This document shows, one piece after another, positions 1 through 64,000 of a stretch of 64,000 nt of DNA. Where the stretch lies: contig NZ_FRFC01000001.1 of NCBI RefSeq assembly GCF_900143675.1, forward strand, positions 62,001-126,000, in the 5' to 3' direction. Position numbers and translations under genes: made by a program. Below the pieces are notes generated by a model. It saw only the letters and a list, made by a program, of their open reading frames with translations, ran no database searches and had not been told where the DNA came from. The first letter of the stretch is position 1. Each line of letters opens with the position of its first letter. The stretch is from Candidatus Nitrosotalea sinensis (GTDB taxonomy: Archaea > Thermoproteota > Nitrososphaeria > Nitrososphaerales > Nitrosopumilaceae).

Positions 1-1344
1 CTGATCAATCATATTAGAATTGATGTTTTGATTATTATCAGTCAAAGTAATGGTTTCTCGTTGACCAGGACCGAATTGATTTTGATTATTACCTACAGTC
101 AAACTTGTAGTAGAAGTACCAGACACTATGGAAGAACTCTGGAGGTTATATGTAATTGATCCAGAATGAGAACGAGGAGCATTTGGGAGTATGCCTATTG
201 TGGATACGCTGCCGTATGAGCTTTGGAAAATTCCAGTATGTGGACCAGTTTCTATAAAGGTCACCAACTTATTGTATACACCGTTAAGTGAGGAACTGGT
301 TTGAACAGAATTGGTTTTCAAATTAACAACATCTGAAGTATCCATGCTTAGTTTACCATTGTCTTTGAAGCCAAGAGTGCTAAGATATGGTAGAAGATTC
401 ACCAAGCCAGAACCACTTGCACTCTTACCAGATACTGAAAAAGCTTGATAGAATGTAGCAGAATTAGGACCTACATTAAACGTCCAAGAGTTTTGTGACG
501 TAGGATCTATACTCAATTCAGCATCATGTATGGTTGCAAAAACATCAGCGCCTGCAGGATATCCCGTACGATCAAGACTTAAGGAAACGTTTGGAATATC
601 AGAATAATTAAGATCCACACTTTGTGAACCTGTTGACCGATCGTATTCTACACGTACATTATCGCTGAATGTAAAAAGTTGGATAACAGGCCATACGTTT
701 TGATTTATGCCTGTTTGGCCTACTGGAACTTTGGAATTAGTATTAAGAGACGGAATATTTCTAACAACATTATTTTGATTTGAAGGAGCAGTTGGAATAC
801 CACTACAAGAGTTAAAACCTGCAGTTCCTTGAGTTGTACCAGATAAACCAGCAGAATCCGGAATTGCTACACCGTCAGTTCGGGAAACATCCATTCCCAA
901 AACAGTAGATGGTGTAGAACCAGAACAAAATACTCCAAAATCAACACTTTGTCCAGGAAGACCAGATAATGCGGCTTGATCAGCCTGTTTTGCTTTGTCA
1001 GTATTAGCAAAAAAAGCATACCAATTACCATCAGAACCTTGAACCATCTGAAGATTTTTACCGTCCACTGTGACAGCAGGTTGACCCAATGCTTGATCTA
1101 ATTGAGTATTGTCTTCACGTACGATAACTTCTACAACCATGGGCCCATAGAAATGATTATCAAATAAACTATTTTCTGCAGAAACGAAAAGATTAGGATG
1201 ATCAGAATACGCTTTTACATTTGGCAAATACATTGGTTGTATAAGTAGTGAGGAGGATAACACAAGAATTAGCCAGATTTTTTGCAATAATACGACGTAA
1301 GATGATGTAGAAGATAATGTTGTCGAATAATTCGTCGATATCAT
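1..1344 (-). CDS. S-layer protein, N-terminal part (cut by window edge)
   Basis: About 448 codons are open from an ATG at 1344 to the left edge, with no stop. A basic/polar N-terminus is followed by a hydrophobic stretch (about residues 20-40) ending at VKA, which fits a Sec signal peptide. The mature start resembles what I recall of the Nitrosopumilus S-layer protein (YSDHPNLFVSAENSLFDN, then GPMVVEV, DGKNLQM, DGNWYAFFAN, DFGVFCS). The rest is Ser/Thr/Asn/Gln-rich and predicted beta, with few Lys or Cys. It would form the outer protein lattice of the cell. It is divergent from the small membrane protein gene at 1400, with 55 bp between starts. Family assignment is from recognised sequence pattern; the C-terminus is not visible. 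Confidence 0.82.
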   Translation of the reverse strand, partial: MISTNYSTTLSSTSSYVVLLQKIWLILVLSSSLLIQPMYLPNVKAYSDHPNLFVSAENSLFDNHFYGPMVVEVIVREDNTQLDQALGQPAVTVDGKNLQMVQGSDGNWYAFFANTDKAKQADQAALSGLPGQSVDFGVFCSGSTPSTVLGMDVSRTDGVAIPDSAGLSGTTQGTAGFNSCSGIPTAPSNQNNVVRNIPSLNTNSKVPVGQTGINQNVWPVIQLFTFSDNVRVEYDRSTGSQSVDLNYSDIPNVSLSLDRTGYPAGADVFATIHDAELSIDPTSQNSWTFNVGPNSATFYQAFSVSGKSASGSGLVNLLPYLSTLGFKDNGKLSMDTSDVVNLKTNSVQTSSSLNGVYNKLVTFIETGPHTGIFQSSYGSVSTIGILPNAPRSHSGSITYNLQSSSIVSGTSTTSLTVGNNQNQFGPGQRETITLTDNNQNINSNMIDQ

Positions 1345-1399
1345 TAATGAATGTTAATCGTATGCCAAGTTTTAACTAGGGTTCTAGGAAAGTCACAAT

Positions 1400-1900
1400 A
1401 TGATGATCAAACCAAAGGTGATCATAATAGTAAGTGGGATATTGGTATTGATAGGTATTGCAATAACGGCATATCAATCTCAGATCACTTCAGAGAATCT
1501 TACAAATGAACAAAATATGCTTTCTACAGGATCACAGATGAAGGTTACAAAAAATATGGATAAAAATAACAATCAGATGGGAGTATATTCCATACAAATA
1601 ACTGATTTGAAGAGCGATGATAAAATAAAAGCTACACTAATAGATCCTAGTGGTTCTGCCACAACAGAGTCAATAACAAAAAGTCCTATTCAGAAGATGT
1701 TTGATATCACCTCTACTGGAAATTATACATTACAGATTGAGAATCAAGGTCAACAACAAGTGCAAGTACTTGGAATAATAGGATATTATCCAAAAGGAAT
1801 AGAAATTTTAGATATATCAGGATTCATAGTACTCATGATAGGCCTAAGTGGGCTTGCAGTAGGCATGATGTATCTCATAAAAAACCGTGTCAGAACTTAA
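1400..1900 (+). CDS. small two-TM membrane protein with extracytoplasmic beta domain
   Basis: 166 aa. One hydrophobic helix lies at about residues 7-25 and a second at about 140-160; the roughly 110 residues between look like an all-beta extracytoplasmic domain (GVYSIQI, KIKATLIDPSG, GNYTLQIENQG, VQVLGIIGYYP). The architecture and spacing match the protein at 47595-48086, so the two look like paralogues. No enzymatic motif is visible. The GNYTLQIEN-type segment recalls emp24/GOLD-like or pre-peptidase beta folds, but this is inference. The stop overlaps the stop of the convergent winged-helix gene by 4 bp. Confidence 0.7.
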   Translation: MMIKPKVIIIVSGILVLIGIAITAYQSQITSENLTNEQNMLSTGSQMKVTKNMDKNNNQMGVYSIQITDLKSDDKIKATLIDPSGSATTESITKSPIQKMFDITSTGNYTLQIENQGQQQVQVLGIIGYYPKGIEILDISGFIVLMIGLSGLAVGMMYLIKNRVRT

Positions 1901-2214
1901 TTTAGAAACTGATCGAGCTCAGTTAACCCATCTATCACACTTGTAAAGTTGTCATCGTTTTCCATAATTTTATTCAGTTTATTTAGATCAGCCTGTAGGA
2001 ATTCGCCCTCATCAGTCTGTAGCACTAACACAAAATTGTATTTTATTAAATATGAAAGCCGATTTTTTATTTGATCAACAGATAATTGTAGCTTATCTGC
2101 CAAATACGTGGAATTTTTTCCGCCTTCTTCAAGTTCTACAAGGATGGATGACACATCAGGATCCGTTAAAGTTTCCATCATTTTTTGTTTATCAAAATCG
2201 GCGCTCAAATTCAT
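1897..2214 (-). CDS. winged-helix domain protein, last gene of the MoxR-VWA cassette
   Basis: 105 aa. The central region (STYLADKLQLSVDQIKNRLS, then YLIKYNFVLVLQTDEGEFL) reads as a helix-turn-helix followed by a beta wing, as in ArsR/MarR-like DNA-binding folds. The acidic N-terminus and C-terminal helix could mediate dimerisation. Its ATG overlaps the stop of the VWA gene in a TAATG junction (1 nt shared), so translation is probably coupled and the product is likely made in proportion to the VWA protein. Function is unassigned: it may regulate the cassette or be a third structural subunit. Confidence 0.65.
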   Translation of the reverse strand: MNLSADFDKQKMMETLTDPDVSSILVELEEGGKNSTYLADKLQLSVDQIKNRLSYLIKYNFVLVLQTDEGEFLQADLNKLNKIMENDDNFTSVIDGLTELDQFLN

Positions 2215-3566
2215 TACCCGGTCCTAGAATATACTGCCTTTTTCTTATTAGATATAAAATCATTTATCAGGACTTGATCAATTTTTTCAGGATTAATGTA
2301 ATACGCTCTTCCTTGTAGGTGTTTTTCGAGATTTTCAACATAGTTTAGCAATTCTGGTTCATCACTTACCATTATAGTGTCAATTTCAATTCCTTCTTTT
2401 TTGCATTTCTTTGCTTCTTTTAATGTAGATACATCCACTACAGGATCAACTTGTTTATAGCGGTAACATAGATACACAGATTCATTTTTTATTTCCAGAT
2501 TGAGATCTTTTTCATTTTTTATTTTAGACATAGTTGCCTGATCAGGTCTATAGAAATTAGAATATGGTTTGTCAGTCAAGATTTGATTTTTTTGTAATTC
2601 ATCATCTATAAAACATGCACTTGGTTGACCGTCAGTAATCATAACAATTCTTTTATTTTGTGAACCATCTTTTTTTAGAATTTTCAATGCCAGTCTGAAT
2701 GCTGCTTGATAATTAGTATAATGAAGAAAGTTATCATTTGCATCAAATGTTTTCAAATACGGGATGTCACGAGGAGCAATACGTGACGCCAATGAACCAA
2801 AACCTATTACGTATATAGAATCATTTGGGAAAAATTTGTTATTTAACACATATAGTGCCCATAGGGCTTTTTTTGCAGCTTCTATCCTAGTTCCCATACC
2901 GGAGATTAGGGAATACTTCATGGTAGAGCTTAAATCTATACAATAAACTATTGCAATCTTTACTTCTTCTTTTGTTTCAAATTTTTCAAAATCAGAAAGA
3001 TCTATTTCTAAAGGGAGTTTCAATATCTCATGTTTTCTTTTTTGTCGTTGAAGTGCATTTAACACAGTAGAAGGAATATCAAGATGTTTGATATCATCTC
3101 CTATCTCAAGTTTTTTGCTTGTATCAAGAATTGTATTACTATATCCAATGTTCCTAGTTTCATGAAAGCCGTGTGTATCTTTTTCAACTATTTTTATTAC
3201 ATCTTCAAGAATTTTTTGTCCAATTTCAAAAAAAGCTTTTTTTGTTAGCCATTTTTTATCGGCTTTAAGATATCCAAGATTTTGTAAGCGTTTTGTAATT
3301 GGTTCATCACTATCACTGACTTGAGATATTTGTTCAGAATTGCTTTCTGACTTACTTGTTGAAGAATTTGGCATTGCACTATCAAGCATATTTTGTAGAT
3401 CAGCCAAAGATGGAATTTTTTCTTTTAGAGTTTGTGTTGCGATAATTTTGAGAGCTTGTTTAATTTTTTTATCAGAGATAACAGAAGAAGAGTTGTTTGT
3501 AGATGCATTGTCATTATTTTGAAAATACGTGAATCGAGTATTACTGGTTGCCAAAATACATACCAT
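2214..3566 (-). CDS. VWA-domain protein, partner of the MoxR-type ATPase
   Basis: About 450 aa. A low-complexity Asn/Ser-rich linker lies near residues 15-80. A von Willebrand factor A domain begins about residue 210, with a MIDAS D-x-S-x-T (CIDLSST), the TNYQAAF segment carrying the MIDAS Thr, and the third loop ITDGQPS. MIDAS domains bind a divalent metal and a client protein. With the upstream AAA ATPase this is the classic MoxR-VWA (ChlI/ChlD, RavA-ViaA, NorQ-NorD-like) pair that remodels or inserts metal into a target. The start is ambiguous: ATG 3566 or TTG 3554 both overlap the upstream stop slightly, and a longer ATG start at 3611 would overlap by 71 bp. The substrate cannot be told from sequence. 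Confidence 0.85.
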   Translation of the reverse strand: MVCILATSNTRFTYFQNNDNASTNNSSSVISDKKIKQALKIIATQTLKEKIPSLADLQNMLDSAMPNSSTSKSESNSEQISQVSDSDEPITKRLQNLGYLKADKKWLTKKAFFEIGQKILEDVIKIVEKDTHGFHETRNIGYSNTILDTSKKLEIGDDIKHLDIPSTVLNALQRQKRKHEILKLPLEIDLSDFEKFETKEEVKIAIVYCIDLSSTMKYSLISGMGTRIEAAKKALWALYVLNNKFFPNDSIYVIGFGSLASRIAPRDIPYLKTFDANDNFLHYTNYQAAFRLALKILKKDGSQNKRIVMITDGQPSACFIDDELQKNQILTDKPYSNFYRPDQATMSKIKNEKDLNLEIKNESVYLCYRYKQVDPVVDVSTLKEAKKCKKEGIEIDTIMVSDEPELLNYVENLEKHLQGRAYYINPEKIDQVLINDFISNKKKAVYSRTG

Positions 3567-5178
3567 CTTTTCTATCAAGAATTTTTGGTTCAACCCAACA
3601 AAGACCATCAAGAATTAATTCTACTACGCCAGCTTTGAATTCATCATTTACCCTTTCAGATATTTTCATCGAATCACTTGAAATTCCATACTTTTTAATT
3701 TCTGTGACAAACATCTCTTGATCAGATACAACCCTTTGGAATATCTTAGAAATAAGATCTTTTAGTGAATTGAAATCTTTCAATTGATTGTTATAAGATA
3801 GAGAGAGATCACCTGAACCAAGAATTGTTTGAGACACATGAAATGATTTTCCTGAAAATTCTTGTTTTATGGAATTAAGAACAGCGGGGTCTACAGTACT
3901 CAGGTATTCTAAAGAGGTGTGTTTTATGGAGTCAGATATGAGAATTCGTATGATTTGAGACCTATTTTCAAATGTATCATCAAGTTCAGCGAGTCCAAAT
4001 TTTATAGATTGATCAATAGAAAATATATCGCATGGTCTTGGAACAGCTAGCACATTATTAATTATGGATCGAGTTCTTTCTGATTCGCCAACAAGTAGTT
4101 CTAAACAATGTATCCCTATACGAACACTTACTCCTTTATCTTGATTTATGTCAGTACTAGAACGAGCTGTTTGTACAATTCTTGCGAGAATCTTAAGCAA
4201 AAATATCGGGATGAATGCTTTTGGAATTTTTGCTTCCTGAATAATGATCATCATTTCTTCATCAAGAGATCGTGGATAATGAGTTTGGATGTGACTTTTC
4301 AATCTATCATATAGTGGTTCTATTATTTTTCCAGAATGTGTGTAGTCAATAGGATTTGCCGTTGCAAAAAATACTGTTTTTGGTTCAAATATAACAGGAT
4401 ATGCACCAGTGGTGAATCTACCTTCTTGTAGAACAGACAACAGAGATACTTGTTTTCTAGTATCAAGAACAGGCAACTCGTCAATGCAGAATAATCCATG
4501 TTTTGCCTGCATTAGTTGCCCTGGAAAATAAGATTCAATTTCATACATTTCTGTACCTTTTTTTGTTACTCGAATTGCATCTATTTGACCAACCAGATCC
4601 TTAACAGATATGTCTGGGGTTGCCAATACATACTTGAATCTACGCAAACCATCAACCCATTCTATTTTAGTATCAAGTTTGTCATTACGAATCTTTTCCA
4701 TGCTATCACCATCAACATAAAATTGTGGAATAGACATACGATTTTCTTTGTCTTCCAGCAGAGATACTAAATTATGGGCGGGAAGATCCATTGGGCAGTC
4801 ATTAGTTATGCTACCTTTTATGACAGGCATTGGAGAAAGCAGATTGGCGGCAATTATTTGAGCTAGTTTTGTTTTCGCTTGTCCTATCTGACCAACCAAG
4901 ATCATATCATGATATGACAATATTGCGCGGTCTAGAGCTGGAACAACATCATTGTCAAAGCCAAGTATTCCAGGATATGCAATATTCTTTGATCTTATCT
5001 TTGCAATCAAGTTTCTGCGTAGTTGCTCTTTAGCACCTACTATTTTGTAATTAATTTCTAGAAGATCGCGTAGTGTTTTGATTTGAGCATAATCTTCAGG
5101 AACTCCAGCCATTATTTCAGCATATTTTGGTTCAGAACTATAACTCCGGTTGACAAGAATTTCATATTCTGAAGACAT
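3541..5178 (-). CDS. MoxR/ChlI-type AAA+ ATPase
   Basis: 545 aa. The AAA+ core has Walker A GQIGQAKTK (about residue 97), Walker B LFCIDELP (about 232), a sensor-1-like FFATANP, and arginine-rich segments (EPLYDRLKSH) typical of the MoxR/magnesium-chelatase ChlI clade. About 70 N-terminal residues precede the core and about 170 helical residues follow it, longer than minimal MoxR proteins. It sits directly upstream of, and slightly overlaps, the VWA gene. The pair presumably acts as an ATP-driven chaperone for a cofactor-containing enzyme. The gene is divergent from uS13 with 85 bp between. Confidence 0.88.
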   Translation of the reverse strand: MSSEYEILVNRSYSSEPKYAEIMAGVPEDYAQIKTLRDLLEINYKIVGAKEQLRRNLIAKIRSKNIAYPGILGFDNDVVPALDRAILSYHDMILVGQIGQAKTKLAQIIAANLLSPMPVIKGSITNDCPMDLPAHNLVSLLEDKENRMSIPQFYVDGDSMEKIRNDKLDTKIEWVDGLRRFKYVLATPDISVKDLVGQIDAIRVTKKGTEMYEIESYFPGQLMQAKHGLFCIDELPVLDTRKQVSLLSVLQEGRFTTGAYPVIFEPKTVFFATANPIDYTHSGKIIEPLYDRLKSHIQTHYPRSLDEEMMIIIQEAKIPKAFIPIFLLKILARIVQTARSSTDINQDKGVSVRIGIHCLELLVGESERTRSIINNVLAVPRPCDIFSIDQSIKFGLAELDDTFENRSQIIRILISDSIKHTSLEYLSTVDPAVLNSIKQEFSGKSFHVSQTILGSGDLSLSYNNQLKDFNSLKDLISKIFQRVVSDQEMFVTEIKKYGISSDSMKISERVNDEFKAGVVELILDGLCWVEPKILDRKDGMYFGNQ

Positions 5179-5263
5179 TCAGGTAAATTACTCCTCGAAT
5201 ACGATTTAAAGTATTATTGTTTTAGCATAGTTTTTATCGGGGATATAGGGGATTTTTTAATAC

Positions 5264-5872
5264 TTGTCTTCACAAGAGTTTAGACACATTGTTAGAATTG
5301 CTGGTAAGGATATACCAGGTACTAAAAAGACTATCATAGGAGTTGGCCAAGTAAAAGGAATAGGATACAATTTTGCCAAATCGCTTTTAGAAATATTGAA
5401 GATTAATCCAAACAGCAATGTTGGTTTTCTTACAGAGTCTCAGGTAGAGGAAATAGAAAAGGCCATGAGAGATCCAACATCGGTCAACATCCCAGCATGG
5501 TTTCTAAACAGACGAAAAGATATGGACACAGGCAATAATTTTCATTTGATAACTTCAGATATTGATTTTAATGTGAGAAATGACATTGAACGAGAAAAAG
5601 GTATGAACAGTTGGAGAGGATTTAGACATACATATGGATTAAAAGTAAGAGGTCAGAGTACTCGCACCACCGGTAGAAAAGGAGGTGCAGTAGGAGTTAA
5701 GAAAGGAGGTAAAGTTTTACCAGCTGGTTCTCCAGGGGCTCCAGCTGAAGGTGCAGCAGCTCCAAAAGCTGGTGCAGCTCCTGCAGCAGCTGCAGCTCCG
5801 GCAGCGGCAGCAGCTCCAAAAGCTGGTGCAGCTCCTGCAGCAGCAAAACCAGCTGCGGAGAAAAAGAAGTAG
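5264..5872 (+). CDS. rps13: small ribosomal subunit protein uS13 with Ala/Pro/Lys-rich tail
   Basis: 202 aa from a TTG start. Residues 1-150 are archaeal uS13 ([24 protein letters not shown], helix-two-turn-helix near [11 protein letters not shown], and [20 protein letters not shown]), which binds the 30S head and contacts the P-site tRNA and 50S. Residues about 150-202 form a low-complexity tail of Ala, Pro, Gly and Lys. The tail is encoded partly by a 38-bp perfect direct repeat and gives long open frames on the other strand. Typical archaeal uS13 ends near residue 150, so the tail is an extension. It is followed after 9 bp by uS4. Confidence 0.97.
5753..5844 (+). repeat. 38-bp perfect direct repeat inside the uS13 tail
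   Basis: The 38-bp unit at 5753-5790 recurs exactly at 5807-5844 (period 54 bp, a multiple of 3, so the frame is kept). It encodes the repeated [11 protein letters not shown] block. Repeats of this kind expand or contract by slippage or unequal recombination, so tail length may vary between strains. Confidence 0.9.
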
Positions 5873-5881
5873 GTGTAACAC

Positions 5882-6421
5882 ATGGGAGATCATCCAAAGA
5901 ACTCACGCAAGATGTGGAGAAAACCAAAACGTCCACTCAATTATGATTTATTGAACGAAGAATTACATGTGTTGGGAACTTTTGGACTCAAAAATAAGAG
6001 AGAGTTATGGAAGGCACACACAGAGCTTTCAAGAATTAGAAATCAAGCAAGATCATTATTAGCATTAACACAAGATGTTAGAAGTAAAAAAGAACCAATA
6101 CTCATGAAATCACTGGCAAGAGTCGGATTAGTTAAGGAAAATTCAACTCTCGATGACGTGTTAAATCTCAAGGTGACAGACTTTTTATCAAGAAGATTAC
6201 AAACTTTCATTCAGAAAAAAGAATCGATAAAGAGTCCATATCTAGCAAGACAAATAGTAGTACACGGCCATGTCATGATTGGAGATAGAATAGTAACAAT
6301 TCCGTCATACACAGTCAAAGTGGAAGAAGAAGATCAGATTCATTTGTCCCCAAAACTAGATCTGAGTAAAACAAAACACCAACAGACTCAAGAAATAAAA
6401 ACAGAGCAACCGTCAGAATAA
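5882..6421 (+). CDS. rps4: small ribosomal subunit protein uS4
   Basis: 179 aa, archaeal uS4. Visible features are the basic N-terminus (HPKNSRKMWRKPKRP), the helical part (ELSRIRNQARSLLAL) and the S4 RNA-binding domain (DFLSRRLQTFIQKK, then ARQIVVHGHVMIGDR). It is a primary 16S rRNA binder in 30S assembly. A short polar tail (about residues 160-179) is extra. It lies 9 bp after uS13. In many archaea uS11 and RpoD follow; here glmS follows after 44 bp, so the usual operon is broken at this point. Confidence 0.97.
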   Translation: MGDHPKNSRKMWRKPKRPLNYDLLNEELHVLGTFGLKNKRELWKAHTELSRIRNQARSLLALTQDVRSKKEPILMKSLARVGLVKENSTLDDVLNLKVTDFLSRRLQTFIQKKESIKSPYLARQIVVHGHVMIGDRIVTIPSYTVKVEEEDQIHLSPKLDLSKTKHQQTQEIKTEQPSE

Positions 6422-6465
6422 CAATAGAATAATTGTTATAGCAATAAGATGTATTACATGTCAAG

Positions 6466-8226
6466 ATGTGTTCAATTATAGGGTATCTAGGAGTAAGTTC
6501 AGCTGCTCCCATAATAGTAAAGGGCCTGAAGAGGATGGAGTACAGAGGTTATGATAGCGTAGGAGTGGCAACATTTTCGGAGCATCAGATCAATGTAAGA
6601 AAAGGAGTAGGAAAGGTCTTAGAGGTGAACAAAACTGCAAAGTTGGACGAACTTTCTGGAACTACAGGGATAGGCCATACAAGGTGGGCTACTCATGGAA
6701 TGGTCACAGACACAAATGCCCATCCTCATCCATCAAGCTCAGGAGAAGTGGCCATTGTACACAATGGAATAATTGAGAATCACGAAGAGTTAAAAAAAGA
6801 TCTCCAAAACAAAGGATACACATTCAAGAGCCAAACAGACAGTGAGGTAATAGCAAATCTTCTTCAATACAACTATGATAAGACCAGAGAAATTAAGAAA
6901 TCAATTACAGATACAGTATCAGAATTGAAAGGAAGTTATGCATTTGTGGCAGTATTTCAAGATGGCACATTAGCAGCAGCTAGACTTCATGAACCGTTAA
7001 TAGTAGGGATAAGCAAAGACGGGTATTTCATTTCAAGCGATGTGCTAGGATTTGTAGAATATACTGACGAAGTAATTTACATAGATAACAAGGAATTTGT
7101 AACAATAGATAACAACGGTCTAAAGATTTTTGATTTTAATGCAAATCCAGTACAACATAGCATAACTAAGGTATCAAAAGAATTTGCAGATGCATACAAA
7201 GGAGAATATGCACATTACACTTTAAAAGAAATTTCAGAGCAACCGTCAACAATACTGAATGCAGGAAATAATACAAGACTGGAAATTGATTTAGCAGCAG
7301 ATTCGATAAAACATGCAAAAAATGTGTACATTACGGGAAGTGGAACAAGTTATAATGCTGCATTAATTGCAAAGTTTCTTTTTTCAAAATATGCAAAGAT
7401 AAAGATAGACCCAGTTATTTCTAGTGAAGCACAGTTTTCACCAGACATATTTGAAGAAAAATCAATTTTAATTGCAGTATCGCAAAGTGGAGAAAGTGCA
7501 GATGTGTTAGAGACAGTAAACATAGCAAAAAAAACAGGATCAAAAATTATATCAATAGTTAATATCATGACATCGTCACTAGTACATCAATCATCTGTTG
7601 CCATGGGACTCAATTGTGGTCCAGAGATAGGAGTTGCTGCAACAAAGAGTTTCACATCACAACTGGTTGTAATTTACAAAATAGTTGACAACATATGTAA
7701 TGGTTGTATAGGACTAGATCTTACAAATGCATCAGAAGCAATAAAGAAAATCATATCGAATGATTCGAAAATCAAAGAAGTTGCGAAAAGATTGAAAAAT
7801 GTATCAGATATCTACGTATTAGGAAGAGGCATACATTACCCAATTGCTTTGGAAGGATCATTGAAGTTAAAAGAGCTTACATACATACATGCAGAGGGAC
7901 TTCCGGGTGGAGAACTAAAGCATGGTCCATTAGCATTGATGGATTCAAATTCTTACGTATTGATCATAAACCCAAACGATTCTACATATAATGACACATT
8001 AACATCAGCCAGAGAGATCAAAGCAAGAGGAGCCAAGATAATAGGAATTTCAGACATGCCAAGTGACGTATATGATTATTGGTTAGACATTCCAAGCGTC
8101 AGTGAATCATTGTATCCCCTAGTAGAAATAGTGCCAATACAACTTCTTGCATATCATTCTGCAGTAGACAGAGACTTTGATCCCGATTATCCAAGAAATT
8201 TAGCAAAATCAGTAACTGTCAAGTAA
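6466..8226 (+). CDS. glmS: glutamine-fructose-6-phosphate aminotransferase (isomerising)
   Basis: 586 aa. Makes glucosamine-6-phosphate from fructose-6-phosphate and glutamine, the entry to UDP-GlcNAc used for surface glycans. N-terminal class-II glutaminase with the Cys2 nucleophile (MCSIIGYLG), GHTRWATHG and NGIIENHEEL. Two SIS sugar-isomerase domains follow: the first near residues 265-400 (YITGSGTSYNAAL, SQSGESADV), the second near 430-570 (LGRGIHYPIALEG, HAEGLPGGELKHGP). It ends with the conserved C-terminal segment DPDYPRNLAKSVTVK. Length is normal. It overlaps the end of the convergent cobT gene by 8 bp. The product would supply the amino-sugar cluster at 57-61 kb. Confidence 0.97.
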   Translation: MCSIIGYLGVSSAAPIIVKGLKRMEYRGYDSVGVATFSEHQINVRKGVGKVLEVNKTAKLDELSGTTGIGHTRWATHGMVTDTNAHPHPSSSGEVAIVHNGIIENHEELKKDLQNKGYTFKSQTDSEVIANLLQYNYDKTREIKKSITDTVSELKGSYAFVAVFQDGTLAAARLHEPLIVGISKDGYFISSDVLGFVEYTDEVIYIDNKEFVTIDNNGLKIFDFNANPVQHSITKVSKEFADAYKGEYAHYTLKEISEQPSTILNAGNNTRLEIDLAADSIKHAKNVYITGSGTSYNAALIAKFLFSKYAKIKIDPVISSEAQFSPDIFEEKSILIAVSQSGESADVLETVNIAKKTGSKIISIVNIMTSSLVHQSSVAMGLNCGPEIGVAATKSFTSQLVVIYKIVDNICNGCIGLDLTNASEAIKKIISNDSKIKEVAKRLKNVSDIYVLGRGIHYPIALEGSLKLKELTYIHAEGLPGGELKHGPLALMDSNSYVLIINPNDSTYNDTLTSAREIKARGAKIIGISDMPSDVYDYWLDIPSVSESLYPLVEIVPIQLLAYHSAVDRDFDPDYPRNLAKSVTVK

Positions 8227-9277
8227 TTTTCCGGTATTCTTTTTCTATTAGACCTAAAAGACTGATAGCATCAATTCCAGTTTTTAGCATACAACCAATG
8301 GATGCGCCTCCAGCACCTGCACCTTCTTTTACAAATCCTTCAGAATAAGATTTTAATCCTGAAATTTGAGATTCTGCAAGCTTAAGCCTTGCAACCAATA
8401 TAGGAATATCAAATATTTGAGATATAGTTTCTACAAGGTTTGCAGACTTGTCTTCAACGACATAAGAAGTAGTGCCAACAGCAGTGTTTTTACCTTCAAA
8501 TCCAATGCTTTTTGCAAAGGCAAGCACTGCAGCCATTTGTGTGCCTCCTGCTAGTAGAACATTAGTGATTTCAGAAGCTGTACTAAGAATACCTGCAACA
8601 GACGGTATCATTGGATCTCCTAATTGTGAGATTACTTCAAAAGGATCTGTTGAGTTCAATCTTTGCAGTGCATCTTTTACAACTTTATTTTTCAATTCTA
8701 CAGGATTTTGTGGCATGCTGCTACTAACCAATCCTGTAACACCCAATCCTGCAAGTGTTCCCATTGCAGTGGTAGTACCACCAGGTATACTTTCACCTAT
8801 TATCAAGCAATCAGTTGAAGCTCCAAGAAATCTTCCAATTATTCTTCCATATTCAACTGCTTTACCAACATCATCAAGACTAAGAGCAGGTTCTTTCCCA
8901 ATATTTTTCCCATAATCTAAATTCATATCGATGAAAGGAAGTTTTGGAGATAATTTACTACCAGCATTTATTATTACACTCGGAATACTTGCTGCTTCCA
9001 GCGCAGTTTTTGTTAGCAGTGCTGGTGTTGGTTTTCCATCAGGAGTCATTGGAATGACAGATATGCTTCTGCAATACCCATAGTGAATAAATTCTGCATC
9101 TGCTGGACCTGTGAATTTTATAAGATCAGGATGTTCACCGGCTATGGTTATTCCAGGTATTTCAGATGTTGCAGTATATGATATCACTAGAGAGAAGAGA
9201 AACTTTTTCTGTTCAGTTCGTTTGATGAATTCAATACCTTTTTGTGTATTCCCAAGTATTTCTATATCTGATATCAA
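8219..9277 (-). CDS. cobT: CobT-family nicotinate-nucleotide:dimethylbenzimidazole phosphoribosyltransferase
   Basis: 352 aa, archaeal-type CobT. It would activate the lower ligand base (DMB or another base) to its alpha-ribotide for cobalamin assembly. Glycine-rich motifs visible are IIGESIPGGTTTAMG, GDPMIPSVAGIL, VLLAGGTQMAAVLA and EGAGAGGASIGCM. Ammonia-oxidising archaea are known cobalamin producers. It is last in a tight minus-strand operon: the preceding MBL hydrolase stop and the cobT start are adjacent. Confidence 0.9.
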   Translation of the reverse strand: MISDIEILGNTQKGIEFIKRTEQKKFLFSLVISYTATSEIPGITIAGEHPDLIKFTGPADAEFIHYGYCRSISVIPMTPDGKPTPALLTKTALEAASIPSVIINAGSKLSPKLPFIDMNLDYGKNIGKEPALSLDDVGKAVEYGRIIGRFLGASTDCLIIGESIPGGTTTAMGTLAGLGVTGLVSSSMPQNPVELKNKVVKDALQRLNSTDPFEVISQLGDPMIPSVAGILSTASEITNVLLAGGTQMAAVLAFAKSIGFEGKNTAVGTTSYVVEDKSANLVETISQIFDIPILVARLKLAESQISGLKSYSEGFVKEGAGAGGASIGCMLKTGIDAISLLGLIEKEYRKIT

Positions 9278-9892
9278 TTAATCACTGCCCATGAAATCTA
9301 AAAATTCCGATTCAGTTCTAGGCTGTAATACAAAATTTGTCTTTTTCTCCTTTCCAATGCTGGAGTATGGAGAATTTCCATAATCGTGTCCTGGATACAA
9401 TATCAAATTATCATCAAGTTTGTAAAGGACATCGAATAAACTGTGATACAGTTCCCTCCCGCTTCCCCCAGGTAGATCAATTCTTCCACAATTTCCTACA
9501 AAGAGAGTATCACCAGAGAAAATCTTGCCGTCACCAATTAGACACATGCTATCTTCAGAGTGCCCGGGTGTATGAATTACAACAAGTTCTGATTTACCAA
9601 ATAGTATTTTGTCCCCGTTGGATACAGGAATATCATTTTTCAAGGTGGATGACTTGTGTTGTATAATTTTAGATTTGGTGTATTTTACCATCGCATCATT
9701 TCCCACAGTGTGGTCAAAATGATGATGTGTGTTTATCACATACTTAATTTTGAGATTGTTCTTTTCAATAATATCAATTACAAGATCTAGATCCCAAGAG
9801 GGATCTATTATAACAGATTCTTTTGTTTCCTCATCCTCAACAACATATGTAAAATTTTGCATGTTGCCAACTTGAAGTTGATGCACTTTCAA
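9278..9892 (-). CDS. metallo-beta-lactamase-fold hydrolase (glyoxalase II-like)
   Basis: 204 aa. The signature metal-binding motif THHHFDHTVG (HxHxDH) is near residue 57, followed by the second metal His in IHTPGHSEDSM, the bridging Asp in FSGDTLF, and a terminal YPGHDYG. This is the layout of glyoxalase II / persulfide dioxygenase-like enzymes, which hydrolyse thioesters or oxidise persulfides; the exact substrate cannot be read. The N-terminus MKVHQLQVGNMQNFTYVVED is typical. Its start overlaps the nnrE stop by 4 bp (ATGA). Confidence 0.88.
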   Translation of the reverse strand: MKVHQLQVGNMQNFTYVVEDEETKESVIIDPSWDLDLVIDIIEKNNLKIKYVINTHHHFDHTVGNDAMVKYTKSKIIQHKSSTLKNDIPVSNGDKILFGKSELVVIHTPGHSEDSMCLIGDGKIFSGDTLFVGNCGRIDLPGGSGRELYHSLFDVLYKLDDNLILYPGHDYGNSPYSSIGKEKKTNFVLQPRTESEFLDFMGSD

Positions 9893-10560
9893 GATAATAC
9901 ACCAATCTCTGCCTCAGGAGGAATACCTATCTTTTCAACCACAATCGTGCCACACATATCCTGACCCTTAGGCATTCCAATTTTCATTTTATGATAAGTT
10001 ATAGTTAGATCAGCCTTTACACATTTGTCATGTACTATTCCAGTATCAGGATCAAGTCCTGATGGCACATCAACAGATAATTTGAAGGCATTAGATTTGT
10101 TTATCAAGTCTATTGCTGAGGAATACGGTTCCCTGATTTTACCATATATCCCAGTACCCAAAATCCCATCCACTATTACATCTGCATCAAGCATGATTTT
10201 ACTAGGATCAGAAGTAATGATGAGATTTATTGAGTTCATTTTTTCTAGAATTTTCCAGTTAGAATTTGCTTCCTCTGTTTTTATCTTGTCAGGATTTCCT
10301 AAAAGGACCACAGTTGGATTACCATCAAATGCTGCAATATGTCTAGCAACAACAAAGGCATCTCCCCCATTATTCCCCAATCCAGCAAAAACAAATATCT
10401 TCACAGATCGTAAATCAGGATAACGTTCAACAATATGTCTTGTAGTGATAGCTCCAGCATTTTCCATCATTAATTTTCTGAAGAAACCCATTTGGTGACC
10501 ATTCTCTTCAATTTGCATCATTTGCTTAACAGTAATTTCCATATCAATATTGAATTTCAT
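9889..10560 (-). CDS. nnrE: NAD(P)H-hydrate epimerase (YjeF_N domain)
   Basis: About 223 aa from ATG 10560; a TTG at 10581 would add 7 residues. Epimerises damaged R-NAD(P)HX to the S form for repair. Motifs are MMENAG, the Rossmann-like GLGNNGGDAFVVARH, DVIVDGILGTG (catalytic Asp), VDVPSGLDPDTG and the C-terminal ADLTITYHKMKIG. In many bacteria this domain is fused to the ADP/ATP-dependent dehydratase; here only the epimerase half is present, so the dehydratase must be elsewhere. First gene of the nnrE-MBL-cobT operon. Confidence 0.92.
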   Translation of the reverse strand: MKFNIDMEITVKQMMQIEENGHQMGFFRKLMMENAGAITTRHIVERYPDLRSVKIFVFAGLGNNGGDAFVVARHIAAFDGNPTVVLLGNPDKIKTEEANSNWKILEKMNSINLIITSDPSKIMLDADVIVDGILGTGIYGKIREPYSSAIDLINKSNAFKLSVDVPSGLDPDTGIVHDKCVKADLTITYHKMKIGMPKGQDMCGTIVVEKIGIPPEAEIGVLS

Positions 10561-10749
10561 GTCAAATAAGGGCTTTACCAATTACATAGATCAAAGAATT
10601 ATCAAGATAGTGGTTTACTAGGGTTGAACAGAGATCAATAGGAGTACATTATTGAGAATGAACAAACGACCAGAATTTTATTTTGCAAAACAAGATTTCA
10701 AATTATTCAAAAATGATGTGTTCAGTCAGGGCATTTTTGTAAATTTGTA

Positions 10750-10834
10750 TGCGGGAGAAGGGATTTGAACCCTCGAAATCCTAAGATACTAGCCCCTCAA
10801 GCTAGCGCCTTTGACCAGGCTGGGCGACTCCCGC
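10750..10834 (-). tRNA. tRNA-Leu (anticodon GAG)
   Basis: On the minus strand: acceptor GCGGGAG pairs with CTCCCGC, the anticodon stem is CTAGC/GCTAG, the loop TTGAGGG has anticodon GAG, and there is a long class-II variable arm and a T-loop TTCAAAT. Discriminator A73 at 10750 suits Leu. CCA is not encoded. No intron is needed to fold it. Confidence 0.95.
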
Positions 10835-10856
10835 AATTGGTTTTACCCATGTATGG

Positions 10857-10866
10857 TTTTTATAAG
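10857..10866 (+). promoter_or_regulatory. TATA-like box A for the rpoN-eno-rps2 operon
   Basis: TTTTATAAG is centred about 26 nt upstream of the GTG at 10888. That is the archaeal box-A-to-start distance and implies a leaderless transcript beginning at or next to the rpoN start codon. This supports the shorter RpoN start over the in-frame GTG at 10882. Confidence 0.6.
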
Positions 10867-10887
10867 CCTTGATTACTTTTTGTGACT

Positions 10888-11124
10888 GTGTTAATTCCTG
10901 TCAGATGTTTTACTTGTGGAAATTTAATTGCCGACAAGTTTAAGGAATATCAGAGTCGTGTCAAGGGAGGAGAAGATCCGGGCAAAGTTTTAGATTCTTT
11001 TGGTTTTAAGAGATATTGTTGCAGATCTATGATTTTGACATCAGTTGAAACAATTCATCAAGTAATCCCATTTTACGAAGCTATTAAACGAAGAGAACAA
11101 GAAGTAAGATCTGAATTAGAATAG
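10888..11124 (+). CDS. rpoN: DNA-directed RNA polymerase subunit N (Rpb10)
   Basis: 78 aa from GTG 10888 (an in-frame GTG at 10882 would add two residues). The N-terminus LIPVRCFTCGNLIADK and the later RYCCRSM supply the zinc-binding Cys set of the CX2CGX...CC type. It is a small subunit of the archaeal RNA polymerase assembly platform. It heads the operon with enolase and uS2, a classic archaeal arrangement; the enolase ATG follows the rpoN stop after 1 bp. Confidence 0.96.
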   Translation: MLIPVRCFTCGNLIADKFKEYQSRVKGGEDPGKVLDSFGFKRYCCRSMILTSVETIHQVIPFYEAIKRREQEVRSELE

Positions 11125-11125
11125 A

Positions 11126-12364
11126 ATGCCACGGATCACATCGATAACGGGCAGAATATTATACAATAGCAGAGGAAGTAAAACAATAGAAGTTGATGTA
11201 ATATCAGATGAAAAATATCTGGGGAGAGTTTGTGCCCCATCAGGTGCAAGTGTTGGAAAACATGAAGCACAAAGTTTTCCTCAGGATAAACCTGAAAAAA
11301 GCATCGACATTTTACAAAAAAATAAGAAAAAATTCATTGGATTAGATTCATCAGATCTCAAAACAATTCATGAGACACTTCGAGATATTGATCAAACTCC
11401 TAATTATTCAAAAATAGGTGGCTCACTGGCATTTGCATTGACCATTGCAGCAACAGAATCTGCAGCAAGAGCATTAGAAACACCCATGTTCCAAATATTA
11501 TCAAAAGATTCAACCTTTAGATATCCACTTCCACTTGGAAACATTCTTGGTGGAGGAGCTCATGCAGGACCTGGCACACCAGATATTCAGGAAATACTAG
11601 TCTGCGCCACAGGATCTAAAAATATTCAAGATGCAATAGAAACTAATTTGTCCATACACAAAGAAGTTGGAAAAATTCTTGCAAAAAGAGATCCAAGTTT
11701 TACAAATGGAAGAGGTGACGAAGGAGGGTGGGCTCCTAAATTAAAAAATGATGAAGCATTAGAGATATCAGCAAAAGCATGTGAACAACTAGGTTTCACA
11801 TTGGGAAAAGAAGTCTCACTTGGAGTAGATTTCGCTTCATCGACTCAATGGAATGAGAAAAAGAAAAAATATGTTTACAATAGAGCAGGATTCGAAAACA
11901 CACCAGAAGAACAGATCGAATTTGCTTCAAGCATAATAAAAAAATACAAACTTGTGTATGCTGAAGATGCTGTCCACGAAGAAGCGTTCAATGATATGTC
12001 AGTGTTAACCAAAAGATTTCCACGTGTACTCATAACCGGAGATGATTTACTAGTGACAAATACTCAAATTCTTAAAAAAGCAATAAAAATCAAGGCCTGT
12101 AACGGTGCAATATTAAAGGTAAATCAGGCGGGAAGCTTATACGATGCATTGGAGTTTGCAAAAGAAGCAAATAAGAACAACGTGAGATTGATTACATCAC
12201 ACAGATCTGGTGAATCCATAGACTCGCATATATCTCACATAGGACTTGCCACCAAGTCAAAGATGCTCAAGGTGGGGATAATAGGCGGAGAACGAATAGC
12301 AAAATTAAATGAACTTGTACGACTTTCAGAGTATGATTTAATACGTGGAATGGCCGAGATTTAA
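11126..12364 (+). CDS. eno: enolase
   Basis: 412 aa. Interconverts 2-phosphoglycerate and phosphoenolpyruvate. Visible hallmarks are GRILYNSRGSKTIEVDV, APSGASVGKHE (catalytic loop), LGNILGGGAHAG, GRGDEGGWAP, the metal Asp in LGVDFAS, the Glu in AEDAVHEEA, ITGDDLLVTN, AILKVNQAGSL (catalytic Lys) and ITSHRSGES. Length is normal. In an autotroph it would act mainly in gluconeogenesis. The uS2 gene follows after 9 bp. Confidence 0.97.
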   Translation: MPRITSITGRILYNSRGSKTIEVDVISDEKYLGRVCAPSGASVGKHEAQSFPQDKPEKSIDILQKNKKKFIGLDSSDLKTIHETLRDIDQTPNYSKIGGSLAFALTIAATESAARALETPMFQILSKDSTFRYPLPLGNILGGGAHAGPGTPDIQEILVCATGSKNIQDAIETNLSIHKEVGKILAKRDPSFTNGRGDEGGWAPKLKNDEALEISAKACEQLGFTLGKEVSLGVDFASSTQWNEKKKKYVYNRAGFENTPEEQIEFASSIIKKYKLVYAEDAVHEEAFNDMSVLTKRFPRVLITGDDLLVTNTQILKKAIKIKACNGAILKVNQAGSLYDALEFAKEANKNNVRLITSHRSGESIDSHISHIGLATKSKMLKVGIIGGERIAKLNELVRLSEYDLIRGMAEI

Positions 12365-12373
12365 AAACACAGA

Positions 12374-13045
12374 ATGAGTAAACAAGAAGAACTTGATCAC
12401 ATGGAGAAATATGTGCTATCTACTGGAATACGAGTAGGAACACAAGTAAAAACAAAATTCATGACTCCATTTGTTACCAAGGCTACTAATGAGGGACTTT
12501 ACATAATTGACAGTAAAAAGACATTATCCAGAATTCAAACAGCTGCAAAGTTCATCAACAGATCAGATTCTACAAAGATAATAGTCTGTTCAGGCAGAGA
12601 ATATGCTAGCACCCCTGTTGAAAAATTTTGTGAGGTTACAGGTACAACTCCAATGCTTGGAAGATTTATGCCTGGAACTTTGACAAATCCATCATTACCA
12701 TACTACATAGAACCACAACTAGTTTTTGTGTCAGATCCACAGGTAGATGAACAGGCAGTAATTGAAGCCACCAATGCAGGTATTCCAGTAATAGGAATTT
12801 CCAATACAGACAACGTTACATCAAAGTTAGATCTTGTAATACCAGCAAATAACAGAGGTAGAAAATCATTGGCCGCAATATATTGGCTTTTGGCAAGAGA
12901 AATACTATTGCAGAAAGGCAAGATAAAAAATGCAGATTCCATGCAATATCAAATAGATGACTTTGAAACTAAAATAACAGAAGAAGAGTTAGAAGAAGAG
13001 ACAGAACGAATTCCCCCTCAGAGAACAAGAACACAGAGGCAATAA
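12374..13045 (+). CDS. rps2: small ribosomal subunit protein uS2
   Basis: 223 aa archaeal uS2. Segments GTQVKTKFMTPFV, DSKKTLSRIQTAAKFINR, GRFMPGTLTNP, EPQLVFVSDPQVDEQAV, GIPVIGISNTDNVTSKLDL and IPANNRGRKSLAAIYWLLAR are diagnostic. The C-terminus is acidic then basic (EELEEETERIPPQRTRTQRQ). It binds late to the 30S and is involved with uS1-like functions and mRNA. The MEMO gene starts 2 bp downstream. Confidence 0.97.
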   Translation: MSKQEELDHMEKYVLSTGIRVGTQVKTKFMTPFVTKATNEGLYIIDSKKTLSRIQTAAKFINRSDSTKIIVCSGREYASTPVEKFCEVTGTTPMLGRFMPGTLTNPSLPYYIEPQLVFVSDPQVDEQAVIEATNAGIPVIGISNTDNVTSKLDLVIPANNRGRKSLAAIYWLLAREILLQKGKIKNADSMQYQIDDFETKITEEELEEETERIPPQRTRTQRQ

Positions 13046-13047
13046 CA

Positions 13048-13884
13048 ATGCAGGTAAGGACGCCTGCTGTGGCAGGTATGTTCTACCCAAAAGACAAGCA
13101 AGAATTAGAGACAACAATAGAAAAATGTTTTTTACATAAATACGGACCAGAAAAATTACCACCTTCTCATACAGATAAAAAAATTATTGGCATCATATGT
13201 CCTCATGCAGGATATCAATACTCAGGTCCAATAGCTGCAAATTCTTATTATGAAATATCAGGACAGAAACCAGATCTGGTCATAATCATAGGACCGAATC
13301 ACTGGGGAATTGGACAGAACATAGCAACCATGAAAGAATGCACATGGAGAACTCCCATGGGAGACATAGAGGTAGACACTCAAGCTGCAATAGAAATCAA
13401 TAACATGGTACAACACATAGAGCTAGATTTCTTTGCGCATTCAAAGGATCATTGTTTGGAAGTACAAATTCCTATGCTTCAAAAAATATTTCAGCACACA
13501 TTCAAGATTTTACCAATAATTTTGAATGATCAGAGGTTAGAAACTGCTCTAGAGGTTGGTAAAAGCATAGCAAAAATTGCAAAAAACAGAAAAACAATAG
13601 TGATAGGATCTTCAGATTTTACACATTACGAACCAAATGACATAGCACATAAGAAAGACAAATCTTTGATAGATGCAATAGTAGAATTGAACGTGAATAA
13701 ATTTTATAATATTTTGCAAAAAAAACAGATCAGTGCTTGTGGATATGGAGCGATTGCATCCACCATGATGGCTTGTAAAGAGCTTGGAGCAAACAGTGGG
13801 ACATTAATCAGATATGCTACCAGTGGTGACATATCAGGAGATAAGAGCTCAGTGGTCGGATATGCATCGATAGTTTTTTCATGA
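13048..13884 (+). CDS. MEMO1-family protein (AmmeMemoRadiSam system protein B type)
   Basis: 278 aa. MEMO family: PAVAGMFYPKD, CPHAGYQYSGPIAANSY, IIGPNHWGIGQNIA, FFAHSKDHCLEVQIPMLQ, IGSSDFTHYEP, ACGYGAIASTMMA and GDKSSVVGYASIVFS. The fold resembles LigB extradiol dioxygenases with conserved His and Cys; eukaryotic MEMO binds copper. It sits in the conserved archaeal run uS2-MEMO-mevalonate kinase, so it travels with translation and isoprenoid genes for reasons not known. It overlaps the mevalonate kinase start by 4 bp (ATGA). Confidence 0.92.
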   Translation: MQVRTPAVAGMFYPKDKQELETTIEKCFLHKYGPEKLPPSHTDKKIIGIICPHAGYQYSGPIAANSYYEISGQKPDLVIIIGPNHWGIGQNIATMKECTWRTPMGDIEVDTQAAIEINNMVQHIELDFFAHSKDHCLEVQIPMLQKIFQHTFKILPIILNDQRLETALEVGKSIAKIAKNRKTIVIGSSDFTHYEPNDIAHKKDKSLIDAIVELNVNKFYNILQKKQISACGYGAIASTMMACKELGANSGTLIRYATSGDISGDKSSVVGYASIVFS

Positions 13885-14840
13885 AATCAGTAGCATCAGC
13901 ACCCGGAAAGATTATTCTTTTTGGGGAACATTTTGTGGTATACGGAGTAAAGGCCATACTATGTTCTATAGATAAAAGAATAATTGCCACATCTCAGTGC
14001 ATAGATGAAAAAATAATCAAAATAAAATCATCCTTAGGAGAATCAAGTATGAAACTTGATGCATTAGAGGGTTTAGACAGCATATCACCAAAATTCATGA
14101 AGCCTTTTTTTTACATCATACAGAAAACAATGAAAGAAAGAAATGAAAGCACAGGTATCGAAGTAGTTTTAGAGTCCCAAATACCGGCAGGAGTAGGCTT
14201 AGGATCGTCATCTGCCGCTTGCGTTGCAGTAGCAGCTTCGGTAAACGGTTTGTTTGGTAAATTAACAAGGGAAGAAGTATTAAAAATTGCCATCGAGGCA
14301 GAACGAACAATTTTTGAACAGAATTCAGGAGCAGATGCATCAATATCAGTATTTGGAGGATTAGCATCATATGATCGAAGTACTGGATTTCACAACATAT
14401 TATCAAAAAATAATTTGAACTTTATAATATCAAATTCAGGTCAAACCCACAATACTGAAGAAGTTGTGCAACAAGTTAAAAATTTCAAAGAAAAAAATGA
14501 GAGTCTTTTTTTCAATCTATGTAAGCAAGAAGAAGAGATAATCAGAAATGCGACTGTAGCTCTAGAAAAAAACAATATCAACGAACTTGGTTTATTGATG
14601 TCAAAGAATCACGAGTTATTAAAGAAAATAGGAGTATCTACAGAGAAGATAGATTTGATGATCAACGAAGCAAAATTGACATCATACGGAGCAAAGATAA
14701 CAGGAGCAGGGGGAGGCGGATGTACAATATCCCTGGTAGATGATCACAATAGAAAGAAAACACTAAACAATCTACAGAAAATTTCAGATTGCTTTATCAC
14801 AAGAATAGATCACTCAGGATTAAGATACGAACAGTCTTGA
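13881..14840 (+). CDS. mvk: mevalonate kinase
   Basis: 319 aa GHMP kinase. Motif 1 is SAPGKIILFGEHFVVYG, the ATP loop is PAGVGLGSSSAACVAVAASV, the catalytic Asp region is NSGADASISVFGGL, and motif 3 is YGAKITGAGGGGCTISL. It phosphorylates mevalonate to mevalonate-5-phosphate in the archaeal mevalonate pathway. It is followed after 59 bp by isopentenyl phosphate kinase, with a TATA-like box between them. Phosphomevalonate-decarboxylating steps are not encoded in this window. Confidence 0.95.
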   Translation: MKSVASAPGKIILFGEHFVVYGVKAILCSIDKRIIATSQCIDEKIIKIKSSLGESSMKLDALEGLDSISPKFMKPFFYIIQKTMKERNESTGIEVVLESQIPAGVGLGSSSAACVAVAASVNGLFGKLTREEVLKIAIEAERTIFEQNSGADASISVFGGLASYDRSTGFHNILSKNNLNFIISNSGQTHNTEEVVQQVKNFKEKNESLFFNLCKQEEEIIRNATVALEKNNINELGLLMSKNHELLKKIGVSTEKIDLMINEAKLTSYGAKITGAGGGGCTISLVDDHNRKKTLNNLQKISDCFITRIDHSGLRYEQS

Positions 14841-14866
14841 CATGACATGTCATTTTAGAGAGATAC

Positions 14867-14875
14867 TTTTTAAAA
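14867..14875 (+). promoter_or_regulatory. TATA-like box A before isopentenyl phosphate kinase
   Basis: TTTTTAAAA lies about 29 nt upstream of the ATG at 14900. A perfect 10-bp palindrome TGACATGTCA sits just upstream at 14843-14852. Together they suggest a separate promoter for the IPK-Nudix-prenyltransferase genes; the palindrome as operator is speculative. Confidence 0.45.
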
Positions 14876-14899
14876 CAGTATACATCATTGATAAAAATC

Positions 14900-15640
14900 A
14901 TGATCCTAATTAAGCTTGGAGGTTCAATAATCACAAACAAGGAAAAACCATTAACGCCCAATAGAAATGCAATAAGAAAAATTGCATCAAGTCTCAGAAA
15001 TGTAAAAGAACCAATCATAATAGTACATGGCGGTGGTTCTTTTGGACATTATTGGTCAGTCAAGTATGATATGCATACAAAACCTCAGAAACATCAACCA
15101 AAAGGAGTTGCAGCAGTAAAGAATTCCATGGTAGATCTTAACAGAATTGTATTAGAATTATTTTTTGAATCAGGTTTGAATCCATATTGTTTACCCCCTA
15201 GTGATTTCATGATAGGGAATAAACCAAATACAGAAAAAGTAAAAGAGATTCCCAAGATAGCCAAGACCGGTTTAATACCAGTTTCATACGGAGATGCAAT
15301 GTGGTTTGGAAAGAACAAATTTTACATTTTATCAGGAGATAAAATAATGGGGATTCTTTCAAAACTATTACGTCCACGTCTGGTAATTTTTGTTACTAAT
15401 GTGGATGGAGTATATGCAGACATGAAAAGTAAGAGACTCCTAAATGAAATCACTAAGGAGATGCCAATAACTTCAGAGGTAAAAATGGACGTAACGGGAG
15501 GTATGTCTCGTAAAATAAAGGAAGCATTTACCATATCAAAGAATGGAATCAATGTTTTCTTTGTAAATGGAAACCATCCAAAAAGAATAACAAATGCAAT
15601 AAATGGCAAGAGTTTTGAGGGGACTATATTCAGGGGATAG
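14900..15640 (+). CDS. isopentenyl phosphate kinase
   Basis: 246 aa from ATG 14900 (TTG 14888 would add 4). Amino-acid-kinase fold: MILIKLGGSIITNKEK at the N-terminus, the substrate loop HGGGSFGHYW with the conserved His, ILSGDKIMGILSKLL, TNVDGVYAD, and DVTGGMSRKIKEAF. It phosphorylates isopentenyl phosphate to IPP, the last ATP step of the alternative archaeal mevalonate route. The next gene starts 1 bp after the stop. Confidence 0.94.
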   Translation: MILIKLGGSIITNKEKPLTPNRNAIRKIASSLRNVKEPIIIVHGGGSFGHYWSVKYDMHTKPQKHQPKGVAAVKNSMVDLNRIVLELFFESGLNPYCLPPSDFMIGNKPNTEKVKEIPKIAKTGLIPVSYGDAMWFGKNKFYILSGDKIMGILSKLLRPRLVIFVTNVDGVYADMKSKRLLNEITKEMPITSEVKMDVTGGMSRKIKEAFTISKNGINVFFVNGNHPKRITNAINGKSFEGTIFRG

Positions 15641-15641
15641 T

Positions 15642-16283
15642 ATGGAATATCTAATCCTAGTAGATAGTAATGATAAACAGATAGGAACTGAAGAGAAAGT
15701 AAAATGCCATTTGCCTAACGGGAAACTTCATAGAGCTTTTACCATATTTTTGTTCAACAGGGAAGGAAAACTTTTGCTTACTCAAAGAAGTATGAGTAAG
15801 ATGCTATGGCCTGGAGACTGGGATGGAACTGTGGCAAGCCATCCAAGGCAATCAGAAAATTACATCTCTTCTGCAGAAAGAAGATTACCAGAAGAATTAG
15901 GAGTAACATGCAAGCTAGACTATCTCTATAAATTTGAATACCATGTACCATACAAAGACATAGGATCAGAAAACGAAGTTTGCGGAACATTGATTGGAAT
16001 ACTAGATGATCCTACAGGAATAAAACTTGTAAAAGATGAGATTTCAGACATAAGATGGGTATCTTTAGAACAAGTATCAGCAGAGATTATTAATTCACCG
16101 CAGATTTTCTGTCCTTGGATGTTAGTTGCACTCTATTTCTTATCAGAGTCAAGTCAAAACATTAACGATAGACACAAAGAGATTATCAACAAGTGGAAAA
16201 ATAATGAGCAACTTAGAAACAATCTAGAAAAATCATTAGAGTATCATTTTCCAGATCATAAATGGGAGCTTAAAAAAGAATGA
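15642..16283 (+). CDS. idi: type-1 (Nudix) isopentenyl-diphosphate isomerase homologue lacking the catalytic Cys
   Basis: 213 aa from ATG 15642. It aligns by eye with Escherichia coli Idi: metal His23 and His30 (KLHRAFTIFLFN), QRSMSKMLWPGDW, a SHP motif with metal His67, GSENEVCG with metal Glu110/Glu112, and a C-terminal CPWM. Where E. coli has the catalytic Cys67 in VCGHP, this protein has Ala65 in VASHPR (codon GCA 15834-15836). A long C-terminal helical tail covers about residues 170-213. It either isomerises by another mechanism or is a Nudix hydrolase on isoprenoid phosphates. The operon position (IPK before, prenyltransferase after, ATGA overlap) ties it to isoprenoid metabolism; the usual archaeal occupant of this slot is the unrelated type-2 isomerase. 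Confidence 0.85.
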   Translation: MEYLILVDSNDKQIGTEEKVKCHLPNGKLHRAFTIFLFNREGKLLLTQRSMSKMLWPGDWDGTVASHPRQSENYISSAERRLPEELGVTCKLDYLYKFEYHVPYKDIGSENEVCGTLIGILDDPTGIKLVKDEISDIRWVSLEQVSAEIINSPQIFCPWMLVALYFLSESSQNINDRHKEIINKWKNNEQLRNNLEKSLEYHFPDHKWELKKE

Positions 16284-17263
16284 AATTTGAAAATATTACA
16301 AAAACAGTATCTACTGTAGATTCATTTCTTGCATCCAGACTCAGAGGAGAACCAAGAGAATTATACAGTGCTGCGAGCTATTTGATAGAACACGGAGGAA
16401 AACGACTCAGACCATACATGGTGATCAAAAGCTGTCAAATTGTAGGAGGAAATAAGAAACAGGCAATGGCTGCTGCTGCCGCAGTTGAAATGGTGCATAA
16501 TTTCACACTTGTTCATGATGACATAATGGATAATGATGAGATGAGACATGGAGTTCCTACAGTTCACATGCGATTTGGAATGCCGGTGGGAATTCTAGCT
16601 GGAGATTTATTATTCTCTAGGGCATTTGAGACTATATCAAATCCATATTTTGGTAAGACAGCCAGTATTGGTTTGAATTTAGTATCTACCCTAGCAAAGG
16701 CTTGTACTGATGTATGTGAAGGACAAACGCTTGACATCAACATGGCAAAATCAAGTAAGATACCAAGTGAGGATCAATACATAAAAATGATTGAAAAAAA
16801 GACATCATCATTATTTGTAGCATCTTGTGCTATGGGAGCAATATCAGCCGACAAAAATGATGCAGATGTCAAAAGATTATCCACATTTGGAAGAAATTTA
16901 GGAATTGCGTTTCAGATAATTGATGATTTAATCGGTGTCACGGGGGATCCAAAGATTACAAAAAAACCAGTAGGAAATGACATCAGGGAAGGAAAAAAAT
17001 CACTACCAATTCTCATGGCAATAAAAAAAGCAAGCAAGCAAGAAAGGAGAATCATCCTCAAAGCATTTGGAAATCATACTGCTTCAAAAACAGAAGTACA
17101 AAAGGCAGTATCAACAATTGCTGCCCTTGGAATTGAGAGTGCAATCAAGCATAAAGCTCTGCAACATTCCAATGTTGCCAAGAAATCAATATCAACATAC
17201 AATGGAACAGCAAAAAATGAATTACTCTCATTACTTGATTTCGTGGTAGAGAGGAGCCTATAA
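16280..17263 (+). CDS. idsA: geranylgeranyl/polyprenyl diphosphate synthase
   Basis: 327 aa trans-prenyltransferase. Visible features are HGGKRLRPYMVI, the first Asp-rich motif VHDDIMDNDEMRHG, GILAGDLLFSRAFE, CEGQTLDINMA, KTSSLFVASCAMGA, and a second motif FQIIDDLIGVTGD with Gly in the last Asp position. It condenses IPP with allylic diphosphates, most likely to GGPP for archaeal ether lipids. Its start overlaps the upstream Nudix stop by 4 bp, and the gltX TTG follows its stop directly. Confidence 0.94.
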   Translation: MKFENITKTVSTVDSFLASRLRGEPRELYSAASYLIEHGGKRLRPYMVIKSCQIVGGNKKQAMAAAAAVEMVHNFTLVHDDIMDNDEMRHGVPTVHMRFGMPVGILAGDLLFSRAFETISNPYFGKTASIGLNLVSTLAKACTDVCEGQTLDINMAKSSKIPSEDQYIKMIEKKTSSLFVASCAMGAISADKNDADVKRLSTFGRNLGIAFQIIDDLIGVTGDPKITKKPVGNDIREGKKSLPILMAIKKASKQERRIILKAFGNHTASKTEVQKAVSTIAALGIESAIKHKALQHSNVAKKSISTYNGTAKNELLSLLDFVVERSL

Positions 17264-18970
17264 TTGAGTGATGATGTAAAGAGAGTAATAAGAGGTATTG
17301 CTCTTCTTAATGCATCAGAACATGATGGTAAGACTAGAAATGATTCAGTTATTCCAAAAGTGATGGGAATCAAACCAGAACTTCGCTCAAAAATCAAAGA
17401 GATAATTCCGCTCATTTCAGAAATTGTAGAAGAAGTTAACAAATTATCAGTTGAATTACAAAAAGAGGAACTCAAGAATAAATATGCAGAACTTTTAGTA
17501 ACAAAACCAAAACAAGAAAGAACTGGGCTTCCACCACTTGAAGGAGCAGAACAAGGAAATGTAATAACCAGATTTCCACCAGAGCCAAATGGTTATCCAC
17601 ACATAGGTCATGCAAAGGCTTCAATCATAGATGAAGAATATGCTAAAATGTATGGTGGAAAACTCATTCTAAGATTTGATGACACCAATCCAGAAAAGGA
17701 GCGCCTAGAATATTATGCGGCCATAAAAGTAGGCCTAGATTGGCTTGGAGTCAAATATGATCGTGTAAAAAATACTTCTGATGACATGGAGATAATCTAC
17801 AGTAAAGCTAGAGAACTTATTGATTCAGGCGATGCATACGTATGCACATGTGACAAAGAGACAATTAGCAACAATAGAAGAGAGAAGAAATCATGCAAGT
17901 GTAGTTTAGGAGATAAGGATCAAAACATAACTCGATGGAATAAAATGTTCGATAAATTCAAGCCGGGAGAAGCAATAGTAAGGTTCCGAGGAAATATGAA
18001 TTCAGACAATACAGTGATGAGAGATCCTACGTTACTTAGAATAATAGACGAATCTCATCCAATTCACAAGGATAAGTACAGAGTATGGCCAAATTATGAC
18101 TTTGCAGTAGCAATAGAAGACAGCATAGATGGAATAACACATGCTTTTAGAACAAAAGAATATGAATTACGAACAGAGCTCTATTACACATTACTTGATA
18201 AAATGAATATGCGGAAACCAAAGATGTTAGAGTTTTCAAGATTAGAATTTCAAGGGATGCCCGTATCCAAACGAGTTTTGAAACCGTTAGTAGAGGAGGG
18301 AAAAGTATCAGGGTTTGATGATCCCAGACTTCCCACTTTAGAGGGATTACGTAGAAGAGGTATTGTTCCAGAAGCTATTAGAAAATTTATTCTTTCGTTA
18401 GGATTTACCAAATCTGATACTATGCCACCATTTGAGACACTTGAATCGTTTAACAGAAAGATAGTTGATCCTACCAGTGTAAGATTGTTCATTGTTTTTG
18501 ATCCTGTAAAGCTAAGAGTCATCAACAATAATCTTACCGAGATAGAGATTTCAAATCATCCACAAACAGAGATGGGTAAAAGAAAGATTGCAATAGATGG
18601 AACTTTCTACATATCAGGAGACGATGCAAAAACATTGAAGATTGGAGAGGAGATAAGATTACTTGAAGCATATAATGTTAGAATAACAAAGATAGGACAA
18701 GAAATAGAATGTGAGGTTATTGATACAGGTCATAAATCAAATATACCAAAGATACAATGGATTACACAAAAAAATCCTGTGAATTTAGAGGTGTTGATAC
18801 CAAAAATACTATTCAATGATGACCAATTTAACGAAGATAGTCTAGAAGTCAAGAAGGCTTTAACAGAGCAATACTACTTAGAATTAAATGTGGGATCAGA
18901 AATTCAGTTCATAAGATTCGGATATTGCAGAAAAGATTCTGCAAACCAAGCGATATACACACACAAGTGA
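17264..18970 (+). CDS. gltX: glutamyl-tRNA synthetase (archaeal class Ib type)
   Basis: 568 aa from TTG 17264. An archaeal N-terminal extension of about 100 helical residues precedes the catalytic core. Core motifs are RFPPEPNGYPHIGHAKA (HIGH), LRFDDTNPEKE, and the KMSKS-equivalent GMPVSKR. A Cys-rich insert (YVCTCDKETIS, KKSCKCS) may bind zinc. The C-terminal half is the GlnRS/archaeal-GluRS beta-barrel. It charges tRNA-Glu and, in archaea lacking GlnRS, also tRNA-Gln for transamidation. It follows idsA with no gap. Confidence 0.95.
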   Translation: MSDDVKRVIRGIALLNASEHDGKTRNDSVIPKVMGIKPELRSKIKEIIPLISEIVEEVNKLSVELQKEELKNKYAELLVTKPKQERTGLPPLEGAEQGNVITRFPPEPNGYPHIGHAKASIIDEEYAKMYGGKLILRFDDTNPEKERLEYYAAIKVGLDWLGVKYDRVKNTSDDMEIIYSKARELIDSGDAYVCTCDKETISNNRREKKSCKCSLGDKDQNITRWNKMFDKFKPGEAIVRFRGNMNSDNTVMRDPTLLRIIDESHPIHKDKYRVWPNYDFAVAIEDSIDGITHAFRTKEYELRTELYYTLLDKMNMRKPKMLEFSRLEFQGMPVSKRVLKPLVEEGKVSGFDDPRLPTLEGLRRRGIVPEAIRKFILSLGFTKSDTMPPFETLESFNRKIVDPTSVRLFIVFDPVKLRVINNNLTEIEISNHPQTEMGKRKIAIDGTFYISGDDAKTLKIGEEIRLLEAYNVRITKIGQEIECEVIDTGHKSNIPKIQWITQKNPVNLEVLIPKILFNDDQFNEDSLEVKKALTEQYYLELNVGSEIQFIRFGYCRKDSANQAIYTHK

Positions 18971-18975
18971 AGAAA

Positions 18976-19836
18976 ATGAAAATTGCACGATTGCTTAGAC
19001 AAAATATGGAAACATATGCTTTTGTCAACGAGAACAAAGTTCTGACAAGAGAAAATATGACAGCTCAGACAGGAATTCCCATACCACAAAGTATCAAAGA
19101 CTTTTTGTTTGATGGATGGTATGATGAGATAAAAAACAATGTAAAGAATTTACAATATACTGAAAACTTGGCAGATTACAAATTATTACCTCCGATTCCA
19201 AATCCATCAAAAATAATTTGTTTGGCATTCAATTACAAAGATCATGCAAAAGAACAGAATTTGATTCCCCCGGATGAGCCGGCCATAGTAATCAAACCCA
19301 GAACAACACTTAACGGAGCTACATCAGACATCATATGTCCATCATTTGTTTCAAAGCTTGATTATGAAATAGAACTTGCAGTAATAATTGGCAAAGATTG
19401 TAAAAACATATCAGAAAAAGAGGCAAAAGAATCTATTTTCGGATATATGATCTTAAACGATACTTCTGCACGAGACATACAAGCAAAAGATAAACAATTT
19501 ACCAGAGCAAAAGGTTTTGATACATTTGCACCATGTGGACCATGGATAACTTCTGCGGACGAAATACCAGAACCTCAGAATTTGAAAATGATGACCAAAG
19601 TTAATGGAAGTATTAGACAAAATTCATCTACATCAAACATGCATCTAAAGGTATATTCAATTGTGTCACTACTAAGCAAAGCAATGACATTAGAAAAAGG
19701 AGACATAATATCAACTGGAACGCCAGCAGGAGTCATGCTCAATAAACCAGATGCAGTATTTTTAAAAGACGGAGATAAAATAGAGATGGAAATAGAACAT
19801 CTTGGAAAATTACAAAATACAGTCAAGTTCGTGTAA
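18976..19836 (+). CDS. fumarylacetoacetate hydrolase family protein
   Basis: 286 aa from ATG 18976, 5 bp after gltX. FAH/2-hydroxyhepta-diene-dioate isomerase family: KIICLAFNYKDHAKEQN, the metal-site Glu pair in LDYEIELAVIIGK, GYMILNDTSARDIQ, RAKGFDTFAPCGPWI, and STGTPAGVML near the C-terminus. Family members are Mg2+-dependent hydrolases, isomerases or oxaloacetate decarboxylases; substrate not assignable. An N-terminal domain of about 70 residues precedes the catalytic part. It may be co-transcribed with the Rieske ferredoxin 52 bp downstream. Confidence 0.88.
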   Translation: MKIARLLRQNMETYAFVNENKVLTRENMTAQTGIPIPQSIKDFLFDGWYDEIKNNVKNLQYTENLADYKLLPPIPNPSKIICLAFNYKDHAKEQNLIPPDEPAIVIKPRTTLNGATSDIICPSFVSKLDYEIELAVIIGKDCKNISEKEAKESIFGYMILNDTSARDIQAKDKQFTRAKGFDTFAPCGPWITSADEIPEPQNLKMMTKVNGSIRQNSSTSNMHLKVYSIVSLLSKAMTLEKGDIISTGTPAGVMLNKPDAVFLKDGDKIEMEIEHLGKLQNTVKFV

Positions 19837-19888
19837 CAGAATTTTATTCATGCATTAAAATTATTAAGACGTAATACAGTTTCACTAC

Positions 19889-20197
19889 ATGGGAAAAATA
19901 ATAATTGGAAAAACTAGTGATTTTGTACCTGGCAAAATGCAAAAAGTCACTATAGATGGAAAAGACATTCTTGTTGCAAATATAGATGGGATGCTTTATG
20001 CAATAAATGATACTTGTACGCATGCAGGAGCAAGTCTTTCAGAAGGGAATTTAGACGGACAAATTGTGACGTGTGGATGGCATAATGCAAAATTTGATTG
20101 CAGAACAGGCAAACTTGCAGAATTTCCAGTCAAAGTAAAAGATTTGAATTCATACAAAGTGATTATAGAATCAGAAAATGTCTTTGTAGAAGTATAA
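19889..20197 (+). CDS. Rieske-type [2Fe-2S] ferredoxin
   Basis: 102 aa soluble Rieske domain with both boxes intact: CTHAGASLSEG (C-x-H) and CGWHNAKFDCRTGK (C-x2-H). It resembles small NirD/dioxygenase ferredoxins that pass electrons to an oxygenase or reductase. There is no TM segment or signal, so it is cytoplasmic. Partner unknown; the upstream FAH-family gene on the same strand makes an aromatic or keto-acid pathway possible, but that is inference. Confidence 0.92.
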   Translation: MGKIIIGKTSDFVPGKMQKVTIDGKDILVANIDGMLYAINDTCTHAGASLSEGNLDGQIVTCGWHNAKFDCRTGKLAEFPVKVKDLNSYKVIIESENVFVEV

Positions 20198-20203
20198 TGC
20201 AAA

Positions 20204-20213
20204 CTTTATAAAA
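20204..20213 (+). promoter_or_regulatory. TATA-like box A before the UPF0147 gene
   Basis: CTTTATAAAA is centred about 36 nt upstream of the ATG at 20245, so transcription would begin about 10 nt before the start codon. Confidence 0.5.
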
Positions 20214-20244
20214 TAAGCTCAATTAGCATAAGCTTGAATGCTCA

Positions 20245-20517
20245 ATGGTCGAAAAAAAGGATCCAAATATTGATACTCTAAATACGGCCATCAACACATT
20301 AGCAGAAATTGCCTCAAATCCTTCTACACCGAGAAACATCAAGAAAGACTTGACTGATCTTGTAGCAGAATTGAAAAAACAGGATTTCCCAGTATCTGTA
20401 AGGGCTGCAAATGCAATAAGCATACTCGATGACATATCGCAGGATCCAAACATGCCGTCATATGTCAGGGTCACATTATGGCAAGCAGTTTCTGCCCTGG
20501 AAAGAATAAGAGAATAA
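20245..20517 (+). CDS. UPF0147 family protein
   Basis: 90 aa, almost entirely alpha-helical, with the hallmark of this conserved archaeal family: NPSTPRNIKKDL, FPVSVRAANAISILDDISQD and MPSYVRVTLWQAVSALERIRE. The repeated helix pairs look like a HEAT-like bundle. Function is unknown. It is widespread in archaea and usually sits near translation or RNA genes. Confidence 0.92.
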   Translation: MVEKKDPNIDTLNTAINTLAEIASNPSTPRNIKKDLTDLVAELKKQDFPVSVRAANAISILDDISQDPNMPSYVRVTLWQAVSALERIRE

Positions 20518-20546
20518 ATTCAGCGTGTACGTATCATGAAGAAATC

Positions 20547-21308
20547 ATGAAAATCGAAGAATATCTTTCGTCTCTTCCAAGTTCAATAATTAATGGTGAC
20601 GATATAGAGTTACCAGACAATACAATAAGAGATATGCTCAAGTTTGCAGGTTTACAAGAGAAGGATGTTTTTTATCACTTGGGATGTGGAACAGGCAAAG
20701 GTATTGCCATTGCAGTACAAGAATTCGGAGTAAAGAAAGCTATAGGGATTGACAGCAACAAGACCAAGATATTAGAAGGACAAACATTTCTAAAGGACAA
20801 ACATATCACAAGTGGATCGCTCATACATGAAGACATAACAATTTCAGACATGAATGATGCCACTGTGATACTTTTTTGGTTTTCGGATGAAAAGATAATT
20901 CAGACAATGACGGATAGGTTCAAAAAATTGAACCCAGGATGTAGAATCATAACAATATGGGGACCACTTGCAGGACATATGCCCGATAAAGTGGATTTTC
21001 CTTTTATTCTAAATATCACGCCATTTAAAAAAGCAGAATCACTACGACAACAAATGCTTGCCATATTCGATACAGATTGCATAGATTTTGCAGTGGCATG
21101 GGAGTTTGCAGACAGATATTCAAAAGCGATAAGTTCCAGAGATTCGGAAAACGACAGATTTTTGACAATATTACAAACACTTGTCATATGGATAAACGCA
21201 AAGAATCTTGGAGTTGCCTGTGGGGACGACATACCAGATCCTGTGAAAAGCTACATTGGAATCCTTAAGACATTTTTCAACATTGAAGTTGAACACCTTC
21301 TCAAATAG
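20547..21308 (+). CDS. class I SAM-dependent methyltransferase-like protein
   Basis: 253 aa from ATG 20547; an upstream in-frame start would overlap the UPF0147 gene and is unlikely. The SAM motif I is VFYHLGCGTGKGIAIAV, the acidic motif II is AIGIDSNKTKI, and motif IV is ATVILFWFSDEKI. The layout around residues 35-130 resembles the DOT1/histone-Lys type of protein methyltransferase found in some ammonia oxidisers, but the C-terminal about 100 residues are unfamiliar. Substrate unknown. Confidence 0.8.
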   Translation: MKIEEYLSSLPSSIINGDDIELPDNTIRDMLKFAGLQEKDVFYHLGCGTGKGIAIAVQEFGVKKAIGIDSNKTKILEGQTFLKDKHITSGSLIHEDITISDMNDATVILFWFSDEKIIQTMTDRFKKLNPGCRIITIWGPLAGHMPDKVDFPFILNITPFKKAESLRQQMLAIFDTDCIDFAVAWEFADRYSKAISSRDSENDRFLTILQTLVIWINAKNLGVACGDDIPDPVKSYIGILKTFFNIEVEHLLK

Positions 21309-21322
21309 ACAACATCTCAGTC

Positions 21323-21706
21323 ATGCTTTTATTTGCAGAATACCATAGAGCATACAGCATGCAAGAAAGGATAAACATCAATGTATCAGCAATAGACTAT
21401 GAAAATACTAGCAAGGCAATCATTTCAACACTAGACAGCGTAGAGAAGATGGTTCATGGTGAAAATGATTTCATAGTGACAGATTCAGAATTTGCTTTTG
21501 GATGGCATTTCTACGTGGTTTGTGTAAACAAGTCACTTGTAAAAAAATTATCAGATCAGATGGGACCAGATTTTGAAAAAATAAAGGGGAAGGGAATGGA
21601 ACACAAGTTTTTGACATGGCTAACCGATAAGGTGATGCAAAAAAATCTCAAAGTCAAGTTAGCTATAAAAGAAGAAATGGAATCAAGCAAGTTCGGCATA
21701 TTTTGA
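21323..21706 (+). CDS. conserved hypothetical protein
   Basis: 127 aa, or 115 aa if the second ATG at 21359 is used, which removes the odd MLLFAEYHRAYS stretch. The remaining sequence is a mixed alpha/beta small protein (INVSAIDYENTSKAI, FIVTDSEFAFGWHFYVVCVN, MEHKFLTWLTDKVMQ). No TM segment or known motif. It follows the methyltransferase after 14 bp and precedes tRNA-His, so it may be co-expressed with the methyltransferase. Confidence 0.65.
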   Translation: MLLFAEYHRAYSMQERININVSAIDYENTSKAIISTLDSVEKMVHGENDFIVTDSEFAFGWHFYVVCVNKSLVKKLSDQMGPDFEKIKGKGMEHKFLTWLTDKVMQKNLKVKLAIKEEMESSKFGIF

Positions 21707-21742
21707 TCAATAATTCAGTCCTTGCAATATTACAAAAATAAA

Positions 21743-21815
21743 GGCCCTTGAGGGGAATCGAACCCCTGTCCGGGGATCCACAGTCCCCTATACTCGCCAC
21801 TGTACTACAAGGGCC
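21743..21815 (-). tRNA. tRNA-His (anticodon GTG) with encoded G-1
   Basis: On the minus strand: the anticodon stem GGGGA/TCCCC encloses CTGTGGA with anticodon GTG; the T-stem AGGGG/CCCCT encloses TTCGATT. The acceptor folds as G-1:C73 plus seven pairs (GCCCTTG with CAAGGGC), so the His identity element G-1 is genomically encoded. CCA is not encoded. Confidence 0.95.
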
Positions 21816-21896
21816 ACATAAAGAAAATCGTTGTCAATCCAGTATTAATCTTAACGCAATCAAGCCAATAGAAGAGATATCAGTTATGTCAATAGT

Positions 21897-22949
21897 TTAG
21901 GGATTGATAATTCCCCTACCAATTATCTTTCCTTCTTTTAGCATTGTTAGTGCCTCGGTAGCTTGATTGAGTTTGAATCTATTTGAGATAACAGGTTTTA
22001 TTATATCCCTACGTGCAAGCGAGATCAATTCAATCATATCCGTCATAGAGCCAGTGTATGAGCCCATAATTTTGTATGCTCTAGTAGGCATAGTAACTAG
22101 ATTCAGTTGCAAAGAACCACCAAAAAGACCCACGAGAACTACACGTGCTCTACGTCGTAGTATTTGCATATCAGTTTCAACAGATTTAGTGGCATTTACA
22201 AAATCAATTACAGCATCAGCACCCAAGTTACCTGTCAATTCCATTATTGCTTTTACAGGATCTTCTTTTGTTGAATTGATAACAACATCGGCACCACTTT
22301 GTTTTGCTATTTTCAACTTGTCATCATTAACATCAAGTGAGATTATTCTTGCACCGCTAATTGCTTTTGCCAATTGGATTCCCATCAATCCAAGGCCCCC
22401 AGCGCCAACAACTACTACATTATCATCAGGATTCAATTTAGCTGTTTTAATTGCTCCATAAGCAGTAAGAGCTGAACAAGATAACGGTGCACATACATCA
22501 GTTTCCATATCATTTATTTTTGCAAGATATTTGTAACTTGGAACAAGTACATATTCAGCATAACCCCCATCATTATACACTCCCAAAGATCGTGGTTTAT
22601 CACAAAGATTTTCTTCACCTACCCTGCAAGCAGGACACAAACCTTCTCCAATCCAAGGAAATACTAGGACTTTTTCATTTTTCACAAATCCTTCCACATC
22701 TTCACCCATGCTTTCTACTACTCCTGCTACCTCATGTCCAGGAGTCAACGGATATTTTACACCCCTATCAGTGGTTTTCATAAATGAGCCTGCAGGACCT
22801 TCATATCCACCATCCCAGAGATGTATATCACTGTGGCACACACCGGCAGATTCTACTCTGATAAGAACTTGAGAACCACGCGGAGTAGGAGTTTGAAGAG
22901 ATTGAATTTCCAAAGGTTCTTTCACTTTGACTATTCTTGCAGCATTCAT
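21897..22949 (-). CDS. zinc-dependent alcohol dehydrogenase (MDR family)
   Basis: 350 aa from ATG 22949 (TTG 22964 would add 5). Catalytic zinc ligands are in GVCHSDIHLWDGG and GHEVAG; the structural zinc lobe is CPACRVGEENLC; the NAD(P)-binding loop is VVVGAGGLGLMGIQLA, followed by the acidic ISLDVND that favours NAD. Length is normal. It probably oxidises or reduces a small alcohol/aldehyde; substrate not determinable. No operon partner: tRNA-His is downstream and a non-coding stretch upstream. Confidence 0.93.
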   Translation of the reverse strand: MNAARIVKVKEPLEIQSLQTPTPRGSQVLIRVESAGVCHSDIHLWDGGYEGPAGSFMKTTDRGVKYPLTPGHEVAGVVESMGEDVEGFVKNEKVLVFPWIGEGLCPACRVGEENLCDKPRSLGVYNDGGYAEYVLVPSYKYLAKINDMETDVCAPLSCSALTAYGAIKTAKLNPDDNVVVVGAGGLGLMGIQLAKAISGARIISLDVNDDKLKIAKQSGADVVINSTKEDPVKAIMELTGNLGADAVIDFVNATKSVETDMQILRRRARVVLVGLFGGSLQLNLVTMPTRAYKIMGSYTGSMTDMIELISLARRDIIKPVISNRFKLNQATEALTMLKEGKIIGRGIINP

Positions 22950-23099
22950 GTAATGACCTACCAATATGTAATATAAGATAGTTTTGTGAATACAAGATCA
23001 GATCAGGATTACTTTAGATCTTTGTATTGCATATTGTCATCAAATGTTTGATGAAAATCAAGGTTAGGTTTATTAGCAACAGAAAAACTATCCGCAATT

Positions 23100-23228
23100 A
23101 TGAAGTTGAGAATGTGGTGGGTTTCCATGGGAATCGCTGCAGGTGTGGTATTTTATGCCATGATATACCTAGGTACAGTTCTTTGTGTTCCAATGGAAAA
23201 TGCTCCATGTGTATCGTTCCTGAAATAG
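23100..23228 (+). CDS. possible 42-aa single-TM membrane protein
   Basis: An ATG-TAG frame of 42 codons in the otherwise gene-free 22950-23274 stretch. It encodes a basic start MKLRMWWVSM, a hydrophobic helix (about residues 8-29, MGIAAGVVFYAMIYLGTV) and a short Cys-containing tail. Positive-inside charge and a helix of the right length favour a real small membrane protein. It lies 46 bp before the TYW1 start on the same strand. The rest of this gap (22950-23099) shows nothing I can identify. Confidence 0.4.
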   Translation: MKLRMWWVSMGIAAGVVFYAMIYLGTVLCVPMENAPCVSFLK

Positions 23229-23274
23229 AATCCCATCTAGATTTATTTAAGCCACTGCAAACATCTAGTTGACC

Positions 23275-24303
23275 ATGAGTTGTTCTGGAGAGACTCTTGA
23301 GGTTGATAATGAATTCATTCAGATCAAGCCATTGATTTTAGGCCAGCTGAAGAAAGCAAAGTACGGAGTTTCAGATCACGCTACAGTGGAACTGTGTCAT
23401 TGGACAAAAAAATCATTCAAAGATGAAGGTCAATGTTACAAGCACAAGTTTTATGGAATTTCTACACATAGATGCATGGAATTTTCACCAGCTGGGATGT
23501 TCTGTGAAAACAGATGTGTGTATTGTTGGAGACCAATGGAGTTTTACAGTGCTATGAAGATGCCAGTTGAGAAAGTTGCGCCACCAGAAGTTATCATGGT
23601 CAATTTAATGGAAGAGAGAAACAAGTTGATCATGGGTCATTACGGTGATCCAAAAAGCAACAAGGAGAAACTCGATGAATCGTTACTTCCAAGTCATTAT
23701 GCCATTTCATTATCAGGAGAACCTACAATGTATCCACAACTACCTGATCTTATAAAATATCTAAAGAGTCTCAAGAATACAAAGTCAATATTTCTAGTAA
23801 CAAATGGGCAGGAACCAGAAATGTTAGAGAGGTTAAGAGATGAGAACGCATTGCCTACACAGTTGTATTTGTCTACAAATGCACCGAATCAAGAGATATT
23901 TGCATTAGTAAATAGGCCAAAATATCAAGATGCTTGGCAAAGATGGAATACAAGTCTTGAACTTTTGTCAGAACTTGACACAAGAACAGTATTACGATTT
24001 ACCCTGATTAAAGATTACAACTCCGATGAAAAATTAATTCCTTCATATTCAGAGATGATAAATCGCTCCAATGTACACTTTATAGAAATAAAATCATACA
24101 TGCATGTAGGCAGATCAACTAACAGATTACAATATTCAAATTCTCTGAGCATAGCAGAAGTAAGAGATTTTGTAGACAAACTATCAAGAGAAAGTAAAAC
24201 ATATTCAATCATGGATGAAAGTGAAATTTCAAGAATAGTGGTGTTACAAAATCAACAACGATTCACAGATCGTTGGATTTCTTCTTATTCAGATACCAAT
24301 TAG
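23275..24303 (+). CDS. taw1: tRNA 4-demethylwyosine synthase TYW1 (radical SAM)
   Basis: 342 aa from ATG 23275 (TTG 23269 would add two). The radical-SAM cluster motif is CENRCVYCWRP (Cx3Cx2C), preceded by HRCMEFSPAGMFC. Later segments are typical of the archaeal Taw1/TYW1 family: YAISLSGEPTMYP, IFLVTNGQEPEML and LYLSTNAPN. It makes the tricyclic imidazopurine of wyosine at position 37 of tRNA-Phe using pyruvate. The fused flavodoxin domain of eukaryotic TYW1 is absent, as in archaea. It overlaps the end of convergent rdgB by 41 bp. Confidence 0.94.
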   Translation: MSCSGETLEVDNEFIQIKPLILGQLKKAKYGVSDHATVELCHWTKKSFKDEGQCYKHKFYGISTHRCMEFSPAGMFCENRCVYCWRPMEFYSAMKMPVEKVAPPEVIMVNLMEERNKLIMGHYGDPKSNKEKLDESLLPSHYAISLSGEPTMYPQLPDLIKYLKSLKNTKSIFLVTNGQEPEMLERLRDENALPTQLYLSTNAPNQEIFALVNRPKYQDAWQRWNTSLELLSELDTRTVLRFTLIKDYNSDEKLIPSYSEMINRSNVHFIEIKSYMHVGRSTNRLQYSNSLSIAEVRDFVDKLSRESKTYSIMDESEISRIVVLQNQQRFTDRWISSYSDTN

Positions 24304-24826
24304 AGAATTTCTCCAACGCTAGATATCTATGTGATATTTGATTTTTTTCTGCAAGTTTAGAGTACGGTTTATTTTTCCCGCGCGGAATAAATATTGGATC
24401 AAATCCCCATTTTGTTCCATATTTTTTTCTAGATATAATTCCAGAAACAGACGCACCAAACAAGTGAACAACACCAGATCTTTCACAGTATGCAATGACT
24501 GATTTGAATATCGCATCTCGTTTGACATCTAATAGTTTAAGAATTCCATCATTACCAATTGTATCAAAAACATATGATGAATATGGTCCCGGAAATCCAT
24601 GTAGCGATTTTATAAAAAGTCCTGCATCCTCTACAATCACAGGCTTAGAACATAAAGAAAAAGCATGAATTGCCTTATGTTTTGCAATGTCTTCAAGATC
24701 ACCTGCCTGTATTTCTTGCAGATGTAATTTCAGCAATCCCAATTTTAGGCCAAATTTTGATACAATCTTTTCAACTTCTTCAAATTTGTGTTTATTTGAG
24801 CTTACAAAAAAGACATCATATGACAT
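24263..24826 (-). CDS. rdgB: XTP/dITP diphosphatase (HAM1/RdgB)
   Basis: 187 aa from ATG 24826 (another ATG at 24832). Motifs are FFVSSNKHKFEEVEKI, KPVIVEDAGLFIKSL, GFPGPYSSYVF, KWGFDPIFIPRG and SHRYLALEKFSNW, all typical of HAM1 proteins. It hydrolyses deaminated purine triphosphates (ITP, XTP, dITP) to clean the nucleotide pool. It is translated after bud32; the two overlap by 11-17 bp. Confidence 0.94.
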   Translation of the reverse strand: MSYDVFFVSSNKHKFEEVEKIVSKFGLKLGLLKLHLQEIQAGDLEDIAKHKAIHAFSLCSKPVIVEDAGLFIKSLHGFPGPYSSYVFDTIGNDGILKLLDVKRDAIFKSVIAYCERSGVVHLFGASVSGIISRKKYGTKWGFDPIFIPRGKNKPYSKLAEKNQISHRYLALEKFSNWYLNKKKSNDL

Positions 24827-25436
24827 TTGCATATCTACCCCTACTCTCTATGATGGAGACCTGACTTACGACCTTTTCTGTGACATGTGTTCCAAGCATA
24901 ATTCTGTATCCGTTTACAAATGAACTCCATGCATCCTCCATAATTTGGACATGAGCACTATTTAGGACCTCTTTGAATAATCGTAGATCAATTGCATAGT
25001 CATCAATTTTGTCAGTTTTTTGAGCCAGACCAAAGTCAAGTATTACCAAGCGATTTTTAGAGAGAATAAAATTCGAAGTGGTCAGATCTCCGTGCATAAT
25101 GCCATTTTTGTGAAGGGTTCCAATCAGTTTTCCAATCTCTGTAGATATCGTGATGATTTTCTTAGGAGGCAGATCTTTAACCAGTTTTCCGTGTATCAAC
25201 TGTAGATAGATCATGCATTTTCTCTCGTCAACAAAATAAACAATCGGTGTAGTAATCCCAAAAGATTTGGATTCGGAAATTAATCTTGCTTCCCGAATAG
25301 TTCGTAGTGTTCGTATTCGTTGATCAAGAGAATCAATACGATATTCTTTCTTTTTTCTTATTTTCAAAATTGAGGTTTGCCCATTCCAAGATGCCAAATA
25401 GATATCTGCTTCTGCACCTTTTTTGATAAGTTTCAA
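24816..25436 (-). CDS. bud32: KEOPS kinase Bud32 (stand-alone)
   Basis: 206 aa. A minimal piD261/Bud32 kinase: GAEADIYLASW, LKIRKKKEYRIDSLDQRIR, the catalytic loop MHGDLTTSNFIL and the metal Asp loop LVILDFGLAQKTDKIDDYAIDL. It acts with Kae1, Cgi121 and Pcc1 in the threonylcarbamoyl-adenosine (t6A37) tRNA pathway. In many euryarchaea it is fused to Kae1; here the two are separate and on the same strand, with a small PH-like gene on the opposite strand between them. Confidence 0.93.
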   Translation of the reverse strand: MKLIKKGAEADIYLASWNGQTSILKIRKKKEYRIDSLDQRIRTLRTIREARLISESKSFGITTPIVYFVDERKCMIYLQLIHGKLVKDLPPKKIITISTEIGKLIGTLHKNGIMHGDLTTSNFILSKNRLVILDFGLAQKTDKIDDYAIDLRLFKEVLNSAHVQIMEDAWSSFVNGYRIMLGTHVTEKVVSQVSIIESRGRYANVI

Positions 25437-25550
25437 TAAAATTAAGACAAAATAAACATAATTTAAGTTAAAATTGTATTTTTGTGAAGAATACGTTTGT
25501 CAGATAGTTTACAAATATACAATTATAATGCAGAATAGAAAAACAACAGT

Positions 25551-25874
25551 ATGGATCCAGATGAGAAGCGCATAACACAGGAAGATTGCTCTGAAGATTC
25601 TCTAGGTCCAGGAATTCTTACGTTAACAAACAAGAGAATTGCCTTTGATAAAACAGAAGGAAGAATAATTGATTTTTCAAAGAGGTTTGGAAAAACAATC
25701 CTAGAAGCAAACCTTAATCAGATAACAGAAGTAGCAAAAGAGGGCAGATTAATAAAAAAAGTGAGGATAAAGATTAAGACAGACAAAGATGAGAAAACAT
25801 ACAAGTTCGGAGTATACAATACAGGAAAATGGGAAAAAGACGTAAAGGAAGCTATGTCTAAGTATACACCCTAA
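25551..25874 (+). CDS. small PH/GRAM-like beta-rich protein
   Basis: 107 aa. Strand-rich pattern ending in an amphipathic helix: GILTLTNKRIAFDKTEGR, FGKTILEANLNQITEVAKEG, KKVRIKIKTDKDEKTYKFGV, then KWEKDVKEAMSKYT. 'LTNKRI' followed by a C-terminal helix is characteristic of bacterial PH/GRAM-like domains. No TM segment. Its 3' end overlaps kae1 (convergent) by 4 bp. Function unknown. Confidence 0.7.
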   Translation: MDPDEKRITQEDCSEDSLGPGILTLTNKRIAFDKTEGRIIDFSKRFGKTILEANLNQITEVAKEGRLIKKVRIKIKTDKDEKTYKFGVYNTGKWEKDVKEAMSKYTP

Positions 25875-26854
25875 TAATGAACTTTTACTGTATCAAGTCT
25901 CCAAGATTGTTTTACAAAAGTATTTGCAAGATCTTCACCAGGTTTTGTTGACGATTCTAAGATCCCTAGCCAAGATATTTGAGATCCACAATCCCCAGCA
26001 TATTCTTTAGGTGCAACAAAGAATTTGCAGCCATGTCTTTTACAAATACTTGTAAGTATATCAGACAATCTCTTATTTGCTGCAACTCCTCCAACAACAA
26101 GTAGTTCTTTTTTTCCTGTAAATGCAAGAGCCCTTTCTACTGCTTCTCCCATCATAGAAAATGCAGTTTCTTGTAATGAAAAGCAAGCTGATTCGATTCC
26201 TTTTGGAATTATTCTTTTAGTGGCAGACAGTAAACCAGAAAATGACACATCATTTCCTTTTACCACATAAGGTAATGGCATGTAGTGTTTTGATGACAAT
26301 GCAAGAGATTCAATTTTTGGGCCACATGGTGATGCAAATCCAGCATATCTCCCAACCTGATCTAGTAATTGCCCTACTGTAATGTCAAGCGTTTCACCAA
26401 AGACTCGCCATTTTTGTGAAAGAAAAGCTAGTATCATAGTATGGCCTCCTGAAACAAGCAAGACAAGAGGATCTTTTGCACCTGTCAGCATCTTCCCAAG
26501 TTCAATATGGCCCAATGCGTGATTTACTGGGTATATTGGAATGTCATAATACGAAGCAAGTGATCTTGCCACTATTGCTCCAATTCTCAGACATGGCCCA
26601 AGTCCAGGACCTGCGGCATATGATATAATGTTTAGATCGTTAATCTTTACCTGGGCTTTATCAAGACACTCTGAAAGCACATTAGGAGAATTTTCAGCAT
26701 GATGTCGTGATGCTTCTCTAGGGTGTATTCCTTCCCCTTCAGGTGGTCGATAGATCTTTCTTACATCAGATAATATTCGAACTTTTTTTCCATTTTTTTC
26801 TATGATGGCACATGAAAATGTGTGGGCAGTGCTTTCAATTCCAAGACTGAGCAT
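25871..26854 (-). CDS. kae1: tRNA N6-adenosine threonylcarbamoyltransferase Kae1
   Basis: 327 aa ASKHA-fold catalytic subunit of KEOPS. The start LSLGIESTAHTFSCAIIE, metal His motif REASRHHAENSPNVL, VNHALGHIELG, LLVSGGHTMIL, GGVAANKRL and YAGDCGSQISWLG are diagnostic of the Kae1/TsaD family. It transfers threonylcarbamoyl to A37 of ANN-decoding tRNAs. Not fused to Bud32. The YchF-type GTPase gene lies just upstream with a 1-bp gap, so kae1 is probably expressed from that promoter. Confidence 0.96.
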   Translation of the reverse strand: MLSLGIESTAHTFSCAIIEKNGKKVRILSDVRKIYRPPEGEGIHPREASRHHAENSPNVLSECLDKAQVKINDLNIISYAAGPGLGPCLRIGAIVARSLASYYDIPIYPVNHALGHIELGKMLTGAKDPLVLLVSGGHTMILAFLSQKWRVFGETLDITVGQLLDQVGRYAGFASPCGPKIESLALSSKHYMPLPYVVKGNDVSFSGLLSATKRIIPKGIESACFSLQETAFSMMGEAVERALAFTGKKELLVVGGVAANKRLSDILTSICKRHGCKFFVAPKEYAGDCGSQISWLGILESSTKPGEDLANTFVKQSWRLDTVKVHY

Positions 26855-26855
26855 T

Positions 26856-28049
26856 TTATCCCCTGCTAAGAGTTGACATAATTTTTATCACATCACCATT
26901 TTTGAGTACATGTTCAGCACCTACTCTTTGTTTTGTTTTAGCATCAATTGCAAAAAGAAATCCTTTAGCAAGATCTTGGTGTATAGATTGTGCCAAGTCT
27001 TTTGCAGTAGAACCTGGTCGAAGAAGTTTTGCATCTGGGAGTACTTCACCGTTCTTATTAGTTAATTTTGTTTCATCTTCTACAGGAAATACCGTAATTA
27101 GTTGTAGCAGATTAAAACATGCATAATCAAGCGTTTGTTGTATTCCGGTTCCATTTAACTTAGATACTACTTTTTGTGCCAATTCAAGCGCATTTTGCTG
27201 TTGAGAATTTAGAGTTATGCCATCTTTTATTTTAAAAGACTTGTCCCCTGGAAGGTACTCTATAATTCCATTTTTGGTTGCTTTTCTGAGAAGTAGTTCA
27301 GTTTCCGCACTACATGCTATGGTCGGATGTATTTTTTGCAATTCATTGATAATATTCAGATCATGACAAAGATCAGATTTATTTGCAGCAATGATGATGG
27401 GTTTGGTTCTTTTTCTAAGAGTTCTAACAAATACATCAATATCATTTTCGTTCCAATCATGCGGTTTCTTAGATTGTAGATTTAGGTTATGTAATACATA
27501 TTCTACATCATATTCATCAATTCCAAGTCCACTGAATCGTTGTGATATCGCGTGAATTACCTTTCCACTCTTGCTTTCTAACTCTCTTGAAAGTTTTTGC
27601 CATTCGCGTTGAAGTATTTGTTTCATCCACTGATCAAATTCATCTTCTACAAATTGCACATCCTCTAGTGGATTATGAGTTCCAGCTGGCACTGACTGTC
27701 CTTGTATATCAGTAGAACCAGATGCATCTATCACGTGAATCAAAACTTCAGATGTTCTGGCATCATCAAGGAACTTATTGCCAAGACCCTTTCCCTCGTG
27801 AGCCCCGGGAACAAGACCTGCCACATCGACTATCTTTATTGCGATATATCTAGTTCCATGAATACATAATGGGTGAGCATGAGATATAGCAAAATGTTTA
27901 CAGGCACAATCAGTTTTTACATATCCAATTCCTACATTAGGTTCAATAGTAGTAAAAGGATAATTGCCAATCTGCGCAGTTGTTTGGGTAGCAGCTGAAA
28001 AGAATGTTGATTTGCCTACATTTGTTTTCCCCAGAAGCCCAATTTGCAT
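26856..28049 (-). CDS. YchF/Obg-family P-loop NTPase with TGS domain
   Basis: 397 aa from ATG 28049. P-loop LLGKTNVGKSTFFSAAT at the N-terminus, NYPFTTIEPNVGI (switch I), IVDVAGLVPGAHEGKGLGN (switch II), AANKSDL (NKxD-type specificity loop), and a C-terminal TGS-like domain (GSTAKDLAQSIHQDLAKGF, GAEHVLKNGDVIKI). Archaeal members of this group are translation-associated and may use ATP or GTP. A Cys-rich spot (KTDCACKHFAISHAHPLC, about residues 45-62) could bind metal. It is divergent from the Fap7-like gene. Confidence 0.9.
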   Translation of the reverse strand: MQIGLLGKTNVGKSTFFSAATQTTAQIGNYPFTTIEPNVGIGYVKTDCACKHFAISHAHPLCIHGTRYIAIKIVDVAGLVPGAHEGKGLGNKFLDDARTSEVLIHVIDASGSTDIQGQSVPAGTHNPLEDVQFVEDEFDQWMKQILQREWQKLSRELESKSGKVIHAISQRFSGLGIDEYDVEYVLHNLNLQSKKPHDWNENDIDVFVRTLRKRTKPIIIAANKSDLCHDLNIINELQKIHPTIACSAETELLLRKATKNGIIEYLPGDKSFKIKDGITLNSQQQNALELAQKVVSKLNGTGIQQTLDYACFNLLQLITVFPVEDETKLTNKNGEVLPDAKLLRPGSTAKDLAQSIHQDLAKGFLFAIDAKTKQRVGAEHVLKNGDVIKIMSTLSRG

Positions 28050-28121
28050 GCATAATGTCCGACATGTGCTCTTATTAGTATTCCAAAAGTGTTTATTTTC
28101 AATCCAATTTACAATCATGTA

Positions 28122-28670
28122 TTGAAAATAATAACAGGCAATCCAGGCACAGGGAAGCACACCATAGCAAGATTAATTGCAAGAAAGATGGATCTTGAAA
28201 TAATTGATATCAACAAAGTTGTGATAGAAAATAAAATCTTTAAGAAAATCGATGGAGTTCTTGACGTAGACACTCAAAAACTAAAAAAAATAATAGATAG
28301 ACAAGCATCTAAAGATTCTATTTTAGTAGGACATCTTGCTCCATATGCAATATCACCAAAAAATGTTCAACTTGTAATAGTATTAAGAAAGAATCCATAC
28401 AAGCTCCAATCAGTATACAAGGCAAGAAAATACAGTAGTAAGAAATCACTTGAAAATACAGGTAGTGAAATACTAGATATCATATACTATGATACAATAC
28501 GGAAATTTGGTAAAACAAAAACATTTCAAGTCGATACCAGCAATAGAACAATTTCGTCAACGTTGAAAAAAGTGGAATCAATTTTCAAAGGAGATAGAAA
28601 AGATGATACCATTAATTGGCTACAAGTGGTTCTCAAGAAAGGAGATATGAAGAGATTTTTCCCATACTAG
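28122..28670 (+). CDS. Fap7/AK6-like adenylate kinase
   Basis: 182 aa from TTG 28122; a GTG at 28089 would add 11 residues of unlikely character. P-loop ITGNPGTGKHTIARLIA right at the N-terminus, then EIIDINKVV and SILVGHLAPYAI, with the lid-like region KYSSKKSLENTGSEILD. This matches the short archaeal Fap7/AK6 family, which acts as adenylate kinase and in 30S maturation with uS11. The tgtA gene follows after 34 bp on the same strand. Confidence 0.82.
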   Translation: MKIITGNPGTGKHTIARLIARKMDLEIIDINKVVIENKIFKKIDGVLDVDTQKLKKIIDRQASKDSILVGHLAPYAISPKNVQLVIVLRKNPYKLQSVYKARKYSSKKSLENTGSEILDIIYYDTIRKFGKTKTFQVDTSNRTISSTLKKVESIFKGDRKDDTINWLQVVLKKGDMKRFFPY

Positions 28671-28704
28671 ATTCAAATTACGTCATATCAAGCCATAATG
28701 TAAA

Positions 28705-30219
28705 ATGTTTGAGATAAAAAAAACAGATCTTGCAGCAAGAATTGGCATACTACATACAAATCATGGTAAAATTGAAACGCCCGCATTTGTTCCAGTCATT
28801 CACCCAGTAAAACAAAAAATTCCTGCCAGAAAATTAAGAGAAATGGGATTTGATCTGGTCATAACAAATGCATATATCACATTAAAGAGATATGGTGACG
28901 AAGCAATAAGACAAGGCATACACAAGATAATTGATTATGACGGGGCAGTCATGACAGATTCTGGAGGATACCAGGTTTTAGAATATGGCGACATAGATGT
29001 TGATTATAAAAAAATCGCAGCTTTTGAAAAAGGAATAGGTACAGACATCGCAATTCCTTTAGATAGACCTACGGGACTAGGACTTGCAAAAAAGAAGGCA
29101 GTCGAATATGTTCAACATACACTAAAAGTATCAAAAGAAACTCTAGATGGAAGAGATCCCAATGGGCAGATATGGGTAGGTCCCATACAAGGTAGTGAAT
29201 ATTCTGATCTTGTCAAGAAATCTACTAGAGCACTGGTGAATGATGGTTTTCAGATGTTGGCTCTTGGAAGCCCTGTAGAATTCATGGAGTCATACGAGTA
29301 CAACTTGCTTGCAAGGATGATAATAACTGCAAAGAAAAATATTCCGGATTCCATTCCTCTACATCTCTTTGGAGCAGGTCATCCACTCACCATACCACTT
29401 GCAGTAGCACTTGGTTGTGATACATTTGACTCTGCATCATACATGCTATATGCAAAACATGATAGATACATCATGGAGGATAGTACTGCACATCTATCTG
29501 AAATTGCGTATTTTTCTTGCAGTTGTGAGGTTTGTGTCAAGATAAAGCCAAAGGAAATGCAATCTTTGGAAAAAGATGAAAGGACTAACAAAATAGCACT
29601 ACATAATCTATATGCGATAAAAGCAGAAGTAGACAGAGTAAAAGAAGCCATTCATGAAGGACGACTATGGGAATACACAATACGGAAAGCAAGGGCACAT
29701 CCCAAATTATTTGAAAGCATGCCAATATTTACTAAAAATACATCATATTTTACAGAAACTACTCCTAGGTACAAAGATAATGCCGTGTTTCTTTTTTCCA
29801 AGGAAGACCAATTTAGACCTGAGATTTTTAGATTCCATACAATTGTTCGCAAATTTAGAACAAAGAAAAAAACTCTAGTTATGATGCCAGACGGTGGAAT
29901 GAGGCCATTTTATACCTCATCAGAGTATAACAAATTAAGAAAAAAATTCTCTGCCAAAATAGACGATATACAATTTTGTCAATATAACAAATATCTTGGA
30001 ATTATCCCAGTAGAGATATCAGACATTTATCCAGCTGCCCATTATGTCATGGCAGACTCTGAATCACAGCATGATGAATTTCCAGAATTTACCAAAACAT
30101 GGAAAATGTTTCTAAAACACAATCAGTTCAAATACATTTATGCGGTACAGGATGAATTTTTGAAACATCACTCAAAAGGTGCGAAAACAAAAATTAAATT
30201 TTTCAATATGAAAAAATAA
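28705..30219 (+). CDS. tgtA: archaeal tRNA-guanine(15) transglycosylase
   Basis: 504 aa. TIM-barrel TGT: GKIETPAFVPVIHPVKQ, MTDSGGYQVLEYGDIDVDY (nucleophile/base-binding Asp residues), GPIQGSEY, LALGSPVE and HLFGAGHPLTIPLAVALGCD. Zinc ligands are in FSCSCEVCVK. It exchanges G15 for preQ0 in tRNA, the first step of archaeosine. The protein ends after the C1 region; many arcTGTs are longer and carry a PUA domain, which I do not see here, so the PUA may be encoded separately. Confidence 0.95.
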   Translation: MFEIKKTDLAARIGILHTNHGKIETPAFVPVIHPVKQKIPARKLREMGFDLVITNAYITLKRYGDEAIRQGIHKIIDYDGAVMTDSGGYQVLEYGDIDVDYKKIAAFEKGIGTDIAIPLDRPTGLGLAKKKAVEYVQHTLKVSKETLDGRDPNGQIWVGPIQGSEYSDLVKKSTRALVNDGFQMLALGSPVEFMESYEYNLLARMIITAKKNIPDSIPLHLFGAGHPLTIPLAVALGCDTFDSASYMLYAKHDRYIMEDSTAHLSEIAYFSCSCEVCVKIKPKEMQSLEKDERTNKIALHNLYAIKAEVDRVKEAIHEGRLWEYTIRKARAHPKLFESMPIFTKNTSYFTETTPRYKDNAVFLFSKEDQFRPEIFRFHTIVRKFRTKKKTLVMMPDGGMRPFYTSSEYNKLRKKFSAKIDDIQFCQYNKYLGIIPVEISDIYPAAHYVMADSESQHDEFPEFTKTWKMFLKHNQFKYIYAVQDEFLKHHSKGAKTKIKFFNMKK

Positions 30220-30240
30220 TAAAAAAGAGAATAGATCCGC

Positions 30241-30543
30241 TTATAGTGCGGCGTCTTCTGCCCAGCCTTTTACGAATATACCATTCTTGTGTAGAGGTAC
30301 TGGTTGACCTGGAGTGTAAGTCATTGGTCTCATCCAGAAGATTGCCTTTGTTGGGCATACACCGATGCATGCTCCGTCTGAGATGCATCTTTCTGGATAA
30401 AATACAAATGCTTTACCTCTCTTCCAACCATCTACTGGTTTTACACGAAGAACGTCTGGGCCGAGAGAAGTACAGATTTCTACACAAAGTGCACAACCTA
30501 TACATCTCTGCTCATCAACGTCTGGAAGAATTGCGATTGGCAT
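30241..30543 (-). CDS. dicluster ferredoxin with Asp in one cluster motif
   Basis: 100 aa from ATG 30543 (in-frame ATG at 30558 would add 5 residues; the box A position favours 30543). First motif CIGCALCVEIC is complete. The second, CISDGACIGVCP, has Asp where the second Cys of CxxCxxCxxxCP belongs, as in the Asp-ligated cluster of Pyrococcus ferredoxin. This predicts a [3Fe-4S] or Asp-ligated [4Fe-4S] cluster II. A basic C-terminal tail follows. It is a likely cytoplasmic electron carrier, monocistronic. Confidence 0.9.
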   Translation of the reverse strand: MPIAILPDVDEQRCIGCALCVEICTSLGPDVLRVKPVDGWKRGKAFVFYPERCISDGACIGVCPTKAIFWMRPMTYTPGQPVPLHKNGIFVKGWAEDAAL

Positions 30544-30569
30544 TCTGTTTTTGATCATTCATCGTTTGC

Positions 30570-30578
30570 TATTTAAAT
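30570..30578 (-). promoter_or_regulatory. TATA-like box A for the ferredoxin gene
   Basis: CATTTAAAT on the minus strand, about 31 nt upstream of the ATG at 30543 but only 16 nt from the longer ATG at 30558, supporting the shorter start. Confidence 0.5.
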
Positions 30579-30662
30579 GATCTGCAAAATTCATAACGGA
30601 GTTATAGAATTGTTTCAATTTCAAAAAGAAAAGAAAAACAAAAAGAAGGTATAAATGATATT

Positions 30663-30884
30663 TTACTTCTTTAGTTGGCGCATTGCTTCAATCTGGCCTG
30701 ATGTTACCCAGTCAAGCAATTCCGCAGATGTAGGATTTAGATCTCCCTTCTGATTCATCATATTGTGAACCCAAATCCAGTTTATTTGATTCAATAATGG
30801 TTTGTTTCCTTCATCGCCTCTTCGAACTTTGTCTCTGAGGTCTTTTGGGATTGTACTCCACCATTGTTCAAAAGTTCTACCCAT
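30663..30884 (-). CDS. small conserved soluble protein
   Basis: 73 aa, aromatic-rich N-terminus (RTFEQWWSTIPKDLRDKVRR) and NQINWIWVHNMMNQKG, ending in a short helix. No TM segment or Cys motif. The length, Trp content and clear upstream spacing suggest a real gene; I do not recognise the family. It is isolated: the ferredoxin lies downstream on the same strand and the beta-CASP nuclease diverges upstream. Confidence 0.7.
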   Translation of the reverse strand: MGRTFEQWWSTIPKDLRDKVRRGDEGNKPLLNQINWIWVHNMMNQKGDLNPTSAELLDWVTSGQIEAMRQLKK

Positions 30885-30967
30885 ACTCGGATCATTTTTT
30901 TTTGATCTAATTAAGTCTTTTGTAAATTATACAATCAATATGATATGTCACGAGATCAGGTGCTAAA

Positions 30968-30977
30968 GATTTAAAAG
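30968..30977 (+). promoter_or_regulatory. TATA-like box A for the beta-CASP nuclease
   Basis: GATTTAAAAG is centred about 28 nt upstream of the TTG start at 31001, which fits a leaderless transcript. Confidence 0.55.
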
Positions 30978-31000
30978 TACTTTGGAAAAGTTTTGAATTC

Positions 31001-32257
31001 TTGCAAGTAAGAGTTTTAGGGGCTGCCAAGGAAGTCGGCCGATCAGCGTTCCAAGTTAATTGTGATGGGGCTAATTTTCTATTAGATTATGGAGTAGAAT
31101 TAAAAAAAGAAACGCCATACCCAATTGCAGTTAATCCACATGAGATTAATGCGGCCATAATAACTCATGCTCACTTGGACCATTCTGGGAATATGCCATC
31201 ACTCTTTGTGAATGGAAGTACTGATGTTTATGCCACATCTCCAACGTTTGACTTGTCAAGATTATTGATTGAAGATATGATACGAATACAGAAAAATCAA
31301 CTTCCATATGATTTTGAAAGTGTATCAAAAATGATGATGCATGCACGTGAAATAAAATACAGAGAAAAAGTTGAGCGCGGTAATGCCTCTTTTCAACTGC
31401 TTGAATCAGGTCATGTTTTAGGAGGAGCATCAGTTCTAGTAGAATCTGAAAATAAGAGATTGTTTTATACTGCAGATATCAATCCACGAGGATCAAGAAT
31501 GCTAAGAGAAGCAGATCTTGATTTTGGCGAAGTAGACATGGTCATAACAGAAAGTACCTATTCACAAACAAACCAGATGCCTAGGAAAGAATCAGAGGAA
31601 AAATTCATAGAATTTGCATACGATGTGTTAGATAGAAAAGGCTCCCTTTTTGTGCCAGCTTTTTCAGTAGAGAGATCTCAAGAGATTGCATGTGTACTCA
31701 AGAGTGTAGGATTCAAACATAGAGTGGTAATGGACGGTATGGCAGTTAAAGTAAATGAGATAATGCTGAACTATCCAGAATATTTGCGAGATTCAAAAGT
31801 TTTTTCGGATGCTGTGCATCAGGCAGTTTGGATAAAGGGAGAAAAAGAAAGAAAGAATGCATTAGATGAGCCATCAGTAATAATTTCACCTGCAGGCATG
31901 TTGGTCGGAGGTTCTGCAGTATTTTATTTACAACACCTGGCAGCAGACAAGAGAAATGGGATAGCATTAGTGTCTTATCAAGGTGAAGGGACACCGGGAA
32001 GAAAGTTATTGGACACTGGAAAAGTGAGTACTAGAGGAAAAGAATTCAAGTGCGAAGCAGAGGTAAGACAGTTTGAGTTTTCAGGTCATGCAGATAGAGA
32101 TTCCCTTTTCGAAATGATGAAGAAGATCAAAGGAAACCCCAAAGTACTCACGATTCATGGTGATAAGGATTCCTGTACAAAATTTGCTGAAGAATTGCAT
32201 ACGAAATTTGGATTTGACGCTTATGCGCCAGATGCAGGCGAAACAATAACAGTATAA
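31001..32257 (+). CDS. beta-CASP metallo-beta-lactamase ribonuclease (aCPSF2-like)
   Basis: 418 aa from TTG 31001. MBL motifs: THAHLDHSGNMP (HxHxDH), the later His in LLESGHVLGGASVLVE, Asp in FYTADINPRG; beta-CASP motifs: ITESTYSQ, SPAGMLVGGSAVFYL and FEFSGHADRDSLFEM. It lacks the N-terminal KH domains of aCPSF1, so it fits the shorter aCPSF2 group that processes or degrades RNA. The glycosylase gene follows after 1 bp. Confidence 0.92.
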   Translation: MQVRVLGAAKEVGRSAFQVNCDGANFLLDYGVELKKETPYPIAVNPHEINAAIITHAHLDHSGNMPSLFVNGSTDVYATSPTFDLSRLLIEDMIRIQKNQLPYDFESVSKMMMHAREIKYREKVERGNASFQLLESGHVLGGASVLVESENKRLFYTADINPRGSRMLREADLDFGEVDMVITESTYSQTNQMPRKESEEKFIEFAYDVLDRKGSLFVPAFSVERSQEIACVLKSVGFKHRVVMDGMAVKVNEIMLNYPEYLRDSKVFSDAVHQAVWIKGEKERKNALDEPSVIISPAGMLVGGSAVFYLQHLAADKRNGIALVSYQGEGTPGRKLLDTGKVSTRGKEFKCEAEVRQFEFSGHADRDSLFEMMKKIKGNPKVLTIHGDKDSCTKFAEELHTKFGFDAYAPDAGETITV

Positions 32258-32258
32258 G

Positions 32259-33104
32259 ATGCAGAAGACAGATTCAATCAACATAGAAACTACCATTAAT
32301 AGTGGACAGGTGTTTTTATGGAACAAGATTGGAGAACAATGGGTAGGAATAGACGGCCAAGATATCATGATATTAAGACAAAAGCCTTACAGCCTCAAAT
32401 CATCAGGTAATATTGATAATTTTTTAAGAAGAGATGATAATTTAGAAAAAATATTGAAAAACATTAGCACAGACAGAACAGTAAGAGATGCAATCAAACA
32501 ATCTTCAGGTTTGAGGTTGATAAGGCAGGATCCTTTTCAATGCTACATATCTTTTATCTGTTCGTCAAATTCATCAATACAAAATATCAAATCCATGCTA
32601 GAAAATTTGTGTAGAAAATTTGGGGTAAAAAAAGAATTCGGAAAATATCAACTCCACACATTTCCAAGAGTAGAGACACTTGCAAATGCCACAATGAATG
32701 AGCTCTTAGATTGCAGATTAGGATTCAGAGCAAAATATGTCAAAGAAGCTTCTCTTGCGGTTAATTCAAACAAGATAGATTTCAAAGAGTTGCGAAAGTT
32801 AGATTATCAAACTGCCATACGATCTCTTAAGAATATTCTCGGGATAGGAAATAAGGTTGCAGATTGTATTGCGTTATTTTCTTTAGATAAATTAGAGGCA
32901 TTTCCAATTGATAGATGGACTCAAAGAATTTTGTTAAAATATTACAAAGACATTTTTTGTGACGTATCAGAAAAACCATTGACGGAAAAGAAATACGAAA
33001 AACTTCATGATGATATTGTGAAATATTTCGGTCCATATGCAGGATACTCACAACAATTTCTCTTCAAGATGGAAAGAGATCTTAACAAAAAAAGTTGGCT
33101 GTAA
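32259..33104 (+). CDS. ogg: 8-oxoguanine DNA glycosylase (OGG1 type)
   Basis: 281 aa HhH-GPD enzyme. N-terminal INSGQVFLWNKIGEQWVGI, central QDPFQCYISFICSSNSSI, helix-hairpin-helix LKNILGIGNKVADCIALFSL with the catalytic Lys, and the active-site Asp in AFPIDRWTQRIL. It removes 8-oxoguanine and cleaves the strand, in base-excision repair. The pattern is OGG1/OGG2-like rather than AGOG. Co-transcribed with the beta-CASP nuclease. Confidence 0.93.
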   Translation: MQKTDSINIETTINSGQVFLWNKIGEQWVGIDGQDIMILRQKPYSLKSSGNIDNFLRRDDNLEKILKNISTDRTVRDAIKQSSGLRLIRQDPFQCYISFICSSNSSIQNIKSMLENLCRKFGVKKEFGKYQLHTFPRVETLANATMNELLDCRLGFRAKYVKEASLAVNSNKIDFKELRKLDYQTAIRSLKNILGIGNKVADCIALFSLDKLEAFPIDRWTQRILLKYYKDIFCDVSEKPLTEKKYEKLHDDIVKYFGPYAGYSQQFLFKMERDLNKKSWL

Positions 33105-33137
33105 ACCCTTAATATGGATACCAATTGCCCGATATTT

Positions 33138-33212
33138 GGGCCTGTAGCTCAGCTTGGATAGAGTGCTGGACTTCTAATCCAGTGGTCAAGGGATCGAAGC
33201 CCTTCGGGCCCG
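33138..33212 (+). tRNA. tRNA-Arg (anticodon TCT)
   Basis: Acceptor GGGCCTG/CGGGCCC, D-arm GCTC, anticodon stem CTGGA/TCCAG around CTTCTAA with anticodon TCT, T-stem AGGGA/CCCT region with ATCGAAG loop, discriminator G73. CCA not encoded. It borders an accessory-looking patch (33.3-36.4 kb). Confidence 0.94.
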
Positions 33213-33338
33213 TATTACGTGTGCTACGAGCCCAGGCTATTTTTTGATCAAAATTCACCACATAGAATACAAAAAATCAGACATAGAAATCAGGGTTTTT
33301 ACAAGCGTATTATGTTGAATGGCATTTTTTCATATGAC

Positions 33339-33348
33339 TCATAAATAC
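33339..33348 (+). promoter_or_regulatory. TATA-like box A for the glycosyltransferase-FkbM fusion
   Basis: TCATAAATAC is centred about 27 nt before the TTG at 33371. The rest of the spacer from tRNA-Arg (33213-33338) contains nothing recognisable. Confidence 0.5.
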
Positions 33349-33370
33349 CCACGCATGTTGGATACGTTCA

Positions 33371-34849
33371 TTGCAAACAACACAAAAAGTAGGAGTGTAT
33401 GTTATCACAAATAGGAATCATCCCAAGTTTTCTGATTGCATAAACGCCATAAAACGCGAAATGGGTGATTTTCCATGTCACATTATAAAAGATGGGAAGA
33501 CCAGAGCAGAAGGTCGTCAGATATGCATCGATGATGCACGGAAAAAAGGCTTTGATTGGATATGTTTTGTTGATGATGATTTTGTACTAAATGATGGATG
33601 GTGGTCGGATGTATCACAATACATGAATGATCCAAATGTAGGTATGATATGGGGCATAAATTGGGACCATGATGATACGCGAAAGAATTGGATTAATTAT
33701 CTTAATTCCGTCAACATACCGAGGTTCAACATAGACAAACTGATCAGACGTAAACTTGACAAGAAATACGACAAGTGGTACCAAAAAAAATATCCACCAA
33801 AAAAGGCTTCAGATTTTGATTATGAAGGATATCTAAAACATGAATTTGAGCAACGTGGAGGTACACATGATACGCTGATTAGACTTGATGCAATACCAGA
33901 ATGGATTAAGATACCAAAAATACTTCATGTGTATGAAGACAAGTTTCTGAAGCAAATAGTAGAGATCTCAGGCTACAAATGTGTAATCACTAACACAGGA
34001 GGCACCCATTACAGCATGGTAAGATGGGATGGAAAGGCAATAATGAATCAATTTGATTATGACAAGATATTTTATAACGGATTGACTAAGCGTAAAAATA
34101 GATTAGTATCGCTGATTTTTTCTCCAATAGCCTTCTATTTTAGATATAAATCAACACAGAGCTTAAGGACAGCATTTCGTTTCTGGTGGTACCACTATAT
34201 TCTATACAATCTCAAATGCATCTTACTATTACCACAGATCTATAATCTAGACCCCGAGCCAATCAACATGATGTTACTTATGTTTGAAGGAAAAACATGT
34301 TATGACATAGGTGCCAACATGGGTTACACTTCCATCATTATGAGCAGAAATTTTGATAATGTGTATGCTTTTGAGCCCTCCTCAGCATATAAAAAATTAA
34401 AAAGGAATACATCTAGAAACAAAAAAATTCACACTTTAAATGTAGCAATCAGCGATCATGATGGAAAACTGATCATGGAGAAAAGAGAAATTCCTTGGAG
34501 ATCAGGTCAATTAGTCGCATATGAAGGAGCGATAAAAAACATGTGGGGCAAATTAATTGAAAATGTCACAATAGATTGTGAAAAAATAGACAGCATGGAT
34601 ATAATGAAACCTGATTTTATGAAAATAGATGTAGAGGGATTTGAGCTTGATGTGATAAAGGGTGCGTCAGAAACTATAAAAAAATACAGGCCTAGCATTT
34701 TCATTGAAATACATTCATCCATCATAGGATTAGAAATTAAGAATATTTTGAGTCCTCTTTATCAAATTCACCGTGTGAATCATCCACATTATAAAGAAAA
34801 TTCACAAATGAAAAAAGAGCATTATTTTCTTTTTTGCATTCCAAAATGA
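33371..34849 (+). CDS. glycosyltransferase (GT-A) fused to FkbM methyltransferase
   Basis: 492 aa from TTG 33371. Residues 1-240 resemble family 2-like GT-A glycosyltransferases (VGVYVITNRNHPKFSDCI, then WICFVDDDFVLNDGWW with a DxD motif). A hydrophobic link (about residues 240-290) follows. Residues 300-492 are an FkbM-type SAM methyltransferase: CYDIGANMGYTSIIM, VYAFEPSS, FMKIDVEGFELDVIKGA and SIFIEIHSS. It would transfer a sugar and O-methylate the glycan. The fusion is unusual. Neighbours give no operon; it follows tRNA-Arg and is convergent with the HipA-like gene. Confidence 0.85.
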   Translation: MQTTQKVGVYVITNRNHPKFSDCINAIKREMGDFPCHIIKDGKTRAEGRQICIDDARKKGFDWICFVDDDFVLNDGWWSDVSQYMNDPNVGMIWGINWDHDDTRKNWINYLNSVNIPRFNIDKLIRRKLDKKYDKWYQKKYPPKKASDFDYEGYLKHEFEQRGGTHDTLIRLDAIPEWIKIPKILHVYEDKFLKQIVEISGYKCVITNTGGTHYSMVRWDGKAIMNQFDYDKIFYNGLTKRKNRLVSLIFSPIAFYFRYKSTQSLRTAFRFWWYHYILYNLKCILLLPQIYNLDPEPINMMLLMFEGKTCYDIGANMGYTSIIMSRNFDNVYAFEPSSAYKKLKRNTSRNKKIHTLNVAISDHDGKLIMEKREIPWRSGQLVAYEGAIKNMWGKLIENVTIDCEKIDSMDIMKPDFMKIDVEGFELDVIKGASETIKKYRPSIFIEIHSSIIGLEIKNILSPLYQIHRVNHPHYKENSQMKKEHYFLFCIPK

Positions 34850-35016
34850 ATGTAAATACATTTTCAACAGTTGATTATTTTGAAAAATTATCACATGTAC
34901 GACAATATTGTGGATGATAGATTCATTTTAATTCTATTCAAAGTCACAATTAACAATAGTTGTTCATAACCAATAATGAAGATTTCATTTATTCTGTATA
35001 TTTGAATTAATATTAA

Positions 35017-35919
35017 TCAGTTAGCAAGATCGTGATATTTGTTTTTCACATCATCGATAAAGGACAAGCACTGATCAAATTTAGGAATTCTAGTTCTCAA
35101 ATTTTTAACAAGTAATTCTCGTTTATGTTTCTTTAGTAGAGGCAATATCTTACTTGCATCCATGGAAGAAAGAGCATTTACAAATTCATTACATTCATGA
35201 GGTTGTTTCTTCCATTCCACTGGTATTTCATCAATTACTTCTTTGAAAAATCTTTTATCCAAATTTTGTAATTTTTCTACATAATCTTTGAATTGACTAT
35301 CATAAATGAAAAGATCATGTTTCCAATGAATATTAAGTAGATCGAATTGAAAATCTTTCATGGTATTTACATTCCAGTTTGAGCCTCCAAAGCAATGACC
35401 ATGGTCTATCAACACATACTCAAAGGTCAGTTGTCTTTTTGGCAGCATATGTATTAGCACATTTTGTTTTAGTCTATCAATATTTTGTATAAAGATATCA
35501 AAAACAATCATTCCTGGTACTTCACGTATATTTTTAATTGTAGATGGTTTCAGTTTCCTATAGATCTCATGTTCTAATGTATACGTACTGTCAATAAACC
35601 TAGTTCCAAAGTATTTGCCTGGAGAGATCTGATATTCATTTAGATTTTTTCTATTTACGTTAATTCTTTGTACATTTTCTTTCTCAATAGAAACAACGGC
35701 TATTTCTGGCACTGTTAGTCCCATTACCTGAGCAATCCTATTACAGAGAAATTCATTTGCCAACGTATCATCACTACCATTAAAAAATTTCAAAACATAT
35801 TGCTGATCATCATTGCATTTTACTAACCATGGTTTCGAAAAAGATGCCGTGAATTCGATCGGTTTGATAAGTTGTTTTACCGTTAAATCTTTACTTTGAA
35901 TAACATTACAAAGAGACAT
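35017..35919 (-). CDS. HipA-like kinase domain protein, solitary
   Basis: 300 aa from ATG 35919; an in-frame ATG at 35952 adds a hydrophobic 11 residues that look non-native. N-lobe PWLVKCNDDQQYVLKFF, then ANEFLCNRIAQVMGLTVPE; catalytic region VFDIFIQNIDRLKQNVLI (D-x3-R-x3-N pattern) and metal Asp in YVLIDHGHCFGG. This matches the HipA_2-type kinase fold, distinct from classical HipA toxins, which have an N-terminal HipA_N domain and a HipB partner. No antitoxin-like gene is adjacent. Target unknown. Both flanks are AT-rich and 34850-35016 holds no gene. Confidence 0.75.
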   Translation of the reverse strand: MSLCNVIQSKDLTVKQLIKPIEFTASFSKPWLVKCNDDQQYVLKFFNGSDDTLANEFLCNRIAQVMGLTVPEIAVVSIEKENVQRINVNRKNLNEYQISPGKYFGTRFIDSTYTLEHEIYRKLKPSTIKNIREVPGMIVFDIFIQNIDRLKQNVLIHMLPKRQLTFEYVLIDHGHCFGGSNWNVNTMKDFQFDLLNIHWKHDLFIYDSQFKDYVEKLQNLDKRFFKEVIDEIPVEWKKQPHECNEFVNALSSMDASKILPLLKKHKRELLVKNLRTRIPKFDQCLSFIDDVKNKYHDLAN

Positions 35920-36016
35920 CAAGATAAATGTCAAGAGGGGTTTTTTAAACAATACCGCCGATGAGACAGTCGCATATGTTACAACAATTTAATTATCTTT
36001 ATCCAAACAACAAAGT

Positions 36017-36367
36017 ATGAAGGAAATCGAAATAAAATTGGAAAAATTATCATTCAAGGCTCATGAGATAATCAAGGGAAAAATTCAAGTGAATTATTCT
36101 GGAAGGTATGACGGAGTGGTTGTAAATACCCAAATTTTAGGCTCCAATCAACTCATAGTATACAGATCATACAATAACAAATCGATAACTCAGAATCTTT
36201 CAAGATTGTTTATCAACAAGAATGATATGCCAAATAATGTAGCTGAATTTACCGCCTCGATAGAATTTGAACCAAAAGAGACGCATGAGATAAAATTTAG
36301 GGCATCCGTAATTCAAGAACATAAAGAGATTGAAAGTGACGTAATTTTCGGAAATTTAATGCCCTAA
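36017..36367 (+). CDS. small beta-sandwich protein, unknown
   Basis: 116 aa, almost all beta: EIEIKLEKLSFKAHEIIKGK, IQVNYSG, VVVNTQILGSNQLIVY, FTASIEFEPKETHEIKFRASV. The alternation 'xxFKAHEIIKGKIQV' and an Ig/arrestin-like pattern suggest a cytoplasmic beta-sandwich (no signal peptide, no Cys). It starts 97 bp from the divergent HipA-like gene. Function not assigned; the arrestin-fold guess is weak. Confidence 0.6.
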   Translation: MKEIEIKLEKLSFKAHEIIKGKIQVNYSGRYDGVVVNTQILGSNQLIVYRSYNNKSITQNLSRLFINKNDMPNNVAEFTASIEFEPKETHEIKFRASVIQEHKEIESDVIFGNLMP

Positions 36368-36383
36368 AAATCAGGCTCGAGTA

Positions 36384-36854
36384 CTAAGATGTTAATGCAC
36401 CGTGCTCTATAGTTATTTGCCCTTTCATCCAGGGATGAGGTTCACAATGATATGGAATCACTGCCTCTTGAGTAAAGACAAATTTGTAGCTAGTACCTGG
36501 TTTGATTACTCCCGGAGATCCAAAGTCGCCACTGTATTGATCTTTAAATGGTTTATCAGGCGTAACAGTATGGGCTGTGTCACCAGTATTTTTCCATATT
36601 ACTAAATTATTTACTCCAAGTTGTGCTTTTGTGGTTTTGGGAACAAAGTTTTGGTCTTGTGCTTGATTTTCTGCACCTGGAACGATAATTATTGTTGTAG
36701 TATCTCCAGGATGAAGTATTTTGTCCGGGATTATTGGCTTTGCATTAAGTTCAGGAATGAAATAAAGTTGATAATAAGAAACTCCAATGGCAGCACCTAC
36801 AATAACTGCAATCAATCCTATTCCATACGCGTGACTTGATGATGGTAGGCTCAA
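36384..36854 (-). CDS. membrane-anchored blue copper protein (plastocyanin-like)
   Basis: 156 aa from TTG 36854, with a box A (36879-36888) about 29 nt upstream. An N-terminal TM anchor (about residues 8-27, GIGLIAVIVGAAIGV) precedes a cupredoxin domain. Copper ligands are visible: His in DTAHTVTPD and the C-terminal cluster YHCEPHPWM (Cys, His, Met). It is a type-1 copper carrier facing outside, the ammonia-oxidiser substitute for cytochrome c between the quinol-oxidising complex and terminal oxidase. It lies just downstream of cytochrome b on the same strand. Confidence 0.92.
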   Translation of the reverse strand: MSLPSSSHAYGIGLIAVIVGAAIGVSYYQLYFIPELNAKPIIPDKILHPGDTTTIIIVPGAENQAQDQNFVPKTTKAQLGVNNLVIWKNTGDTAHTVTPDKPFKDQYSGDFGSPGVIKPGTSYKFVFTQEAVIPYHCEPHPWMKGQITIEHGALTS

Positions 36855-36878
36855 CTATTTTTCAATTTTGCTTGTTGC

Positions 36879-36888
36879 CTTATAAAGC
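36879..36888 (-). promoter_or_regulatory. TATA-like box A for the cupredoxin gene
   Basis: CTTTATAAGG on the minus strand, about 29 nt upstream of the TTG at 36854, suggests the cupredoxin has its own leaderless transcript apart from the Rieske-cytochrome b genes. Confidence 0.55.
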
Positions 36889-36931
36889 TATACAAAGCAA
36901 ATTTGCAGATACGATATAGAAAAATAAAAAA

Positions 36932-38350
36932 TTACTCTTTACTGTCAAGTGGTTTTGGAGATTCAGATTCTGCGGGTGGCGGTGTAGGAATCTTCTTTGC
37001 TTCATTCAATCCATGCCTGTAGAGATGGAACATGCCAGCAAAGACCATCAGAATTAAACCTGTTAGAAATAGTGCAAAGTTCTTCATGCCACTTAATGCC
37101 GCATTATATGCAGCAATGTTCAGATACACTTGAAATGCCAATAGGCCTACAATAAGCCAGTTTATCCATTTGCCAGATAGATTAATTGGTGATGATCTAT
37201 GTGGAGCCTTGGAAGCTGCTAGCTTTGCCTTTCTTTCAGATTCTTTTGCAAGCAGTATCATCATGTAAGAGAATCCAAAGCCAATTGGAACCAGCAACAA
37301 CATTACCAAGTAGAAAAAGATCGGATCGATTACAAGTCTTGCAACAAGTGGTTTTGTAGTATCAGGTGTGATATAGAATCCCCAATAGGTAGTTACCATA
37401 ACTTGTGCTATACCTGTAATTCCAAATGCTGTAACTATTGGCCTGTCCTTCCATGAGAATTTTTTGTATCTATCAATGAACGGGGTCATAGCTATGGCTA
37501 CAATGAACACACCTGGCCACAGCACACCCGTTACAAACTTGTCATATTGAGTTCTAAGGAATGCATAGATTCCAGTAAGATACCATTCAGGTACCGTGAT
37601 ACCAGGAGGTACCGTAGGTTCAAACTTGGAACCCAGATCTACTGGGAAGACTCCTCCTGTTAGGAATATTGCTCCTGCTATTGCCATCACCATAGGAACA
37701 TCAAATACAAGGAATCTCGGCATGTGTACTGCCATCAATCCAAGCATCACTATAGGTAATAGGAATACGTGCATTGTATAGAACCTGAGAATAAAGTCGG
37801 CAAATCCAGAACCGAACATGGCGTCCCTTATGGTTGGCCCTACAACTGGCATCGAGTTTGTAAGAGATGCCGCTATACTGATTGCAAGTTCTGCTCTTTC
37901 ACTAAATATAATATCATATCCAGTAAATGCTTCCAAGATTGTTACAGTACCAAGTACTACACCGGTAACCCAGATTATTTCATTTCGTATCTTGTATCTT
38001 CCACTGAAATATTGGTAATACATGTGAAGTACTGCAAGAAGCACCATTGCATTTGAAGCATGATAGTGAATATTACGTATCATAAAGCCATATGGTACAG
38101 TATCATTAATTTTGGCAACACTGTCCCACGCCCTATCCAATATAGGTTGATAATAGAACATCAACAATGCGCCAGATATTCCGAGAATCACAAATATTAC
38201 AAATGTCAGCATTCCCAAGAATCCAAATGGACTTACAAATCTGGCTGGAAACGAGAATTTTGTACCAATGAATACAGTTCTTTCAAGTCCGTCCCAAATC
38301 CAGTAGAAGAAATCTACTAGACCGTTTCTACGTTTTAAGGAAACGACCAT
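36932..38350 (-). CDS. cytochrome b (quinol-oxidising complex III-like)
   Basis: 472 aa multi-TM. Heme ligands: the first pair is in HYHASNAMVLLAVLH (H-x13-H), the second in MHVFLLPIVMLGLMAVH (H-x14-H, the spacing found in cytochrome b6). The Qo motif PEWYLTGIYAF is intact. Eight or more TM helices are predicted, plus additional C-terminal helices and a charged Pro-rich tail (KKIPTPPPAESESPKPL). It oxidises quinol and passes electrons to the Rieske protein. Its ATG overlaps the Rieske stop by 23 bp, so the pair is tightly coupled. Confidence 0.95.
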   Translation of the reverse strand: MVVSLKRRNGLVDFFYWIWDGLERTVFIGTKFSFPARFVSPFGFLGMLTFVIFVILGISGALLMFYYQPILDRAWDSVAKINDTVPYGFMIRNIHYHASNAMVLLAVLHMYYQYFSGRYKIRNEIIWVTGVVLGTVTILEAFTGYDIIFSERAELAISIAASLTNSMPVVGPTIRDAMFGSGFADFILRFYTMHVFLLPIVMLGLMAVHMPRFLVFDVPMVMAIAGAIFLTGGVFPVDLGSKFEPTVPPGITVPEWYLTGIYAFLRTQYDKFVTGVLWPGVFIVAIAMTPFIDRYKKFSWKDRPIVTAFGITGIAQVMVTTYWGFYITPDTTKPLVARLVIDPIFFYLVMLLLVPIGFGFSYMMILLAKESERKAKLAASKAPHRSSPINLSGKWINWLIVGLLAFQVYLNIAAYNAALSGMKNFALFLTGLILMVFAGMFHLYRHGLNEAKKIPTPPPAESESPKPLDSKE

Positions 38351-38936
38351 ATCCCACTACACCGTTTTCGTTAACATTCCATACAGCTGGTTTAATCCAT
38401 AAATTACCATCATTATCAGCTTCAAGATAGAGAGTTGCCAATACATTTGAAGGAGCAGCTTGGAGAGAAGCAGGACCTGCAAATGCTTTGCCATTTAACG
38501 GATTATACATACTTCCATGACATGGACATTCGCCTCTTTTTCTACCTTCCTGCGGCCAGTACTTCCATAAACACCACAAGTGCAGACAAACCATACTATA
38601 CACCCTAAAGGCACTCACATCATCCTTGTCTCCACCGAGTTCTTCGGGAAGTCGTATAAATTGCCATTTCTTGAATGCTTCTTGATCTAATACAGAATCT
38701 CCTGTTTTTGGATAAGTGATAACCTCAGAATGATTTTTTGGAAAAGTTTTGACATTTGCTTGTGTTCCATCAGGTAGTATAACTTGGGCCTTCTCTAGAG
38801 AAGCATTGGATGGATTTGGCATGTATTTTCCCCATGGAACAAAAGGTGTAAAAGTTAAAGCAACTCCTGCAGCGCCAAGTAATTTGAGAAAATCACGACG
38901 TGATAGGGCATCCTTGGCAGAATCTTGCTCAGACAT
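38328..38936 (-). CDS. Rieske iron-sulfur protein (TAT-type)
   Basis: 202 aa. N-terminal twin-arginine segment SRRDFLKLLGAAGVALTF serves as TAT signal/anchor. The Rieske boxes are CLHLWCLWKYW (C-x-H-x2-C) and CPCHGSMYNP, with both ligand His and both disulfide Cys. Box I has Trp where the usual CTHLGC has Gly. The head domain contains a long segment between boxes (PQEGRKRGE). It accepts electrons from quinol with cytochrome b and probably delivers to the copper protein. It follows the subtilase gene after 39 bp and precedes cytochrome b. Confidence 0.95.
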   Translation of the reverse strand: MSEQDSAKDALSRRDFLKLLGAAGVALTFTPFVPWGKYMPNPSNASLEKAQVILPDGTQANVKTFPKNHSEVITYPKTGDSVLDQEAFKKWQFIRLPEELGGDKDDVSAFRVYSMVCLHLWCLWKYWPQEGRKRGECPCHGSMYNPLNGKAFAGPASLQAAPSNVLATLYLEADNDGNLWIKPAVWNVNENGVVGYGRFLKT

Positions 38937-38975
38937 CCAAAGCTCCGTTCTTGAAAATTTGCATATAAACCTTGT

Positions 38976-41900
38976 CTAGCTTTTTTTCGAAATTCGTAGC
39001 TTTTTCCAGAGAATAGTGATTGCTACAGTGGCAACTGCAATCCCAACCAGTATCTCGATCAAGGTTGTCAGACTTTGATCGCTTTTAACAGTGTTAGATA
39101 CGTTACTCGAGTTATCTACGGTTAACATTATATTTTCAATCCCAGTATTTCCAGCCCTATCCTTTGCAGTAATACCTATCGTATAATTCCCATTAGCAAT
39201 AGAAGTGGTATTGAAATCAATATTTTTCATATCAGTAAAGACATGGTTTGGAGTACGCACAACTAGCCAGTTTTTTTGATCTGGGTTTAGTTCATTGACA
39301 TCTAAATCGATATGAACCATGCCTGAAACTAGAGAATTATTTTGAGGGGATTTGATCAGTATTTGCGGCGGAGTATTATCAATAACAAATTTGAATTCTT
39401 TTGATATTTGATGTCCAACAGTATCAGATATTACAAATTTGATGTCATGTTCTCCCTCAGGCAAATTTTTAATATCTTTCATTAGGTTTGATTTGCTTAT
39501 CATTTGTGGATCTTTGTTATCAAGAAAATATTTCTGATCCTGTACACTTTGTCCCGATATTATTGGGTTGAGAGTATAGTTATTGTTAATAAAAAGCGGA
39601 ATATTCAGAGTTAATTCTGGTGGAGATTCTATTGGAAATAGAGAAGAAAATTTTGCAGTAATGGTTACAGGTTCTGCAATTGATTTTCCTCCAAACAGAG
39701 GTGTGTGAATCAATACAGAATATACTCCCGTTTGGTTTATGGATGCAAATATTGCAGTGGATGTGTCATCTTTATTTTTTATAGGATAAAATCCTCCACC
39801 TTCGCTAAATGGTGTGCTGGGGCCAAGCCAGTCGCCAGTTGGCCATCCTTGAAATTGTCCAAGTACTCCAGGTGGAGTATTTGTTTGAATTATTTTTCCT
39901 TGTGGATCTATTACAAATACTGACAAATTGGTATTTGGATCTTCCCAAGACAGGGTCATTGCAAGTGAATTAATTGTTTTGTCGGTAACATCAAAATAAT
40001 ATTGACGCCAATCACCTGCATTATACCTATTTGACATGTCAAATCCTCCACCAACATATCCGTTACCGTATAGTGCATTACCTTCTTGGCCCGATATAAC
40101 AGTGGGAAGATCTTTTGGTTGCAGTTTCTTTAATACACCGTATGAGACCGGGACATGCACTTTGTTTGACTTGTCATAAAAGTTGATGAATGCTTGATAG
40201 ACTCCAGGTATTGCGTCTGATGGAACAAGTAGTGTGGCAGTTACTTTTGTTGTCTGATGTGCCTTTACCTGAATATTTGTAGAATCTAACCAGACTCCTT
40301 GCCATGGCACTTGCTTGTAATAACTTGCAGTCAAAGTATAGTTTGAAGATGTAGAGTTTTTCTTTGTGTCCCCTGTCCAATATGAGTATCGAGTAGGAAC
40401 TGGGTACACCCCTATGAGAGGAGTATGTTTTATTTGTACGGAAGGATTTGTGACTCGAAGTTCCTGTACTGTTCCCCATGAACCACCTCTGTTAATCAGG
40501 GACAAATCTCTTGAAACAGGGGTGGAGTTTGTATTTTTCTTGTCCCAGTCATACAGATACAGTGACGATATCTTCATGTCATCAGCATATGTTTTGGCAG
40601 ATGAATTCATGAAATCTGAGAATGGAAGTGCCAAATTTAGAATCATTAATGAGGCATCATTTGGAATAGGATTTGTTTTCTCAAAGAAATCTCCAAGTCC
40701 AGTATAATTTTTAATTTCGTGCAACAGGACATAGTCTGGTCTATAAACTCCTGTTTTTGATATCAGAGGATCTTGCAGCCTTACCTGCGTAGTTCCGTTA
40801 TAGACATCTGCTTTTATCAGTGCCAGATTCTCCGGTTTAATACTAATCTCAAGTGTATGATTAGTTGGATTTACAATTGTAAAAGTAGCAGAAGTTCTGT
40901 CCCCAGGATTTAGTCTTCCTGCAAACCAAGACGTTTCAGGAATAGTAGTATCAGCAAGTCGTATTTTATTCAAGCCTACAGAGGAAGAATTTACAGATTG
41001 CAAAGCTGAATCCAAAACTTTCTTTGTGTTAGCATATGAGGCATCATTTGTAACTTCAAAGGTGTCATTATTTCCTAACACAAAATCAACAGCTCTTGTA
41101 ACATTTACCAATCCAGATCCTTGAGAAAACGGATCATTTCCAAGATCAGTGGCAGTGGACATTAGAATATTTTTAACAGTAAAAGAATTGTACGGTATAT
41201 GTTTGTCGCGGAGGCTTTCCATCAATATTGCGGCAGAACCTGCAACAAGCGGCGCTGCTAGACTTGTTCCGCCAAACAGTCCATACTCCCCAGTATTGTT
41301 TTTAGCGGTTCTAGTTATGGATGTTGGAATATAGCTATATTCACCAACTGCCATCACATCTGGTTTGGGGTCTCCTACAATAGATGGACCTTTACTTGAG
41401 AATCCAGATATTTCTCCATAATGAGACGTGCTGTTGCCAAATCTAGGTTGATTCTTAAATGGACCATAGCCTACAAAGACATTATCGGTAACAGCACCTA
41501 CAGTGATTCCAAATGACGCAGCATCAGGAGTTCCTATTGTTCCATAACCAGGTCCTGCATTACCTGCACTATTTACTACTAGCACTCCAGGATAATTCAC
41601 ATCAAGGGAATGAGGAACGCATAATGCATCAAGCAATAGAGATTGCACATCAAGTCCAGGAGCAGATTGGAGTGCAGGAAAAGTAGAGATTCCCCAACTA
41701 TTTGACAGTATATCCACTCTAGTATTTCCGGTGTATTTCCATTGATTTTGTTCTTGATCAAATCCTGCGGCCCACAACCATCCATAAATTGCATCACCAA
41801 GCCATAGCGCTTTTATTGGAACTATTTTTGCACCAGGTGCAACTCCACGTATATTGTATTTTGTAGAGTTTGCATATACATCATAACTTTGTTTTCCTCC

Positions 41901-43235
41901 AGATGTTATTGAACCGGCAGTTCCGGTACCGTGACCGCCAAAATCATACATTATTCCAAAAAAGTTTCCATGTGGATCAAGAGGAGGTAAAAGTGTACCA
42001 CGTATGGCACCAAGTTTTTTATCCATTACAGAAGAATTTGTTATCACACCATAGACATCAAGTACACGAGCACCTACTGTTCCTGCATCATAATCATAAC
42101 GTCCATCATGATTTGAATCATAGACAAGAATTTCATGACCGCCTCCCAGTGTTATTGGAGTTTCATCAGTAAAATCAAAATCATATTTTGGGACGATGTT
42201 GGTGTCAAATTTGTTATAGTCTTTCCAAGAATCAGACATGTCTGCAATTATAGTATCATATAATCCAGGAATCATAGAGTCAACAACCAAGACTGGAACT
42301 AATTGAAGCCTGAAAAACTGCCCCTGGGATACACTCTCATATGCCATTCCAAAGTGATACACACCACTCTTTGAAACAATAAAGTGCCTAGAGTCTTTAC
42401 CAATTTTGTAATCACTTGATGCAGTACCGTTTAGAACAGGAACTCCCCCCTTTGGGTATAATGAATTGTATACCTGAATGTATGTCCCCTTGTCTTTTTT
42501 ATGCATGCTAAGAAACACGCCATTAGATGTAACATAAACAAACGAAGTTACATTTTTTGGAATGGTTTTGGTATAGTTTTGTATTATTCCCTTGCTGTTG
42601 ATATTTGCAACAAAAGTAGCGTTTGTCAATACCAAGCCTTGGCCATCAGCATCTATCATGACAGGTACATTGTCTTTATCTCTAGCCAGAGAGCTCTGAA
42701 CATCAGGATTTGAAAAATCAGTTCCGGTATCTACAATTCCAATTCTTATTCCATTTCCAGTATACCCATATTTGGAGACAACCTTGTCTGAGCCAAGAAT
42801 TGTGTCTATTCTAGATGCGTCTGCAACAGGAGTATCAGGTTTTACAGAATCAAACTCTAGAGGTAGATCTTCAATTACATTGTATCCATTTAGTTTAAGA
42901 TTAGAGACTTGGGATTGATTGAAAAAACCAATGACATAAGAACCGGAATTATAATTTACATCATAAATTACGTTACTTGCCTGTGAAACAATATTTTTAG
43001 CAGGCCCGTGACCAAAAATAATGTATCTTTTTATAATTTCCTGAGAGGATGCAGGCTGAAAGGTTATGAGATCAGATTTTTGTTCAGTTTGTACAGGATA
43101 ATTGTTTTGAACTGGATTATTACTTTGTAAGAGATCCGTATCATATGATCCTATAGCTGTTTTTGGAAAAAGAGAAAATAACAATATGCAAACCAGTAAA
43201 ATCCCTGTTTTTGAGACAGAGATGCTTTTCATCAT
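38976..43235 (-). CDS. giant membrane-anchored subtilisin-like protease (S8)
   Basis: 1419 aa. Signal peptide at residues 1-30, C-terminal TM helix (about 1390-1410) with a basic tail. S8 triad: Asp169 (IVDTGTDF), His435 (GGHGTGTAG), Ser658 (GGTSLAAP); oxyanion Asn in NSAGNAGPG. Asp and His are separated by about 265 residues, far more than usual; this insert includes an EF-hand-like loop DSNHDGRYDYD (about 373-383). After residue 770 come several Ig/beta-sandwich domains. It would sit outside the membrane under or in the S-layer. It starts 5 bp after the coiled-coil protein gene, so the two are one transcription unit. Confidence 0.93.
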   Translation of the reverse strand: MMKSISVSKTGILLVCILLFSLFPKTAIGSYDTDLLQSNNPVQNNYPVQTEQKSDLITFQPASSQEIIKRYIIFGHGPAKNIVSQASNVIYDVNYNSGSYVIGFFNQSQVSNLKLNGYNVIEDLPLEFDSVKPDTPVADASRIDTILGSDKVVSKYGYTGNGIRIGIVDTGTDFSNPDVQSSLARDKDNVPVMIDADGQGLVLTNATFVANINSKGIIQNYTKTIPKNVTSFVYVTSNGVFLSMHKKDKGTYIQVYNSLYPKGGVPVLNGTASSDYKIGKDSRHFIVSKSGVYHFGMAYESVSQGQFFRLQLVPVLVVDSMIPGLYDTIIADMSDSWKDYNKFDTNIVPKYDFDFTDETPITLGGGHEILVYDSNHDGRYDYDAGTVGARVLDVYGVITNSSVMDKKLGAIRGTLLPPLDPHGNFFGIMYDFGGHGTGTAGSITSGGKQSYDVYANSTKYNIRGVAPGAKIVPIKALWLGDAIYGWLWAAGFDQEQNQWKYTGNTRVDILSNSWGISTFPALQSAPGLDVQSLLLDALCVPHSLDVNYPGVLVVNSAGNAGPGYGTIGTPDAASFGITVGAVTDNVFVGYGPFKNQPRFGNSTSHYGEISGFSSKGPSIVGDPKPDVMAVGEYSYIPTSITRTAKNNTGEYGLFGGTSLAAPLVAGSAAILMESLRDKHIPYNSFTVKNILMSTATDLGNDPFSQGSGLVNVTRAVDFVLGNNDTFEVTNDASYANTKKVLDSALQSVNSSSVGLNKIRLADTTIPETSWFAGRLNPGDRTSATFTIVNPTNHTLEISIKPENLALIKADVYNGTTQVRLQDPLISKTGVYRPDYVLLHEIKNYTGLGDFFEKTNPIPNDASLMILNLALPFSDFMNSSAKTYADDMKISSLYLYDWDKKNTNSTPVSRDLSLINRGGSWGTVQELRVTNPSVQIKHTPLIGVYPVPTRYSYWTGDTKKNSTSSNYTLTASYYKQVPWQGVWLDSTNIQVKAHQTTKVTATLLVPSDAIPGVYQAFINFYDKSNKVHVPVSYGVLKKLQPKDLPTVISGQEGNALYGNGYVGGGFDMSNRYNAGDWRQYYFDVTDKTINSLAMTLSWEDPNTNLSVFVIDPQGKIIQTNTPPGVLGQFQGWPTGDWLGPSTPFSEGGGFYPIKNKDDTSTAIFASINQTGVYSVLIHTPLFGGKSIAEPVTITAKFSSLFPIESPPELTLNIPLFINNNYTLNPIISGQSVQDQKYFLDNKDPQMISKSNLMKDIKNLPEGEHDIKFVISDTVGHQISKEFKFVIDNTPPQILIKSPQNNSLVSGMVHIDLDVNELNPDQKNWLVVRTPNHVFTDMKNIDFNTTSIANGNYTIGITAKDRAGNTGIENIMLTVDNSSNVSNTVKSDQSLTTLIEILVGIAVATVAITILWKKLRISKKS

Positions 43236-43240
43236 GTGAA

Positions 43241-44227
43241 CTATCGTCGCCTAGCAAGTATTGTTATTTGCAGAGCAATAATTATTGCTATCAAAGCTAC
43301 AACTGGAAGAAACAAGGAGTTTAGTTGAGTAGATGCATCATCAATATTTTTAACAGATTCAGACATTGTACTCACACTCTTGTTTAGGTTTTGGTTTGCT
43401 TGTGCGATTGACTGTTGACTAGAATCCAGTACATTTCCAAATCCTTGAATTTCAGATTTTAACTTGTCTAGTTCTTGAGAGGTGGAATCCAGAACTGCAT
43501 TTAGTTTTAGAATTTGGTTAGAGATGCCCTCTATGCTTTGTTTGAGAACAAGAGTTGCAACAGATCCATTTGCTATAGTGCCCTGGCTATTGGCTGTTAT
43601 GTGAAATACGTATGTGCCTTCCTGTGTAGGAGTAAAATCTACATAGAACAGCCCTTGATGCAGAGTCTTTATAGAATCAGACAGACTAACTACGCTTCCA
43701 TCAGGCATGTGAACATGTGATGAACTAAGTAGTGTGGCCGGACTTCCTGCCACAAGCAGTCCATCACTTGTAACTTGGATGAATACTCTAAAAGTTTGAT
43801 TGATTGCGGCAGTTTGCGGTGCAAATACAGATACAAGCACAATTCTTTGTAGAGGGACTTGGACTAGAGATGAGTTTGATGAAAATTTAACATCAATTTT
43901 TTTTGATATTCCCTGCTCTTTTGTGGCAATTGCTTCGACAGAATACGTACCATAAGAATATGTGCTGGTGGCATTTGGCCATTTGATTAGAATATGACTG
44001 AAAGCGCCAGTCTCATCTGCATTTATTTGGTTAAACTGGGCAATAGTCCCATCTGGTGCAAACAATCGTATTATAATTGGCTCATTTGGTAAACCTTGGC
44101 CGTACACAAGGAGAGGTTGTCCTTTAGAATACACTTCCCTGTCTGTAGATAGTTGTAATGCAAATGCCTCATCTAAAAAAGCACTTGCAGAGACTAGAAG
44201 CAGCAATCCAAATACAAGTAATTTCAA
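43241..44227 (-). CDS. surface protein with Ig/MG2-like domains, coiled coil and C-terminal TM
   Basis: 328 aa. Signal peptide (MKLLVFGLLLLVSASAF...), then a macroglobulin-like beta-sandwich (STDREVYSKGQPLLVYGQGL, EPIIIRLFAPDG), a second beta domain (RIVLVSVFAPQTAA), a coiled coil about residues 235-295 (ILKLNAVLDSTSQELDKL, SQQSIAQANQNLNKSV), and a TM helix ending in ARRR. Cell-surface, tethered like the downstream protease. The 5-bp spacing suggests it recruits or presents the subtilase, but that is inference. Confidence 0.8.
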   Translation of the reverse strand: MKLLVFGLLLLVSASAFLDEAFALQLSTDREVYSKGQPLLVYGQGLPNEPIIIRLFAPDGTIAQFNQINADETGAFSHILIKWPNATSTYSYGTYSVEAIATKEQGISKKIDVKFSSNSSLVQVPLQRIVLVSVFAPQTAAINQTFRVFIQVTSDGLLVAGSPATLLSSSHVHMPDGSVVSLSDSIKTLHQGLFYVDFTPTQEGTYVFHITANSQGTIANGSVATLVLKQSIEGISNQILKLNAVLDSTSQELDKLKSEIQGFGNVLDSSQQSIAQANQNLNKSVSTMSESVKNIDDASTQLNSLFLPVVALIAIIIALQITILARRR

Positions 44228-44289
44228 TCTAAAGATAATTTTGCCATCCCATAGATATTGGTTCTGTTAGTTTGCGTGTATGTTATTCT

Positions 44290-44910
44290 TTATTCGCTAG
44301 CGTATCGCTCGGGATTCATGGAATTTATTGCAACCATTGAGAAATTTGATTGTTCATTTTTCAGTATTGTCAATGATGCATTTCTTATTATCATTTCATA
44401 CAATAATTCAGGTTTTGGTTGGAGAATTGTAGATATCATAGATTTTATCGGATCCATGTGGGTGACAAACAGAATAGTTTCGTTTTCATGTTTTTGTGAA
44501 TATTGTGAGACTGCATCCAGGACTCTTTGTTTTACATTTGCAAATGTTTCAATTCCATTTGTTTCAACTATTGGATGACCTTGATAGAATTTAAGAAATA
44601 CATTTCCATGTTTTGCAAACATTTCGTCATAATGCATTCCTGAAAATGAACCCATATCTATTTCAGTTAGTCTTTGGTCTATGGTGCAATCAAGACCTAC
44701 CTTGTTTGCAACTATTTTTGCAGTCTGTTCTGCTCGTTCAATTGGACTGGAATATATTTTTGATATGTTAAGCGGTCTTAGGAAATTTCCAATGTTTTCA
44801 GCTTGTTGTACTCCTACATCGGTAAGAGGAAAACCTTTACTGCGCCCTGCCAGGATTCGTTCAACATTATTTTTGGCTTGGCCGTGTCGTAGGAAAAGAA
44901 TTAGTGCCAA
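44290..44910 (-). CDS. histidine phosphatase (phosphoglycerate mutase-like)
   Basis: 206 aa. The RHG motif LFLRHGQAKNNVERI, DVGVQQAENIG, SSPIERAEQTAKIV, acid-base Glu in ITEIDMGSF-like context (EIDMGSFSG), and second catalytic His in FVTHMDPIKSM. dPGM/SixA-type phosphohistidine enzyme; could be cofactor-dependent mutase or a phosphatase (for example on a pathway intermediate). Monocistronic, divergent from npdG. Confidence 0.88.
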   Translation of the reverse strand: MALILFLRHGQAKNNVERILAGRSKGFPLTDVGVQQAENIGNFLRPLNISKIYSSPIERAEQTAKIVANKVGLDCTIDQRLTEIDMGSFSGMHYDEMFAKHGNVFLKFYQGHPIVETNGIETFANVKQRVLDAVSQYSQKHENETILFVTHMDPIKSMISTILQPKPELLYEMIIRNASLTILKNEQSNFSMVAINSMNPERYASE

Positions 44911-44965
44911 GAATAATTGCAGTTATTGAATAGAGATAATAATAACATTACCTGTGCCTCATTTC

Positions 44966-45637
44966 ATGAAGATTGGAATTATTGGTGGAACTGGAGGCAT
45001 GGGCAAGGGATTTGCATTAAGATGGTGCGAGAATCATGACATCTTGATAGGATCAAGAGAATCAAGCAAAGCAGAAGAAGCTGCCAGAGAATATACAAGC
45101 CTAGCACAAAAAGAATATTCGACTTTCAAGGGGACAATAACTGGAAAAGATAACATCACAGTTGCAAAGGAAAGCGATGTACTTGTGCTTTCAATTCCAT
45201 ATGAAAATATAGATGCAATATGCTCTCAGCTTTTGCCAAACGTAAAGGACAGCTGTACTGTGATATCACCAATAGTGCCATTAACAAAGACAGATGTCGG
45301 TTTTGAGTTTATTTCGTTTAAGGACAAGAAACCATCAGCATTTGAGTTGGTTCATAATCACATGAAGAACAAATCAAGATTGGTTTCGGCATTTCATACA
45401 GTTTCAGAGAAAAAGCTGGTAGATCCAAAATTGATACTAGATTCTGACATTTTTGTTTGCGGGGATGCAGAAGATTCCATATCTATAACTCGTCAACTAA
45501 TAACAGAGATAAGAAATCTAAGGCCGATATTATTAGGACCTGGCTCTCTTTCATATTTGGCAGAAGTTGCAACCCCAATTCTTCTCAATGCAATGATTAA
45601 AAACAAGATGAAGAATCCAGGCATAAAGATAATCTAG
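44966..45637 (+). CDS. npdG: F420-dependent NADP reductase
   Basis: 223 aa from ATG 44966 (GTG 44954 would add 4). NADP-binding GIIGGTGGMGKGFALRWC with Arg/Ser downstream (IGSRESSKA) and the later VLVLSIPYENI, SAFHTVSEKK and LLGPGSLSYLAEVATPILL match the NpdG family. It moves hydride between F420H2 and NADP+. Ammonia-oxidising archaea make F420, so this links F420 to NADPH. Followed by a small membrane protein and a PNPOx-type flavoprotein on the same strand. Confidence 0.9.
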   Translation: MKIGIIGGTGGMGKGFALRWCENHDILIGSRESSKAEEAAREYTSLAQKEYSTFKGTITGKDNITVAKESDVLVLSIPYENIDAICSQLLPNVKDSCTVISPIVPLTKTDVGFEFISFKDKKPSAFELVHNHMKNKSRLVSAFHTVSEKKLVDPKLILDSDIFVCGDAEDSISITRQLITEIRNLRPILLGPGSLSYLAEVATPILLNAMIKNKMKNPGIKII

Positions 45638-45659
45638 TTTGTCGTACAATTAGCTAAAC

Positions 45660-45884
45660 ATGGGCAAAGTCAGAAGAAAGAACTGGTTTACTGCAATGGG
45701 AGTTTTGTTTCTAGTAGTAGGGGCAATTGCAATTATACGAGACCTGTTTATTTGGGGTCCAGAATTTACTGCCGATTTTTTTACCTCTCAGGATATCACC
45801 AGTGAGAAGATCTCAGTTGGCATATTTGGAATAGCAGGGTTTCTAATAACACTGGGGTTACGCGGAGAAACTTATGAGGAATAA
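45660..45884 (+). CDS. small two-TM membrane protein
   Basis: 74 aa with basic N-terminus (GKVRRKNWF), TM1 about residues 10-30 (MGVLFLVVGAIAIIRDL) and TM2 about 48-66 (IFGIAGFLITLGL). No recognisable motif. It overlaps the next gene by 11 bp, indicating co-expression with the PNPOx-like protein. Confidence 0.7.
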   Translation: MGKVRRKNWFTAMGVLFLVVGAIAIIRDLFIWGPEFTADFFTSQDITSEKISVGIFGIAGFLITLGLRGETYEE

Positions 45885-46269
45885 GTTCCTGAAATCGCAA
45901 AAGATTCTAAGACTTGCAACAATTAGCCCATCCGGGAATCCACACATTGTTCCTGTCTGGTACATGTATGCAAGAGGCAGGTTTTACATTGGAACAAATA
46001 CAAATACGGAAAAGGCAAAAAACATAAAAAAAAATCCTCAAGTGTCATTTTGCATAGATACCGGAATACGATCACCTGACATATTTGGCGTGATGGGAAC
46101 AGGAAAAGCCAAGATAATAATAAAAAAATCAGAGGTATGCAAAATAGCAGAAAAGATACTTCTTAGATATTTTTCAAGTATGAGAAATCAGTCTGCTCAA
46201 AAACTCTTGTCACAGACAGATTGTATTATAGAGATCATGCCAAAAAAAATTACAACGTGGCAATACTAG
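45874..46269 (+). CDS. PNPOx-like flavin/F420-binding protein
   Basis: 131 aa split-barrel fold. FLKSQKILRLATISPSGNPH, VWYMYARGRFYIGTNTNTEKAKNI, VSFCIDTG and VMGTGKAKII fit the pyridoxamine-5'-phosphate oxidase-like superfamily, many members of which are F420H2-dependent reductases. Proximity to npdG supports an F420 role, but FMN is equally possible. Convergent with the aminotransferase; 4 bp overlap. Confidence 0.82.
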   Translation: MRNKFLKSQKILRLATISPSGNPHIVPVWYMYARGRFYIGTNTNTEKAKNIKKNPQVSFCIDTGIRSPDIFGVMGTGKAKIIIKKSEVCKIAEKILLRYFSSMRNQSAQKLLSQTDCIIEIMPKKITTWQY

Positions 46270-47438
46270 GTTACAAAATCTTCAATCTGGTCAAGAGCTT
46301 GCTGCAGTATTGGAATATCAGGTAGGAAAACCATCCTAAAGTGTCCTGTACCATACTGGGTTCCAAATCCAGACCCGTGAACTGTGAGAATGCCAGTTGC
46401 TTTGAGCAACTCGGTTACAAATTCTTTGTCAGAACCATATTTGTTATTTTCAATCTTTGGAAATGCATAAAATGCTCCCTTTGGATTTGAGCAGCTCATG
46501 CCGGGAATTTCATTTAATCTCTTGATGGTATAATCACGCCTTTTTTTGAGCTCAGAGACAAATTTTGATATGTAATCTTGTGGGCCTCGAAGTGATTCCA
46601 GTGCAGCATACTGAACAGGGAGATTTGTTGCAATACGTACACGCGATAATTTTGGTACATTTTCTCGCAAGAGATCAAGTTTTGGAGATTGGTTAAATGC
46701 GATATATCCAATTCTCCATCCTGACATGAGATGGACTTTGGAAAATCCATTTAGTAAAATTACAGGAGAGTCTCTGCTTACTTTGCCTATTCCTGTAAAT
46801 TTTTCATCAAAGACTATTTGATCGTATATCTCGTCACATATGACATACAAATCATATTCATTGGCAAGATCTATTAGATCTCGAAGTGATTTTTCGCTAA
46901 ATACAACACCTGTAGGATTATTGGGACTGATAAGACAGATTGCTACAGTTTTTTCAGTAATTTTTGATCGTATGTCATCTAGGTTTGGTGTGGAGTTGTG
47001 CAGATCAACTAGAAATTCTATTGGCTTTCCTCCAAATAATCGGACATAGGATGCGTACGGGGGATAATATGGTCCTGGTATCAAGACCTCATCGCCAGGC
47101 TCTACAATTGAGGCCATTATCATTTCAAGTCCCTCTGAGACTCCATTTGTTACAAGGATGTCATCTGGGAGCACCTGTAGTCCTTTGGCTTTTTCTTTTT
47201 CCGTTATGGCTTGACGCAGTTCTGGCAAGCCTTCTGAGGATGCATAATAATTTTGACCTTCTTTGATTGCCTTTATCATTGCCTCCTTGACGCGGTCAGG
47301 GGGCTGGAATCCATATTGTAGTGGATCGCCTATGTTAAGATAGGTAATTTTTTTTCCTTGATTTTGGAGTTTTCGTGCCTCTAATGCAATGTCACGTATT
47401 GCATACTCGACCCCTGCAACTCGCTGTGATATCTTCAA
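46266..47438 (-). CDS. class I/II aminotransferase (aspartate/alanine type)
   Basis: 390 aa fold-type I PLP enzyme. YLNIGDPLQYGF, YYASSEGLPELRQAI, SPNNPTGVVFS, YVICDEIYDQIVFD, PLP-Lys in GFSKVHLMSGWRIGY, and YGTGHFRMVFLPD with the C-terminal substrate Arg. Likely aspartate or alanine transaminase in amino-acid synthesis. Upstream is tRNA-Arg on the opposite strand. Confidence 0.92.
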   Translation of the reverse strand: MKISQRVAGVEYAIRDIALEARKLQNQGKKITYLNIGDPLQYGFQPPDRVKEAMIKAIKEGQNYYASSEGLPELRQAITEKEKAKGLQVLPDDILVTNGVSEGLEMIMASIVEPGDEVLIPGPYYPPYASYVRLFGGKPIEFLVDLHNSTPNLDDIRSKITEKTVAICLISPNNPTGVVFSEKSLRDLIDLANEYDLYVICDEIYDQIVFDEKFTGIGKVSRDSPVILLNGFSKVHLMSGWRIGYIAFNQSPKLDLLRENVPKLSRVRIATNLPVQYAALESLRGPQDYISKFVSELKKRRDYTIKRLNEIPGMSCSNPKGAFYAFPKIENNKYGSDKEFVTELLKATGILTVHGSGFGTQYGTGHFRMVFLPDIPILQQALDQIEDFVT

Positions 47439-47480
47439 TTACTAGACAGATATTTAGCCCCGTTAAATTCTTAATTGATC

Positions 47481-47555
47481 GGACCCGTTGCACAGCCCGG
47501 ATAGTGCGGATGGCTTCGGACCATCAGGTCGTGGGTTCGAATCCCACCGGGCCCT
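47481..47555 (+). tRNA. tRNA-Arg (anticodon TCG)
   Basis: D-stem GCAC/GTGC, anticodon stem GATGG/CCATC around CTTCGGA with anticodon TCG, T-stem GTGGG/CCCAC with TTCGAAT loop. Acceptor GGACCCG/CGGGCCC pairs except A3 against C70. Discriminator is T73. CCA not encoded. The A-C mismatch is the only blemish; all other stems are perfect. Confidence 0.92.
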
Positions 47556-47594
47556 TGATAATAAATAGATAGTACTTGGACTCTGACAACAGTG

Positions 47595-48086
47595 ATGTTC
47601 GGAGTTCCGTTATTTTACATAGGAATATTGCTAGTGATAATTGGATCAATTGGAGCAGCAATCATCTTGTATGACACCACTAGGAACTCGGATAGTTTTG
47701 TTCTTGATGATCAGTATACCAAGAGCATATCAGTAAAAGTCAAGGGAAGTGGGATTGGGTTTTACACCATATCTTTGAGCAATTACCAAAATGACATTCT
47801 TGCAAAGGTTACTGATTCGCATGGAAACTCACTTGACATACGAAAAATAACAAACAAGGTAACAGTGGATTATTTTCGCTTCAATCATGACGACCAGGTT
47901 ACATTGGAGTTGACCAACCTCTCAGACAAGCCAGTACAAGTATCAGGTACAATAGGAGACACTCGCGTTAAGGAGGTTACCATTCCTGCAATAATGATGT
48001 TTACAGGTGCGTTGATCTTGGTTTTTGAAGGATACAAGAAACTAAAAAACTACATTACAGAGCATCCAGATGAGAACAGGTCATAG
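47595..48086 (+). CDS. small two-TM membrane protein, paralogue of the 1400 gene
   Basis: 163 aa from ATG 47595 (GTG 47592 adds one). TM1 about residues 5-25 (FYIGILLVIIGSIGAAI), beta-rich domain about 30-120 (KSISVKVKGSGIGFYTISLS, VTLELTNLSDKPVQVSGTIG), TM2 about 125-145 (IPAIMMFTGALILVF). Same order and spacing as the protein at 1400-1900. No enzymatic motif. Its 3' end overlaps the convergent 6-TM gene by 37 bp. Confidence 0.7.
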   Translation: MFGVPLFYIGILLVIIGSIGAAIILYDTTRNSDSFVLDDQYTKSISVKVKGSGIGFYTISLSNYQNDILAKVTDSHGNSLDIRKITNKVTVDYFRFNHDDQVTLELTNLSDKPVQVSGTIGDTRVKEVTIPAIMMFTGALILVFEGYKKLKNYITEHPDENRS

Positions 48087-48634
48087 ACGGGTATGCACAA
48101 AATAGTAGCTCCAATCAATAATGACAAGTTAAATGCAATCCAAGTTGCAGAAAATAGGATATTTACAATTGCAAACGGCGCAATTTTACTTGATTTTTCA
48201 TAGCCAAATTTTGCAAGTGTGAGATATCCTCCAACAGAGGCAAGCAGTAGACCTGATTCAATTGTAAGATGAGAGGATGTTACAAGTCCATCAATGCCGT
48301 ATTTTTCATGAAAATTATAATCTACATATCCGCCGCCTAGCTGCAACAACGATCCTGCAAGCAGTATCATCATACTTGAGAGCATTTTTTTGTTTTGTAG
48401 AGAAAGTAGGACTCCGAATAAAGAAGATAAAACTACAATGCTTACGCTTGTGTATACCGTTACATGCTGAATTGTCCAGAAATTATCTGGAATTCGTAGT
48501 GCATGTGATGCAGAATCCCATATTCCTCCTGCAAGTACAGAAAAAGTTCCAAGAACTGCCAGGATTGATGCTAGAAACAAGATATCATGTTTTCGTAAGA
48601 GCAGTGATTTTGGTATCATTTTGGATATTACCAT
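48050..48634 (-). CDS. six-TM membrane protein, unknown
   Basis: 194 aa (start ATG 48634, or 48619). About six hydrophobic helices; conserved-looking His/Asp residues in WDSASHALRIPDNFWTIQHV and GGYVDYNFHEKYG could bind metal or heme but no known motif is completed. It resembles other small multi-TM proteins of ammonia oxidisers only in general terms. 37-bp 3' overlap with the preceding gene. Confidence 0.7.
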   Translation of the reverse strand: MVISKMIPKSLLLRKHDILFLASILAVLGTFSVLAGGIWDSASHALRIPDNFWTIQHVTVYTSVSIVVLSSLFGVLLSLQNKKMLSSMMILLAGSLLQLGGGYVDYNFHEKYGIDGLVTSSHLTIESGLLLASVGGYLTLAKFGYEKSSKIAPFAIVNILFSATWIAFNLSLLIGATILCIPVYDLFSSGCSVM

Positions 48635-48755
48635 GCTTAGAATCTGAGATTTCTTTTACAGGTACAATGTATATACGATGTTGTTGCAAAATTTTTATCA
48701 TTGGGTTTTGAGGATTTCAAGTATAGAGATTTTGTAGTGATACTATTATACAGGA

Positions 48756-49013
48756 ATGCAGGTTAGGTATTTTATGAGCCCAGGCATTGGATTGATGAAA
48801 AGAAGGCTGCCAACAGAGAAAGAGGCAATACCTGTTGCGGTGTCAGGCATTGTGCAAAAGTATGGCGTCAAATCAGAGGAGATAAAGACGCTTGAGACAA
48901 AATTTGATTCCGATGGCGGAGATTGGTATGTGGCACTAGGATTTGGCGAGAAGAGGGCCATAGTAAAGATGGATTCGGTACAGGGCACTATAACTGAGAT
49001 TAACGAGATTTAG
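48756..49013 (+). CDS. small conserved protein, unknown
   Basis: 85 aa, soluble alpha/beta: MKRRLPTEKEAIPVAVSG, VQKYGVKSEEIKTLETKF, GDWYVALGFGEKRAIVKMD, then GTITEINEI. Could be a PepSY-like or beta-hairpin domain, but this is only an impression. The stop abuts the stop of the convergent MIP18-PqqD gene. The 121-bp gap 48635-48755 shows no RNA or repeat. Confidence 0.6.
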   Translation: MQVRYFMSPGIGLMKRRLPTEKEAIPVAVSGIVQKYGVKSEEIKTLETKFDSDGGDWYVALGFGEKRAIVKMDSVQGTITEINEI

Positions 49014-49014
49014 G

Positions 49015-49662
49015 TTATTTTCTAAACTGCACGTTTGATACTTCAGGCTCTTTGATTACAATCAGCCCGCCGTCTCGGAGTTGTTGCACCAGTTGTAGGA
49101 CTTCTTTTTCCATCTGGTTTCTCTGAAGACCTAGTTGTTTTGAGAACATGTCTACAAGCTCTGTGATTCTTCTTTGTCCATTGCATAGTTTCCAAAATTC
49201 CACAATTGCTTGATTTACCATAAACCCTTGTTGTTTTTCATCCATTAGAATCAGGGAACCGTCTTCTTGCTTTACAAGGGATCCTACACCTTGTGGCATT
49301 GCAGTTTCGTAATTTATCGGTGCCACTGTTTTGTTTTTACCATAGTTTATCATCTTTTTACCCTCTTCAGACATTTTCTCAGGAGTCCAGGCAGGTTCCC
49401 ATACAATCTCGACATTAACGCCTGTGACACCTGGGACTTTGGAAGCATATCGTTTTACATCATTTACCAGTGTGTCATGCAATGGACAGCCCCTTGTTGT
49501 CATTGTCATTTTGATGTCAACTTTGTTATCATCTTTTATTGTGATTCCGTAAATCAGTCCCATGTCTACTACGCTTATTGGTATCTCTGGGTCCATGCAT
49601 TGTCGCAATGAATCCAGAATTTGAGTGTCTTTTACAGTAGACATGGATTGGTTTGATTCCAT
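49015..49662 (-). CDS. MIP18 (DUF59) domain fused to PqqD-like domain
   Basis: 215 aa. Residues 1-95 are a MIP18/SufT-type domain: ILDSLRQCMDPEIPISVVDM, GLIYGI and the reactive-Cys loop MTTRGCPLHDTL, with WEPAWTPEKMS at its end; such proteins help deliver iron-sulfur clusters. Residues 120-205 are a PqqD-like winged fold (DEKQQGFMVNQAIVEFWKLC, RRITELVDMFSKQLG). PqqD domains normally present substrate peptides to radical SAM enzymes. The fusion suggests an Fe-S delivery factor with a dedicated client. The mtnA-like gene lies just upstream with a 15-bp gap. Confidence 0.85.
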   Translation of the reverse strand: MESNQSMSTVKDTQILDSLRQCMDPEIPISVVDMGLIYGITIKDDNKVDIKMTMTTRGCPLHDTLVNDVKRYASKVPGVTGVNVEIVWEPAWTPEKMSEEGKKMINYGKNKTVAPINYETAMPQGVGSLVKQEDGSLILMDEKQQGFMVNQAIVEFWKLCNGQRRITELVDMFSKQLGLQRNQMEKEVLQLVQQLRDGGLIVIKEPEVSNVQFRK

Positions 49663-49677
49663 TATGGAATAAATACT

Positions 49678-50730
49678 TTACAGCTTGGCAAATAATTTTT
49701 TTATTGATTCTTCAAACGGAGGCTTGGCAACACCGGCCTCAGTTATGATTCCCGATATCAATTCGGGAGGAGTCATGTCAAAAGCTGGATTTATCACTTT
49801 GATATCATCAGGTGCAGTCTTTTTTCCTGCAACTCCTGTAACCTCGGTTGACTTTCTCTGCTCTATTACTACATCCTTGGGAGTACTTTTCATGTCAAAT
49901 GTGGAAAGAGGTGCTGCAACATAGAATGGTATGCCGTGCTGCTTTGCCATAAGAGCTACTTGGTATGTTCCGATTTTATTGTACACGTGACCTGTTGCAA
50001 GTATTCTATCAGCACCTACAATTACTTTGGATACAAGTCCATTTGCCATGGAATAACCTACTGCAGTATCTGGTATGAGGCTGACATCAATCCCGTCATG
50101 TTTGAGCTCAAATGCAGTAAGCCTTGATCCTTGCATGACAGGTCGTGTCTCTGTTGCAATTACTTTGATGCTTTTTCCGCTGTCTCTTGTTGCCCGAATC
50201 ACTCCAAGTGCGGTACCATATGCCACAGTAGCAAGAGCTCCTGCATTGCAGTGGGTCATGATGGTGTCATTGTTGTCAAATAATGTAGAGCCGTTTTTTC
50301 CCATGCGCATGTTTATTTGGATATCCTCTTCTGCAGTGATTTTGGCTTCCCTTACAACAGCGTCCCGGATTTCAGATACGGTCTTGGCTGTTCGTGCAAC
50401 ATTCATTATTCTTTCCAGGCCCCATGCTAGATTTATTGCAGTGGGCCTTGTCTCAAAGAGAATTTTTTTTGCTTCCTCCATGTCATGGATTAAAGAGTCT
50501 CTGTCAGTTGCTTTGCTTTGTAGTGCGGCAAGGGCAAGGCCAAATGCACCTGAAACGCCTATTGCAGGGGCACCACGCACTATTAGATTTCTTATTGCTT
50601 CTGCTACGTCTTTAAAATCAGTATATTTTACATAGACTAGCTCATTTGGCAGCTTGGTTTGATCAATCATTATTACGGAATTATCTTTCCATTCTACGGT
50701 TCTAAGGCTTGGATGAATTGCTGAATCCAT
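49678..50730 (-). CDS. mtnA: MtnA/eIF2B-like sugar-phosphate isomerase
   Basis: 350 aa. TVEWKDNSVIMIDQTKLP, IRNLIVRGAPAIGVSGA, catalytic Cys in MTHCNAGALATV, DTAVGYSM, catalytic Asp in VGADRILATGHVYNKIGT and PFYVAAPLSTFD. Family reactions: S-methyl-5-thioribose-1-phosphate isomerase (methionine salvage) or, in related archaeal proteins, ribose-1,5-bisphosphate isomerase. The strong MtnA signature favours the former. Confidence 0.9.
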   Translation of the reverse strand: MDSAIHPSLRTVEWKDNSVIMIDQTKLPNELVYVKYTDFKDVAEAIRNLIVRGAPAIGVSGAFGLALAALQSKATDRDSLIHDMEEAKKILFETRPTAINLAWGLERIMNVARTAKTVSEIRDAVVREAKITAEEDIQINMRMGKNGSTLFDNNDTIMTHCNAGALATVAYGTALGVIRATRDSGKSIKVIATETRPVMQGSRLTAFELKHDGIDVSLIPDTAVGYSMANGLVSKVIVGADRILATGHVYNKIGTYQVALMAKQHGIPFYVAAPLSTFDMKSTPKDVVIEQRKSTEVTGVAGKKTAPDDIKVINPAFDMTPPELISGIITEAGVAKPPFEESIKKLFAKL

Positions 50731-50789
50731 GTGTATTTGTCAAGTTTTGACTATGCTATATATTATTTCAAATTAAATAACAAATGATT

Positions 50790-52706
50790 CTAGTATTTTT
50801 TGCCTTGAGATTGTCGCTTTTTTAGTATCTTTGCATAGTCGTTGTTGATATCTCGTATTAGGTCAAGTGTCTTGTTATCCATCAGATCAAGATTTGGTAT
50901 CACACAATTATGGATTAGCCTTCCTCCAGTTGATACAAAGAGGTGGTTTTTTGTGTCAACAGAATAGACTTGTTGTTCTGATTCTTGGTGTACAGTCTTT
51001 GTGGTATGAATCATGTATAGATTATTGTTTATCACATGCCAGAGGTTTTTGGTATGACTTGTTTGCAGTTGTGATTGCGCATGACCTGCAATGGATGCAA
51101 GACTGTTGTATTGTGTCTGTTTTTTTGAGAGTAAAGAATAGAGTTTTCCACCTTGAATAATTCTGTCTTGTATCATGCTTGGAGTGTGGACTGACTCAGT
51201 AAATGTAAAGACGTATCCCATTGACAGCAACAATAGATCAAGACCAGATGCAAGTATTCTAGAAGCTGTACCTGCTTGAACTAGACCTATTTCCGGTACG
51301 AAGGAGCCATCTCCTCTAAAGTATCCACAGAGAAATTCTTCCTTATATTTTCGTGATGCAAAGTAGATGAATTCGGGGAGGCATTTAGAAGTAGAATTTC
51401 GTCCACAACCCAGAGTATCGGCAATAAATAGTGCTAGAGGTGTTGATTTTATTCCAATATGTGTTACATTATCTTGTGTTGTTTTGTAATAGTTTATTCC
51501 GATTCTATCTAATATTTTACATACATCCAAGAGATACTGTAATTCATTTTTATTAAAAGAGAATCGGATTGAATATCCCTTACCATAATTGCTGACAGAG
51601 CCCTCTGCGACATAATATCCTAGGAGTCTACAAAAATCTTCATTGAGTGTAATGAAATCAGGCATGTTAGAAAATCTCCAGTTGTGTGTAGAAAAGTCAA
51701 AGAATTTCTGTATTGTCAAGTCTGGTAGGTCCGTCACGAATGGTATATCTTCTTTTATTGTTACATCTTTTGCAAACTTTTCTGATAGATTATCAGAGAC
51801 TAGCATGATGTGTTCATCGGTTGTCGTAATGGAGCGATTTGTTCTTGAGGTAAGAGTGACCATTGTTCCAGAGAACTCTCTTCTCCACTTGGCAGTTACC
51901 ATATCAAAGATAGGCTTTTTGCTTTTTGTATCATAAGACAAGATTTCATTTGAATAGTCTTTTTCTATGTAATCTTTGATTGTTACAGGTCTCATTCCAA
52001 TTTTGGTCTTGACAAATAAGATTTCTTTCCCATCAAGACAATGGCCTCCAATAAATCCTGGAAACATTTTCGGCCTATTTCCGAGATATTTGTGGATTTC
52101 ATCTGAAAAAGACCACATTTCATCATAGCTTACTTTGTTTTGTATGGCAATCATGTTACTGAGTTGGGAATAGTTAATCAGCCATCCATAGTATGATGTA
52201 TCTACAACAATTTTGGCAAGCTCAAGTACAAGAGGGCTTGACATTGCCTTTGTTTTGATTCCTGCCTTTTTCATTCTGTTTTGGTATGTTTTTTCCATCC
52301 ATTTTGCATTTGGAGCCCAATCATATACAGAGTAAAATTTTTGGTATCGCTTGAGGTCTTGTATCATTCTCTTGTGGACTCCTCTTGTTGCGCTGTACAT
52401 CACAGGAATTGCAAGTTGTTTTTGAAGTCTTTCTGTAGTACCAGGTCTTATAGTACTGTGTATTACAACAGCGCTGGGCTTGAATTTAGAAACTAGAGAG
52501 AGTACATTTTTTTCAAATTTGTTGTTATATGGTATGCATACATGCAGCAATTCGGTTGGCAGCAATTCTGATTTGAGGAATTTTTTTTCATCCATCAGTT
52601 TTGGATTAATGTCATACCCTACTGCAAGGATTGCTTTTGATATGAGTTTGAGTATAGGAGTGCCGATCTCGCCAAGACCGCAGACAAGATCTTTTTTTAG
52701 AATCAA
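50790..52706 (-). CDS. intein-containing, C-terminally short UDP-sugar dehydrogenase homologue
   Basis: 638 codons from TTG 52706. Residues 1-222 plus 601-638 form a 260-aa mature protein: Rossmann CGLGEIGTP, HSTIRPGTTERLQ, central domain LELAKIVVDTSYYGWL, and the active-site motif PGFIGGHC. Residues 223-600 are an intein. The mature protein lacks the C-terminal UDP-sugar-binding domain of UDP-glucose/GDP-mannose dehydrogenases (about 430 aa), and the usual catalytic Lys/Asn/Glu of the central helix do not appear (YGWLINYSQ instead of a KxxxxNE pattern). The reaction is therefore uncertain. First gene of the surface-glycan region, divergent from GT4. Confidence 0.85.
   Translation of the reverse strand: MILKKDLVCGLGEIGTPILKLISKAILAVGYDINPKLMDEKKFLKSELLPTELLHVCIPYNNKFEKNVLSLVSKFKPSAVVIHSTIRPGTTERLQKQLAIPVMYSATRGVHKRMIQDLKRYQKFYSVYDWAPNAKWMEKTYQNRMKKAGIKTKAMSSPLVLELAKIVVDTSYYGWLINYSQLSNMIAIQNKVSYDEMWSFSDEIHKYLGNRPKMFPGFIGGHCLDGKEILFVKTKIGMRPVTIKDYIEKDYSNEILSYDTKSKKPIFDMVTAKWRREFSGTMVTLTSRTNRSITTTDEHIMLVSDNLSEKFAKDVTIKEDIPFVTDLPDLTIQKFFDFSTHNWRFSNMPDFITLNEDFCRLLGYYVAEGSVSNYGKGYSIRFSFNKNELQYLLDVCKILDRIGINYYKTTQDNVTHIGIKSTPLALFIADTLGCGRNSTSKCLPEFIYFASRKYKEEFLCGYFRGDGSFVPEIGLVQAGTASRILASGLDLLLLSMGYVFTFTESVHTPSMIQDRIIQGGKLYSLLSKKQTQYNSLASIAGHAQSQLQTSHTKNLWHVINNNLYMIHTTKTVHQESEQQVYSVDTKNHLFVSTGGRLIHNCVIPNLDLMDNKTLDLIRDINNDYAKILKKRQSQGKKY
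50907..52040 (-). other. LAGLIDADG intein inserted at GGH/C
   Basis: 378 aa. Block A starts CLDGKEILFVKTKIG; block B has ITTTDEHIML (T-x2-H); homing endonuclease motifs LLGYYVAEGS (block C) and LCGYFRGDGSF (block E); block F QVYSVDTKNHLFVSTGG; block G ends GGRLIHN, followed by +1 Cys. All class-1 splicing residues (Cys1, block-B His, penultimate His, terminal Asn, +1 Cys) are present. The +1 Cys is the host's active-site Cys. Confidence 0.95.
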
Positions 52707-52785
52707 TTCAATTACTCATTGAGGCTGGACAAATAATAGGCTTTATCTAAGAATAAATGATAGACTTGGGAAAAGGAAAACACAT

Positions 52786-53859
52786 TTGCAAATTGGAATA
52801 ATTCATCCCTTTTTTGATGTCACTGGAGGTGCAGAGCAGACTACGCTTGCGCTAATTGACAAACTAAAGACAACTGACAATATGGTTACACTGTACACTG
52901 TAGAGCCTCCTCATGTTGCAGAGACTGGAAATTTCAAGATACACGTAACCAAGAAGAAGAAACTTCCAAGTTTGTGGAGGTATCAGAGAATGTTGGAGAC
53001 AAAAAAATTATTTGATGAATCTCAGAGAAATGATCTGATTCTTGTCATGGGTGGAGGACTCTTGCTTGAAAGGACTAGTGCCAAGAGGGTTCTGGTTTAT
53101 TGCCACTCTACGTTTCTAGAAGAAAATAACTTTGCTCAGAGGAAGTTTGGTGGAATGAAGGGAATTTACTACAGGATTCTTCAAAGAAATATCAGAAATA
53201 GTTTATCATGTATCCATGACAGAAATGTTGAGCTAATTTCAAATTCAGAATATACAAGAAAAGAAATATCCAAGCAGTTTGGGAAGAATTCGTCGGTTGT
53301 GTATCCGCCTGTAAATATCAGCAGGTTTTTGAAATTTTTTGATTCTGCAAAACAGAAAAATGTTATAACCATATCAAGATATTCTCCAGAAAAAAAATTA
53401 GAGGATGCAGTAGAGATTGCAAGAGAAGGAGGATTTGCGTACACCATAGTGGGAAATGCAAAATATGATTCCCAGTTGAAATTATTTGAGGCAATAAAAT
53501 CGCAACAAGGCGGATCTGACATCAAATTTTATTGCAATATACCCCATACGGAGATGGAAAAATTATTGGTTTCATCCAAGGTTTATTTTCATACGTCAAA
53601 AGAGACTTTTGGGATATCTGTTGTTGAGAGCATTGCTGCAGGCTGCATACCAATAGTTCCTGACAACTCTGCTCACAGGGAGACTGTCCCATTTGATCAG
53701 CTGCGATTTGATGGAAAAGAAGATGCAATCAGGAAACTGCAAGATGCCATTTCAGGCAAGTATGATCATCTAAGAGACGATTTGAAAAACCACATACAAC
53801 AGTTTTCAGTTGAAAACTTTCAGAAAAACATGTCAGGACTTATTGAGGCGAAAAGTTAG
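52786..53859 (+). CDS. GT4 glycosyltransferase (ALG11-like)
   Basis: 357 aa from TTG 52786. GT-B fold: N-terminal GIIHPFFDVTGGAEQTTLAL, C-terminal nucleotide-sugar site ISRYSPEKKLEDAVEIA and the E-x7-E region KETFGISVVESIAAGCIPIV, then SAHRETVPFDQLRF. It probably adds a mannose-like or other nucleotide-activated sugar to a lipid-linked glycan. It shares architecture, but only moderate protein identity, with the gene at 60681-61757; 53623-53696 is almost identical DNA in both. Confidence 0.9.
   Translation: MQIGIIHPFFDVTGGAEQTTLALIDKLKTTDNMVTLYTVEPPHVAETGNFKIHVTKKKKLPSLWRYQRMLETKKLFDESQRNDLILVMGGGLLLERTSAKRVLVYCHSTFLEENNFAQRKFGGMKGIYYRILQRNIRNSLSCIHDRNVELISNSEYTRKEISKQFGKNSSVVYPPVNISRFLKFFDSAKQKNVITISRYSPEKKLEDAVEIAREGGFAYTIVGNAKYDSQLKLFEAIKSQQGGSDIKFYCNIPHTEMEKLLVSSKVYFHTSKETFGISVVESIAAGCIPIVPDNSAHRETVPFDQLRFDGKEDAIRKLQDAISGKYDHLRDDLKNHIQQFSVENFQKNMSGLIEAKS
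53623..53696 (+). repeat. 74-bp near-perfect inverted repeat, copy 1
   Basis: 39 bp (53623-53661) and 29 bp (53668-53696) are identical to the reverse complement of 60894-60932 and 60859-60887; the 6-bp spacer differs at 3-4 positions. The sequence just outside is clearly diverged, including at synonymous sites. It lies in the conserved ESIAAGCIPIV / SAHRETVPF segment of the GT4 gene. Confidence 0.85.
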
Positions 53860-53863
53860 GGAA

Positions 53864-54433
53864 CTATTGCCTTTTGGTAAATACGCCAAATGTGTTTTTG
53901 TCAGGCTCTGGAAATGATATCTCAAATCCCATGTTTTGCAACAGTTTTGGTTCAAGAAAACACTTGTGCATCTGGTGCGGGTTGTCTCCAAGCCCCCAAG
54001 CATTTTCAACATGTTGTTCATTTGTTGAAAATGAAGATGGTGTATAGATGATTACTTTTTTTCGGGCTATTCTTTTCATGTGATCAATTGCTGTCAATGC
54101 TTCTTGCAATTCTAGATGCTCTAGAACATCAATACATAAAACAATGTCAAAACTTTCATCGATGAATTTGTCCAGTTCATTCATCCCGAGTTTTACTACA
54201 GGCCAGTGCCTATTTGCTACCTTTAGATATTTTTCCCACAGATCACAACCAAGCGTGGATTTGCATCGTAGATTGTCAGATTTTGATATCTTTTTTATGA
54301 GTTGATTTTTTAGATTTTGGCCAAGCATCTTCTCAAGATTGTCTGTAGTGGCCTGCATTATACCACAACCCAAGTCAAGTACAGTATCATCTGTAGAAAC
54401 ATATCTTTGAATTATTTTACCTAGCCAGTTCAA
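53864..54433 (-). CDS. class I SAM methyltransferase
   Basis: 189 aa. SAM motifs: VLDLGCGIMQATTDNL (motif I), LGCDLWEKYL (motif II), FDIVLCIDVLEHLELQEAL (motif IV with His). Typical UbiE-like small-molecule methyltransferase; conserved tail IIYTPSSFSTNEQHVENAW suggests a dedicated glycan or lipid methylase. The stop is 5 bp from the convergent GT4 stop. The upstream spacer 54434-54598 is AT-rich with no gene. Confidence 0.85.
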   Translation of the reverse strand: MNWLGKIIQRYVSTDDTVLDLGCGIMQATTDNLEKMLGQNLKNQLIKKISKSDNLRCKSTLGCDLWEKYLKVANRHWPVVKLGMNELDKFIDESFDIVLCIDVLEHLELQEALTAIDHMKRIARKKVIIYTPSSFSTNEQHVENAWGLGDNPHQMHKCFLEPKLLQNMGFEISFPEPDKNTFGVFTKRQ

Positions 54434-54598
54434 TAATGTAAGAACATGATTACCAGTATTATATTATTGTGTAATGAATTTCTACAGGGAAAACTTACTA
54501 AATTATAATGCAGTTAACTATGTAAAACATAAAGAGAGTCAAATGGTTATCTGCCTATAGCGTTCTAAGTTGAGGCTTTCACAAGATGAGTTTTAACA

Positions 54599-54611
54599 GT
54601 AAATTTAAAAA
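54599..54611 (+). promoter_or_regulatory. TATA-like box A for the deacetylase-acyltransferase genes
   Basis: GTAAATTTAAAAA, centred about 25 nt before the GTG at 54631, supports leaderless transcription from that GTG. Confidence 0.55.
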
Positions 54612-54630
54612 TGTCACATAATCAAAACAT

Positions 54631-55284
54631 GTGAAAATAATTATGAATGTATTAGCTGTAGGAGCTCATTGGGATGATATTGAACTTGGATGTGGTTTGA
54701 CCTTGAAAAAATTGAAAGAAAAAGGACATGATGTTTTTACCATTGTTGTGTGTAGTTCCAACTATGGAAAAAATATGGAAGAAGGCATGAAAGAAGAAGA
54801 GGCGTTGGAAGGAGGATTACGATCATTTCAGTCAATAGGAGCAAGATACATTGCAACTCCAAAAGAGCCAAATAGCAATCTAGCATACAATAGAAAAATA
54901 ATGCAGGTTTTGGAAGATGCTGCAAATAAAAACAAAATTGATCTAGTATTTACTCATTGGTTTGGTGATGTAAATACAGATCATAGGGCAGTATGGGAAA
55001 TATCTAGAACATCATTTAGAAATGTAAAAAATTTTATTATGTATCAATCTAACTCGTATAGCGATCATGTGAATATTTTTACGCCCAATTTGTTTTTTAG
55101 CTATGATGAGAAAGATAGAAGATTTAAAGAACAGTTACTATCTCAATATGCAACAGAGTGGGCTCGCAGACAAGACAGGTGGAAAAGAGAAATATTTGAG
55201 AGAGAAAGATATTGGGGATTCTTATCTGGAAAAGAATATGCAGAGGGATTTCAATCCACTAATCTAGTAGATTTCACCATATAG
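54631..55284 (+). CDS. PIG-L/LmbE-family N-acetyl-sugar deacetylase
   Basis: 217 aa from GTG 54631 (ATG 54643 also possible). PIG-L motif AVGAHWDDIELGCGLTLKKL, where the usual AHPDDE has Trp for Pro; TIVVCSSNYGKN, LVFTHWFGDVNTDHRAV with the third metal His and the catalytic region. Zn-dependent removal of an acyl group from GlcNAc-type sugars. It precedes a hexapeptide acyltransferase by 12 bp, suggesting deacetylation followed by re-acylation of an amino sugar. Confidence 0.87.
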   Translation: MKIIMNVLAVGAHWDDIELGCGLTLKKLKEKGHDVFTIVVCSSNYGKNMEEGMKEEEALEGGLRSFQSIGARYIATPKEPNSNLAYNRKIMQVLEDAANKNKIDLVFTHWFGDVNTDHRAVWEISRTSFRNVKNFIMYQSNSYSDHVNIFTPNLFFSYDEKDRRFKEQLLSQYATEWARRQDRWKREIFERERYWGFLSGKEYAEGFQSTNLVDFTI

Positions 55285-55296
55285 AATTTGAGACCT

Positions 55297-56130
55297 ATGA
55301 TTAGAAAAACAAACTCAGACTCCATTTTAGGAACAAACTGCAGAGTAAGCGAGAATGTTATTTTTGGTACTAACGTAAAGATCGGCAACAATTGTGAAAT
55401 TGGAAGAAATACAATTTTAGAATCAGTTTTGATTGGGGATAATTGTAGAATTGGTGACAATGTCATTCTTAGATCTGTTTCAATTGGAGATAATTGCAGA
55501 GTAGAAGATAATTCGTTAATAGGATATGGCACCATAACAGGACACTACAAGGCCCAAGAATCACAGAAGGATAAAGAGCATGTAAAAATAGATGAATACA
55601 AGATTACATTAGGCAAGAATGTTTTAATCAGAACTGGTGTGACAATATATTTTGAGGCAACAATTGGCAATAATTGTTGGATAAATCATAATGCAATAGT
55701 AAGAGAGAAGGCAAGAATAGACGATGATACATCGATAGGATCGAACACCATCATAGAAAATAATGTACTAATAGGAAAGAGATGCGTTATCCACAATCAC
55801 ACACAGGTTTGCGATGGAACCATAATTGAATCATATGTATTTGTGGGACCAAATGTCACGTTTACAAATAACTCCCCAATTGGTCATTTAAGAGATGTTC
55901 CAGATACAATTCAATTAACGAATTTACGGTTAGGTTGTGCCATAGGTGCCGGTGCAACCATATGTCCAGGCATAGAGATTGGTCAAGAAGCAATAGTTGC
56001 AGCTGGTGCAGTGGTTACAAAAGATGTGTTGCCAAGAACAATTGTAGTAGGAAATCCTGCTAGAAAGATAAAAGATGTGGATGCCCAGAGTTTCATCAAA
56101 AAAGAGATTCGAGAACAATACGGGATATGA
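55297..56130 (+). CDS. left-handed beta-helix (hexapeptide) acyltransferase
   Basis: 277 aa from ATG 55297 (TTG 55288 would add 3). Repeating hexapeptides [LIV]G-x4 through residues 10-90 and 120-240 (GTNCRVSENVIFGTNVKIG, IGNNCWINHNAIV, CAIGAGATICPGIEIG), ending with the HxAT-type tail IVVGNPARKIKDV. The helix is interrupted near 85-110. Likely N- or O-acyltransferase on a sugar nucleotide, as in WbpD/PglD/VioB-type enzymes. Follows the deacetylase. Confidence 0.9.
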   Translation: MIRKTNSDSILGTNCRVSENVIFGTNVKIGNNCEIGRNTILESVLIGDNCRIGDNVILRSVSIGDNCRVEDNSLIGYGTITGHYKAQESQKDKEHVKIDEYKITLGKNVLIRTGVTIYFEATIGNNCWINHNAIVREKARIDDDTSIGSNTIIENNVLIGKRCVIHNHTQVCDGTIIESYVFVGPNVTFTNNSPIGHLRDVPDTIQLTNLRLGCAIGAGATICPGIEIGQEAIVAAGAVVTKDVLPRTIVVGNPARKIKDVDAQSFIKKEIREQYGI

Positions 56131-56189
56131 AAAATTCATACAAGTTGTAGAATTGGTCTTGTAATGTTCAGATCTTTTTGCATATACAT

Positions 56190-56633
56190 TTATTCGTGAG
56201 ACTTTACTCGCTTCATTATTTTGTCCATTGTTGCGTTAATGGCATTTATTCTATCAATGTCCTCTTTTGATAATTCTGTACGATTTGCTAGTTTTTGAAC
56301 AATCAGAAATGTTTGGATAAACATTGGAGTAAGGGGGCTGACCTCAACTTCAATTTCCAATTGTGAATGTTGTGCTCTGCTTTTCTTGTAATGCCAGTAT
56401 CCCAATAGGAAACTCAATGGGAGCCCTACGGATATTACAAACAATACAAAGGCCAAAAAATTTGGAAATATGTAATGTATAGAAGGAATATCCTTGATTG
56501 CCAGGTAATATGAGGTAATCATGAGATTAGTTACTGCGACGATGAATACAAGATATGTTCCATATCCTTGTCTGACGTAATACCATATTCTGAAAGGATT
56601 TATCTTTAGTTTTTTGTTATTTTTCGCAGACAT
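56190..56633 (-). CDS. two-TM membrane protein with C-terminal helix, unknown
   Basis: 147 aa. Basic N-terminus (AKNNKKLKINPFRIWYYVRQ), TM1 about residues 27-47, TM2 about 60-80, then a cytoplasmic helical region (FIQTFLIVQKLANRTELSKE, DIDRINAINATMDKIMKR). No recognised family; position in the glycan cluster may be coincidental. Confidence 0.65.
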   Translation of the reverse strand: MSAKNNKKLKINPFRIWYYVRQGYGTYLVFIVAVTNLMITSYYLAIKDIPSIHYIFPNFLAFVLFVISVGLPLSFLLGYWHYKKSRAQHSQLEIEVEVSPLTPMFIQTFLIVQKLANRTELSKEDIDRINAINATMDKIMKRVKSHE

Positions 56634-56856
56634 TTGGGAGCTCCATTTGATTTGAATCTTTTTTTAACTGCAACTTGGACATTTTGATTTATTGTTTACT
56701 TTGATATATAATCGATGGTAAACAATAATAGATGAACTGTGTCATCACAAAACAATTTAATACATCAAAACTCGATTCAGTGCAATGTTCAAACTTTATC
56801 AATTAACAATATACAAGATGGAAGATTTTGCGTACAATAAAAAATATCAGTAAAAA

Positions 56857-57726
56857 ATGAAAGTATCCGTAATAATTCCCGTGTATAATGCAGAGCAATA
56901 CATTAGAGAAGCTGTCAAATCAGTACTGGAACAGACATACACTGACATTGAAGTAATAGCAGTAAATGACGGCTCTACCGACAAGTCACTAGAAATTTTA
57001 AGAGAATACGAGAATAAAATCAAGGTAATATCAAAGCCAAATGGAGGAACTGCCTCTGCTCTGAACACTGGGATAAAAATGATGACTGGAGAGTGGTTCA
57101 AGTGGTTAGGAGCAGATGATATTTTGTATCCTACTGCAGTAGAAGAGCTAGTCAGCATAGCAGCAAAAATACAAGACAAGAACACAATCATCTATTCAGA
57201 TTATGACATAATAGATGGGACAGGCCTGGTCATCAGACAGTTTATTGAACCTAATTACAATAACACGAATCAGTTTGAGCGAAATACGATTCTTCTTGAT
57301 CATTTTTTTGCAAATGCTGGTACAATTCTAATACATAAATCAATATTTGACAGGTTTGGATTATATGATGAAACAATAGGATTTCAGGAGGATTACGAAT
57401 TATGGTTAAGATTGTGCTTGCAGCATGATTGTAAATTGTATTTGGTATCAAAAATTTTAATGGGATATAGGGTACATCAGAATCAGTTGACTGTGAGAAA
57501 CCAGAACAAGAACTTGGCAAATGCAAAAAAAATACGGCAACTAGTTTTACAGAGATTAGAGCCTCAATTACAAGAAAAATACCAAAAATCTCTGAAGAAA
57601 TATCAAAAGACAAAACCATTGTCAGTAAAAAGTCGCCACGTTGTAAGAGATATTATTTTCAAGGTGCTTCCACGATCTGTTTCAAGCAAGATACTAAATT
57701 CATACATGCGCAGAAAAGAAAGATAG
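56857..57726 (+). CDS. GT2 glycosyltransferase
   Basis: 289 aa GT-A enzyme. VSVIIPVYNAEQYIREAVKS, EVIAVNDGSTDKSLEIL, KPNGGTASALNTGI, WFKWLGADDILYPTA (DxD-like ADD), FQEDYELWLRLCL (ED motif). Transfers a sugar from a nucleotide donor to a growing surface glycan. A basic C-terminal region may bind the membrane. 56634-56856 is an AT-rich promoter spacer. Confidence 0.92.
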   Translation: MKVSVIIPVYNAEQYIREAVKSVLEQTYTDIEVIAVNDGSTDKSLEILREYENKIKVISKPNGGTASALNTGIKMMTGEWFKWLGADDILYPTAVEELVSIAAKIQDKNTIIYSDYDIIDGTGLVIRQFIEPNYNNTNQFERNTILLDHFFANAGTILIHKSIFDRFGLYDETIGFQEDYELWLRLCLQHDCKLYLVSKILMGYRVHQNQLTVRNQNKNLANAKKIRQLVLQRLEPQLQEKYQKSLKKYQKTKPLSVKSRHVVRDIIFKVLPRSVSSKILNSYMRRKER

Positions 57727-57730
57727 TTAC

Positions 57731-58834
57731 TTAGATAACCCATTTGAGTTGTTTCATTAATTTGATCAATTCATCTTGGTTTAGGTGCTTGACAGTTGCA
57801 GAGCCATATTCTTGTACCTTGAGGTTTTTCCCAAGAGAATCAACATCAAGCTCTTCTTCGCGCTTTATTACAAAGTGGTCCTTTCTTTCTTCAACGCGCC
57901 TCATCTCTTCTTCTGATACCAAGATTTCGTCTATCTTTTCTCCTGCACGGATTCCGATGTATTTTATTGGATAATTTTTCTTGTTTGTTTTTATTTGTGC
58001 ATATGCTTGGGCAAGATCGACTATCTTTGATGCGGGAGCCTTTTTGACAAATATCTCTCCCCCCTTGGTATTTTTTACGGCATAAAAGACAAGGTCGATT
58101 GCTTGGCTTAGTGTGAGCATGAATCTAGTCATTTGAGGATGTGTTACAGGAAGCGGCTCATTTTTGGCAATTTTTGCATCCCATAAAGGTACAATGCTGC
58201 CTCTGCTTCCCAGCACGTTTCCGTACCTGACACAGCAAAATGTTGTATTATCTTTTGACAGATCATCTGATAGAATTAATTTTTCTTGGAGTGCTTTGGT
58301 CATTCCCATTGCGTTTACGGGTTTTACTGCCTTGTCTGTACTAATTGCAACTACCTTTGGCACCTTTCTTGCAACTGATGCCTTGACAACATTGTATGCT
58401 CCGATAATGTTTGTCTTTACTGCCTCAAATGGGTGAGACTCGACAGCTGGGACTTGCTTGAGTGCTGCGGCATGAAATATGATATCAATGTCCTTTGCTG
58501 CAGTGTATACTCTGTCATAATCTCTAACATCACCAATTACAAACTGCATTTTTTTCAATATTGGAGAATCTGAAAACTCTTGTCTCATCAGGTGCTGCTT
58601 GTCTTCATCTCGGCTGAATATTCTAATTGTTTTTGGCTTGTACCTTGTTAGCTCTTTAATCATTTGGTGCCCAAAACTTCCAGTTCCTCCTGTTATCAGA
58701 ATATTTTTGTTGTCAAGAACAGAAGAATAATCCAAATCAAATTCATGGATAGTTTTTGATTTAATAAGTCTTAATCCATTTGCTGGATTGTTCAAGCCTG
58801 AAAACCTTTTAAATTTGGCAATAACACAAACCAT
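57731..58834 (-). CDS. CapE/FlaA1-like UDP-GlcNAc 4,6-dehydratase (5-epimerase)
   Basis: About 367 aa from ATG 58834; a TTG at 58795 or one nearer the Rossmann motif may be the real start. Rossmann ILITGGTGSFGHQMI, FSRDEDKQHLM, DVRDYDRVYTA, STDKAVKPVNAMGMTKALQE, where the Met/Lys pair replaces the usual YxxxK as in short soluble 4,6-dehydratases, and RYGNVLGSRGSIVPLW. It makes UDP-4-keto-6-deoxy-HexNAc. Followed across a shared promoter by WecB- and RmlD-like genes, forming the pathway triad. Confidence 0.9.
   Translation of the reverse strand: MVCVIAKFKRFSGLNNPANGLRLIKSKTIHEFDLDYSSVLDNKNILITGGTGSFGHQMIKELTRYKPKTIRIFSRDEDKQHLMRQEFSDSPILKKMQFVIGDVRDYDRVYTAAKDIDIIFHAAALKQVPAVESHPFEAVKTNIIGAYNVVKASVARKVPKVVAISTDKAVKPVNAMGMTKALQEKLILSDDLSKDNTTFCCVRYGNVLGSRGSIVPLWDAKIAKNEPLPVTHPQMTRFMLTLSQAIDLVFYAVKNTKGGEIFVKKAPASKIVDLAQAYAQIKTNKKNYPIKYIGIRAGEKIDEILVSEEEMRRVEERKDHFVIKREEELDVDSLGKNLKVQEYGSATVKHLNQDELIKLMKQLKWVI
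58805..58816. promoter_or_regulatory. shared box A between capE-like and wecB-like genes
   Basis: CCTTTTAAATTT is about 31 nt upstream of the wecB ATG (58842). Its near-symmetric TTTAAA core could also serve the minus-strand gene, whose start would then lie below 58800. Confidence 0.4.
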
Positions 58835-58841
58835 ATCTCTT

Positions 58842-59933
58842 ATGAAAATAATGACAATCTTTGGAACAAGACCTGAGATAATTAGGTTGAGCAGGATATT
58901 TTCTTTGCTTGACAAAAATTTTGATCATGTGATGGTAAACACAAGCCAGAACTATACCTATGAGCTAAATTCTGTATTTTTTGATGATTTGGAGATTCGC
59001 AAGCCAGACTATGACTTGAAGATAAGGACTGGCAAGTATGGGCCGGAGGTTTCAGATATTATAACAAAATCAGAAGAGGTGCTGCAAAAAGAAAGACCTG
59101 ATGTGTTGTTGATTTTAGGAGATACAAACAGCGGGCTTGCTGCAATTCCTGCTGCACATCATAAGATCAAAATAGCACACCTTGAGGCAGGCATGAGAAG
59201 CTATGACTTTAGGATGCCAGAAGAGAAAAACAGGATAATAATTGATCATCTGTCATCTCTTCTTTTGCCATATACTGCATACTCTAGAGAGAACCTCATT
59301 CGGGAAAACATCCATCCGGCCAAGATCTATGTGGTGGGAAATCCAATCATAGATGTAATAGATCATTTTACTCCAAAGATTGATGCAAGCAACATCATGG
59401 AAGAGATGGGCCTTGAGACAGACGGATATTTTTTGGTAACAGCGCATCGAAGTGAGAATGTTGACAATCCGGAAACATTGGGAAAAATATTTTCTTCATT
59501 AAATGCAATTGGAAAAAAATTCAAAAAGCAGGTGATATACCCGATTCACCCAAGAACAGTAAGCAAGATGAAAAAGCAAAAGATTCCAAGCAATATTAAA
59601 TTGATAAAACCTCTTGGCTTTTTTGATTTTTCAAAATTGGAAAAAAATGCATTTTGCTTGATAACAGACTCGGGAACAGTTCCAGAGGAGGCGCTTTATT
59701 TCAAGAAACCTTGTGTGACTATTCGAGAAAGTACAGAGAGGCCAGAATACATAGAGGAAGGATCTAACATACTTTCAGGACTTGATCCAAAGAACATTGA
59801 ATCTGCAGTAGAGCTTGTCACATCAAACCAGAACAACACGGAATGGAACAGAGCACTTGGAGATGGCAAGACTGCGCAAAGAGTTGCCAACATATTGCGT
59901 GGCAAGATAGATAGGCTTGACATCAAATCTTAG
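58842..59933 (+). CDS. non-hydrolysing UDP-GlcNAc 2-epimerase-like (WecB/CapG type)
   Basis: 363 aa from ATG 58842. MTIFGTRPEIIRLSRIF, LILGDTNSGLAAI, HLEAGMRSYDFRMPEEKN, TAHRSENVDNPE, IYPIHPRTV, LITDSGTVPEEALYF and VTIRESTERPE. GT-B fold epimerase acting at C2 of a UDP-HexNAc. In the triad it could be the final CapG/WbjD-type step rather than ManNAc formation. 38 bp before the RmlD-like gene. Confidence 0.92.
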   Translation: MKIMTIFGTRPEIIRLSRIFSLLDKNFDHVMVNTSQNYTYELNSVFFDDLEIRKPDYDLKIRTGKYGPEVSDIITKSEEVLQKERPDVLLILGDTNSGLAAIPAAHHKIKIAHLEAGMRSYDFRMPEEKNRIIIDHLSSLLLPYTAYSRENLIRENIHPAKIYVVGNPIIDVIDHFTPKIDASNIMEEMGLETDGYFLVTAHRSENVDNPETLGKIFSSLNAIGKKFKKQVIYPIHPRTVSKMKKQKIPSNIKLIKPLGFFDFSKLEKNAFCLITDSGTVPEEALYFKKPCVTIRESTERPEYIEEGSNILSGLDPKNIESAVELVTSNQNNTEWNRALGDGKTAQRVANILRGKIDRLDIKS

Positions 59934-59971
59934 AAAAGACTTAGAATACCATATACAATAAAAGGATACAC

Positions 59972-60691
59972 ATGAGCATTCTTGTAACTGGCGGAAGTGG
60001 GGCACTTGGTACGGAGCTAAAAAAAATACTTGATGACATATTGGCACCCACTCACCGGGAACTTGATGTAACTGACAAAAAGTCAGTTGAAGAGTATATC
60101 AAAAACCATGACATTGACACCGTGATACACACTGCTGCACTTACTCATATCAGGCCATGTGAGGAGAACAAGGCGCTTGCATGGAAGACAAATGTGGGCG
60201 GTACAAAAAACTTGGTTGATGTAGTACAGGATGCCAAGAAAAATATCAAGTTTGTATATATCAGCACTGCATGTGTCTTTGATGGGCATACAGGGATGTA
60301 TAAGGAGAGCTCCATTCCATATCCTGAGAACTTTTACGCACTGACAAAATTGATTGGAGAATATGAGGTAAACAAGCTTTCAGAATATTTGATAATTAGG
60401 ACCAACTTTGTTGCAAAGAAGAGATGGCCGTATCCAAAGGCATTCACGGACAGGTTTGGGACGTATCTTTTTGCCCAAGATGTAGCTCAAGGAGTAAAAG
60501 ACGTTCACATGGAGAATATGGATGGATGTGTTCACATAGTTGGGGACAAGAAAATATCAATGTTTGAGCTTGCCAAGATGACAACACCTGAGATAGAGCC
60601 CATGACAATCAAGGAATATTCAGGTCCCAGACTTACAATGGACATGAGTCTTGATACAGAGCGTTGGAAAAAATACAAGATCAGCCAGTAG
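59972..60691 (+). CDS. RmlD-like NAD(P)-dependent sugar reductase (SDR)
   Basis: 239 aa. ILVTGGSGALGTELKKIL, HRELDVTDKKSVEE, DTVIHTAALTHIRPCEENKA, YISTACVFDG, catalytic YALTK in NFYALTKLIGEYEV, and short C-terminus. Reduces a 4-keto-6-deoxy sugar. Compared with CapF it lacks a C-terminal cupin, so it is closer to the RmlD/WbvR-type reductase. Last in the WecB-RmlD pair. Convergent with the second GT4; 11-bp overlap. Confidence 0.9.
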   Translation: MSILVTGGSGALGTELKKILDDILAPTHRELDVTDKKSVEEYIKNHDIDTVIHTAALTHIRPCEENKALAWKTNVGGTKNLVDVVQDAKKNIKFVYISTACVFDGHTGMYKESSIPYPENFYALTKLIGEYEVNKLSEYLIIRTNFVAKKRWPYPKAFTDRFGTYLFAQDVAQGVKDVHMENMDGCVHIVGDKKISMFELAKMTTPEIEPMTIKEYSGPRLTMDMSLDTERWKKYKISQ

Positions 60692-61757
60692 AGCTGATTT
60701 CTTGTATTACATCTACAAAGGTAGACTTGAATGTGTTCTTGTCATAGTTTGTAAGTGAGCTTTGCAGTAAGGGGATGAACTTGTCGTAATCTCCTGCAAG
60801 TGCTTTTTTGATTTTGTCTTGTGCATCTTGTTTGTTGTCTTGCTTGTACCTTAATTGGTCAAATGGGACAGTCTCCCTGTGAGCAGAATTATTAGGAACT
60901 ATTGGTATGCAGCCTGCAGCAATGCTCTCAACTACTGATATTCCAAATGTTTCAGCAGATGCATGAAAGTAAACTTTGGAGCGCTGGAGGTTTTCAATGA
61001 CTTGAGGTCTTGGGATGTTTTGTAGCAGGTGGGTTTTTGAGTTTTTTACCTGTGCTGAGAGTTTTTCAAAATAAATTTGGTTTAGGCGCGTCTTTGTGTT
61101 GCCTACAATTGTATAATCAATGTCAACATCAGAGAATACATCAACTGCAAATTCAAGATTTTTTTCTTGAGAGTATCTTGATACAGTAATGGCAGAATTT
61201 GTTTTTCGTGTATTTTTTTGGAATGGTTGTGTCTCAACTGGGGGATAGATGATTTTGGAATCTTTTGAGAATTTTTCCTTTATGGAATCGTGGATGAATT
61301 TGGAATTTGATATTAAAAATATGTTCTTGTCAGATATGCGATTGAGAAATTTTTTGCTCAATGCATAGTATGGTTTGTAGTACCATGACCACATACCCTT
61401 GTACTTGCTTGTGTCCCTTTTTGTTTCATTTTGGAAATCATGATGGCAATAGATTACAAGTTTTTGGTTTTCATCTACTGGAACTGCCAGTCCGCCAGAG
61501 GCCTGGATTACCAAGTCATCATCTTTTGCCTTTTCAACTAGTTTTGATTCCATGTATCTCTGGTAGAGGCCAAAGGCTGGCAGATGAAATGGGAGTGTGG
61601 ATACGGTCTTGACATTTGGGAAAGAAACAGATGGTTTTGATATTGTATATAGTGTTACCGTGTGTCCCGTACTAGTTAGTGATTCAATTATGGCATCAAG
61701 TGTCTTTTCAGTTCCTCCTCCTCCACCAACAAAGCCGTGGATAATTCCAATCTTCAT
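60681..61757 (-). CDS. GT4 glycosyltransferase, paralogue of the 52786 gene
   Basis: 358 aa. GIIHGFVGGGGGTEKTLDAI, IVYCHHDF-like N-terminal segment (KLVIYCHHDF), VSRYSQEKNLEFAVDVFSDV, SAETFGISVVESIAAGCIPI, SAHRETVPFDQLRY. Same family and layout as the other GT4, orientation opposite, so the two bracket the glycan genes. Probably adds a different residue to the same chain. Confidence 0.9.
   Translation of the reverse strand: MKIGIIHGFVGGGGGTEKTLDAIIESLTSTGHTVTLYTISKPSVSFPNVKTVSTLPFHLPAFGLYQRYMESKLVEKAKDDDLVIQASGGLAVPVDENQKLVIYCHHDFQNETKRDTSKYKGMWSWYYKPYYALSKKFLNRISDKNIFLISNSKFIHDSIKEKFSKDSKIIYPPVETQPFQKNTRKTNSAITVSRYSQEKNLEFAVDVFSDVDIDYTIVGNTKTRLNQIYFEKLSAQVKNSKTHLLQNIPRPQVIENLQRSKVYFHASAETFGISVVESIAAGCIPIVPNNSAHRETVPFDQLRYKQDNKQDAQDKIKKALAGDYDKFIPLLQSSLTNYDKNTFKSTFVDVIQEISSTG
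60859..60932 (-). repeat. 74-bp near-perfect inverted repeat, copy 2
   Basis: Reverse complement of the 53623-53696 block: 29 bp and 39 bp identical stretches around a 6-bp divergent spacer. The two copies face each other across about 7.2 kb that holds the methyltransferase, deacetylase, acyltransferase, GT2 and the dehydratase-epimerase-reductase triad. Confidence 0.85.
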
Positions 61758-61817
61758 TGAAATCTGTAAAGAATATACCTTACAATTAACTTTGGGTTTA
61801 GAAATTGTAGAGAGACT

Positions 61818-63482
61818 CTACATTAGAGATTGGGATGCTTGGTGCATCATCTGGCTCTTTGCACAGCCTGCTGCTAGTTCGTCACCAGAGCCTCTTCTCA
61901 TGATTCCTCTGTAAAGACCGTCTTCTAGCTTGGCACCGACTCTTTGCTCCCATTCTTCTACGGAGATGGAGTATTTCTTTTGGATTCTGTCTCTGTACCA
62001 CTCTGGAATTACGTTAAATGCGCAGAATGGTACAATTCTCAAGTCTGGTGTAAGATAGTGAATATCACATCTTTGGAGTCTCTCAAGGTCTTCGTTGTAC
62101 TTGTCCTGGAAGTGCATCATTCCAAGGAACAATCCCTTGACATGCCAGGAGCCTACTGAGTTAAATGATCTCTTCATCAGTATGCTTCCAAACATCTTTG
62201 CAAGGTCAAGACCTGCAGGCTGTTTCTTTTTATCGATAAAGCTTGATAGTTTTCTTACTACCTCAAGCATTGTAAAGTACTTGTTCTTGCCGGAGCGTAT
62301 CTCTTCTGCCTTGTCTTCAAAGAGCTCAAGCATTCCTTGGATATCGGCAAATCTTGTCAATGGGACAAATTTCTTTGTCTCTGCATCTTCAAAGATGTAT
62401 GTTCCTGCACCACATGCAAAGTGGATTGACAGTTCATACTTTGGTTTGCTTGAGAATGCTTCAATGACATTTGTTAGAGGCATGCAGCTTGGGACTGGGA
62501 ACCAGTCATCTACTGTTACCTCACCATTTGTCTGCTCTTCAATTCTTTGTATACAGTCTGGTATTGTGATTCTGTATTTTTCACGCTCTTTCTTGCCCAT
62601 TCTTCCTGTAAGGGAGACAGGCTGGAAGTTTACTGCGTGAACTACATCCATGTTCTTTTGTGCATATCGAATTATTGGGCCAAGTTCGTGATCATTGATT
62701 GATTTGATTACAGTTGGGACAAATACTACAGTTGTTCCGGTCTTTCTTGCACTTTCTAGTGCATATGGAATCTCCCAATGGTTCTTTGGATTTGTTCTTG
62801 GTGTTACACCATCAAAGCTGAGATACAAGTTGTTGACACCTGCAAGTCTGACTTCTCTCATTGCTTCTGGGTCTAACGCAAATCTGATTCCGTTGGTGTT
62901 CATCTGTATGTGATCAACACCTTCTTGTTTCATTATTTTGATAACATCAACAATATCTTCTCTGAGCATTGGTTCACCACCAGTAATCTGCATCGAGTTT
63001 CCTGGGATTGGTCTTTCTGCCTTGAGTGTCTTCATCATTGCTCTTACTTGGTCTTGGGATGGTTCATACATGTATGCACCTTCTAGTCCCTTCTTTACAT
63101 AGAAGAAGCAGTACCAGCAAGTAAGATCACATCTGTTTGTAACTATCATGTTTGCAAGTCCACTGTGGGACAAGTGATTGGAACATAGACCACAGTTGTT
63201 TGGACAGGAGCACTTGTCAATCATTACGTTTGGAGCATGTGCACCCTTGCCGTCAATCCAGTATGTACTGAATTTCTTGTACATATCATAAGAGCCAAAA
63301 TAGAGTTCTTCACATTCGCCGTGTGTTGGGCAGGTCTTTGTCATGAAGACCTTGCCATCTCTTTCGAAAACTTCTGCGTCAAGTATCATGTTACAGTCAG
63401 GACAGATACTCTGAGTAAATCTTATAGTTGATTTCTTTCCTAGAGTAGGAGTCTTCTGATTAGATATCTGAATTAATTCCAT
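61818..63482 (-). CDS. tes: Tes-like radical SAM enzyme (tetraether lipid synthase family)
   Basis: 554 aa. N-terminal zinc-like CPDCNMILDAEVFERDGKV, KTCPTHGECEELYF, then CSCPNNCGLCSNH; radical-SAM motif VTNRCDLTCWYCFF (Cx3Cx2C), MQITGGEPMLREDIV, MNTNGIRFAL; C-terminal Cys-containing CDIHYLTPDLRIVPFCAFNV. This order of extra Cys clusters matches the Tes family (Methanocaldococcus MJ0619-type), which joins C16 carbons of two archaeol units to make GDGT tetraethers. Ammonia oxidisers make crenarchaeol, which needs this. Alternative: a related radical SAM of other function. Monocistronic, divergent from the TrmB gene. Confidence 0.8.
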   Translation of the reverse strand: MELIQISNQKTPTLGKKSTIRFTQSICPDCNMILDAEVFERDGKVFMTKTCPTHGECEELYFGSYDMYKKFSTYWIDGKGAHAPNVMIDKCSCPNNCGLCSNHLSHSGLANMIVTNRCDLTCWYCFFYVKKGLEGAYMYEPSQDQVRAMMKTLKAERPIPGNSMQITGGEPMLREDIVDVIKIMKQEGVDHIQMNTNGIRFALDPEAMREVRLAGVNNLYLSFDGVTPRTNPKNHWEIPYALESARKTGTTVVFVPTVIKSINDHELGPIIRYAQKNMDVVHAVNFQPVSLTGRMGKKEREKYRITIPDCIQRIEEQTNGEVTVDDWFPVPSCMPLTNVIEAFSSKPKYELSIHFACGAGTYIFEDAETKKFVPLTRFADIQGMLELFEDKAEEIRSGKNKYFTMLEVVRKLSSFIDKKKQPAGLDLAKMFGSILMKRSFNSVGSWHVKGLFLGMMHFQDKYNEDLERLQRCDIHYLTPDLRIVPFCAFNVIPEWYRDRIQKKYSISVEEWEQRVGAKLEDGLYRGIMRRGSGDELAAGCAKSQMMHQASQSLM

Positions 63483-63580
63483 GTCTTATACGCATATCTT
63501 AGGAGATAGTATTTAATCAATTTCCTACAAGACACCAGATGAATTAGTAGATCCTGTTCGTGGAATGACTGAGATCCTAG

Positions 63581-63590
63581 ACATATATAA
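63581..63590 (+). promoter_or_regulatory. TATA-like box A for the TrmB-type regulator
   Basis: ACATATATAA lies about 27 nt upstream of the GTG at 63614, again the leaderless spacing. Confidence 0.5.
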
Positions 63591-63613
63591 CAAGAATATC
63601 GATCAACTGTACT

Positions 63614-64000
63614 GTGAACCTCTCTGATAAGACAAGAAAGGCGCTGGAAAAAATAGGCCTTACAAGTTATGAAATAAAAACATATTCGTCATTGCTAAAG
63701 ACAGGACCAATTACTGCATCCGATCTCAGTCAAAAATCAGGGGTCCCGTATTCAAAGATATACGAGGTTTTAGGTACGCTTGAGGAGAAGGGTTGGATAG
63801 GCTCTGACGATTCAAGGCCTACGCAATATTTTGCAAAATCACCAGCAACTGCAATCCAGACATCAAGGCAGCAGTTTGAGACGGAATTTAAAAATAATGA
63901 AAATATCGTACTCAAAGAACTCACTCCTCTTTATGAGCAGAGTGGCATAAGTGAAAAGCCGGACATTTGGATAATTTCAGGTGTAATCAACATTGCAACA
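63614..64000 (+). CDS. TrmB-family transcriptional regulator (3' end cut off)
   Basis: 129 codons visible from GTG 63614, open to the right edge. Winged-helix TrmB N-terminus: KALEKIGLTSYEIKTYSSLL, KTGPITASDLSQKSGVPYSK, IYEVLGTLEEKGWI, then a linker SDDSRPTQYFAKSPATAI and a helical segment. TrmB proteins sense sugars or metabolites and repress or activate nearby genes; here the neighbour is the Tes-like gene, divergent with 131 bp between, a possible target. C-terminal effector domain not seen. Confidence 0.85.
   Translation, partial: MNLSDKTRKALEKIGLTSYEIKTYSSLLKTGPITASDLSQKSGVPYSKIYEVLGTLEEKGWIGSDDSRPTQYFAKSPATAIQTSRQQFETEFKNNENIVLKELTPLYEQSGISEKPDIWIISGVINIAT

Follow-up and report, generated by a model that had tools for sequence, protein, structure and literature searches.

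A cysteine-free homologue of type-1 IPP isomerase, conserved across an archaeal family, in the operon slot of the type-2 enzyme

Introduction

The isoprenoid lipids of abundant ammonia oxidisers, including the tetraethers that serve as climate proxies, all need DMAPP. The locus described here, from Candidatus Nitrosotalea sinensis, specifies a type-1 IPP isomerase (IDI1) homologue with alanine at the position of the catalytic cysteine. In characterised IDI1s a cysteine and a glutamate are critical, the glutamate protonating the substrate and the cysteine, as a thiolate, taking the proton, as set out in PMC3547716, which cites Street 1994 and Wouters 2003. The occurrence of IDI1 in Thaumarchaeota and Haloarchaea has been noted before, the thaumarchaeal enzyme being ascribed to bacterial transfer (Lombard et al. 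2012, PMC3533463); the gene studied here is presumably that thaumarchaeal IDI1, and the accessible portion of that paper makes no mention of a missing cysteine or of an exclusion of the type-2 isomerase (IDI2, encoded by fni). In the literature searched, outside of which most subscription papers fall, no description was found of a thaumarchaeal IDI1 without the cysteine, of its in-place swap for IDI2 or of the threonine-type group described below. All coordinates refer to the window, the stretch of 64,000 nucleotides that was analysed (positions 62,001 to 126,000 of contig NZ_FRFC01000001.1).

Results

The gene at 15642..16283 on the plus strand specifies a protein of 213 amino acids plus stop, and its assignment as a Cys-free IDI1 homologue draws on the profile models TIGR02150 and NF002995, an AlphaFold2 model and dN/dS. 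In profile searches the protein scored 124.1 bits with TIGR02150 (IPP_isom_1; cut-off 105.8) and 136.7 bits with NF002995 (cut-off 127), and gave no match to the IDI2 model TIGR02151; TIGR02150 scores fall slightly under the cut-off for part of the family and for the threonine-type proteins. The start codon is likely that at 15642, an alternative in-frame ATG at 15603 being located within ipk. The AlphaFold2 model of the protein, built with 37 sequences (pLDDT 79.2, pTM 0.81), has the Idi fold, with Salmonella Idi (3hyq) as the closest match (Z 13.0, rmsd 2.9, 146 residues aligned) and E. coli Idi (1hzt) as the second (Z 12.3). Other Nudix chains follow within about 1 Z of the Idi matches, and the fold by itself therefore does not tell IDI1 from other Nudix proteins.

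Alignment with Cys-type IDI1s and with threonine- and alanine-type relatives located the altered site at residues 61-68, DGTVASHP (15822..15845, plus strand), in which Ala65 (codon GCA, 15834..15836, plus strand) is the counterpart of E. coli Cys67, and Asp61-Gly62 stand where canonical IDI1s have (T/S/A)-Asn. Two further differences are His101 (15942..15944, plus strand), which is invariant in the family and is Arg or Lys in canonical IDI1s, and Cys157 of the CPWM motif at residues 157-160 (16110..16121, plus strand), where canonical IDI1s have Ser or Thr. The metal positions His23, His30, His67, Glu110 and Glu112 are kept, as are the diphosphate-site positions Lys19, Arg49, Lys53, Arg81 and Glu85, along with Tyr100 and Trp159, the equivalents of E. 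coli Tyr104 and Trp161; we take the roles of all these positions to be those in E. coli Idi. The preliminary description of this DNA, which had read the gene as a type-1 isomerase homologue with alanine for the catalytic cysteine and with the five metal ligands and the CPWM tail retained, is thus borne out by both models and alignment.

The alanine is a property of the whole family (f1), which we infer to be Nitrosopumilaceae, the nearest named genomes being those of Nitrosotalea and other Nitrosopumilales. Alignment of 109 distinct family sequences, with identities down to approximately 48%, showed the motif W-D-G-T-x-A-S-H-P, with Ala at the Cys position in all 109, while one remoter relative has D-A-T instead of D-G-T. 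The metal, diphosphate, Tyr and Trp positions are invariant across these sequences, including the complete His3Glu2 metal site and the equivalents of E. coli Glu116, Tyr104 and Trp161, and Asp61, Gly62, His101 and Cys157 are fixed or almost fixed, unlike in Cys-type IDI1s. The TNxxC motif that carries the catalytic cysteine is replaced by Asp61-Gly62 with Ala65 in every one of the 109, and the protein is therefore classed as a Cys-free IDI1 variant rather than as a canonical member. Median dN/dS within the genus is approximately 0.065, with dS near saturation, so that the figure is a sign of strong constraint and not an exact measure of it. As the alanine is invariant and is encoded by four synonymous codons (GCA, GCT, GCC and GCG), sequencing error and local mutation were both ruled out as its source; the conservation in thaumarchaeal homologues, for which the preliminary description had proposed a check, was thereby established. 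A search of viral contigs for Ala-type genes yielded none, and the plasmid matches listed were less than 40% identical, the five plasmid IDI1s examined all having Cys.

The gene is embedded in a cluster of which the order is rpoN-eno-rpsB-memo-mvk-ipk-X-ggpps-gltX, all on the plus strand. The genes for RNA polymerase subunit N, enolase, ribosomal protein S2 and Memo (10882..13884; Pfam) and, at the downstream end, that for a glutamyl/glutaminyl-tRNA synthetase (17264..18970; PF00749) occur in the same order in other families. Between them are the genes for mevalonate kinase (13881..14840; TIGR00549, 222 bits, over cut-off), isopentenyl phosphate kinase (IPK, 14900..15640; NF040647, 217.9 bits, over cut-off) and, overlapping the IDI1 homologue by 4 bases, a short-chain, GGPP-synthase-like prenyl diphosphate synthase (16280..17263; NF041003, 318 bits, below the cut-off of 500). 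A TTG at 14888, in frame and four codons before the ATG at 14900 (MILIKLGGS), is probably too early to be the IPK start. The position X, between IPK upstream and the prenyltransferase downstream, is held by IDI2 in a sister family (L152) and by the Cys-free IDI1 in the window and its relatives with the rest of the order the same, and the swap is a replacement in place. Both the isoprenoid operon with adjacent IPK and the use of this slot for the type-2 isomerase in other archaea had been proposed from the sequence, and the surrounding mevalonate kinase, IPK and prenyl synthase genes, together with fni in the slot of the sister family, agree with these proposals. The gene owes its position next to IPK to the ancestral operon, in which IDI2 also adjoins IPK. 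In the L151 lineage (genome G082; 2624-5242) the Cys-free IDI1 gene is still beside the prenyl synthase gene, with IPK on another contig.

The distribution of the gene is complementary to that of IDI2. In a phylum sample of 300 genomes, the gene is present and IDI2 absent in all 44 family genomes, while IDI2 is present in 245 of the 256 genomes outside the family, the sister families having IDI2 and no such gene. In an order sample of 400 genomes, 207 family genomes (a count from the listing) have the gene and again none has IDI2; in at least 20 family genomes the gene was not detected, and of those listed the majority are incomplete, although one (G439) is rated 99% complete. The IDI1-positive and IDI2-positive lists of this sample share only six genomes, of which five had weak matches (E above 1e-8) and one (G365) has a Cys-type IDI1. 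The latter, a 275-aa reading frame (L199), coexists with IDI2 in that genome and may be a contamination or a late transfer.

Within the genome from which the window derives, the IDI2 model gave at best 17.9 bits, to an unrelated stretch, and no second idi or fni was found, so that the genome-wide search proposed in the preliminary description returned no other isomerase gene; one combination that it had named as fatal to its reading, cysteine in close relatives and fni elsewhere, does not apply, with Cys in 0 of the 109 sequences and IDI2 absent from genome and family alike. AcnX, UbiD homologues and IPK are present in this genome. IspH was searched for there and not found, by which a MEP-type source of DMAPP was ruled out.

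Cys-free IDI1s occur in other archaea. A second family of the same order (f62) has an IDI1-like gene with the motif W-D-V-S-x-T-S-H-V, in which Thr is at the Cys position and Asp61 recurs. In this family 35 genomes have the Thr-type gene and are without IDI2, while four have IDI2, with fni beside ipk in the operon, and are without the Thr-type gene (Fisher p 1.2e-5, a value that ignores the relatedness of the genomes). The operon of a complete genome of this group (G306) reads rpoN-rpsB-memo-mvk-ipk-ggpps-gltX with no fni and a gap of approximately 176 bases between ipk and ggpps, and no fni was detected in the whole chromosome at E 1e-4. In this genome (L210 9207-9743, L254) fni is thus absent from an otherwise intact operon and the Thr-type IDI1 gene is located elsewhere. 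A third, very divergent relative (L203; L215 6826-7401 of genome G324), from a family (f61) that is not among the genomes with IDI2, has W-D-I-T-M-A-G-H-P, with Ala at the Cys position. Asp61 is present in all Cys-free IDI1s seen, and in none of nine Cys-type IDI1s and none of 12 hydrolases, a pattern that comprises few independent changes. In the phylogenetic tree the IDI1s, Cys-free forms included, form one branch separate from the Nudix hydrolases (support 100/99), and a single clade of the Cys-free forms is not rejected (AU p 0.11-0.17).

Discussion

The gene at 15642..16283 is a strongly conserved, family-wide Cys-free variant of type-1 IPP isomerase, and it is probably the IPP:DMAPP isomerase of this organism, a Cys-independent type-1 enzyme that replaced IDI2 in the family ancestor at the same operon slot. 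Judging from sequence, conservation, purifying selection, distribution, synteny, predicted fold and the lack of another recognised source of DMAPP, the Cys-free IDI1 is most likely the essential isomerase, and its active site is best read as having been rebuilt. The Nudix-fold, metal-dependent type-1 enzyme would have supplanted the FMN-dependent IDI2 in the family ancestor. A route through phosphomevalonate dehydratase (AcnX) and a UbiD-type decarboxylase would lead to IP, which IPK would phosphorylate to IPP; the Cys-free IDI1 would then convert IPP to DMAPP, and the adjacent synthase would condense IPP with DMAPP. Protonation at C4 would proceed as in E. coli Idi, with the metal bound by His23, His30, His67, Glu110 and Glu112 and with Glu112 and Tyr100 taking part, while the C2 proton would be taken by a group other than cysteine, which we infer to be one of the candidates Asp61 (invariant), His101 and Cys157, or Glu112 via a water molecule.

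The preliminary description had raised another possible role, that of a Nudix hydrolase engaged in a futile or regulatory cycle with IPK, in which IPP and DMAPP are cleaved to monophosphates that IPK re-phosphorylates; in an extension of this idea DMAP would be supplied for prenyl-FMN synthesis. The Nudix fold, the IPK neighbour and the UbiD homologues in the genome are in keeping with such a diphosphatase, as are the numerous Nudix hydrolases that the fold search returned at Z 10-12, and the pair Glu84-Glu85 recalls the EE of the Nudix box; the latter was rejected as a sign of a hydrolase, however, as Cys-type isomerases have both residues. The Nudix box GX5EX7REUXEEXGU itself is broken, with Ser66 in place of Gly and Arg81 in place of the first catalytic Glu (of REUXEE). 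All 109 family sequences have Arg at position 81, a feature shared with true IDI1s, whereas in the 12 IDI-like Nudix hydrolases compared, from the same phylum, this residue is always Glu, and Tyr100 and Trp159, which the family keeps, are missing. Were the protein a hydrolase, no recognisable DMAPP-making enzyme would be left in these archaea, and the gene occupies the IDI2 slot and, in the L151 lineage, has remained beside the synthase despite the departure of IPK. The hydrolase proposal is thus disfavoured, and we regard it as quite unlikely.

Gene order and adjacency to IPK would equally suit an isomerisation at the monophosphate level, from IP to DMAP, after which IPK would yield both IPP and DMAPP, and an altered substrate could lessen the requirement for cysteine. 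The counterparts of the E. coli Idi diphosphate positions are invariant, however, and in the L151 lineage IPK lies apart from the gene, which makes this route highly improbable. It is unlikely, too, that an unrecognised enzyme is the isomerase and the Cys-free protein a binding or regulatory relic, or a protein with another Nudix-type role. The catalytic cysteine is absent and the searched literature records no activity for the Cys-free protein, and the IDI2 exclusion and synteny are correlations that might equally point to an unrecognised isomerase acquired simultaneously; against this, strong purifying selection maintains the full metal and substrate site, and in two lineages that differ in the position of the gene, in the operon or elsewhere, IDI2 is absent wherever a Cys-free IDI1 is present.

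If the Cys-free IDI1 makes DMAPP, as we consider probable, the textbook requirement of type-1 isomerases for cysteine fails, and the enzyme offers a natural experiment on the groups that the proton transfers require. A more tentative proposal is that the Cys-free proteins may form a separate catalytic class of IDI1, present in at least two archaeal families, with another acid/base pair (for example one including Asp61) and repeatedly swapped with IDI2 in either direction. The WDGTVASHP motif may also be present in haloarchaeal IDI1s, in which case the Cys-free class would extend further and its donor could already have been without the cysteine. The locus also exposes an annotation gap, as curated models label the gene a normal isomerase despite the absence of the catalytic residue.

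As compared to E. coli Idi and human IDI1, the window protein has in common the fold, the His3Glu2 metal site, the diphosphate residues, the Tyr104 and Trp161 equivalents and an Arg for the catalytic Glu of the Nudix box; it differs from canonical IDI1 in Ala for Cys, Asp61-Gly62 for (T/S/A)-Asn, His101 for Arg/Lys and Cys157 for Ser/Thr, and from E. coli Idi in a C-terminal extension. The type-2 isomerase, which holds the same operon slot in sister families and presumably catalyses the same reaction, is an unrelated FMN enzyme absent from the window's family. YfcD-type IDI-like Nudix hydrolases (NF041653) share the Nudix fold and some His/Glu positions, but have Glu81 and neither Tyr100 nor Trp159, and the window protein scores far below their model cut-offs. 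A parallel in the missing residue is the human paralogue of IDI1, also named IDI2 (PDB 2pny, chain 2pny_A), in which Cys is likewise absent, TDSCSSHP having Ser there, and Asp replaces the preceding Asn three residues before the Cys position, the archaeal forms also having a nearby Asp. This human protein has weak isomerase activity, and it differs from the window protein in carrying Ser rather than Ala, in the place of its Asp (position 62, against 61 in the window protein), and in coexisting with a normal IDI1.
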